From an uncultured Bacilli bacterium (GTDB taxonomy: Bacteria > Bacillota_I > Bacilli_A > RF39 > UBA660): 33,130 nt of DNA. The notes under the pieces were generated by a model. It did not search any database and had not been told where the DNA came from. It saw only the letters and a list, made by a program, of their open reading frames with translations. Position numbers and translations under genes: made by a program. The stretch lies in the NCBI GenBank assembly GCA_944350345.1, contig CALVOP010000010.1, forward strand, positions 1-33,130, given 5' to 3'. Shown one piece after another: positions 1 to 33,130 of the stretch. Numbering within the stretch: position 1 is the stretch's first letter; every line of letters starts with the position of its first letter.

Positions 1-43
1 TAATTAATACAATTCCCCACAACATATTTTTCATCGTATTCAT
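1..43 (-). CDS. Start of an unidentified membrane or secreted protein (cut by window edge)
   Basis: On the minus strand an ATG at 43-41 follows an AAGGAG ribosome binding site, and the frame stays open to the window edge. Only about 14 residues are visible, beginning MNTMKNMLWGIVLI, with a hydrophobic tail that suggests a signal peptide or membrane anchor. A TATAAT -10 box lies at 63-68; no good -35 is visible. The product cannot be identified from this fragment. Confidence 0.5.
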   Translation of the reverse strand, partial: MNTMKNMLWGIVLI

Positions 44-99
44 AAACACTCTCCTTAACTAAATTATATCACACAATCAGTAAAAATTAAGTGTTTTTA

Positions 100-133
100 T
101 AAACAAAAGAAAACTCCATCTAACGATGAAGTT
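100..133 (-). terminator. Intrinsic terminator of the hypothetical gene at 168-668
   Basis: Read on the minus strand, nine bases (AACTTCATC) pair with GATGGAGTT across a GTTA loop, with one G-U pair, followed by a T-rich tract. It lies about 35 bases after the stop of the upstream gene. Confidence 0.7.
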
Positions 134-167
134 ATTCTATATTTTAAAACCAAAATCATTTATTTTA

Positions 168-668
168 TTAGCTAGTTATTTTTATATTAGTTACAAATTC
201 TTTTGTTTCTCTATAATAAAACAATAAATCATTCTTTGCTAAGTTATATATTTCGCTAGAATATTCATTATCACCAAACATGTCATTTAAATAAAGCTCT
301 GTTAACTCATCAAATAAAAGACTACTATTTAAATCAAAGGATTCCATTAATATGAAATTTTTTGCATTTTCACAATATTTTTTTATAAAAGGAATTAATG
401 GTTTCATTTCAAGTGTAAGAATCTCATCTGCATTATCCAACGAACTTCTTATAAATTCATTAACTCTTTTCAATCCTATTTGAGAAGAAATAAAAAGCAA
501 AGAAATTCCTAAAACATATCCTGTATTTACAGCAATAAGATGATCATGACTAACATTTAAATTACCTTTTATCATCATTCCCTGATCTTGTAAAGTTATA
601 CTTAATACAAACATTACTCCACTTGCTTTATCAAAATCCATTTTTTCTCTTTTATCAAAAATACCCAT
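168..668 (-). CDS. Hypothetical protein, 166 aa
   Basis: I do not recognise this protein. I chose the ATG at 668 because AAGGGGTG lies just upstream at ribosome-binding distance; an in-frame GTG three codons earlier overlaps that site. The sequence starts MGIFDKREKMDFDKAS, has a moderately hydrophobic stretch near residues 45-65 (VNTGYVLGISLLFISS), and is otherwise helical and rich in Asp, Glu and Lys. It has no clear signal peptide. A TATAAT box lies about 60 bases upstream, and terminators flank the gene on both sides, so it is probably a single-gene transcript. It could be a small cytosolic or membrane-associated protein. Confidence 0.6.
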   Translation of the reverse strand: MGIFDKREKMDFDKASGVMFVLSITLQDQGMMIKGNLNVSHDHLIAVNTGYVLGISLLFISSQIGLKRVNEFIRSSLDNADEILTLEMKPLIPFIKKYCENAKNFILMESFDLNSSLLFDELTELYLNDMFGDNEYSSEIYNLAKNDLLFYYRETKEFVTNIKITS

Positions 669-737
669 AATAATCACACCCCTTAATAAATATTTAAAAA
701 ATCTTTATTCTTGTAAATAATGTAATTATATCATAAA

Positions 738-771
738 TTAAAAGAAAACTCCATCACTCGATAGAGTTTTT
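738..771 (-). terminator. Intrinsic terminator of the xerC-tdk-ppdK operon
   Basis: On the minus strand AAAACTCTATC pairs with GATGGAGTTTT (one U-G pair) around a GAGT loop, followed by CTTTT. It lies about 155 bases past the ppdK stop. Its stem resembles the terminator at 100-133. Confidence 0.65.
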
Positions 772-925
772 CAAACATTTTCTTCCAGAATAATTTATTA
801 CTCGCACCACATTTAAACGAAAACATTTACACACTTTCCACTGCATCAATAATATACTATATCTTGCTTAAACTCAAAGTATATCATTATTTGCAATGAT
901 TAAGTGAGACAAGTGCTAATATTAC

Positions 926-3559
926 CTAGTTGCTCCCTTTTTCACGAATCGCAGCTTGAGCAGCAGATAAGCGAGCAATAGGAACTCTAAATGGAGAACA
1001 AGAAACATATGTTAGCCCAATATTATGGCAAAATTCAACGCTTGATGGATCTCCACCATGTTCCCCACAAATACCTAGTTTAATATCAGGTCTAGTTTTC
1101 TTTCCATTTCTTGCAGCCATTTCAACTAGTTTTCCAACACCAATTTGATCTAGTTTTGCAAAAGGATCTTGTTCATATATTTTATTTTCATAATATGAAT
1201 TAAGGAATTTACCCGCATCATCTCTAGAAAAACCAAATGTCATTTGTGTCAAATCATTTGTTCCAAACGAGAAGAACTCTGCTTCTTTTGCAATCTCTTC
1301 AGCAGTTAAAGCAGCCCTTGGAATTTCAATCATAGTACCGATATGATATTCCATACTAGAGCCTTTTTCTTTCTTAACTTGCTCTGCAGTTTCAACAATA
1401 ATATCTTTAACAAACTTTAACTCTTTAACCTCTCCAACCAAAGGAACCATAATTTCAGGAACAATATCAAATCCTTCTTCATCCTTAACTTCTATTGCAG
1501 CTTCCATTAAAGCACGAGTTTGCATTTTAGCAATTTCTGGATAAGTTACTGCAAGACGGCAACCCCTATGACCCATCATAGGATTAAATTCGTGAAGTTC
1601 AGCACATTTAGCTTTTAAACGTTCAACTGTAACACCCATATCTTTAGCAAGTGCAATGATGTCCTTTTCTTCAGTAGGTAAAAATTCATGCAAAGGTGGA
1701 TCTAAATAACGAACAGTCATTGGCAAACCTTTTAATTCCTTATACATTGCCTTAAAATCACCTTTTTGGAATGGAATTAAAGCATCCAAAGCCTTTACTC
1801 TTTCTTCAACCGTTTCAGATAAAATCATTTTTCTAATTGCAGGTATTCTCTCTTCATCAAAGAACATATGTTCAGTACGACATAAGCCAATACCTTCTGC
1901 TCCCAATTCAATTGCTTTTCTTGTATCTGTTGGATTATCAGCATTTGTTCTTACGCCTAACCTTCTATACTTATCAGCCCAGTTCATAACACGTTCAAAT
2001 TCACCTGCAATAGTAGCATCGACAGTTTTAATTTCGCCATCATAAATATTACCAGTTGAACCATCTATAGAAATAACATCACCTTCATGGAACGTTTTCC
2101 CAGCCAACTTAAACTCCTTATTAACTTCGTCCATTTGAATGTCGCCACATCCAGATACACAACAAGTACCCATACCACGAGCAACAACAGCAGCGTGGCT
2201 TGTCATACCACCACGAACTGTCAATATACCTTGAGCAGCCTTCATACCAGTAATATCTTCTGGAGAAGTTTCAAGTCTCACTAAAATAACTTTTTCGCCT
2301 TTTCCACCAACACCTTGTTTTGCAGCATCTTCAGCAGTAAAAACAACTTTACCACAAGCAGCCCCCGGTGATGCACCTAATCCTTTACCTAAAACGTTAG
2401 CTTCTTTCAAAGCTTTAGCGTCAAATTGTGGATGCAATAAAGTATCCAAATTACGAGGATCTATCATTAAAACTGCTTCTTCCTCAGTACGCATACCTTC
2501 ATCTACTAAATCACAAGCAATTTTTAAAGCTGCTTGAGCTGTTCTCTTACCATTTCTAGTTTGTAACATATATAGTTTACCATGTTCAACAGTAAACTCC
2601 ATATCTTGCATATCTCTATAATGTTCTTCTAAAGTTTTACATACTTTCTTAAATTCTTCAAATGCTTCAGGAAATTTTTCTTCCATTTCACTAATATGCA
2701 TTGGAGTACGAACTCCTGCTACAACATCCTCACCTTGAGCGTTTGTCAAAAACTCACCGAATAAACCTTTTTCACCAGTAGCTGGGTCACGTGTAAATGC
2801 AACACCTGTACCGCAGTCATCGCCCATATTACCAAAAGCCATTGATTGAACATTAACAGCTGTTCCCCAAGAATAAGGAATATCATTATCTCTTCTATAC
2901 ACATTAGCACGTGGATTGTCCCAAGAACGGAACACTGCCTTAACAGCACCCATCAATTGTTCTTTAGGATCATTTGGGAAATCTTCACCAATTTTTGACT
3001 TATATTCAGCTTTAAACTCTCTAGCTAACTCTTTTAAATCATCGGCATCTAACTCAACGTCTAATTTTACACCTTTTTTATCTTTCATCTTATCTATTAA
3101 TTCTTCAAAGTATTTCTTACCAACTTCCATAACTACATCAGAATACATTTGAATAAATCTTCTATAACAATCCCAAGCCCATCTAGGATTACCAGACTTT
3201 TCTGCCAAAGCATTTACAACTTCTTCATTTAACCCTAAATTAAGTATTGTATCCATCATTCCTGGCATAGAAGCCCTAGCGCCTGATCTAACAGAAACCA
3301 ATAATGGATTTTCCTTATCACCAAATTTCTTCCCAGTGATTTCTTCCATTTTTATTATGTACTCATTTATTTGACCCTGAATTTCTTCATTAATCTTACG
3401 ACCATCTTCATAATATTGAGTACACGCCTCAGTTGTAATTGTAAAGCCTTGTGGTACTGGCAAACCAATATTAGTCATCTCAGCCAAATTAGCCCCTTTA
3501 CCACCAAGAAGGTTTCTCATATCTGCATTACCTTCACTAAACATGTAAACATATTTCAT
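926..3559 (-). CDS. ppdK: Pyruvate, phosphate dikinase
   Basis: PPDK interconverts pyruvate, ATP and phosphate with PEP, AMP and pyrophosphate in the cytosol; in fermenters it often serves PPi-linked glycolysis. The 877-residue length is normal for the family. The N-terminal nucleotide-binding domain opens with LLGGKGANLAEM and carries SVRSGARASMPGMMDT. The central swivelling domain has the phospho-histidine motif GGMTSHAAVVARGMG. The C-terminal barrel has GLCRTEHMFF, MMGHRGCRL and FGTNDLTQMTFG, and the late Cys motif GICGEHGG. I start at the ATG at 3559 because GGAGGAGAGA precedes it; an in-frame start eight codons earlier has no such site and lies inside tdk. The start sits one base after the tdk stop, which suggests translational coupling. 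Confidence 0.97.
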   Translation of the reverse strand: MKYVYMFSEGNADMRNLLGGKGANLAEMTNIGLPVPQGFTITTEACTQYYEDGRKINEEIQGQINEYIIKMEEITGKKFGDKENPLLVSVRSGARASMPGMMDTILNLGLNEEVVNALAEKSGNPRWAWDCYRRFIQMYSDVVMEVGKKYFEELIDKMKDKKGVKLDVELDADDLKELAREFKAEYKSKIGEDFPNDPKEQLMGAVKAVFRSWDNPRANVYRRDNDIPYSWGTAVNVQSMAFGNMGDDCGTGVAFTRDPATGEKGLFGEFLTNAQGEDVVAGVRTPMHISEMEEKFPEAFEEFKKVCKTLEEHYRDMQDMEFTVEHGKLYMLQTRNGKRTAQAALKIACDLVDEGMRTEEEAVLMIDPRNLDTLLHPQFDAKALKEANVLGKGLGASPGAACGKVVFTAEDAAKQGVGGKGEKVILVRLETSPEDITGMKAAQGILTVRGGMTSHAAVVARGMGTCCVSGCGDIQMDEVNKEFKLAGKTFHEGDVISIDGSTGNIYDGEIKTVDATIAGEFERVMNWADKYRRLGVRTNADNPTDTRKAIELGAEGIGLCRTEHMFFDEERIPAIRKMILSETVEERVKALDALIPFQKGDFKAMYKELKGLPMTVRYLDPPLHEFLPTEEKDIIALAKDMGVTVERLKAKCAELHEFNPMMGHRGCRLAVTYPEIAKMQTRALMEAAIEVKDEEGFDIVPEIMVPLVGEVKELKFVKDIIVETAEQVKKEKGSSMEYHIGTMIEIPRAALTAEEIAKEAEFFSFGTNDLTQMTFGFSRDDAGKFLNSYYENKIYEQDPFAKLDQIGVGKLVEMAARNGKKTRPDIKLGICGEHGGDPSSVEFCHNIGLTYVSCSPFRVPIARLSAAQAAIREKGSN

Positions 3560-3560
3560 A

Positions 3561-4172
3561 TTATCTCTCCTCCATATCTTCACTATTTACATTAATTTTA
3601 AGAACCTTTTCTAAATAACATTTCCCACATAAACTCTCATATTGTACTTCATCTACACCATCTATTGCAACCTGGCTACCCGTACTCACAAACTCACCAT
3701 TAATAATTCTTCCGTTAAATTTAGCACGTTTGCCACATCTACATATTGTATAAAGTTCCTCAATAACATCAGCAATTTCAAATAGCCTTAAACTTCCAGG
3801 AAACCCTTCAGTCTTAAAATCACTTCTAAGTCCATAACAAATAACGGGTATATTATACTTCTTAGTAAATAAAAACAATTCATCTACATGTTCTTTATTC
3901 AGAAATTGTGCCTCATCTACTAGAACACATGATGCTTTATTATCATAACAACTTTTCAAATAAGACTTAATATTATCATCATCTTTAATGAGATAATCAA
4001 CTTTTCTAGATAAGCCAATTCTTGAAACGATAGCATCACTTCCCTTTTTATCAACAAAAGGTTTAACGATTACCACATTCATACCTCTTTCTTCATAATT
4101 ATTAGCAACCTGTAACAAAAGAGTTGTCTTACCACAGTTCATCGCACCATATCTAAAATATAGTTTACTCAT
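3561..4172 (-). CDS. tdk: Thymidine kinase (type II, zinc-binding)
   Basis: Phosphorylates thymidine with ATP in the dTTP salvage pathway. The 203-residue protein begins MSKLYFRYGAMNCGKTTLLL, containing the P-loop. LVDEAQFL supplies the Walker B acid, and paired cysteines CRCGK and CGKC form the expected structural zinc site. The start at 4172 is preceded by GAGGAGGAAA and overlaps the recombinase stop by 8 bases; a longer upstream reading frame exists but lies inside xerC/D. The gene is second in a tight operon, with ppdK beginning one base after its stop. Confidence 0.93.
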   Translation of the reverse strand: MSKLYFRYGAMNCGKTTLLLQVANNYEERGMNVVIVKPFVDKKGSDAIVSRIGLSRKVDYLIKDDDNIKSYLKSCYDNKASCVLVDEAQFLNKEHVDELFLFTKKYNIPVICYGLRSDFKTEGFPGSLRLFEIADVIEELYTICRCGKRAKFNGRIINGEFVSTGSQVAIDGVDEVQYESLCGKCYLEKVLKINVNSEDMEER

Positions 4173-5049
4173 CACTTTCCTCCTCGCTTCTCGGATGACT
4201 ATGCAAATAAACATTTCTAAGCATTTCATCGGTAACATGCGTATAAATTTCAGTACTACTTAAATTTTCATGTCCAAGCAAAAATTGTACGCTTTTTAGG
4301 TCAATTCCCTGTGTTAATAAATGTGTTGCAAAAGTATGTCTAAGAGTATGAGGATGAACATTCATTTTTACACTAGTTCTTTTAATCACTGTATCAATTA
4401 TACTTCTAATAGACCTATCACTAATTCTACCACCATACTTATTTAAGAACAAGAAATCACTACTATTTTTTACAATTAATTTACGCCTTAATCCATTAAT
4501 ATATTTATTTAATGCTTCTTCACAATATTCACCATAAAAAACAAAACGTTCTTTATTACCTTTACCATGAATTCTAATCATTTTTTCATTAAAATCAATA
4601 TCACTAAGTTTAATATTAACTAGTTCACTAACACGAACGCCAGTTGCATAAAGCATTTCAATAATAAGTCTATTTCTTTCACCATATTCGCCTTCGCCAC
4701 TAGCAATAATAAGTTCTTCTAAATCACTATAATTCAAAAAAGTAGGAAGACCTTTTTTCTTTTTAGGAAGTTTAAACTTAACCATTAAATTATCACAATT
4801 ACTATTTTTACTTAAATACTTAAAATAACTTTTTAAAGAACTAATTTTTCTAGCAATAGTACTATTACTTTTATTATACAAATACTTATAATATTTTTTT
4901 ACATCTTCTTCAGTTGCATCATAAACATCATTAAGTTTAGTAACACACAAAAACTCTTCTAAATCTTCCCTATAACTTTTAATAGTAAGTTTAGAATAAT
5001 TTCTTTCATTTTCCAAATAATTTAAAAAATCTTTATAACCTACACTCAT
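4165..5049 (-). CDS. Tyrosine recombinase, XerC/XerD type
   Basis: A 294-residue site-specific recombinase of the size used for chromosome dimer resolution. The N-terminal SAM-like DNA-binding domain covers about residues 1-95. The catalytic domain shows GVRVSEL (catalytic Arg), HPHTLRHTFATHLL (HxxR) and LLGHENLSSTEIYTHV (His and nucleophile Tyr). Nothing mobile lies directly beside it and it shares an operon with tdk and ppdK, so a housekeeping Xer role is more likely than an integrase; I cannot tell XerC from XerD. A promoter sits so close (-10 at 5056-5061) that the mRNA would have almost no leader, and no Shine-Dalgarno site is visible before the ATG. Confidence 0.9.
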   Translation of the reverse strand: MSVGYKDFLNYLENERNYSKLTIKSYREDLEEFLCVTKLNDVYDATEEDVKKYYKYLYNKSNSTIARKISSLKSYFKYLSKNSNCDNLMVKFKLPKKKKGLPTFLNYSDLEELIIASGEGEYGERNRLIIEMLYATGVRVSELVNIKLSDIDFNEKMIRIHGKGNKERFVFYGEYCEEALNKYINGLRRKLIVKNSSDFLFLNKYGGRISDRSIRSIIDTVIKRTSVKMNVHPHTLRHTFATHLLTQGIDLKSVQFLLGHENLSSTEIYTHVTDEMLRNVYLHSHPRSEEESDE

Positions 5050-5055
5050 AAAATA

Positions 5056-5084
5056 ATTATTTCACAATTAGTAATTGAATTCAA
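5056..5084 (-). promoter_or_regulatory. Promoter for the xer-tdk-ppdK operon
   Basis: On the minus strand TTGAAT (5079-5084) is followed after 17 bases by AATAAT (5056-5061). The predicted transcription start is at or next to the ATG at 5049, so the transcript may be leaderless. Confidence 0.55.
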
Positions 5085-5114
5085 CATAAAAACACAACCA
5101 AAAGTTGTGTTTTA
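5085..5114 (-). terminator. Hairpin terminator downstream of the first variable surface gene
   Basis: Perfect ten-base inverted repeat AAAACACAAC / GTTGTGTTTT with a short A/T loop, at 5089-5098 and 5105-5114. Almost the same hairpin and flank (ATCATTTAACAAA) recurs at 30661-30685 after the second variable gene. It overlaps the xer promoter region. Confidence 0.75.
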
Positions 5115-5128
5115 TCATTTAACAAATT

Positions 5129-6676
5129 TTAATTCACCGCACTTGAGCACGCACTTGGTAATTCTACTGTATATGGATCACTTGCCGTTCCACTTCCTCC
5201 AGAGGCGAGAACACAAGATTTCAGAGAAATTACGGGACGCACGCCGCGCTTGTAGTCGACGACATTGTTGACCAAGCGGCCAGAGCTAGAAGACCCGCCC
5301 ACGATGAACACGTAAGCGTAGCCGTAGCTGCTATCCCAGATGCTCGGACTCATTGTCCACCACCACGATGCTCCACTTGATGCGTTCTGGGCTATATAAT
5401 AGTTTGAGTTATTTGTTGCCCATAATCCTCCTGCATAACTTATTTCATCTGCTGTGATCATTCCTATTGGATATGTTAATTTACCATTTCCTGTACTTGT
5501 ACTTGCTGTAAACCTATCATTTACATTACTACATGTGAACGTTGGTGTTTTATTTGTTTCTAGTCTTTCTCTTGCAGCATAGTGGAATGTGCTTCCTGTT
5601 GCACTCCAACTTCCACTTCCTACCGTTCTATCATTACAGTATATTGCTGTCTTACTTATATATCCTGAGTAGCTATTCAAGTTACTACTGTACCAGTTAT
5701 CTATTGTTGTTTTTATTGGACTATTTGTTCCCGTTCCATATTGCTGACTTGCTGTATACATATACCCTACATATGCACTATTTTTCGGGCTTGAGTTATA
5801 TGCTTGGCTTGTACTTATAAATGCCGCTGTATCACTTGCACTCGTTCCTGCATATATCAAACGCACACTATTATCTTCGTTTATTCTCACTATTCTCCAG
5901 TAATATCCTGCAAATTCTACATAATTGTTTGTAACAGCTCCTGCAAAATAATAAGTATCCTTTCCGTCTTGTCCACTTGCTTTATATATTGTGTTTCCAT
6001 TATTACTTTCAGTAAATATTGTGCTAAAGTCTGTCCTAGTTTCTACATTTGGGTTATCTTCTAGTATCTGTGCATACAAAGTTGGTTTGGGACATTCCCC
6101 ATTTACAGCAGAAACTTTAATATGAGCAGTTATTCCATTTCCACTATTATTTTGAAGCAAACTAGTTTGATCAACTGTATCACTATAACTTAACCATATT
6201 CTAAATTCATACGTAATAGAATCATCCACTCCCAAAGTATTATTACCAAGTAATGGAATTAAACCGGCACCTGTAACAGTACTAAAATCTTTAACACCAG
6301 TAATACTTACATTATTAGTTGCATCAAACAATTCATACTTAATCCACTGACTTTTAAACTTATCCTGAATAGTATCTAAACTCAAATCAATGCTATAGCA
6401 AGCATCCAAAGTACTTCTATCTTCATGTGAAATAGTAAAAACATTTTTATTTGCTGCAGTAGCCCTAACGTCATCATAAATTGGAGTAGCAAAATTAACA
6501 TTTATAACTTCACTATCTTGATATTTTACATCCAAAATACCCGTAGTAACATTAATAGGTTTTCCTGTCCCCTCCACCTGTGTACTAAACCAAGCATAAG
6601 TCAAATTCACAACGCTAACAATAAGTAAAAGTACACCAGTAATACTTAAAATAATTAGCCGTTTATTATTATCCAT
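5129..6676 (-). CDS. TasA/camelysin-type anchored surface protein with hypervariable C-terminal domain (putative DGR target)
   Basis: A 515-residue exported protein. Residues 8-28 form a hydrophobic signal or anchor followed by LTYAWFSTQVEGTG, the N-terminus typical of SipW-processed TasA/camelysin-like proteins; residues up to about 195 look like that beta-sandwich. From about residue 200 (LYAQILEDNPNV) a second domain begins, with NNYVEFAGYYWRIVRINED, YPIGMITADEISYAGG and WWWTMSP, and ends at GVRPVISLKSC. This arrangement resembles C-type-lectin/FGE-like DGR target domains; that fold is inferred. Residues 445-477 are hypervariable against the two copies in the gene at 30734-33130. An AAGGAG site precedes the ATG and a consensus promoter lies at 6704-6732. 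The variable segment is strikingly GC-rich within an AT-rich gene. Confidence 0.85.
   Translation of the reverse strand: MDNNKRLIILSITGVLLLIVSVVNLTYAWFSTQVEGTGKPINVTTGILDVKYQDSEVINVNFATPIYDDVRATAANKNVFTISHEDRSTLDACYSIDLSLDTIQDKFKSQWIKYELFDATNNVSITGVKDFSTVTGAGLIPLLGNNTLGVDDSITYEFRIWLSYSDTVDQTSLLQNNSGNGITAHIKVSAVNGECPKPTLYAQILEDNPNVETRTDFSTIFTESNNGNTIYKASGQDGKDTYYFAGAVTNNYVEFAGYYWRIVRINEDNSVRLIYAGTSASDTAAFISTSQAYNSSPKNSAYVGYMYTASQQYGTGTNSPIKTTIDNWYSSNLNSYSGYISKTAIYCNDRTVGSGSWSATGSTFHYAARERLETNKTPTFTCSNVNDRFTASTSTGNGKLTYPIGMITADEISYAGGLWATNNSNYYIAQNASSGASWWWTMSPSIWDSSYGYAYVFIVGGSSSSGRLVNNVVDYKRGVRPVISLKSCVLASGGSGTASDPYTVELPSACSSAVN
5132..6080 (-). repeat. Variable-domain copy 1 (dispersed long repeat)
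   Basis: DNA from the LYAQILEDNPNV motif to the C-terminal tail matches copies at 31968-32882 and 30737-31686. The match to 31968-32882 includes about 100 bases with no difference just upstream of the variable segment, which points to recent duplication or gene conversion. Confidence 0.85.
5246..5344 (-). other. Candidate DGR variable region VR1
   Basis: Thirty-three codons between the constant ATGAGTCCG and GGCGTGCGTCCC on the coding strand. Against the equal-length region at 30851-30949 there are 24 base differences, 23 of them at codon positions 1 or 2. Variable codons mostly end in C or T (AGC/CGC, ATC/GGC, TAC/AGC, GTC/TAC, CGC/TAC), as expected from AAC/AAT codons diversified at adenines. 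Confidence 0.82.
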
Positions 6677-6703
6677 AACTAAAACTCCTTATTTTCTAAA
6701 TTA

Positions 6704-6732
6704 ATTATACAAACAAAACATCAAAAGTTCAA
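6704..6732 (-). promoter_or_regulatory. Promoter of the TasA-like variable gene
   Basis: On the minus strand TTGAAC (6727-6732), a 17-base spacer and a perfect TATAAT (6704-6709), about 27 bases before the ATG. Confidence 0.75.
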
Positions 6733-6740
6733 CAATAAAA

Positions 6741-6774
6741 ATAAAAAAAGATAAATACGTTAGACATATTTATC
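6741..6774 (-). terminator. Terminator of the SpoVIF-like gene
   Basis: On the minus strand GATAAATA pairs with TATTTATC across a nine-base loop that contains the TAA stop codon, followed by a run of seven T. It separates this gene from the promoter of the surface-protein gene. Confidence 0.65.
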
Positions 6775-6999
6775 AATATCTTTAGGAACTTTATCATTAA
6801 CGACCATATCAATTATTTTTTGTTCCTTTTCTTCACTAACTTCTTTACCAGTCATTTCGCTTATATCTTTAATTACACTTCTTAAAACTTTTTCATCTTT
6901 AAAATTCCCATCTTGTAGTTTTCTTGCAAACTCAAGTATTGCATCTTTACTAACATTAGTTTTCTTTTCTATTCTATCAAATAAATCATCTTTACCCAT
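6760..6999 (-). CDS. SpoVIF-like small protein (stage VI sporulation protein F family)
   Basis: A 79-residue acidic/basic helical protein. The pattern of an N-terminal DLFDRIEKKTNVSKD, then DEKVLRSVIKDIS, then VSEEKEQKIIDMVVNDKVPKD resembles Bacillus SpoVIF as I remember it; there is no catalytic motif to confirm this. In Bacillus the protein helps late spore-coat assembly. The ATG follows an AGGTG site, 49 bases after der, and the stop codon lies within its own terminator hairpin. If the match is right, the organism or its ancestors sporulate. An unrelated small helical protein remains possible. Confidence 0.5.
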   Translation of the reverse strand: MGKDDLFDRIEKKTNVSKDAILEFARKLQDGNFKDEKVLRSVIKDISEMTGKEVSEEKEQKIIDMVVNDKVPKDIDKYV

Positions 7000-7048
7000 T
7001 CATATCACCTAAAATATTATATGAATAGTTTTATTATAGGTGAATTAC

Positions 7049-8353
7049 TTATTCTTCTCCTTTATTCTTAAAATAAAGTTTTATTGGTGTACCCGTAAAA
7101 TCAATATTTGCACGTATTTTATTTTCCAAGTATCTTTCATAAGAAAAATGTATTAACCCTTTACTATTAACTTCAATATCAAACCTAGGTGGCTTTATTC
7201 CAGACTGATGTGTAAAATATATTTTAAGTTTTTTGCCCTTATAACTAGGAGGTGGAGTTTCAATAAAAGCATTAAGAACAATATCATTTATAACACTCGT
7301 TTTAACTTCTTTAATACTATTATTATAACTTTCCAACACTTTAGGCATCAAAGTGCTAAGCCTTTTCTTAGTAAGTGCGCTCAAAAAAACAATTTCTGCA
7401 TAAGGCATAAACTGAAAATTATTTCGTATATCATTTTTCCATTTATCATAATCATTTTCCACTTTATCCCATTTATTTACAACAATAACGATACCTTTCC
7501 CAGCGTCAATTGCATAACCAGCAATATGTTTATCATGTTCAACTATACCATCTTCTGCATTAATAACCAAAATACACACATCACTTCTATCAATAGCTTT
7601 CATACTTCTAAGTAAACTATATTTTTCAATGCTTTCATAAACTCTACCTTTTTTCCTAAGTCCAGCAGTATCTATCAAAATATATTCATTATTTTCATAT
7701 TTAAAAACAGTATCAACGCTATCTCTAGTAGTACCAGCGACATCACTTACTATAACCCTTTCCTCATTTAATAAAGCATTAACCAAACTACTTTTACCCA
7801 CGTTTGGCCTACCAATCAGACAAAACTTAGGCTTATCATCATCTACAACTTCTTCACGTATATCAAATCCTTCAAATACCTTATCAAACAAATCAGTTAT
7901 ACCAATATTATGTTCAGCACTTATAGTCACATAACTATCAAAACCCAATGAATAAAACTCATACATATTACTTTCTGCAAGTTTACTATCTATTTTATTA
8001 ATTGCCACGACCACTTTTTTACCACTTTTATGTAAAAGTTCAGTTATATATTCATCATTACTAGTCACACCTTCTTTTCCATCGACAACAAAAACAATCA
8101 CGTCACTTTCATCAATAGCCAGCATTACCTGATTAGTAATAACATTATTCCAATTATCATCTTTAATATCAATACCGCCCGTATCAATCAAATAAAAATT
8201 ATAATTATTATATAAAGCATTACCATAAATTCTATCACGAGTTACACCAGGCATATCATCAATAATTGAAACTTTTTTTCCAATAATTCTATTAAAAAGA
8301 GTACTTTTCCCAACATTTGGTCTACCCACTAAACACACTGTATACTTTTTCAT
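7049..8353 (-). CDS. der: Ribosome biogenesis GTPase Der (EngA)
   Basis: Double-GTPase protein needed for 50S subunit maturation. Two tandem G domains are visible: the first with VGRPNVGKSTLFN, DTGG and NKID; the second with IGRPNVGKSSLVN, DTAGLRKKG and NKWD. A C-terminal KH-like domain ends the protein (PPPSYKGKKLKIYF region). The 434-residue length is normal. I start at the ATG at 8353, which follows GGGAGAAG; the open frame reaches 13 codons further upstream but without a ribosome binding site. Confidence 0.97.
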   Translation of the reverse strand: MKKYTVCLVGRPNVGKSTLFNRIIGKKVSIIDDMPGVTRDRIYGNALYNNYNFYLIDTGGIDIKDDNWNNVITNQVMLAIDESDVIVFVVDGKEGVTSNDEYITELLHKSGKKVVVAINKIDSKLAESNMYEFYSLGFDSYVTISAEHNIGITDLFDKVFEGFDIREEVVDDDKPKFCLIGRPNVGKSSLVNALLNEERVIVSDVAGTTRDSVDTVFKYENNEYILIDTAGLRKKGRVYESIEKYSLLRSMKAIDRSDVCILVINAEDGIVEHDKHIAGYAIDAGKGIVIVVNKWDKVENDYDKWKNDIRNNFQFMPYAEIVFLSALTKKRLSTLMPKVLESYNNSIKEVKTSVINDIVLNAFIETPPPSYKGKKLKIYFTHQSGIKPPRFDIEVNSKGLIHFSYERYLENKIRANIDFTGTPIKLYFKNKGEE

Positions 8354-8392
8354 ATTTCTTCTCCCACCAAAATTATAGCAAAAATAAAGCAC

Positions 8393-8415
8393 AAAAAAAA
8401 GAGTTTAAAACTCTT
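8393..8415 (-). terminator. Terminator of the prepilin-like gene
   Basis: AAGAGTTT and AAACTCTT (8399-8406 and 8408-8415) form an eight-base stem followed on the minus strand by nine T. The stem overlaps the last bases of the stop codon. Confidence 0.8.
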
Positions 8416-9028
8416 AACTTGTAGTATTTTCAAAAGTTATATTTTCATCAGTAATCATCTTTACAACTAAAACACCATCTATCTTATAAACACCCATTAT
8501 ACGCCACATAACCCCGCTATACCAAAGATAATTATCTAGGTCACTTCCAACATACAAGCAAGGGTTACTTTCAGTAATATTTTCACAATGTAAGTCTTCA
8601 ATCACTTTATCAACAAGTTCACTACTACTTGAACTACCAAGTTCACCATCCCAAATAGCAATAACAGTGCTCATTTCCCTTTTAACAAGTATTTTCACAT
8701 CATTTAAACTTTCATTATCAACAGGATTTATAACACATCCATAACTATCAGTACAATTACTTCCATTACTTTCGGTATCGCTTTCAACATAATCGGCCTC
8801 AACTAATTCACCAACAGTGACTATAAACTCATTTGGATTAAACAACTGGGGATTATCTTGCCCATAAAGTTCAGCAGCAACCAAAATTGTATCCTTTTTA
8901 CTTTCAAGGAGACGCGCATTAATCCTATTTCTAATAGCAATCACGCTAGGAATAGCGATAGCAATCACAATGCTGATTAATACTATAACTACTATAATTT
9001 CAGTTAAAGTAAAACCCTTTTTGTTCAT
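8414..9028 (-). CDS. Type IV prepilin-like protein ending in a truncated variable-type domain
   Basis: A 204-residue protein with a class III prepilin leader, MNKKG/FTLTEIIVVIVLI, where a prepilin peptidase would cut before Phe, followed by a long hydrophobic helix (residues 6-32). A middle region contains cysteines (NCTDSYGCV, HCENITESNPC). Near the C-terminus YLWYSGVMWRIMGVYKIDGVLVVKMIT matches in layout the start of the domain in the surface protein at 5129-6676 (YVEFAGYYWRIVRINEDNSVRLIYA). It then stops at ENTTS, immediately against a terminator, so most of the domain, including any variable region, is missing. No other pilus genes are in the window. An AGGAAGG site precedes the ATG. Confidence 0.75.
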   Translation of the reverse strand: MNKKGFTLTEIIVVIVLISIVIAIAIPSVIAIRNRINARLLESKKDTILVAAELYGQDNPQLFNPNEFIVTVGELVEADYVESDTESNGSNCTDSYGCVINPVDNESLNDVKILVKREMSTVIAIWDGELGSSSSSELVDKVIEDLHCENITESNPCLYVGSDLDNYLWYSGVMWRIMGVYKIDGVLVVKMITDENITFENTTS

Positions 9029-9056
9029 ACTATAGTCACCTTCCTACGATACTTTA

Positions 9057-9085
9057 ATTATAATATAAAAATTCAAACTATTCAA
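9057..9085 (-). promoter_or_regulatory. Promoter of the prepilin-like gene
   Basis: TTGAAT (9080-9085), a 17-base spacer and TATAAT (9057-9062) on the minus strand, about 30 bases before the ATG. Confidence 0.7.
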
Positions 9086-9098
9086 CAAAAAAAGTATG

Positions 9099-9698
9099 TC
9101 AAATATTAACATAACTTTTAATAACATTTTGTATAACATCTTTACCAACTTTAGATACACTACTAAAATTAACAATTTCATCACCCAGTGCTATATCCAA
9201 AGTGTCATTTATAAGCTTATTTTGTTTCTCTTTAGCACTCTTTTTTACCTTATCATATTTTGTACAAACTACCGTAACAGGCAAATTATAATATTTTAAA
9301 AAATCATACATCATCAAATCGCTATCAGTTGGTTTATGTCTATAATCAATTAACAAAAACACATGTTTCAAATTAGGTCTATTTTTAACATACTCTTCAA
9401 CCATAAGCCCAAACTTTTCTTGTTTTTTATTACTTACTTTCGCATAACCATATCCAGGTACATCAACTAAATAACACATCTCATCAATTAAATAAAAATT
9501 TAAAGTCTGAGTTTTTCCTGGTTTACTACTAGTCCTAGCATAATTTTTTCTATTTACAAGAGTATTAATAAAACTACTCTTTCCCACATTACTTCTACCT
9601 AAAATCAAAAACTCAGGTTTATTATCTGTTGGATACTGACTTATTCTAATAGCTATCTGAGCCAAATCAATATCTTTAAAATCCATATTTTCACCCAC
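9099..9698 (-). CDS. engB: Ribosome biogenesis GTP-binding protein EngB (YsxC)
   Basis: A single-domain GTPase of 199 residues, normal for the EngB/YsxC family, which acts in assembly of the large ribosomal subunit. Motifs are GRSNVGKSSFINTLV (P-loop), KPGKTQTLNFYLI (switch I), DVPGYGYAKV (G3) and CTKYDK (G4). It is transcribed from its own promoter at 9710-9738 and translated from an ATG preceded by GGGTGAAAAT. It lies between a surface-protein gene and nrnA. Confidence 0.96.
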   Translation of the reverse strand: MGENMDFKDIDLAQIAIRISQYPTDNKPEFLILGRSNVGKSSFINTLVNRKNYARTSSKPGKTQTLNFYLIDEMCYLVDVPGYGYAKVSNKKQEKFGLMVEEYVKNRPNLKHVFLLIDYRHKPTDSDLMMYDFLKYYNLPVTVVCTKYDKVKKSAKEKQNKLINDTLDIALGDEIVNFSSVSKVGKDVIQNVIKSYVNI

Positions 9699-9709
9699 TC
9701 ACTTAATAA

Positions 9710-9738
9710 ATTATACTAAAAATATATAAAATTATCAA
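9710..9738 (-). promoter_or_regulatory. Promoter of engB
   Basis: TTGATA (9733-9738), a 17-base spacer and TATAAT (9710-9715) on the minus strand. Confidence 0.7.
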
Positions 9739-9756
9739 TTCAAATAAAAAAGACAA

Positions 9757-10722
9757 CTACTCATTATCTTTCTTATATTGCATACAAACTTCATCAAGTT
9801 CTTCTATCAAGTTATCAAGTAAAGCCCTGTTCTTTGATCTAACACCGCTTGCATACTTATGACCGCCCCCATTATATTTAGAAGCAATTTCATTAATAAC
9901 CGGTCCTCTACTTCTAATATTAACTTTATACAAATCCTTTTTCTCATCTTTCGTAATAAAAAGCCAAACCAAAATTTCATTTATATTATTCAAATCATTT
10001 ATCATATTAGATGCACTAGCAGCATCAGCATTAAAACTTTTTATAATATCATTTTCAAGTTCAATATAAGCAAAACCATTTTTAGTTACTTTTATATTAG
10101 ACTGAATATAACCTAGCAATCTAACCTCACTAATAGGTTTCATGTACATTTTCTTATAAAGTTCTTGAATATCAAGTTTATACTTTCTAATAATTAAGCT
10201 AACCAAATCAAAAGTAAACGGATTAGTATATTCAAACAAAAACCTATTGGAATCACTAACAATACCCATAAACAAATCTTCGGCAATAAACTTATTACAC
10301 CTAAGTTTAGTATTAAGAATCATTTCAAGAACAATTTGACACGTACTAGTATTTTTATCATCAATATATTCAAACTTTCCATATTTTTCTACAAAAGGAT
10401 GATGATCAATTTTAATTACATTTTTAAATTTTTTTACATCAAGTCCATCAACTCTAGCAGTATCAGGTACATCAAGAGTTATAACCAAATCATTATCAAA
10501 ATCAAAAGAGTTAGCCTTATCAAGTAAGCCCAAATACTTGAATCTAGCTGCATTTGTCCCTATTGCAAAAACGTTTTTACTAGGAAAAGTTAATTTAATA
10601 GACTCCCTTAATGCAATTTGACTTGCAACAGCATCTGGATCTGGACCAATATGTCTAACTAAATAAATTGTTTTACTCTTTTTAATTTCACCATATATTT
10701 TTTTAAATAACTCTTTTTTCAT
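9757..10722 (-). CDS. nrnA: DHH-family oligoribonuclease / pAp phosphatase, NrnA-like
   Basis: NrnA-type enzymes degrade very short RNAs and dephosphorylate 3'-phosphoadenosine 5'-phosphate. The 321-residue protein has DHH motifs HIGPDPDAVAS (I), TLDVPDTARVDG (II), KIDHHPF (III, the DHH) and GIVSDSNRF (IV). The C-terminal DHHA1 substrate-binding domain ends with GGGHKYASGVRSKN. It starts one base after the ackA stop with a good AAGGAG-type site inside the ackA end, so the two are probably co-translated. A c-di-AMP or pApA phosphodiesterase role is also possible for this family. Confidence 0.9.
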   Translation of the reverse strand: MKKELFKKIYGEIKKSKTIYLVRHIGPDPDAVASQIALRESIKLTFPSKNVFAIGTNAARFKYLGLLDKANSFDFDNDLVITLDVPDTARVDGLDVKKFKNVIKIDHHPFVEKYGKFEYIDDKNTSTCQIVLEMILNTKLRCNKFIAEDLFMGIVSDSNRFLFEYTNPFTFDLVSLIIRKYKLDIQELYKKMYMKPISEVRLLGYIQSNIKVTKNGFAYIELENDIIKSFNADAASASNMINDLNNINEILVWLFITKDEKKDLYKVNIRSRGPVINEIASKYNGGGHKYASGVRSKNRALLDNLIEELDEVCMQYKKDNE

Positions 10723-10723
10723 C

Positions 10724-11905
10724 TTACTCCTTGACTAAATCAAAAGTATCTCTTGCTATCATAACCTCTTCATCAGTTGGAACAACAAACACCTTTATCT
10801 TTGAATTACTTGTACTTATTTCTCCAAATTTTCCAAACATTTCTTCATTCAAATCTTTATCTATCTCTACACCAATAGCTTTTAATTTATCACAAACAAG
10901 GCCTCTTACAATTGGACTATTTTCACCTACACCAGCAGTAAATACTATATATTCTGCACCACCAAGTAAAGTGTTATACATAGAAATATAATTAACTATC
11001 TTTTTAGAATACATATCAAGGCCTAACACACATCTTTGATTTCCTTTTAAATATTCATCTTCAACATCGCGCAAATCACTACTAACACCAGTAATAGCAA
11101 GTAACCCACTTTCTTTATTAAATTTATTTACTAATTGTTCTGCACTAATATTTAACTTTTCACACAGATAAGGAACAACAGAAACATCAATATCACCACA
11201 TCTAGTTCCCATCATAAGCCCTGCTAAAGGAGTAAATCCCATAGAAGTATCCTTACATTTTCCATCTTCTATCGCACATATACTAGCACCATTCCCAATA
11301 TGACAACTAATAATTTTAGCATCCTTCTTTAAATAACCATTCATAAATTCACTAATAAATCTATGACTTGTTCCATGAAATCCATATTTTCTTACACCAT
11401 ATTTGTTAGCCCATTCCATAGGTAAAGGATACAAATACTCACTTTCTTTCATAGTTTGATGAAATGCAGTATCAAAAACAACAACTTGTTTAACATCGTT
11501 TAAAACCTCTTTAAAACTTTCTATACCAATAAGATGTGCCTTATTATGTAAAGGCGCAAGAGGAATAAGTTCTTCAATATCCTTACATACTTCATCAGTA
11601 ACAAGAACACTTTTGTCAAACCTATCAGCACCTTGTACAATTCTATGTCCTATACCTTCAATTTCATCATAACTCTTAATAATATTCATACTAATAAGTT
11701 CACTCATCAGAACATTTACTGCATCTTTATGAGTATTCAACACACATTCCTTTTTAATTTTTTCCCCATTATATTTAATAGTATAAATTGAACTTTCAAG
11801 CCCAATTTTTTCAAAAGTTCCACTTACAATAACTTTTTCATCTGGCATTTCAAACAAAGTAAACTTTAAAGATGAACTACCAGCATTAACGCTTAATATT
11901 TTCAT
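10724..11905 (-). CDS. ackA: Acetate kinase
   Basis: Interconverts acetyl phosphate and acetate with ADP/ATP, giving substrate-level ATP in fermentation. The 393-residue protein begins MKILSVNAGSSSLKFTLFE, contains YGFHGTSHRFIS, HIGNGASICAI, the DTSMGFTPLAGLMMGTRCGD signature and FTAGVGENSP, all standard for AckA. No phosphotransacetylase gene is adjacent. nrnA follows after one base. AAGGGAATG precedes the ATG. Confidence 0.98.
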   Translation of the reverse strand: MKILSVNAGSSSLKFTLFEMPDEKVIVSGTFEKIGLESSIYTIKYNGEKIKKECVLNTHKDAVNVLMSELISMNIIKSYDEIEGIGHRIVQGADRFDKSVLVTDEVCKDIEELIPLAPLHNKAHLIGIESFKEVLNDVKQVVVFDTAFHQTMKESEYLYPLPMEWANKYGVRKYGFHGTSHRFISEFMNGYLKKDAKIISCHIGNGASICAIEDGKCKDTSMGFTPLAGLMMGTRCGDIDVSVVPYLCEKLNISAEQLVNKFNKESGLLAITGVSSDLRDVEDEYLKGNQRCVLGLDMYSKKIVNYISMYNTLLGGAEYIVFTAGVGENSPIVRGLVCDKLKAIGVEIDKDLNEEMFGKFGEISTSNSKIKVFVVPTDEEVMIARDTFDLVKE

Positions 11906-12002
11906 GTAATCATTCCCTTCAAAATGAATTATAACAAAAAAAAAAACATAAGTAAATTAGTTATAGTCTAAGAAACAACACGTTTTACTATTATTTTTTT
12001 CA

Positions 12003-12053
12003 AAAGAAAAAGAGTAAATCACTCATATCTGTTAGTTTTAAAAAATTTACTCT
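12003..12053 (-). terminator. Terminator after thiI and its downstream small ORF
   Basis: On the minus strand AGAGTAAAT (12045-12053) pairs with ATTTACTCT (12011-12019) over a 25-base loop and is followed by TTTTCTTTT. The hairpin overlaps the 3' end of the small ORF at 12019-12126. Confidence 0.55.
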
Positions 12054-12126
12054 TTTCTTCCGAATCACTTTTTTGATCAGATAAATAACTTCTCACTTTA
12101 CTAAGTGTTGCATTATTTTTATTCAT
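12019..12126 (-). CDS. Small ORF downstream of thiI, 35 aa
   Basis: A short charged peptide starting MNKNNATLSKVRSY, without membrane segment or known motif. It starts 32 bases after thiI, with AGGTG six bases before the ATG, and ends inside a terminator stem, so it would be the last gene of the RNase J-nifS-thiI transcript. A good ribosome binding site is the only positive evidence; no homologue is recognised, and it could be a chance ORF in a 3' leader. Confidence 0.4.
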   Translation of the reverse strand: MNKNNATLSKVRSYLSDQKSDSEEKSKFFKTNRYE

Positions 12127-12158
12127 ATTAACACCTAGTAATATTCTATACAATTATT

Positions 12159-13334
12159 TTACAAATATTCATTACTTTCTTCTTTAGTTGGAATATCAAT
12201 AACCATAATATCATTTAAAGCATTTTCTAACAAACTAAAGTCAAATTTTTCTTCTTCAGAATATATTACATCAAATTTCGGATTAATTATAGGATGTTTA
12301 GGCACAAATACAGTACAACAATCTTCATAAGGCAAAATACTTATATCATATGAACCAATTTTTTTAGCAACATCAATTATCTCTAGTTTATCATAAGTTG
12401 CAAGTGGCCTAATAATAGGAAAATTTGTAACATCATTTACTGCTTTAATACTAGTTAAAGTTTGACTGGCAACTTGTCCAATGTTTTCACCATTAATTAT
12501 TGCGTTCGCACCAATATTTTTAGCTAACTTTTCAGCTATTCTATACATCATACGTCTCATAAACGTGATCAGATAATCACTTTTCATATTTTTATAAATA
12601 TATTCCTGTATTTTAGTAAAATTAACAACATAAATACGTCCAACATTACCATAATTACATAGAACATTTGCAAGAGCTATAACTTTATTTCTAGCTTCTA
12701 AGCTAGTATGTGGAATACTTTCAAAATAGATAAAATCCAAACTAACTCCCCTTTTAATAGACAAATAACCAGCGACGACACTATCAATTCCACCACTCAA
12801 CATAAGAAGTGCTTTTCCCATAGTTCCAACTGGATACCCGTTCATGCCTACATAGCTTTCATAATAAAGATAAATAGCTTCTCTTCTTATCTCAACATTC
12901 AATAAAACTTCAGGATTATGAACATCAACGGAAATATCATTTATATTTTTTAAAACATAAGCTCCTACAATCCTACTAACTTCATTACTTTTAATCTCAT
13001 AAGATTTATCACTTCTATTAGTTTCAACTTTAAATGTTTTAAAACTAGCATTCTTAAGAACATCAACAGCTGAAGTGCAAATACTATCAATACTACTATC
13101 ATTAATTTTATAAGCAACAACAATCTCATGAATACCAAAAACATTTTTTAATCTATCTAAAACCATATAAATATCATCAGTATGAATAAACATTCTATAA
13201 TAATCGTTTTCAATTTCATAATTTATCCCCACTAACTTGTTTTCAATCGATTTAACTAATAAATTAATAAAATAATTCCTATTATCTCCTTTAGTGGTAA
13301 GTTCTCCATACTTTATTAATAAAAGTTTTTCCAT
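12159..13334 (-). CDS. thiI: tRNA 4-thiouridine synthetase ThiI
   Basis: Adenylates uridine 8 of tRNA and transfers sulfur to make 4-thiouridine. The 391-residue protein has an N-terminal ferredoxin-like and THUMP region (to about residue 165), then the PP-loop ATPase with LLSGGIDSVVAGYL. It stops without a rhodanese domain, as in Bacillus ThiI, where a dedicated cysteine desulfurase delivers the sulfur. That desulfurase is the gene immediately upstream (9-base gap). A conserved cysteine pair (EDCCTVFVPKHP) is present late in the domain. Confidence 0.95.
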   Translation of the reverse strand: MEKLLLIKYGELTTKGDNRNYFINLLVKSIENKLVGINYEIENDYYRMFIHTDDIYMVLDRLKNVFGIHEIVVAYKINDSSIDSICTSAVDVLKNASFKTFKVETNRSDKSYEIKSNEVSRIVGAYVLKNINDISVDVHNPEVLLNVEIRREAIYLYYESYVGMNGYPVGTMGKALLMLSGGIDSVVAGYLSIKRGVSLDFIYFESIPHTSLEARNKVIALANVLCNYGNVGRIYVVNFTKIQEYIYKNMKSDYLITFMRRMMYRIAEKLAKNIGANAIINGENIGQVASQTLTSIKAVNDVTNFPIIRPLATYDKLEIIDVAKKIGSYDISILPYEDCCTVFVPKHPIINPKFDVIYSEEEKFDFSLLENALNDIMVIDIPTKEESNEYL

Positions 13335-13343
13335 AAAAACACC

Positions 13344-14468
13344 TTACTTTTTAAGCAAAAGTTCATCATAAACCTTATAAAAAATCCTAATAAACTCATT
13401 AATTTCTAGTTTAGTAGTAAAATGACTTAAACTAATTCTAATACTTGTAGTATTTATTTCTTTATCATCAGTAACAGCTTTTAACACAGTACTACTTCCC
13501 AAACTTGAGCAAGCACTATTAGTTGAAATATACACTTCATATTTTTCAAGAGCCCTAACAAAAGTTTCACTTCTAATACTTTTCAAACTTAAATTAACTA
13601 TATGTGGTACACATAAATTATTAGAATTAATATGAATTCTATCATCATTAAGCCCATTAATCAATAATTCATTTAGTTTAGCAACTTTTTTAATATTATT
13701 TTCCAAATTCTCATTTATAATTCTCATAGCTTTAGACGCACTCACAATTAATGGAAGTGCTGGTGTCCCACCCCTAAACTTTGCATTTTCAGTTAATCCC
13801 CAAATTAAAGGTTCTATTTCAATTTTTTTTGATTTATATAAAATACCAATACCCTTAGGTGCATATATTTTATGACCAGAAAAACTTGCGAGATCAACAT
13901 CATTCAAATTAATTTTAGTTTTTCCCAAAGCCTGAGTCATATCAGAATGAAAAATAACCTTATCATTTTTCTTATTAATAACCTGTCTAATTGTTTTTAA
14001 AGGAACTTTATAACCAACCTCACTATTAACAGCACAAATAGAAACCAAAATTGTATCATCCCTAACCAAAGATTCTAAATCTTTCAAATCAATCTGACCA
14101 TTAGGTAAGAGCTTAACATAGCTAACTTCAAAACCACACATTTCCAAATATTTTAACGCCTCTAAAACGCTTTTATGCTCAAGAGGACTACTTATAATAT
14201 GTTTGCCCCTTTTAGAATATTTAAAAGCAACACCTTTTAAAGCAGTACTATTACTTTCGCTGGCTCCACTAGTATATACAATTTCATTTGGTTCACAACC
14301 CAATATCTCACTAATCTGTCTAGTCGCCTTCAATAATAATTCCTTACTTCTAACACCCAAATTATGAATACTATTAGCATTCCCAATATAATCTTTAGTA
14401 ACGTGCACATAACTATCAAGAACTTCACTAATAACTGGCGTAGTAGCCGAATAATCTAAATAAATCAT
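13344..14468 (-). CDS. Cysteine desulfurase (NifS/IscS family), probable ThiI partner
   Basis: PLP enzyme that releases sulfur from cysteine as an enzyme-bound persulfide. The 374-residue protein shows YLDYSATTPV at the start, TSGASESNSTALKG, a PLP lysine in SGHKIYAPKGIG, and the persulfide cysteine loop STNSACSSLGSS. I use the ATG at 14468, two bases after the RNase J stop and just behind AGAGGTG; a GTG two codons upstream would overlap that site. Position directly before thiI matches the nifZ-thiI pairs of Bacilli and suggests a role in tRNA thiolation. Confidence 0.93.
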   Translation of the reverse strand: MIYLDYSATTPVISEVLDSYVHVTKDYIGNANSIHNLGVRSKELLLKATRQISEILGCEPNEIVYTSGASESNSTALKGVAFKYSKRGKHIISSPLEHKSVLEALKYLEMCGFEVSYVKLLPNGQIDLKDLESLVRDDTILVSICAVNSEVGYKVPLKTIRQVINKKNDKVIFHSDMTQALGKTKINLNDVDLASFSGHKIYAPKGIGILYKSKKIEIEPLIWGLTENAKFRGGTPALPLIVSASKAMRIINENLENNIKKVAKLNELLINGLNDDRIHINSNNLCVPHIVNLSLKSIRSETFVRALEKYEVYISTNSACSSLGSSTVLKAVTDDKEINTTSIRISLSHFTTKLEINEFIRIFYKVYDELLLKK

Positions 14469-14470
14469 TA

Positions 14471-16117
14471 TCACACCTCTTGAATAACTGTTAAAATAAC
14501 AGGTTTACTTTCAGTTTTTTTATAAAGCATAGCTCCGACATCTTCTCTTATATCATTTCTTATTTTAGTATAATCGGCGTACTTTTCATTAGTATTACTT
14601 TTAATTATCTCCTCACTTTTATTTTTAATTTCTGCTATTAAATCCATATTATCTTTAACATAAATAAAACCACGAGTAAGAACTTCAGGACCGACAAGAA
14701 TTTTCTTAGTTTTCTTATCCATAGTCGCACTTATAAGAACAACGCCATTATTTCCTAGCATTTCTCTATCTTTAAGAACCAACTCACCAACATCATTAAT
14801 ACTCTTACCATCAATTAGTATATCATTTACATCAATATGCTCAAAATCATCAACAAGATTTCCATCTATTAAATGAATAACGTCACCATTTTCCTTGAGC
14901 AAAATATTTTCTTTTTTCATACCGACATTAAAAGCCAAATTACCATTTTCAACCTGATAACGATATTCACCCTTAATAGGAATATAATATTTAGGATTAA
15001 AAAGTTTAATAATAAGCATAATGTCTTCACTTGACGCATGCAAACGAACACTATTTTCTCTAGGAACAGACTCTATATTTGCACCTATAATAGCTATATC
15101 ATTTTTAAGTTTAACTTCAGTAAGTTCATAGGCATCATAACTTGGTTCAGCAAAAACAACAGTATCAGTTTCCCTCAAAGTAACAAACTTATCATAACCA
15201 CTAACAATTCTATTAAGATTATAAAAAGGCATTTCTCTATCATTACTTACCAAAACTATAGAATCTTCATCTCTTAAATTAGTTAAGTCTCCTATCAAAT
15301 CAGGAGAAACTCTCAAATAACCTTCTTTAATTGCCATATTAATAATAAGTTGAAGTTTTTTCCCCATAATAACAACTTTACGTTTTTTACCCTTTAAAGC
15401 ATCAAAAATTTCTTCTATAGTATGTAAATGCAAACTCAAAAGAGAAAAAATAATTCTACCTTGATTTTTATCAATAACACTCCTAAAAAACTTATCAAGT
15501 TTATGTCTAGGACTAGTAAATCCTTTTTTCTCAGCAAATACACTTTCACACATAAGAGCTAAAACACCTTGTTTACCTATATAAGCAAGTTTACCTAAAT
15601 CCATATCATAGTGTCCACTCATAGTTGGGTCTATTACAAAATCCGCCATATAAATAATTGCCCCATCCTTAGTATTAATAGCATAGCCAACACTTTCAGG
15701 TGCCGAATGAGTTACACTAAAAGGAAACACGCTAAAACTACCAAAAGAAATTTTCTTATATGGTTTAATAACATTCAAATTTTTAATAGACACATTTTCT
15801 TCTTTACACTCTATATCAATAATCTTGCTTGTATAATTAGTAGCATAAACTTTAATATCTGGAATTGTCTTAATAAGTTCAGTCAAAGCCCCCATATTTT
15901 CATAATGAGCATGACTTATAAAAACCCCTACTATTTTTTCCTTATTTTGAACTAAATAAGTAAAATCAGGAATTATATAATCAACCCCATACATATTATC
16001 GCTTGCATATTTTATACCAACATCAAATATAAGAATATTACCATCAATATTGACAGTATAAATATTCTTGCCATTTTCGTTTAGTCCACCTAAACTCATC
16101 ATTTTTATATTACTCAT
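14471..16117 (-). CDS. RNase J-family protein with a degenerate metal-binding motif (J2-like)
   Basis: The 548-residue length and order (metallo-beta-lactamase, beta-CASP, C-terminal domain) match RNase J, the 5'-3' exonuclease and endonuclease of Firmicutes. The usual HxHxDH motif reads HAHYEN at residues 69-74: two histidines remain, but the Asp is Glu and the last His is Asn. The TGDFK motif reads MADFV, and the usual VHGE near the C-terminal side reads IKGE. The HAS motif (LHASSED) is kept. This points to low or absent catalysis, as in Bacillus RNase J2, which partners J1. Terminates in TGA, two bases before the desulfurase ATG. Confidence 0.85.
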   Translation of the reverse strand: MSNIKMMSLGGLNENGKNIYTVNIDGNILIFDVGIKYASDNMYGVDYIIPDFTYLVQNKEKIVGVFISHAHYENMGALTELIKTIPDIKVYATNYTSKIIDIECKEENVSIKNLNVIKPYKKISFGSFSVFPFSVTHSAPESVGYAINTKDGAIIYMADFVIDPTMSGHYDMDLGKLAYIGKQGVLALMCESVFAEKKGFTSPRHKLDKFFRSVIDKNQGRIIFSLLSLHLHTIEEIFDALKGKKRKVVIMGKKLQLIINMAIKEGYLRVSPDLIGDLTNLRDEDSIVLVSNDREMPFYNLNRIVSGYDKFVTLRETDTVVFAEPSYDAYELTEVKLKNDIAIIGANIESVPRENSVRLHASSEDIMLIIKLFNPKYYIPIKGEYRYQVENGNLAFNVGMKKENILLKENGDVIHLIDGNLVDDFEHIDVNDILIDGKSINDVGELVLKDREMLGNNGVVLISATMDKKTKKILVGPEVLTRGFIYVKDNMDLIAEIKNKSEEIIKSNTNEKYADYTKIRNDIREDVGAMLYKKTESKPVILTVIQEV

Positions 16118-16185
16118 AATTCATCTCCTTGAAAAGTTCACATGTTAGATAATTATAACATAAAATTAATAAAAAGGGAATAAAT

Positions 16186-16214
16186 TTGATTATACCGCTT
16201 AAATATGGTACACT
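16186..16214 (+). promoter_or_regulatory. Promoter of the kinase-like gene
   Basis: TTGATT (16186-16191), a 17-base spacer and TACACT (16209-16214), with an ACGGAG site further down before the ATG at 16240. Confidence 0.6.
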
Positions 16215-16239
16215 TTACACATAATTAACGGAGTTTGCT

Positions 16240-17133
16240 ATGGAAGTTATAAATTTAAGTAAAAAAAAATTTAGAAATTTAAGACCATTAAAATTACCTA
16301 AATCAGTATTAAATACCGAGACAAAAATATACAAATTTGAAAGGGGGAAAAAACAATACATTTTAAAGCAAATATATAATGACAAAGGCCCCTTATTAGC
16401 TTACAAATTATACACATTAGAAATGCTAAGCACTTATAAAGATTTTATCCCTGATAATTTTATATTACCTACAAATTTAGTCAGTGTTAATCAAAAAGTT
16501 GTTGGTTTCACAACCCCATTCATATCAGGTATCAACTTACAGGAAATATTAAACAGCCCAAGTATAGATAGAAAAGAAAAAATATATTATTTAAAAAGAA
16601 TTGGCGAAATTTTAGAAAATATAAAAAATATTAGACATTATACCCCTTTAACTGATTTTTATATAAACGACTTACACGAGTCAAACTTTTTAGTTAACAA
16701 CCAAAAAAAGCAATTATACGTTGTTGATACAGACAGTTTTAAAATTGCAAACAATAGTGTTTTTTGTTCAAGATATCTATCACCATCGCCTTTATTTAGG
16801 CATGCAAATACAAAAAAATATCCACGAATTCACACATTTAATATTGGCGGATATGTAATGCCAAATGAAAATAGTGATCTATATTGTTATTCAATTATAG
16901 TGTTAAATTTCTTATATGGAGCTAACGTCAACAACATGAATCTAAGTGAATATTACACATACCTAACATATTTATCAGAAATTGGAATAGATAAAGAACT
17001 AATTGACATATTTGCAAACTTACTAACAGCAAAACAAAACCAAAATCCGTATCATTTACTAGACACATTATCATACGAGCAAATTGGAAAAGCATCAAAA
17101 AAAGTATTTAGTTTAAAAAAAAAATTAATTTAA
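16240..17133 (+). CDS. Protein-kinase-fold protein of unknown substrate
   Basis: A 297-residue protein with a reduced kinase fold: lysine in YILKQIY (residue 43), a hinge-like stretch near 90-105, catalytic-loop-like NDLHESNFLV (D144, H146, N149) and a metal site VVDTDSF (D163, D165). The HxxN...DxD pattern is closer to aminoglycoside/spore-coat/lipopolysaccharide kinase families than to Hanks kinases. It ends in a basic tail and has no membrane segment. It is the only plus-strand gene among leftward neighbours from position 1 to 23476 and overlaps the next gene convergently by 9 bases. The substrate cannot be told. Confidence 0.65.
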   Translation: MEVINLSKKKFRNLRPLKLPKSVLNTETKIYKFERGKKQYILKQIYNDKGPLLAYKLYTLEMLSTYKDFIPDNFILPTNLVSVNQKVVGFTTPFISGINLQEILNSPSIDRKEKIYYLKRIGEILENIKNIRHYTPLTDFYINDLHESNFLVNNQKKQLYVVDTDSFKIANNSVFCSRYLSPSPLFRHANTKKYPRIHTFNIGGYVMPNENSDLYCYSIIVLNFLYGANVNNMNLSEYYTYLTYLSEIGIDKELIDIFANLLTAKQNQNPYHLLDTLSYEQIGKASKKVFSLKKKLI

Positions 17134-17940
17134 TAAATCATATAAAGACAAAACCTTGATCCCTTTACCATTTATATGACTTATAATACTACTAAGTTCA
17201 CTGGTAACATATTTATTTCCTTTTAAAATATATATGTTACCTTTTTCTAATGTATTTTTAATATTTAGCAAAAAATTTTTATTATAAACAAAATCAGTTT
17301 TAACAGAATTAATGCCTTTATCTTTACAGATACCAATTACATCATAATCATTATAAACACAAAAAGTATCAATTTTAAAGTCATCAATTATTTTATAAAA
17401 AGCATTAAAATCTTCCTCATTCTTCCCGCCATATAAAATAGTATTACCATTATTAGCTAAATCATAAAACAAACTTTTATCATCTTGTAGTAATTCACCA
17501 TCAACAATATAATTTAAATTAACACCTTTACTTAAAGCAACATCATTTATACTACTTACCAAATCAACATCATCAACCAAAATAAGTAAACTAACAGCAT
17601 TTTTACTTTCATTTCCTTTAATAATATATTTATCAACATACTCAGCCTTATTAATAGAACAATCATCTTCCTCAAAAACAAAAAGATCCTCATTATAACC
17701 AAAGCCTTTCATATTAGAATAACTAGCATATTCATCGACTACTAAACCACTAACACCAAGAACAACACCTTCATCAGTAGAATAACCTTCAACACAAGAA
17801 GAATTATTAACAGACGCATACTTTACAATTTGTTCCATTAAAGGATCATTTTTATTAACCATTTTAACAACCTTATCAGTATAATAAAAACTAAAAACAA
17901 CCAAAACTAAAAGGCCAATATATTCAAATGTTTTTTTCAC
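17125..17940 (-). CDS. Membrane-anchored, degenerate NodB/polysaccharide-deacetylase-like protein
   Basis: A 271-residue protein with one N-terminal membrane helix (about residues 5-25) and an extracytoplasmic domain. The C-terminal half (LANNGNTILYGG, NSVKTDFVYNKN, ISHINGKGIKVLSLYDLLN) has the rhythm of NodB-type deacetylases, which end with a helix and a final strand like this. The catalytic TFDDG and HxxxH motifs are not visible, so enzyme activity is doubtful. I chose the GTG start at 17940 because GAGGTG lies six bases before it. It follows serS after a 56-base gap and may share its transcript. Confidence 0.45.
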   Translation of the reverse strand: MKKTFEYIGLLVLVVFSFYYTDKVVKMVNKNDPLMEQIVKYASVNNSSCVEGYSTDEGVVLGVSGLVVDEYASYSNMKGFGYNEDLFVFEEDDCSINKAEYVDKYIIKGNESKNAVSLLILVDDVDLVSSINDVALSKGVNLNYIVDGELLQDDKSLFYDLANNGNTILYGGKNEEDFNAFYKIIDDFKIDTFCVYNDYDVIGICKDKGINSVKTDFVYNKNFLLNIKNTLEKGNIYILKGNKYVTSELSSIISHINGKGIKVLSLYDLLN

Positions 17941-17996
17941 TAAATACACCTCATTTAAATATATGACCTTTATTAATTTTTAAAACATACTTTATT

Positions 17997-19283
17997 TTAT
18001 TTTTTAGGATTAATAACCTTCATTCCACCCATATAAGGAACTAAAACTTCCGGAACAATAATACTTCCATCACTTTGATAATTATTTTCAATCACGGCAA
18101 TTAATCCCCTAGGAGTTGCTAAAACAGTATTATTAAGAGTTGCAACATACTTATTACCATCCTTAGTTTTCATCCTAATACCCAACCTTCTCGCTTGAGC
18201 TTCACCTAAAGTAGAACAAGAGCCAACTTCAAAATACTTTTGTTGTCTAGGACTCCATGCTTCTATATCACAAGACTTAACTTTCAAATTAGCAAGATCC
18301 CCACTACAACACTCCAAAATACGAACAGGAACATCTAAACTCCTAAAAAAGTCAACAGTAAACTTCCACATCTTGTTATACCAATCCATAGCATCTTCAG
18401 GCTTACAAAGAACAACCATTTCTTCCTTTTCAAACTGGTGAGCCCTATAAATACCCCTTTCCTCTATACCATGCGCTCCAACTTCTTTTCTAAAACATGG
18501 AGAATAAGAAGTCAAAGTAATTGGAAGTTCTTCCTCTTTAACAATTTGACCCTTAAACTTGCCAATCATAGAATGCTCACTTGTACCAATCAAATACAAA
18601 TCCTCATCTTCAATTTTATACATCATATTATCCATTTCTTCAAAACTCATAACACCGCTTACTACATCACTTCTAATCATAAAAGGAGGAACACAATAAA
18701 TAAAACCTTTATCAATCATAAAATCCCTAGCATAACTAATCAAAGCAGAATGAAGTCTTGCAATATCGCCCATCAAATAATAAAAACCATTACCACTCAC
18801 CCTACCAGCGCTTTCTTTATCGAGACCACTAACACTTTCAAAAATATCTGCATGATGAGGTATTTCATAATTTGGAACGACAGGGTCTCCAAACTTTTCA
18901 ATTTCAACATTTTCAGTATCATCTTTACCAATTGGAACACTATCATCAATTATTTGAGGAATATCTAACATTTTAGTTTTAATCAACTCTTCAAGCCCTA
19001 CTTCAATTTTCTCATACTCTTCAATATCATCATCTATTTTAGAAATATCAATTCTAACTTGAGCCGCTTCATCTTTCTTACCCTCGCGCATCAAAGAACC
19101 AATTTTATCACTTAATTTATTTTTTTCACTTCTTAAATTATCAGCATTACTTTTAGCCTCTCTAAATCTAACATCAAGTTCATAAATTTCATCTACCAAA
19201 GGAAGTTTTTCATCTTGAAACTTCTTTTTAATATTTTCCCTAACTAATTCTCTATTTTCCCTAATCAAATTAATATCTATCAT
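17997..19283 (-). CDS. serS: Seryl-tRNA synthetase
   Basis: Class II synthetase charging tRNA-Ser, cytosolic. The 428-residue protein has the N-terminal antiparallel coiled-coil arm (residues 1-110, Lys/Glu rich) and a class II core with IGTSEHSMIG, FRKEVGAHGIEERGIYRAHQ (motif 2) and NNTVLATPRGLIAVIENN (motif 3 region). I start at the ATG at 19283 behind AAGGGTG; a GTG three codons earlier lies within that site. A T-box leader lies upstream, so expression should respond to uncharged tRNA-Ser. Confidence 0.97.
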   Translation of the reverse strand: MIDINLIRENRELVRENIKKKFQDEKLPLVDEIYELDVRFREAKSNADNLRSEKNKLSDKIGSLMREGKKDEAAQVRIDISKIDDDIEEYEKIEVGLEELIKTKMLDIPQIIDDSVPIGKDDTENVEIEKFGDPVVPNYEIPHHADIFESVSGLDKESAGRVSGNGFYYLMGDIARLHSALISYARDFMIDKGFIYCVPPFMIRSDVVSGVMSFEEMDNMMYKIEDEDLYLIGTSEHSMIGKFKGQIVKEEELPITLTSYSPCFRKEVGAHGIEERGIYRAHQFEKEEMVVLCKPEDAMDWYNKMWKFTVDFFRSLDVPVRILECCSGDLANLKVKSCDIEAWSPRQQKYFEVGSCSTLGEAQARRLGIRMKTKDGNKYVATLNNTVLATPRGLIAVIENNYQSDGSIIVPEVLVPYMGGMKVINPKK

Positions 19284-19331
19284 ATCATTCACCCTTTCTT
19301 TAGATATTATTTTCCAAAAACCTTATAAAAT

Positions 19332-19526
19332 AAAAAAAGACGGTACAAGGAGTGCAAAGCACGGTACCATCCCATCTTTAACTTATTTACATATAACGGT
19401 CTCCCGGAAATAGTTTACTATTCTGCTCTAAGGAAGAAATTAAAAATCATATTTATTAGTTTACACCAGCCACTAACTCTCTTTAAAATACAAATAATTA
19501 ATCATACCCTTTTCACTGCATTTAAT
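19332..19526 (-). promoter_or_regulatory. T-box riboswitch of serS
   Basis: On the minus strand a stem I region contains AGAGAG and GGCTGGTG, a possible Ser specifier (TCT or TCC within 19432-19437), and the T-box TGGGATGGTACCGTGC at about 19360-19375. It ends in a terminator: GATGGTAC pairs with GTACCGTC around a CGTGC/GCAC inner stem, followed by seven T. This architecture is standard for aminoacyl-tRNA synthetase leaders: uncharged tRNA-Ser binding favours the antiterminator. Together with the promoter it accounts for nearly all the 339 bases between serS and the histidine kinase gene. Confidence 0.9.
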
Positions 19527-19532
19527 AACTAA

Positions 19533-19561
19533 ATGTTAACATAATAAAAATATAAAGTCAA
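19533..19561 (-). promoter_or_regulatory. Promoter of the T-box/serS transcript
   Basis: TTGACT (19556-19561), a 17-base spacer and TAACAT (19533-19538) on the minus strand, just upstream of the T-box leader. Confidence 0.6.
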
Positions 19562-19566
19562 ATTCA

Positions 19567-19590
19567 AAATTGACAAAATTTATCAATTTT
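19567..19590 (-). terminator. Weak candidate terminator after the histidine kinase gene
   Basis: An inverted repeat of AAATTGA / TCAATTT lies about 35 bases past the histidine kinase stop. The T-run after it is interrupted, so it may be only an AT-rich coincidence. Confidence 0.3.
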
Positions 19591-19622
19591 AAATTAAAAA
19601 AGTTATTAAATTTAATACTTCA

Positions 19623-21470
19623 TTATTTTAAAACAAAATTTATTTTTTCTGCTAATTGTTCTTTTGTAAAAGGTTTAGACAAATATTCAACAAATCCAAG
19701 TTGTAGATATTTTTCTTTTGCACCTACTACAGCATCAGCAGTAAGTGCAATAACTGGAATATCAAATTTAGGAATTTGTTGTAATTTTGTTAAAGTTTCT
19801 TCACCAGATAAATCAGGCATCATTATATCCATTAAAATCAAATCATAATTCATGTCATTTTCTAACTTATTTATGCACTCAATACCACTATCACAAGTTT
19901 CTACTTCATGGCCTAATTGCATTATGAAACGCGCTGCCACTTTTTGATTTAATTTGCTATCATCTACTATCAAAATCTTTTTTTTACTTTTTATAGCACA
20001 ATTTAACAAAGATAAATTCTCTTGGCTTTTATTTTCACCACCATTATTTTCCTTAGAATCTTCCACTATTTTTTGAGGTATTTGAACAATAAATAATGAA
20101 CCAATTCCATATTGACTTTGAACATTAATTTTACCACCCATCATATCAACTAATGACTTAGTTATTGCTAAACCTAAACCCGTTCCTTCAATTGTAGTAT
20201 TTACATCATCCTCTAGTCTATGAAATTTATTAAATAATTTATCAATATTTTCTTTTTTTATACCACGTCCTGTGTCTTGCACACTTATTATTAACAAACA
20301 ATTTTTTCCTTTTATGATACATTTAACATTTAAATCTACTATACCTCTTTCTGTATATTTAAATGCATTTGTAAGCAAATTACTAATAATTTCTTTTACA
20401 TATGTTTTATCACCAATTAAGTAAGTAGGAACATCTTCTGCAATATTAATTTTAAAATTTATAGGCTTACCATCTATTTTAGTAGAAGCAATTTTAGCTA
20501 ATTTCGTAATTTCTTCTTTAAAATTATATTCTACTTCATTCAAATCAAAATTTTCACTTTCAATTTTATTAATATCCAAAATATTCCCAACAATTTCCAA
20601 CAATGTCATAGAAGCTGACTTTATATCATTTATGTCATCAATCATTTCTGGTGGAATATCACTTTCATATGACGTTAAATTATCAGAAAGTCCAACTATA
20701 GCATTTAAAGGTGTTCTTATCTCATGACTCATACTCGAAAGAAAATCACTTTTAGCTCTATTAGAGCGTTCTGCATGTTCTTTTGCCAAATTTAACTGTG
20801 TTATTACTTTAACATCAGGGTTTTCAATCGTATGAAACATTATATAAGTAATAACAATTATTGCTGGACTAATTAAATAATTTAAATTTGGAAACAACAT
20901 CTGTATAATTAATACTATTATTCCAAAAAAAGCTAAAGTATAAATAGGAATATATTTTTTATTTTTTATATTTTTAATATCTAAAATCACACATATAATT
21001 TGACATATAAAGCCTAAAGCAAACATAACGTATGTATATAAAATTGCTGACCCACTAGAAATAGTTACTTGTTCATTAATCTCTACGGTAATAGGTAACA
21101 ACAAAATCACTGTAGCATTAAACAAAGTCAAACATAAAAAGATTTTTTTTAACTTTTCAATATTTTGACTTTTTATTACAGAAATACATAAAGTATAAAA
21201 AGTTAAAATAGTTATCCACAAAAGTAAACAAAGCAAATAAACTTTATTAAAAATTTTTATTACTACTTCATTAATATTTAGATTAGGATTCACTAAAATT
21301 CCTAAAGCCAAGCCACTAACTGAAACCAAAATAGTTACAATTAATAAAATTGCATATGTCTGATCTTCTATTTGTTTTTGTCTTTTCTTTTTAAAAAATA
21401 TAATACTTGTTATTATTATCAATAATAGCGCATAAGAATTTAATACTAAGAAACCTTGTATATTTTCCAC
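19623..21470 (-). CDS. Membrane hybrid sensor histidine kinase with C-terminal receiver
   Basis: A 615-residue protein. Residues 1-215 hold about seven hydrophobic helices with no recognisable ligand domain. A short linker leads to HisKA (SSMSHEIRTPLNAI, phospho-His at 249), then HATPase_c with NLLTNAFKYTERG (N box), DTGRGIKKENI (G1) and GTGLGLAI (G2). A receiver domain from about residue 497 has ILIVDDSKLNQ, phospho-acceptor Asp in LILMDIMMPD, conserved Thr in ALTAD and Lys in LSKPF. There is no output domain, so the phosphate must go elsewhere (an Hpt protein or a separate regulator, neither in the window). It starts 11 bases after the AMP-ligase gene, an operon pair. Confidence 0.92.
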   Translation of the reverse strand: MENIQGFLVLNSYALLLIIITSIIFFKKKRQKQIEDQTYAILLIVTILVSVSGLALGILVNPNLNINEVVIKIFNKVYLLCLLLWITILTFYTLCISVIKSQNIEKLKKIFLCLTLFNATVILLLPITVEINEQVTISSGSAILYTYVMFALGFICQIICVILDIKNIKNKKYIPIYTLAFFGIIVLIIQMLFPNLNYLISPAIIVITYIMFHTIENPDVKVITQLNLAKEHAERSNRAKSDFLSSMSHEIRTPLNAIVGLSDNLTSYESDIPPEMIDDINDIKSASMTLLEIVGNILDINKIESENFDLNEVEYNFKEEITKLAKIASTKIDGKPINFKINIAEDVPTYLIGDKTYVKEIISNLLTNAFKYTERGIVDLNVKCIIKGKNCLLIISVQDTGRGIKKENIDKLFNKFHRLEDDVNTTIEGTGLGLAITKSLVDMMGGKINVQSQYGIGSLFIVQIPQKIVEDSKENNGGENKSQENLSLLNCAIKSKKKILIVDDSKLNQKVAARFIMQLGHEVETCDSGIECINKLENDMNYDLILMDIMMPDLSGEETLTKLQQIPKFDIPVIALTADAVVGAKEKYLQLGFVEYLSKPFTKEQLAEKINFVLK

Positions 21471-21481
21471 GGAATTCCTCC

Positions 21482-23476
21482 CTATTTTTTAAGAACAAGT
21501 GACTTACCTTGTCTTTTTTTATAAATATTAATTGAACTAACAGTTAAATTAGTTTCTTCTACATCTACATTTATTTCTGTTCCATCTATCCCTTCATTAA
21601 TTAACTCATTATAGCTCACTTTACTATTTTTAGATAACGGTAAAGATATTCTAAACTTGAATTTTGAAGGTATTTGGCGTGAGGACATATTAGGGTTAGC
21701 AATTATCTCATTGTAAACTACTTCTCTTACTACTTCTATTTGATCATCATCCGACATATTTTCAGCATTTTCTAAAACAATATGGGCTATTGGCATCAAT
21801 CCACGTTGTTTATCATCATAATATTGAACTATTCTACAATATTTAACATTTGAATTTTGCTCTATAACTTGTTCAATTTCATATGGCTTAACTTTATAAC
21901 CATCAAATCTAGTAAAAGACCTATCTTTTCGAGACTCAAAAGTAAAAATTCCATCTCTATTCATTCGAACTAAATCACGTGTTCTAATATACGATTTTCC
22001 ATCTAATTCATAATGAGGAACTATTACATTATCATCTAATTTTCCGGCTGTGACAGCATCAGAAGAAACTACTAATTCCCCAATTATTTCATCAGAATCT
22101 TTATCAAATGATATAGGCACTAATTTATCATCTACATTAGGATCAACAACTGTATAAATAGTATCTGGCAATGGAATACCTATAGATTCATACTTATTAT
22201 AATCCTTTTGTGCATAAGAACCACATCCACAATATTCGCTCATTCCATGACCTTTTTCTACTTCAGCTTTACTTCCATGGGACTTTAACCAACAATTTAA
22301 TTTTTCTTCATCTAATCTTGTCATAGAATCGCCGCCATAAATAATTCTAGTAATACAAGACAAATCTTCTTTGTCTAAATATCTACAATCCGGTAACGAA
22401 GAAAGCCAAGAAGGCGTTCCTAATATGACATTAGGATGATACTTTTTAACCAAATAACCAAATTCATTTATTTCAAATTCAGGAATATCTATGCTATTTG
22501 AACCACTTGCCAAATTTAAAATAAAATTATTATCTGCTCCCAAAGGTGAAAAAAATGGTAATTCATGCAAAATTCTATCGCCAACTTTAAAGTTAGCACC
22601 TGCCTTAAATAATTGCTCAGTAGCTGATATTTGATTAAAATTTGTTAATGGGATAGGCTTTGCCCTTGCACCACTTGTACCTGAGGTATGTCCAATATAA
22701 TTTAACAAATCTGGTTCATAAACATAAGGTATTTGAACTGATTCACATTCACCCAACAAATCACAAATTCTTAAAACTTCTAAAGGTGACTTTTTAATTA
22801 ATTCTTGAAACAATTTACTTTCGCGGCTCATTTCTTTTAATTTTCTTAAAAGTGATTCATAAAACCTTATTTTCCTTATAGAATCATCACTTTTTTGATT
22901 TCTTAAAGTATTATAATTAATTACATCCCTTAAATAATCAATTCTCCCAATTATACTCATTGAGTCAACTGCACTTACTGTTACAATTGACTTAATGCCA
23001 AAGTCTTTTAATTCTTCTTCAATAGGTTTTAGCATTGCCAAATAACATTTATCAAGCGCAATAATATATTCTGCTTTTTCAAATTTAATTAATTCTAAAA
23101 CTTTTTTTGAATTAGCAATCAAATCCATAGAATCTGGTCTAGGATCAATAAAATCAGATACAGCACCAATTTGAGTAGCAGCTAACCAAAGCTGACCACT
23201 TTCTGGAATATTAGGAACTAAAAACATAATCCTACTTTCTTTTTTCACACCCAATGCTGTTAACATTTTAGAATAATTATCAACTTGCTCAAAAAAATCT
23301 TTATAACTTGTCTGCGAACCATAATAAGTTTCTGCAATACTATGAGTATTATTAATATTTTTCATCTTAATATATTCTGTTAAATTTGTTTTTGGAATTT
23401 CATAATTAATTTTATTTAAGTCATAATATTTCATCCAAGGTCTATCAACGTGTGGATACATTTTTTTCTTTTCCAT
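21482..23476 (-). CDS. AMP-forming acyl/aryl ligase (ANL superfamily), 664 aa
   Basis: Adenylate-forming enzyme that activates a carboxylic acid with ATP. Motifs in order: GHTSGTSGARAKPIPLTN (phosphate loop), GHGMSEYCGCGSYAQ (A5-like), GELVVSSDA, YIRTRDLVRM and FESRKDRSFTRFDGYKV (A7-A8 hinge), and a late lysine in PLSKNSKVSYNEL (A10). All catalytic positions look intact. An insert of about 90 residues (roughly 170-260) makes it longer than usual. It lacks a carrier-protein domain and no acyl carrier gene is nearby, so the substrate is unknown; a CoA ligase or carrier-loading enzyme are both possible. It is the first gene of a pair with a sensor kinase. A TATAAT box lies about 65 bases upstream. 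Confidence 0.85.
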   Translation of the reverse strand: MEKKKMYPHVDRPWMKYYDLNKINYEIPKTNLTEYIKMKNINNTHSIAETYYGSQTSYKDFFEQVDNYSKMLTALGVKKESRIMFLVPNIPESGQLWLAATQIGAVSDFIDPRPDSMDLIANSKKVLELIKFEKAEYIIALDKCYLAMLKPIEEELKDFGIKSIVTVSAVDSMSIIGRIDYLRDVINYNTLRNQKSDDSIRKIRFYESLLRKLKEMSRESKLFQELIKKSPLEVLRICDLLGECESVQIPYVYEPDLLNYIGHTSGTSGARAKPIPLTNFNQISATEQLFKAGANFKVGDRILHELPFFSPLGADNNFILNLASGSNSIDIPEFEINEFGYLVKKYHPNVILGTPSWLSSLPDCRYLDKEDLSCITRIIYGGDSMTRLDEEKLNCWLKSHGSKAEVEKGHGMSEYCGCGSYAQKDYNKYESIGIPLPDTIYTVVDPNVDDKLVPISFDKDSDEIIGELVVSSDAVTAGKLDDNVIVPHYELDGKSYIRTRDLVRMNRDGIFTFESRKDRSFTRFDGYKVKPYEIEQVIEQNSNVKYCRIVQYYDDKQRGLMPIAHIVLENAENMSDDDQIEVVREVVYNEIIANPNMSSRQIPSKFKFRISLPLSKNSKVSYNELINEGIDGTEINVDVEETNLTVSSINIYKKRQGKSLVLKK

Positions 23477-23717
23477 AATTAACCCTCTAATCTAAAATAC
23501 AAAATCACATTTAAGGAGTTATATTTAACACGTATATTATATCATACATTTCTTTTTAACAAAACGTATTTAATCACATTATTTTAAATATCTAAACATA
23601 GTTTTATATTTTCATTTAAATTTATAATAAATAGATTTACGTACAAAATATAATATAGCCATACTTTTTATTTTTAAAATGAATATCCAAATTATTTTTA
23701 TTAAATAAAATTGAAAA

Positions 23718-23746
23718 TTGACAAACATTTGTTTATAAAGTAAAAT
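23718..23746 (+). promoter_or_regulatory. Strong promoter before the truncated uvrB copy
   Basis: Perfect TTGACA (23718-23723), 17-base spacer and TAAAAT (23741-23746), followed by AAAAGGAG before the ATG at 23791. The 314-base gap 23477-23790 otherwise holds only the ligase-gene leader and AT-rich sequence. This is probably the original uvrB promoter. Confidence 0.7.
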
Positions 23747-23790
23747 AAAATACAAAGAACTTACAATAAATAAAAAAAGGAGAAAATAAA

Positions 23791-24099
23791 ATGTTCAAAT
23801 TAGTATCAAAATACAAACCAAGTGGTGATCAACCTCAAGCAATAAAAAAGTTAGTTGATAGACTAAAAAGCGGAAAAAAAGAACAAGTACTTTTAGGCGC
23901 AACAGGAACAGGTAAAACATTTACGATTGCAAACGTTATACAAGAAGTCAACAAGCCCATACTAGTTTTAGCCCATAATAAAACATTAGCAGGACAATTA
24001 TATAGTGAATTCAAAGAACTATTTACCGAATACCGTATTTTATATTTTGTCTCATATTATGAAAATACCTCAAATCCTGTATTATTTAATGCTGTTTAG
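23791..24099 (+). pseudogene. Truncated 5' copy of uvrB
   Basis: The first 89 or so codons match the 5' end of the intact uvrB at 25479 at roughly 88% base identity (about 32 differences in 267 bases), including the Walker A GATGTGKT. Homology stops at FVSYY, just before the damage-binding beta-hairpin; about 13 unrelated codons lead to TAG. The fragment cannot be a functional UvrB, although it has a better promoter and an intact ribosome binding site. Differences are mostly silent, so the copy was under selection before it was separated or came from a relative. Confidence 0.88.
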
Positions 24100-24160
24100 T
24101 ATCGTTTAGTCTTCTATTTGTGGATAAAATAATAATAAAAGTATTAAACATAACTAAACG
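24094..24160. repeat. GTTTAGT direct/inverted repeat group at the end of the uvrB fragment
   Basis: GTTTAGT occurs at 24094-24100 and again within CGTTTAGT at 24103-24110; its inverted form ACTAAACG is at 24153-24160. The cluster sits at the breakpoint between the uvrB fragment and the RhuM gene. It could be an element end, a recombinase site or an operator. Confidence 0.4.
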
Positions 24161-24235
24161 AAAAAAATAAATTTGTGATTTTTATTAATATCAATTAGTC
24201 TTAGTAAAAATTAATGTATGAAAGGATCAAAATAA

Positions 24236-25267
24236 ATGAGTAATATAACAATTGGAAATGAAAAAAATATTTTATTTTATAGTGATGAAAATGGACAAAC
24301 TAAAGTAGAAGTAATTCTACAAAATGAAAATGTTTGGTTAAATGTAAATGCAATAGCTACTCTTTTTGATGTACAAAGACCTGCTATTGTAAAGCATATA
24401 AATAATATATATAATGATGAAGAATTAAGTAAAGAATCAACTTGTTCCATTTTGGAACAAGTTCAAATTGAAGGAACACGAAGTATTAAAAGACAAAAAG
24501 AATACTATAATCTAGATATGATTATTTCTATTGGATTTAGGGTTAATTCTAAAAAAGCAATTAAATTTCGAAGTTGGGCAAATGAGATAATTAAAGATTA
24601 TATGATCCAAGGTTTTGCACTTGATGATGATAGATTTATGAAAGCAAGAAAATCTGATCAAGAATATTTTAAAAGATTACTTGAAAGAATAAAACTAATT
24701 CGTACTAGCGAGAGAATATTTTATCAAAAAATTACAGACATATTTGCTGAGTGTTCTATTGATTATGATAAAAACAGCGATATAGCAAAAGATTTTTATT
24801 CAACTATTCAAAATAAATTTCATTATGCTATTACTGGTAATACTGCAGCAGAAATCATCTACAATAGAGTTGATAGTCAAAAGGAGAATATGGGACTAAC
24901 AAACTGGAATAAATCTCCTGATGGAAAAATCTTAAAATCAGATGTTTCTATTGCTAAAAATTATTTAGAAGAAAAAGAAATAAAAAATTTAAATAATTTG
25001 GTAAACTTATTTTTAGATATTGCAGAAAATAATGCTGAAAGAAATTTATCAATGACTATGGAAGATTGGAAGAATGAGATAGAAACATCCTTAAAATTAT
25101 TCCACTATGATGTATTAAAAGGCAAAGGAAAGATTTCTGCTGAAAAAGCAAAACAAAAAGCAGAAAATGAATATGAAAAATACAAAATTATACAAGATAA
25201 AAAATTTGTTTCTGATTTTGATAAATTATTAATAGAAGCAAATAAAATTGATAATAAACAGGAGTAA
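24236..25267 (+). CDS. RhuM-family (virulence RhuM/YhdN-type) protein
   Basis: A 343-residue protein whose N-terminal half (ILFYSDENGQTKVEVILQNE, VWLNVNAIATLFDVQRPAI, YYNLDMIISIGFRVNSKKAIKFRSWANEI) is the RhuM hallmark, with a KilA/Bro-like layout. RhuM genes occur in accessory regions, genomic islands and near restriction or Fic genes; their biochemical role is unknown. The C-terminal half is helical and charged. It starts after an AAAGGA site and is the only cargo gene between the two uvrB copies. No integrase or transposase is in the interval. Confidence 0.85.
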   Translation: MSNITIGNEKNILFYSDENGQTKVEVILQNENVWLNVNAIATLFDVQRPAIVKHINNIYNDEELSKESTCSILEQVQIEGTRSIKRQKEYYNLDMIISIGFRVNSKKAIKFRSWANEIIKDYMIQGFALDDDRFMKARKSDQEYFKRLLERIKLIRTSERIFYQKITDIFAECSIDYDKNSDIAKDFYSTIQNKFHYAITGNTAAEIIYNRVDSQKENMGLTNWNKSPDGKILKSDVSIAKNYLEEKEIKNLNNLVNLFLDIAENNAERNLSMTMEDWKNEIETSLKLFHYDVLKGKGKISAEKAKQKAENEYEKYKIIQDKKFVSDFDKLLIEANKIDNKQE

Positions 25268-25271
25268 TAAT

Positions 25272-25358
25272 ATGAATGATTATTTTAAAAATGATGAGTA
25301 TTGGAAAGAACATATAAATAAAAACTTTGTTAATTTTAATATTTTTACTATTATTTAA
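25272..25358 (+). CDS. Small ORF after the RhuM gene, 28 aa
   Basis: It starts four bases after the RhuM stop, with AGGAG at good spacing (the site overlaps the RhuM end), and encodes a peptide beginning MNDYFKNDEYWKEHINKN, then a short hydrophobic end. It could be the remaining N-terminus of a larger gene once co-transcribed with rhuM, or a chance frame. Confidence 0.35.
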   Translation: MNDYFKNDEYWKEHINKNFVNFNIFTII

Positions 25359-25478
25359 TATTATTTTTTTCGTAAAATGAAATTTGTGGCTTTTATTTGA
25401 TCTTAACACAAAAATTAGATTACTAACCACAAAAATACGTAAAATTTTAATAAAAAATAAAATAGGAGGTGACTAAAA

Positions 25479-27434
25479 ATGTTTAAATTACATTCAAATT
25501 ATCAACCTAGTGGTGATCAACCTCAAGCAATAAAAAAGCTAGTTGACGGACTAAAAAGTGGAAAAAAAGAACAAGTACTTTTAGGCGCAACAGGAACAGG
25601 TAAAACTTTTACAATTGCAAACGTTATACAAGAAGTTAACAAACCTACCCTAGTTTTAGCCCATAACAAAACATTAGCAGGGCAATTATATAGTGAATTC
25701 AAAGAACTGTTTCCTGAAAATCGTGTTTTATATTTTGTTAGTTATTACGACTACTACCAACCAGAAGCATATGTTCCAAGTAAAGACTTATACATAGAAA
25801 AAGATGCAAGCATCAATGACGAAATAGACGAATTAAGACACGCAGCGACAAGTAGCCTATTAAATAGAAGTGATTGTATAGTAGTTGCAAGTGTATCGTG
25901 CATATACGGTATTGGTGAAGTAGAAGAATATAAAAACAAAATGTTAACATTAATAGTTGGGGACACAATAGACAGAGACGCCATACTAGAAAAACTAGTC
26001 AACATGCTTTACGAAAGAAGTGTAAACGACTTTACAAGAGGAACATTTAGAGTAAAAGGAGACACAATAGAAATAATACCAGTATACGAAAAAAAGAACG
26101 GAATTAGAATAGAACTATTTGGTGACGAAATAGAAAAAATATACGAATTTGACACATTAACAGGTAACATCATAAATGAGAAAAAAAGCGTCAGTATATT
26201 CCCAGCATCGCACTTTGTAACGAGTGAAGAAAAACTAAAAGAAGCTATCAAAAGAATAGAAAAAGAATTAAAAGAAAGACTTATAGAACTTGATAAGCAA
26301 GGAAAAATAGTAGAAAAAGAAAGACTAAAACAAAGAACAATGTACGACATAGAGATGCTAAAAGAAACAGGATTTTGTCACGGTGTTGAAAACTACAGCA
26401 GACACCTTGCACTTAGAGAAGAAGGAGAAACACCTACTACACTCATAGACTTTTTCCCAAAAGACTTTCTACTAGTTGTTGACGAATCGCATGTCACATT
26501 ACCACAAGTAAGAGGAATGTATAACGGTGATAGACAAAGAAAGCAAACACTTGTAGACTATGGATTCCGTTTACCTAGTGCTAGAGACAATAGACCTTTA
26601 AAATTTGAAGAATTCGAGCAAAAAATAAATCAAGCAATATACGTATCAGCGACACCAGGGGATTACGAACTAGAAAAAACAAAAGGAGAAATAGTTGAAC
26701 AAATAATAAGACCTACTGGACTACTAGATCCGACAATCGAAGTAAAACCAACAAAAGGACAAATAGATGACATAATAAACGAAATAAAAGCAAGAACAGA
26801 AAAAAACGAAAGAGTATTAATCACAACCCTTACAATTAGAATGGCAGAAGAACTAACTAATTATTTAAAAGACATGGGAGTAAAAGCATTATACCTACAT
26901 AATGAAATAAAAACATTAGAAAGACTAAACATAATTAGAAATTTAAGACTAGGAAAAATAGATGTAATTGTAGGAATCAACCTATTAAGAGAAGGAATAG
27001 ACATACCAGAAGTATCACTAATTTGCATAATGGATGCTGACAAACAAGGATTTTTAAGAAGTGATAGAAGTTTAATACAAACAATAGGAAGATGCGCTAG
27101 AAACAAAAATGGACACGTAATCATGTATGCAGACACAATAAGTGAAGCAATGAAAATAGCAATAGAAGAAACAAAAAGAAGAAGAACAATACAAGAAAAA
27201 TATAACATTGAGCACAACATAACACCACAGACAATAGTAAAAGAAATACATGATAACGTCACAAACATAGAAGAAACAAAACCTAAAGCAATCAAAAAAG
27301 ACTCTAAAAAGAACAAACAAGAACTAATTAGAGAACTAGAAATAGAAATGAAAAAAGCGGCCAAAGAATTAGACTTCGAACGCGCTATGGAACTAAGAGA
27401 TGCAATGTTTGAACTAAGTGTAAACGAAGACTAA
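25479..27434 (+). CDS. uvrB: Excinuclease ABC subunit B
   Basis: The helicase-like damage-verifying subunit of nucleotide excision repair, acting with UvrA and UvrC. The 651-residue length is normal. Motifs: [10 protein letters not shown] (Walker A), [12 protein letters not shown] (beta-hairpin), [13 protein letters not shown] (Walker B), [27 protein letters not shown] (motif VI), and the C-terminal UVR domain ([25 protein letters not shown]) that contacts UvrC. AGGAGGTGAC precedes the ATG. No clear -10/-35 pair precedes this copy, unlike the truncated copy upstream. By eye, the first 90 codons use T-ending codons more than the rest. The gene overlaps truA convergently by 4 bases. Confidence 0.97.
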
Positions 27435-28150
27435 TAAATAACCCTATTTAAATAAAGACCACCAGGAAAAGCAGGTTTACCAATAGAAGACCTGTTTTTT
27501 AATTCAAAAATATCAGTTATATCATTCAAATTAACTTTACCCTCATTTAAATCCAACAATAGTCCAACGATATTTCTAATCATATATCTTAAAAAACCAG
27601 AAGAAACAAACTTAATAATCAAAATATTATTTTTAACAACAAAAGAAATATCAACATTTCTCACATAATCATCATACTTACCAGAAGTAAAACTTTCAAA
27701 GTCATGCGTTCCAGATAACAACTTAATTGCTTTTCTTAATTTAATCAAATCAATACCTTTATTATACTGAAAAACATAATTAACCATACAAGGATTATAC
27801 TTCCCCAAATTAATAAGATAAATATACTCCTTCTTCTTAACACTATATCTAGCATGAAATTCATCATTAACGACAAAAACATCATCAACATAAATACTTG
27901 AAGGCAACAATTTATTTAAACTATTCCTAATAACTAAAACATCCTTCACCTTAGAAGAATCAAAATGAAAATAAAACTCATTAGCATGTACACCCCTATC
28001 AGTACGAGAACAACCAACACACTTAATTTTTTCATCAAAAACTTTAGAAAGACATCTATCAAAAATACCCATTACAGTAACCTTATCATTTTGCCTTTGT
28101 GAACCATAAAAAGCACTACCATCATAACAAATTTTAATCAAATATCTCAT
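27431..28150 (-). CDS. truA: tRNA pseudouridine synthase A
   Basis: Forms pseudouridine at positions 38-40 of tRNA anticodon arms. The 239-residue protein begins [20 protein letters not shown], has the catalytic Asp in [12 protein letters not shown] and ends with [13 protein letters not shown], typical of TruA. The ATG overlaps the ecfT stop (ATGA), so it is translationally coupled as the last gene of the ECF operon, the usual Firmicute order. Confidence 0.96.
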
Positions 28151-28905
28151 AACAAATTCACTTCCAAAATATAACCATATAAAAACAACAAATGAAAAAC
28201 AAGTAACATAAAAGCATAAAAATTAAACTTACCCGTTTTCATATTGGTGCGCCTTTTTTTAACACTAAACATCCTTAACTTAGCCAAATTATTAACATCT
28301 TTCATACGTTTAAAAGTAAGTCTAATACTATTTTTAAAAGAATACAAAACAGCATAATATCTACCTACAATACCACTATGAACATAATCAATTCCCCTAC
28401 TAGCTTGACGCCTTAAAACACGATTTTCCGTAGTTACAAGTGCCGGAATAAATCTAAACACATTTCCAACCACAAGAGAGATATAAGAAACATTTAAATT
28501 TAAAAAATTAATAGGATTTAAAACCTTATAAATGCCATAATCAAACTCACTCCAACTAGTCGTAAACACCAACAATGCCAAATACTGAGTAACGAGAATA
28601 AACTTTAGCAAATAAGTTAACGAAAGTTCCAAAGAAAAACCTGCACCCGCAAAGACAAAGATTAAGACTAAATACAAATACCTAAATCCATAAAACATAT
28701 TAAAGAAAAACCTAAAAGGAACTTTAGACTCAATAATTTGCAGTACCAAAATAGCAAGAACAAACAAATGTAATTCCAAACTTTTGCTACCAATCATAAC
28801 CAAAACAAACAAGAAAAAATTCAAAAGTTTAACAACAACACTCATTTCATGGATCTTACTATTAACAGGGTAATAAGACCCAAACATCCCCTTAGAGTAC
28901 ATCAT
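28147..28905 (-). CDS. ecfT: ECF transporter T component
   Basis: Membrane coupling subunit of group II energy-coupling factor transporters, which import vitamins and metals with exchangeable S components. The 252-residue protein has an N-terminal amphipathic region, about five membrane helices (near 25-45, 45-60, 68-110, 150-170 and 230-250) and a cytoplasmic coupling section with RRQASRGIDY, the Ala-Arg-Gly-type motif that contacts the ATPases. It overlaps ecfA2 by 14 bases and truA by 4. No S-component gene is nearby, as is usual. Confidence 0.88.
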   Translation of the reverse strand: MMYSKGMFGSYYPVNSKIHEMSVVVKLLNFFLFVLVMIGSKSLELHLFVLAILVLQIIESKVPFRFFFNMFYGFRYLYLVLIFVFAGAGFSLELSLTYLLKFILVTQYLALLVFTTSWSEFDYGIYKVLNPINFLNLNVSYISLVVGNVFRFIPALVTTENRVLRRQASRGIDYVHSGIVGRYYAVLYSFKNSIRLTFKRMKDVNNLAKLRMFSVKKRRTNMKTGKFNFYAFMLLVFHLLFLYGYILEVNLL

Positions 28906-29737
28906 TACAAACCCCCTTTACCAAATCTAAAACGCTCTTATAATATTTAAAATTCTTATTATATTTACTCCTAACCAAATTAGAAAAAGTAACAATTAAA
29001 GGACTAGAAATATCATATTTAGAAAGCTTATTTTCGTCATAAAAAATATCATTATTACCCTGCATAACTAATTCGCCATTACTTAAAACTAGAATACTAG
29101 AATTAAACTCATATATAAAATCAACATCTCTACTCATAACAATAATAGTTTTACCGTACTTTTCATTAATAAAATTAAGAATACGAATTAATTCCCTTTT
29201 TTCACGAGAATTAAAATGTAAAGTAGGTTCATCCAATATAATAACCTTAGGATTATAAACCAGAACAGAAGCAAGACCAACTTTTTTAGATTCACTAAGA
29301 GACAAATCATCTATATTTTTATTTAAATATTCTTCACCCAGTCCAACAATTTTAAGAGCCTCAATAGACCTAACCACCTTTTTATTAGTTTTATACTTAA
29401 AAAACTTCATAGCAAACTCAAGTTCATCCTTAACTTTTTTATTAAAAAACATATCATCTTTATTCTTATAAACAACACCAACATCAAATCTAAGACTATT
29501 AACATTTTTAATATTTCTTCCATCATTTACAAACTCACCAATTTTAACGGAACCTTTTGATGGCCTAACGACACCATTAATCAAGTCTCCAATTACAGAC
29601 TTACCAGAATTAGAATTACCCAGAAAACAATATTTTTTACCACTTTCAAGTTTAAAACTAACATTTTTTAGCAATAACTTTTCAGCATAAGTCCTACTAT
29701 TAACAATCAAACTAACATCATTAAATTCTATTTCCAT
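28892..29737 (-). CDS. ecfA2: ECF transporter ATPase subunit, second (EcfA2 position)
   Basis: ABC ATPase of 281 residues. Walker A is intact (GNSNSGKS, residues 40-47) and Walker B reads VIILDEPTLHF. The signature motif is divergent, LSLSESKKV instead of LSGGQ, and the H-loop histidine is replaced (MSRDVDF). The position between ecfA1 and ecfT and the overlaps on both sides (10 and 14 bases) identify it as EcfA2. Only one of its motifs is consensus, so it may depend on composite sites with its partner. Confidence 0.85.
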   Translation of the reverse strand: MEIEFNDVSLIVNSRTYAEKLLLKNVSFKLESGKKYCFLGNSNSGKSVIGDLINGVVRPSKGSVKIGEFVNDGRNIKNVNSLRFDVGVVYKNKDDMFFNKKVKDELEFAMKFFKYKTNKKVVRSIEALKIVGLGEEYLNKNIDDLSLSESKKVGLASVLVYNPKVIILDEPTLHFNSREKRELIRILNFINEKYGKTIIVMSRDVDFIYEFNSSILVLSNGELVMQGNNDIFYDENKLSKYDISSPLIVTFSNLVRSKYNKNFKYYKSVLDLVKGVCNDVL

Positions 29738-30498
29738 ATATCATCCACCAACTCACCGACACTATCAAAATACTTATCAACAATACCATAATCCATCAAA
29801 TACTTATTAACTTCGACCAAAAAAGGAAGCCCAACACCCAATTTTTTCATAAGCTTATCTTCATTTAAAACATTAATAGTCTTACCACTGATTAAAATTT
29901 TTTCATTATTTAAAACGATTACATCACTACCAAATAAACACTCACTCACATCAGAAGTAAAATTAAAAACAATATTATCATTATTAACAAAATCATCTAA
30001 ATTTTTAATAACCATATTTAAATCACATTTATCAAGTTCACACAAAACTTCATCCAAGACCAAAACCTTGGGTTCACAAACAAGCGACCCAACTATTTTT
30101 ATTTTAACTTTATCACTTATACCTAGAGAATTTGGATCTTTATCTAACAAATTCATAATTTCAAACTTCTTAGCATATTTTAAAATCTTATCTTCCATCT
30201 CATTTTTATTTAACCCCAAACATTCCATACCAAAAGCAATATCATCACTAACAGTTTCACCAACAAACAAATTAAGATGTTCATGCAAGACAAAAGAAAC
30301 ATTTTTTTTATATTTAAAAATGTTTTTAAAATTAATTTTAGCAAACATTAAAGTTACGTAATCATGATTATTTTTAAAAAGCAAATTATCGATTAATCTT
30401 TTATTTCCATCACCCAAAAAAATAACAAATGAACGCGTTGGAAAACTAAAAGACAGATCCTTACTTTCACTATATGTAAAATAATTATTAAAATTCAT
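29728..30498 (-). CDS. ecfA1: ECF transporter ATPase-like subunit with a degenerate P-loop (EcfA1 position)
   Basis: A 256-residue ABC ATPase-like protein in the EcfA1 position. The P-loop reads GDGNKRLI (residues 29-36), missing the GKS/T core; the signature reads LGISDKVKI, Walker B is VLVLDEVLCELD, and the H-loop lacks His (TSDV). The Q-loop region contains FVLHEHLNLF and QTVS-like ETVSDDIAFG. I start at the ATG at 30498, preceded by GAGGAG; an in-frame ATG five codons earlier lies on that site. A TATAAT box lies about 30 bases upstream. The protein may be a non-hydrolysing partner. Confidence 0.8.
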   Translation of the reverse strand: MNFNNYFTYSESKDLSFSFPTRSFVIFLGDGNKRLIDNLLFKNNHDYVTLMFAKINFKNIFKYKKNVSFVLHEHLNLFVGETVSDDIAFGMECLGLNKNEMEDKILKYAKKFEIMNLLDKDPNSLGISDKVKIKIVGSLVCEPKVLVLDEVLCELDKCDLNMVIKNLDDFVNNDNIVFNFTSDVSECLFGSDVIVLNNEKILISGKTINVLNEDKLMKKLGVGLPFLVEVNKYLMDYGIVDKYFDSVGELVDDIWK

Positions 30499-30660
30499 CA
30501 CAAAACTCCTCATAATTATTATACAATAACAAAAAAGAATATTAAAGTTTTTCTAAAAATTCATCAAATTTTATAAATTGGACGTAAAATTATGATTAAT
30601 TATCTATATATTAACTTTAACATGTAAAGTATACAAGATTAATAATTTGTAACATATTAA

Positions 30661-30685
30661 AAACACAACCAAAAGTTGTGTTTTA
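30661..30685 (-). terminator. Hairpin terminator downstream of the second variable surface gene
   Basis: AAAACACAAC / GTTGTGTTTT (30661-30670 and 30676-30685) with a five-base loop, nearly identical to the hairpin at 5089-5114, including the following ATCATTTAACAAA. It ends about 48 bases past the stop of the gene at 30734. Confidence 0.75.
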
Positions 30686-30733
30686 TCATTTAACAAAATT
30701 TTAAATTATCGCCAAAAGATTTACGTGGCTCAT

Positions 30734-33130
30734 TTAATTCTCTGCACTTGAGCACGCACTTGGTAACTCTACTGTATATGGATCACTTGCCGTTCCACTT
30801 CCTCCAGAGGCAAGAACACAAGATTTCAGAGAAATTACGGGACGCACGCCGTACGTGAGGTCGACGTAAGTGCTGCTCAAGCGGCCAGCGTTAGAAGACC
30901 CGCCCACGTAGAACACGATAGCGCTACCGTAGCTGCTATACCAGCCGCGCGGACTCATTGTCCACCAGTAACTTGCTCCGCTTGATGCGTTCTGAGCTAT
31001 ATAATAACTAGTATTATTAGCTATATATCCTCCTGCGTAATACACTTCGTCCATTGTAATTAACCCTATTGGGTATATTAGTTTTCCATTTCCTGTACTT
31101 GTACTTGCTGTAAACCTATCATTTGCATTACTACATGTGAACGTTGGTGTTTTATTTGTGTATAGTCTTGTATATGCAGCATAGTAGAATGGGTCGTTTC
31201 CTGTTGCACTCCAACTTCCACTTCCTACTGTTCTATCATTACAATATATCGCTGTCTTACTTATATACCCTGAATAACTACTTAAATTACTTGTGTACCA
31301 GTTATCTACCACTGTTTTTATACTACTATTTGTTCCTGTTCCATACTGCTGACTTGCTGTATACATATACCCTACATATGAACTATTATTATAGCTTGAG
31401 TTATATACTTGGCTTGTATTTATAAATGCTGCTGTATCTGTCGCACTTGTTCCTGCATATATTAAACGCACACTAGCATCTTCATTTATTCTCACTATTC
31501 TCCAGTACTTATTTGCAAACTTTACATAGTTATTTGTTACCTGACCTGCAAAGTAATATGTTGTTTTATTATCTTGACCCGTCGCTCTATATATAGTGTT
31601 TCCATTATTACTTGTTGTAAATACACTACTAAAACTACTTCTTGTACTTACATTTGGGTTATTCTCTAACACTTGGACATATAATGAATTTAGTGATTTA
31701 AAGTTAACTTGACATGTTGTACTACTTGTTACATTACTTACTGTTAATTTATTTGTGCTTGTATCATATGTTCCATTACACCCTGTTACATTTTCATATT
31801 CATACCCATCTTTTACTGTAAATGTAAATGTATGAGAACTTCCACTATTTATTATTACTGAACTTGGCGCATTTACTGTTGCCATACTTGCATCATTTGT
31901 TGTTGCACTTACTCTTACTGTATTTTCTTCTAGTACCTCATTTTCTACATTAGCACATCCATCTGACAACTCTACCGTATACGGATCACTTGCCGTTCCA
32001 CTTCCTCCAGAGGCGAGAACACAAGATTTCAGAGAAATTACGGGACGCACGCCGCCCGTGTCGTTGACGCCAGCGCTAGTCAAGCGGCCAGCGCGAGAAG
32101 ACCCACCCACGATGAACACGAGAGCGCTGCCGCCATCCCAGTCGCGCGGACTCATTGTCCACCACCACGATGCTCCACTTGATGCGTTCTGGGCTATATA
32201 ATAGTTTGAGTTATTTGTTGCCCATAATCCTCCTGCATAACTTATCTCATCTGCTGTTATTAGTCCTATTGGATATGTTAGTTTTCCGTTTCCTGTACTT
32301 GTACTTGCTGTAAATCTATCATTAGAATTACTACATACAAATGTTGGTGTTTTATTTGTTTGTAGTCTTTCTCTTGCAGCATAGTAGAATGTACTTCCTG
32401 TTGCACTCCATGTTCCCCATCCTACTGTTCTATCATTGCAATATATCGCTGTCTTACTTATATATCCTGAGTAACTATTCAAGTTACTACTGTACCAGTT
32501 ATCTACTGTTGTTTTTATTGGACTATTTGTATTAGTTCCATATTGTTGACTTGTTGTGTACATATACCCCACATACGCACTATTATCTGCGCTTGAGTTA
32601 TATGCTTGAGATGTACTTATAAATGCCGCTGTATCTGTTGCACTTGTTCCTGCATATATTAAACGCACACTGTTATCTTCGTTTATTCTTACTATTCTCC
32701 AGTAATATCCTCCAAAATATACATAATTGTTTGTAACAGCTCCTGCAAAATAATATGTATCCTTTCCGTCTTGTCCACTTGCTTTATATATTGTGTTTCC
32801 ATTATTACTATCTGTAAATATTGTACTAAAATCTGTTCTTGTACTTACATTTGGGTTATCTTCTAATATTTGTGCATACAAATATGGTGGATTTGTAAAA
32901 TTAATTGTACAGTTTGTAGGAACTTCTGTTATATTGCCTACAATAATTCCCCATGTATCATTATTCCATTCTGCTGTTGCTCCATTCGTACAAGTTACAC
33001 CTGAAACAACATATCCATCATTTTTTCCTGGCAAGTCTCCAATTTGTTCAACTCCATTTAAAGTCCATGCTATAACATTAACATCACCTTTTGGTGTAAA
33101 TACAAACGGATCACTTGCTGTCCCGCTTCC
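30734..33130 (-). CDS. Surface protein with tandem hypervariable domains (5' end outside window)
   Basis: The frame is open to the right edge, so the true start lies outside; the TTG at 33034 is not a real start. At least 798 residues are visible. Residues 1-11 (GSGTASDPFVF) match the tail of a preceding domain copy. After a linker, copy A spans about residues 84-384 (variable segment 329-359). A beta-rich linker follows (about 385-465, INSGSSHTFTFTVKDGYEYENVTGC and a later CQVNF), similar to bacterial Ig-like or InlB-type repeats. Copy B spans about 466-798 (variable segment 728-760). Both copies have the YYWRIVRINED or KYWRIVRINED start and end at GVRPVISLKSC. A signal peptide and wall anchor, if any, are outside the window. 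It is the first gene right of the ECF operon. Confidence 0.88.
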   Translation of the reverse strand, partial: GSGTASDPFVFTPKGDVNVIAWTLNGVEQIGDLPGKNDGYVVSGVTCTNGATAEWNNDTWGIIVGNITEVPTNCTINFTNPPYLYAQILEDNPNVSTRTDFSTIFTDSNNGNTIYKASGQDGKDTYYFAGAVTNNYVYFGGYYWRIVRINEDNSVRLIYAGTSATDTAAFISTSQAYNSSADNSAYVGYMYTTSQQYGTNTNSPIKTTVDNWYSSNLNSYSGYISKTAIYCNDRTVGWGTWSATGSTFYYAARERLQTNKTPTFVCSNSNDRFTASTSTGNGKLTYPIGLITADEISYAGGLWATNNSNYYIAQNASSGASWWWTMSPRDWDGGSALVFIVGGSSRAGRLTSAGVNDTGGVRPVISLKSCVLASGGSGTASDPYTVELSDGCANVENEVLEENTVRVSATTNDASMATVNAPSSVIINSGSSHTFTFTVKDGYEYENVTGCNGTYDTSTNKLTVSNVTSSTTCQVNFKSLNSLYVQVLENNPNVSTRSSFSSVFTTSNNGNTIYRATGQDNKTTYYFAGQVTNNYVKFANKYWRIVRINEDASVRLIYAGTSATDTAAFINTSQVYNSSYNNSSYVGYMYTASQQYGTGTNSSIKTVVDNWYTSNLSSYSGYISKTAIYCNDRTVGSGSWSATGNDPFYYAAYTRLYTNKTPTFTCSNANDRFTASTSTGNGKLIYPIGLITMDEVYYAGGYIANNTSYYIAQNASSGASYWWTMSPRGWYSSYGSAIVFYVGGSSNAGRLSSTYVDLTYGVRPVISLKSCVLASGGSGTASDPYTVELPSACSSAEN
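30737..31686 (-). repeat. Variable-domain copy 3 (copy B of the tandem protein)
   Basis: Long DNA repeat of the domain in the genes at 5129-6676 and 31968-32882, with the same ending GSGTASDPYTVELPSACSS as copy 1. It is more diverged from copies 1 and 2 than they are from each other (for example ASYWWTMSP for ASWWWTMSP and GGYIANNTSYY for GGLWATNNSNYY). Confidence 0.8.
30851..30949 (-). other. Candidate DGR variable region VR2
   Basis: Thirty-three codons bounded by the same constant ATGAGTCCG and GGCGTGCGTCCC as VR1. Its codons include CGC, GGC, AGC, ATC, TAC, AAC, ACT and CTC where VR1 has AGC, ATC, TAC, TAC, ATC, AGC, AAT and TAC. Third bases are kept at all but one of the differing codons. 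Confidence 0.82.
31968..32882 (-). repeat. Variable-domain copy 2 (copy A of the tandem protein)
   Basis: Matches copy 1 at 5132-6080 closely, with about 100 identical bases directly 5' of the variable segment on the coding strand, so this copy was exchanged or duplicated recently. Its tail (SDGCANVENE) differs from the other two copies because the protein continues into a linker. Confidence 0.85.
32054..32146 (-). other. Candidate DGR variable region VR3 (two codons shorter)
   Basis: Thirty-one codons in the same flanks as VR1 and VR2. It lacks six bases: SSYG in VR1/VR2 is GG here. Variable codons again end mainly in C or T (CGC, GAC, CTC, CGC, ACT, GCT, GGC, AAC, GAC). Third-base changes against VR2 occur at three of the compared codons. 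Confidence 0.8.

Follow-up and report, generated by a model that had tools for sequence, protein, structure and literature searches.

Variable regions of lectin-fold domains in an uncultured RF39 bacterium point to a multi-template diversity-generating retroelement since deleted from its site beside EcfA1

A stretch of 33,130 nucleotides from an uncultured Bacilli bacterium (hereafter, the window) carries three short hypervariable segments within protein-coding genes, which raises the question of what wrote them and whether the machinery responsible is still present. The window genome (G000) comprises 898,335 bases in 33 contigs and is 90.16% complete. Two target genes, both on the minus strand, hold the segments. 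The first, W1 (5129-6676), is an open reading frame of 515 amino acids with an N-terminal hydrophobic segment and a C-terminal DUF6273 domain; its variable region (VR), running from AGTCCG to GTAATT, occupies 5228-5350. The second, W2/W3 (30734-33130), is an open reading frame of at least 798 amino acids whose 5' end lies beyond the contig end and which contains two tandem DUF6273 domains, with VRs at 30833-30955 (W2) and 32036-32152 (W3). The VRs were delimited by codon alignment (for W1, with 14 other copies) and by comparison with templates; those of W1 and W2 belong to a class with a six-codon spacer, and that of W3 to a four-codon class that is 6 bp shorter. Additional elements of the window include a gene on the same strand near W1 (8414-9028) whose product has an N-terminus like that of type IV prepilins (KKGFTLTEIIVVIVL), and a truncated uvrB start (23791-24099) that matches the full gene at 25479 at 86% across 308 bp. 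A RhuM-family gene (24236-25267) sits between the truncated copy and the full uvrB, directly before the latter, an arrangement suggestive of an insertion that duplicated the start of uvrB.

A DNA search of G000 with the W1 segment returned 14 places, and closer inspection of these regions yielded 15 domain copies, distributed over contigs C2, C3, C8, C10, C16 and C17 and all reading as protein through the segment. Several of these contigs terminate near a copy. The VRs on C8 and C17 are older and decayed, with 17/77 and 22/77 non-adenine positions changed, and those of copies C3c and C2s also look decayed in the alignment. Copies C2c (L047 2822-3351) and C3a (L048 4423-4952) are near-identical in domain and VR except for the final VR codons and the frame, a recombination-like arrangement.

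The first-pass annotation had read the segments as VRs of a diversity-generating retroelement (DGR), and this reading is supported by mismatches concentrated at adenines, by a DGR in a congener and by a lectin-fold target. Its count of 24 differing bases between 5246-5344 and 30851-30949 was confirmed, and these fall 12 times on codon position 2, 11 times on position 1 and once on position 3; 32054-32146 follows the same pattern and is 6 bases shorter, with two codons missing. Its statement that third positions are confined to C or T held for the majority, and A never occurs there, but G was found as well (21 C, 6 T and 6 G in the first segment), corresponding to fixed codons such as GTG, TTG and GGG. 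Across the codon alignment of all 15 copies, most of the variable codons have the form NNC or NNT and are set in an invariant GC-rich frame (..GTG TTC NNC GTG GGY GGG TCT TCT NNC NCT GGC NNC TTG NNC NNC NNC NNC GTC NNC NNC NCG NNC GGC GTG CGT CCC GTA ATT..), and in the better-preserved copies the GC content of the VR reaches 0.54-0.67 against 0.35-0.38 in the flank.

For the statistical comparison, adenine and non-adenine positions were taken from a congener template, which provides an independent classification. Among the three window copies, 19/28 adenine positions vary against 6/77 of the others (Fisher p = 1.7e-9), and when the G000 VRs are set against the congener template, variation affects 25/28 adenine and 15/77 other positions (p 7e-11). 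In the eight well-preserved G000 copies, third-position divergence is 0.227 in the upstream flanks and 0.065 at non-adenine positions of the VR, the latter being below the flank value in 28/28 pairs, while template-adenine positions differ at 0.60. For instance, W1 and W2 diverge by 25% upstream, at 0/34 non-adenine third positions in the segment and by 61% at adenine positions. Low non-adenine and high adenine divergence indicate that the frame was copied later than the genes diverged and that the adenine positions are near saturation; we take this pattern to be the trace left when a common template is copied with mutagenesis at its adenines.

A template with the frame GTGGGCGGGTCTTCT and AAC codons was predicted from the G000 alignment, and in a sample of 193 family genomes its matches adjoined DGR-type reverse transcriptases (RTs) in eight genomes. 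These matches are AAC-rich and lie upstream of Avd and RT in seven genomes and downstream of RT in one. In the congener G195, contig C63 (L094) bears an intact cassette that starts with the end of a target gene and its VR and comprises three template repeats, TR1 (345-463), TR2 (828-952) and TR3 (1194-1309), followed by Avd (1592-1936; bAvd Pfam E 1.5e-8, PHROG 'Avd protein of DGR' 2e-10), the RT (1920-3041; RVT_1 2e-17, PHROG RT 3e-76, with the IGNMTSQ and YMDD motifs) and, after the RT, a stand-alone MutS-like gene of 135 amino acids (3053-3460; MutS_I, domain I, 8e-5). Relatives of the cassette RT occur in 76 phage records, including Bordetella phages, every one below 60% identity. In the G195 template array, predicted promoters were no more frequent than in shuffled sequence, and we make no claim of separate promoters for each template.

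The proposal that every mismatch should sit at a template adenine was borne out for two VRs of the congener, in which the VR on C63 differs from TR1 at 18 positions, 18 of them adenines (TR1 has 34 A and 85 other bases; p 2e-12), and a second VR differs from TR2 at 15 positions, 15 of them adenines. A third G195 VR, whose loop length is unlike that of all three templates, shows 17 adenine and 2 other mismatches. Comparisons for G000 use the G195 templates in place of its own, and against the last 20 codons of TR2 the G000 copy C2t has 10 adenine mismatches and 0 others. Fixed bases differ between the G195 templates and the G000 frame (GTT/TCG vs GTG/TCT), so the former are relatives of the lost G000 template and not that template itself.

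Regarding the genomic position, the G195 cassette is directly followed by EcfA1, EcfA2, EcfT and TruA, and in a sister genus (G077) these four genes likewise come after Avd, RT and a MutS-like gene, which marks the site next to EcfA1 as the ancestral place of the cassette. The same anchor is present in the window, where TruA, EcfT, EcfA2 and EcfA1 occupy 27431-30513 on the minus strand (open reading frames; protein search in six congeneric genomes). Between EcfA1 and W2/W3, only 220 bp (30514-30733, minus strand) replace the cassette, whereas G195 has about 3.25 kb there. This gap ends in the last codons of the MutS-like gene, followed by the EcfA1 upstream region; the remnant GATGAATTTTTAGAAAAACTTTAA (DEFLEKL-stop; 30542-30565, minus strand) is identical to G195, and the region gives a 76-base match to L094 3437-3512 (E 4.9e-27). 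Shared synteny together with the 220-bp gap and its MutS-like tail leads us to conclude that the cassette was deleted at the window site.

The search for a DGR-type RT that the first-pass annotation had suggested thus had a divided outcome: an RT was located in G195 at the syntenic position, with DGR-type RTs in other family members, and none was found in G000. Specifically, no RVT_1 domain was identified in G000 (90% complete), and a 10-sequence DGR RT profile had no match at E<=1; likewise, an Avd profile had no match at E<=1 in G000 and one in G195. A separate template repeat, for which it had also suggested a search, did not turn up in G000, where the predicted template matched nothing but the coding copies of the domain and, by chance, a single 20-base stretch. 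A whole MutS-like protein was not found in G000, which retains the last codons, detected by DNA. Of the features of a complete DGR, RT, template and Avd were thus all found in G195 and none of them in the 90% complete G000, so that the element that wrote the G000 VRs is seen only indirectly.

The congeneric genomes tell of repeated loss. G070, the closest relative (genome 95% complete), has an EcfA1 96% identical to that of G000 and the same remnant, with a different upstream neighbour, and the variable domain at its W1 locus is gone. G196 bears a shorter remnant at the EcfA1 locus. In G194, a different, internal deletion removed Avd and almost the entire RT from this place and spared the template-side flank, the RT end and a shortened MutS-like gene. 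In G193, neither RT nor remnant was found. The RT was thus identified in 1/6 congeners, and the losses comprise at least two different deletions. An artefactual junction is unlikely, because the remnants agree across three separately assembled genomes (G000, G070 and G196). At the EcfA1 locus the VRs are orphaned. Elsewhere in G196, a complete MutS-like gene lies directly after a VR target (L095 1415-1819), with no RT or Avd adjacent and no Avd found genome-wide.

Drawing on the direct observations of the adenine pattern, the homogenised frame, the congener cassette and the deletion scar, the best explanation, to which we assign a probability of roughly 0.87, is that the VRs were written by a multi-template DGR whose cassette has since been deleted beside EcfA1. 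The retroelement would formerly have lain between W2/W3 and EcfA1, with templates of several lengths; RT and Avd would have taken one of several AAC-rich, non-coding repeats as template, placing random bases opposite its adenines, and by analogy with the known DGR family the cDNA would have replaced the 3' part of the lectin-fold target genes. Such templates would have altered the loops of about 15 domains, probably exposed at the surface, in length as well as in sequence before deletion of the cassette left the MutS-like tail and locally orphaned VRs.

A variant of the DGR explanation, to which we give slightly less than even odds, holds that only the EcfA1-locus copy was lost and that an active DGR at another chromosomal site, or on a plasmid or prophage outside the bin, acts in trans. 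The G000 VR frames are fresh and 10% of the genome is missing. The third-position divergence of the VRs (6.5%) compares with 7.4% between G000 and G070 in EcfA1, indicating that writing stopped recently or has not stopped; fresh frames sit a little awkwardly with an old loss, and contigs break at repeats. Furthermore, GTG/TCT frames occur in G000, G193 and G194 and a matching template in none of the six congeneric genomes, and the G077 template arrays lie on a contig other than that of the RT, or 24 kb away. Against a DGR in trans, the template frame was found in none of 2.9 million viral contigs, phage records and plasmid records, and RT, Avd and template were all not found in G070, despite its 95% completeness, along with the loss of its W1 variable domain. 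Species-specific template bases were considered as proof of homing after the split of G000 and G195 and were dropped, since both frame types occur in G193.

Very unlikely is recombination among the 15 paralogs, through gene conversion or silent cassettes and with no reverse transcription. The many paralogs share a common frame, and C3a and C2c are near-identical until the last VR codons, but exchange among copies cannot confine changes to the adenines of a separate non-coding template (18/18 and 15/15 in G195), nor vary nearly every adenine column beside fixed neighbours; recombination probably adds to the variation produced by a DGR. Ordinary positive selection on the ligand-binding loop of a duplicated domain would suit a lectin-fold loop and the enrichment of changes at codon positions 1 and 2, but its probability is negligible, as it would neither lower third-position divergence in the VR (6.5% vs 23% in the flank) nor hold a GC content of about 0.6 within an AT-rich gene.

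That the DGR behind the G000 VRs had several templates is indicated by loop length. In the three G195 templates, TGG and GCT are separated by 4, 6 and 3 codons, and the G000 VR spacers mostly have 4, 5 or 6. In G000, the second spacer codon is GGC or GGT in all four-codon copies and AGC in the five-codon and most six-codon copies. Copy C2a carries the GAC..TGG of TR1 and copy C3a the ..GAC TGG of TR3, with fixed Trp codons. Because TGG is not derivable from AAC by adenine mutation alone, these codons and the spacer classes make a strong sequence-based case for at least two templates in that DGR. A VR with a nine-codon spacer in G195 (L137 82) and one with an eight-codon spacer in G193 (L134 17767) fall outside all templates seen, and further templates beyond TR1-TR3 probably exist.

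In G077, about 11 non-coding template-like units on C6 (L082 2927-6971) and about 5 on C12 (L081 2009-3544) are arranged in tandem with a period of about 320 bp; some are AAC-rich, others resemble VRs, and several look as if they had undergone adenine mutagenesis themselves. Units 6285 and 5950 are distinguished by 11 bases, and 10 of these sites are adenines in 5950 (p 1e-5), as might result from template-to-template mutagenic homing. Taken together, the VR length classes of G000, the G195 trio of templates and the roughly 16 G077 units suggest, tentatively and with the balance somewhat against it, that in this group of Bacilli the template is an evolving tandem array of loop lengths whose members can be rewritten by mutagenic homing, thereby diversifying both loop length and the template library. 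If such arrays were confirmed, they would represent a DGR route to loop-length variation, which is impossible for a single template.

Concerning the target protein, Pfam DUF6273 (PF19789) matched W2/W3 in two stretches (E 5e-9; 36.7 bits against a gathering threshold of 23.5), and W1 alone just under that threshold (E 1.8e-4; 21.9 bits). An AlphaFold model of the domain at 5132-6079 (m3ab9ebe163d8), built from 22 related sequences, reached a pLDDT of 75.8 and a pTM of 0.81; with close paralogs only, the pLDDT was 34, and the addition of distant relatives raised it to 75.8. The model aligns with C-type lectin-like structures over approximately residues 53-290, with the VR at about 244-283, in the last strands. 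Structure matches included 4eps (Z 6.6, 140 residues, 3.5 A), 8q4e (Z 6.6) many C-type lectins (Z 4.5-5.9) and 9qa6, an IgA peptidase (Z 12.5). Values of Z 5-7 alone would be weak, but nearly all rows show the same fold and earlier modelling had already assigned phage DUF6273 targets to the C-type lectins (PMC10743442), so the model makes a convincing case for a C-type lectin fold with the VR in its C-terminal part. A search of the domain profile against sequences of solved structures gave no relative, and no relatives of the target domain were found in viral contigs and phage records. The hydrophobic N-terminal segment of W1 resembles a signal or membrane anchor, and the target domains are probably exposed at the surface. 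Just 3' of the VR, no clear DNA hairpin of the BPP-1 style was seen in the three window copies.

When compared to known systems, the G000 VRs resemble the DGR of Bordetella phage BPP-1 in their adenine-specific differences and in having the VR within the C-terminal portion of a C-type lectin fold, and the G195 cassette resembles it in its bAvd and in an RT with the SQ motif and YMDD. Unlike BPP-1, the system is located on a bacterial chromosome, with about 15 target domains in 0.9 Mb, templates of several lengths and a MutS-like accessory, and the cassette is absent from the window genome. In Treponema denticola, strains without the DGR core bear VRs of DGR pattern with no RT or template, which were read as leftovers of core loss (PMC4891356); in our case, by contrast, the deletion site is visible through synteny and a gene-end remnant, and several congeners are without an RT. 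The DUF6273 targets (tentaclins) known from gut phages, those of Faecalibacterium among them, carry a VR, modelled as a beta-hairpin of a C-type lectin-like structure (PMC10743442; PMC11792537), whereas the G000 targets are chromosomal, large, partly multi-domain, equipped with an N-terminal signal or anchor and not phage structural genes. Multi-template DGRs, with several templates and several VRs per genome, were reported in the MetaCSST survey (PMC6642488); the templates described here differ in standing in tandem before Avd-RT and in having different loop lengths, consistent with the VR length classes. Finally, MSL accessory genes (MutS domain I) are known next to DGR RTs (PMC10053308), and in contrast to them the G195 MutS-like gene stands alone after the RT.

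DGRs, multi-template DGRs, DUF6273 targets, MutS-like accessories and left-over targets without a core have thus already been described, and the length-variant template array and the repeated loss of the cassette within one genus may be additions to this knowledge. A single short contig records the fate of a targeted-mutation system, in which a reduced genome retains many hypervariable lectin domains and the machine is gone from its site. With the cassette intact in G195 and an RT not found in five others, this genus makes the gain and loss of DGRs directly testable.
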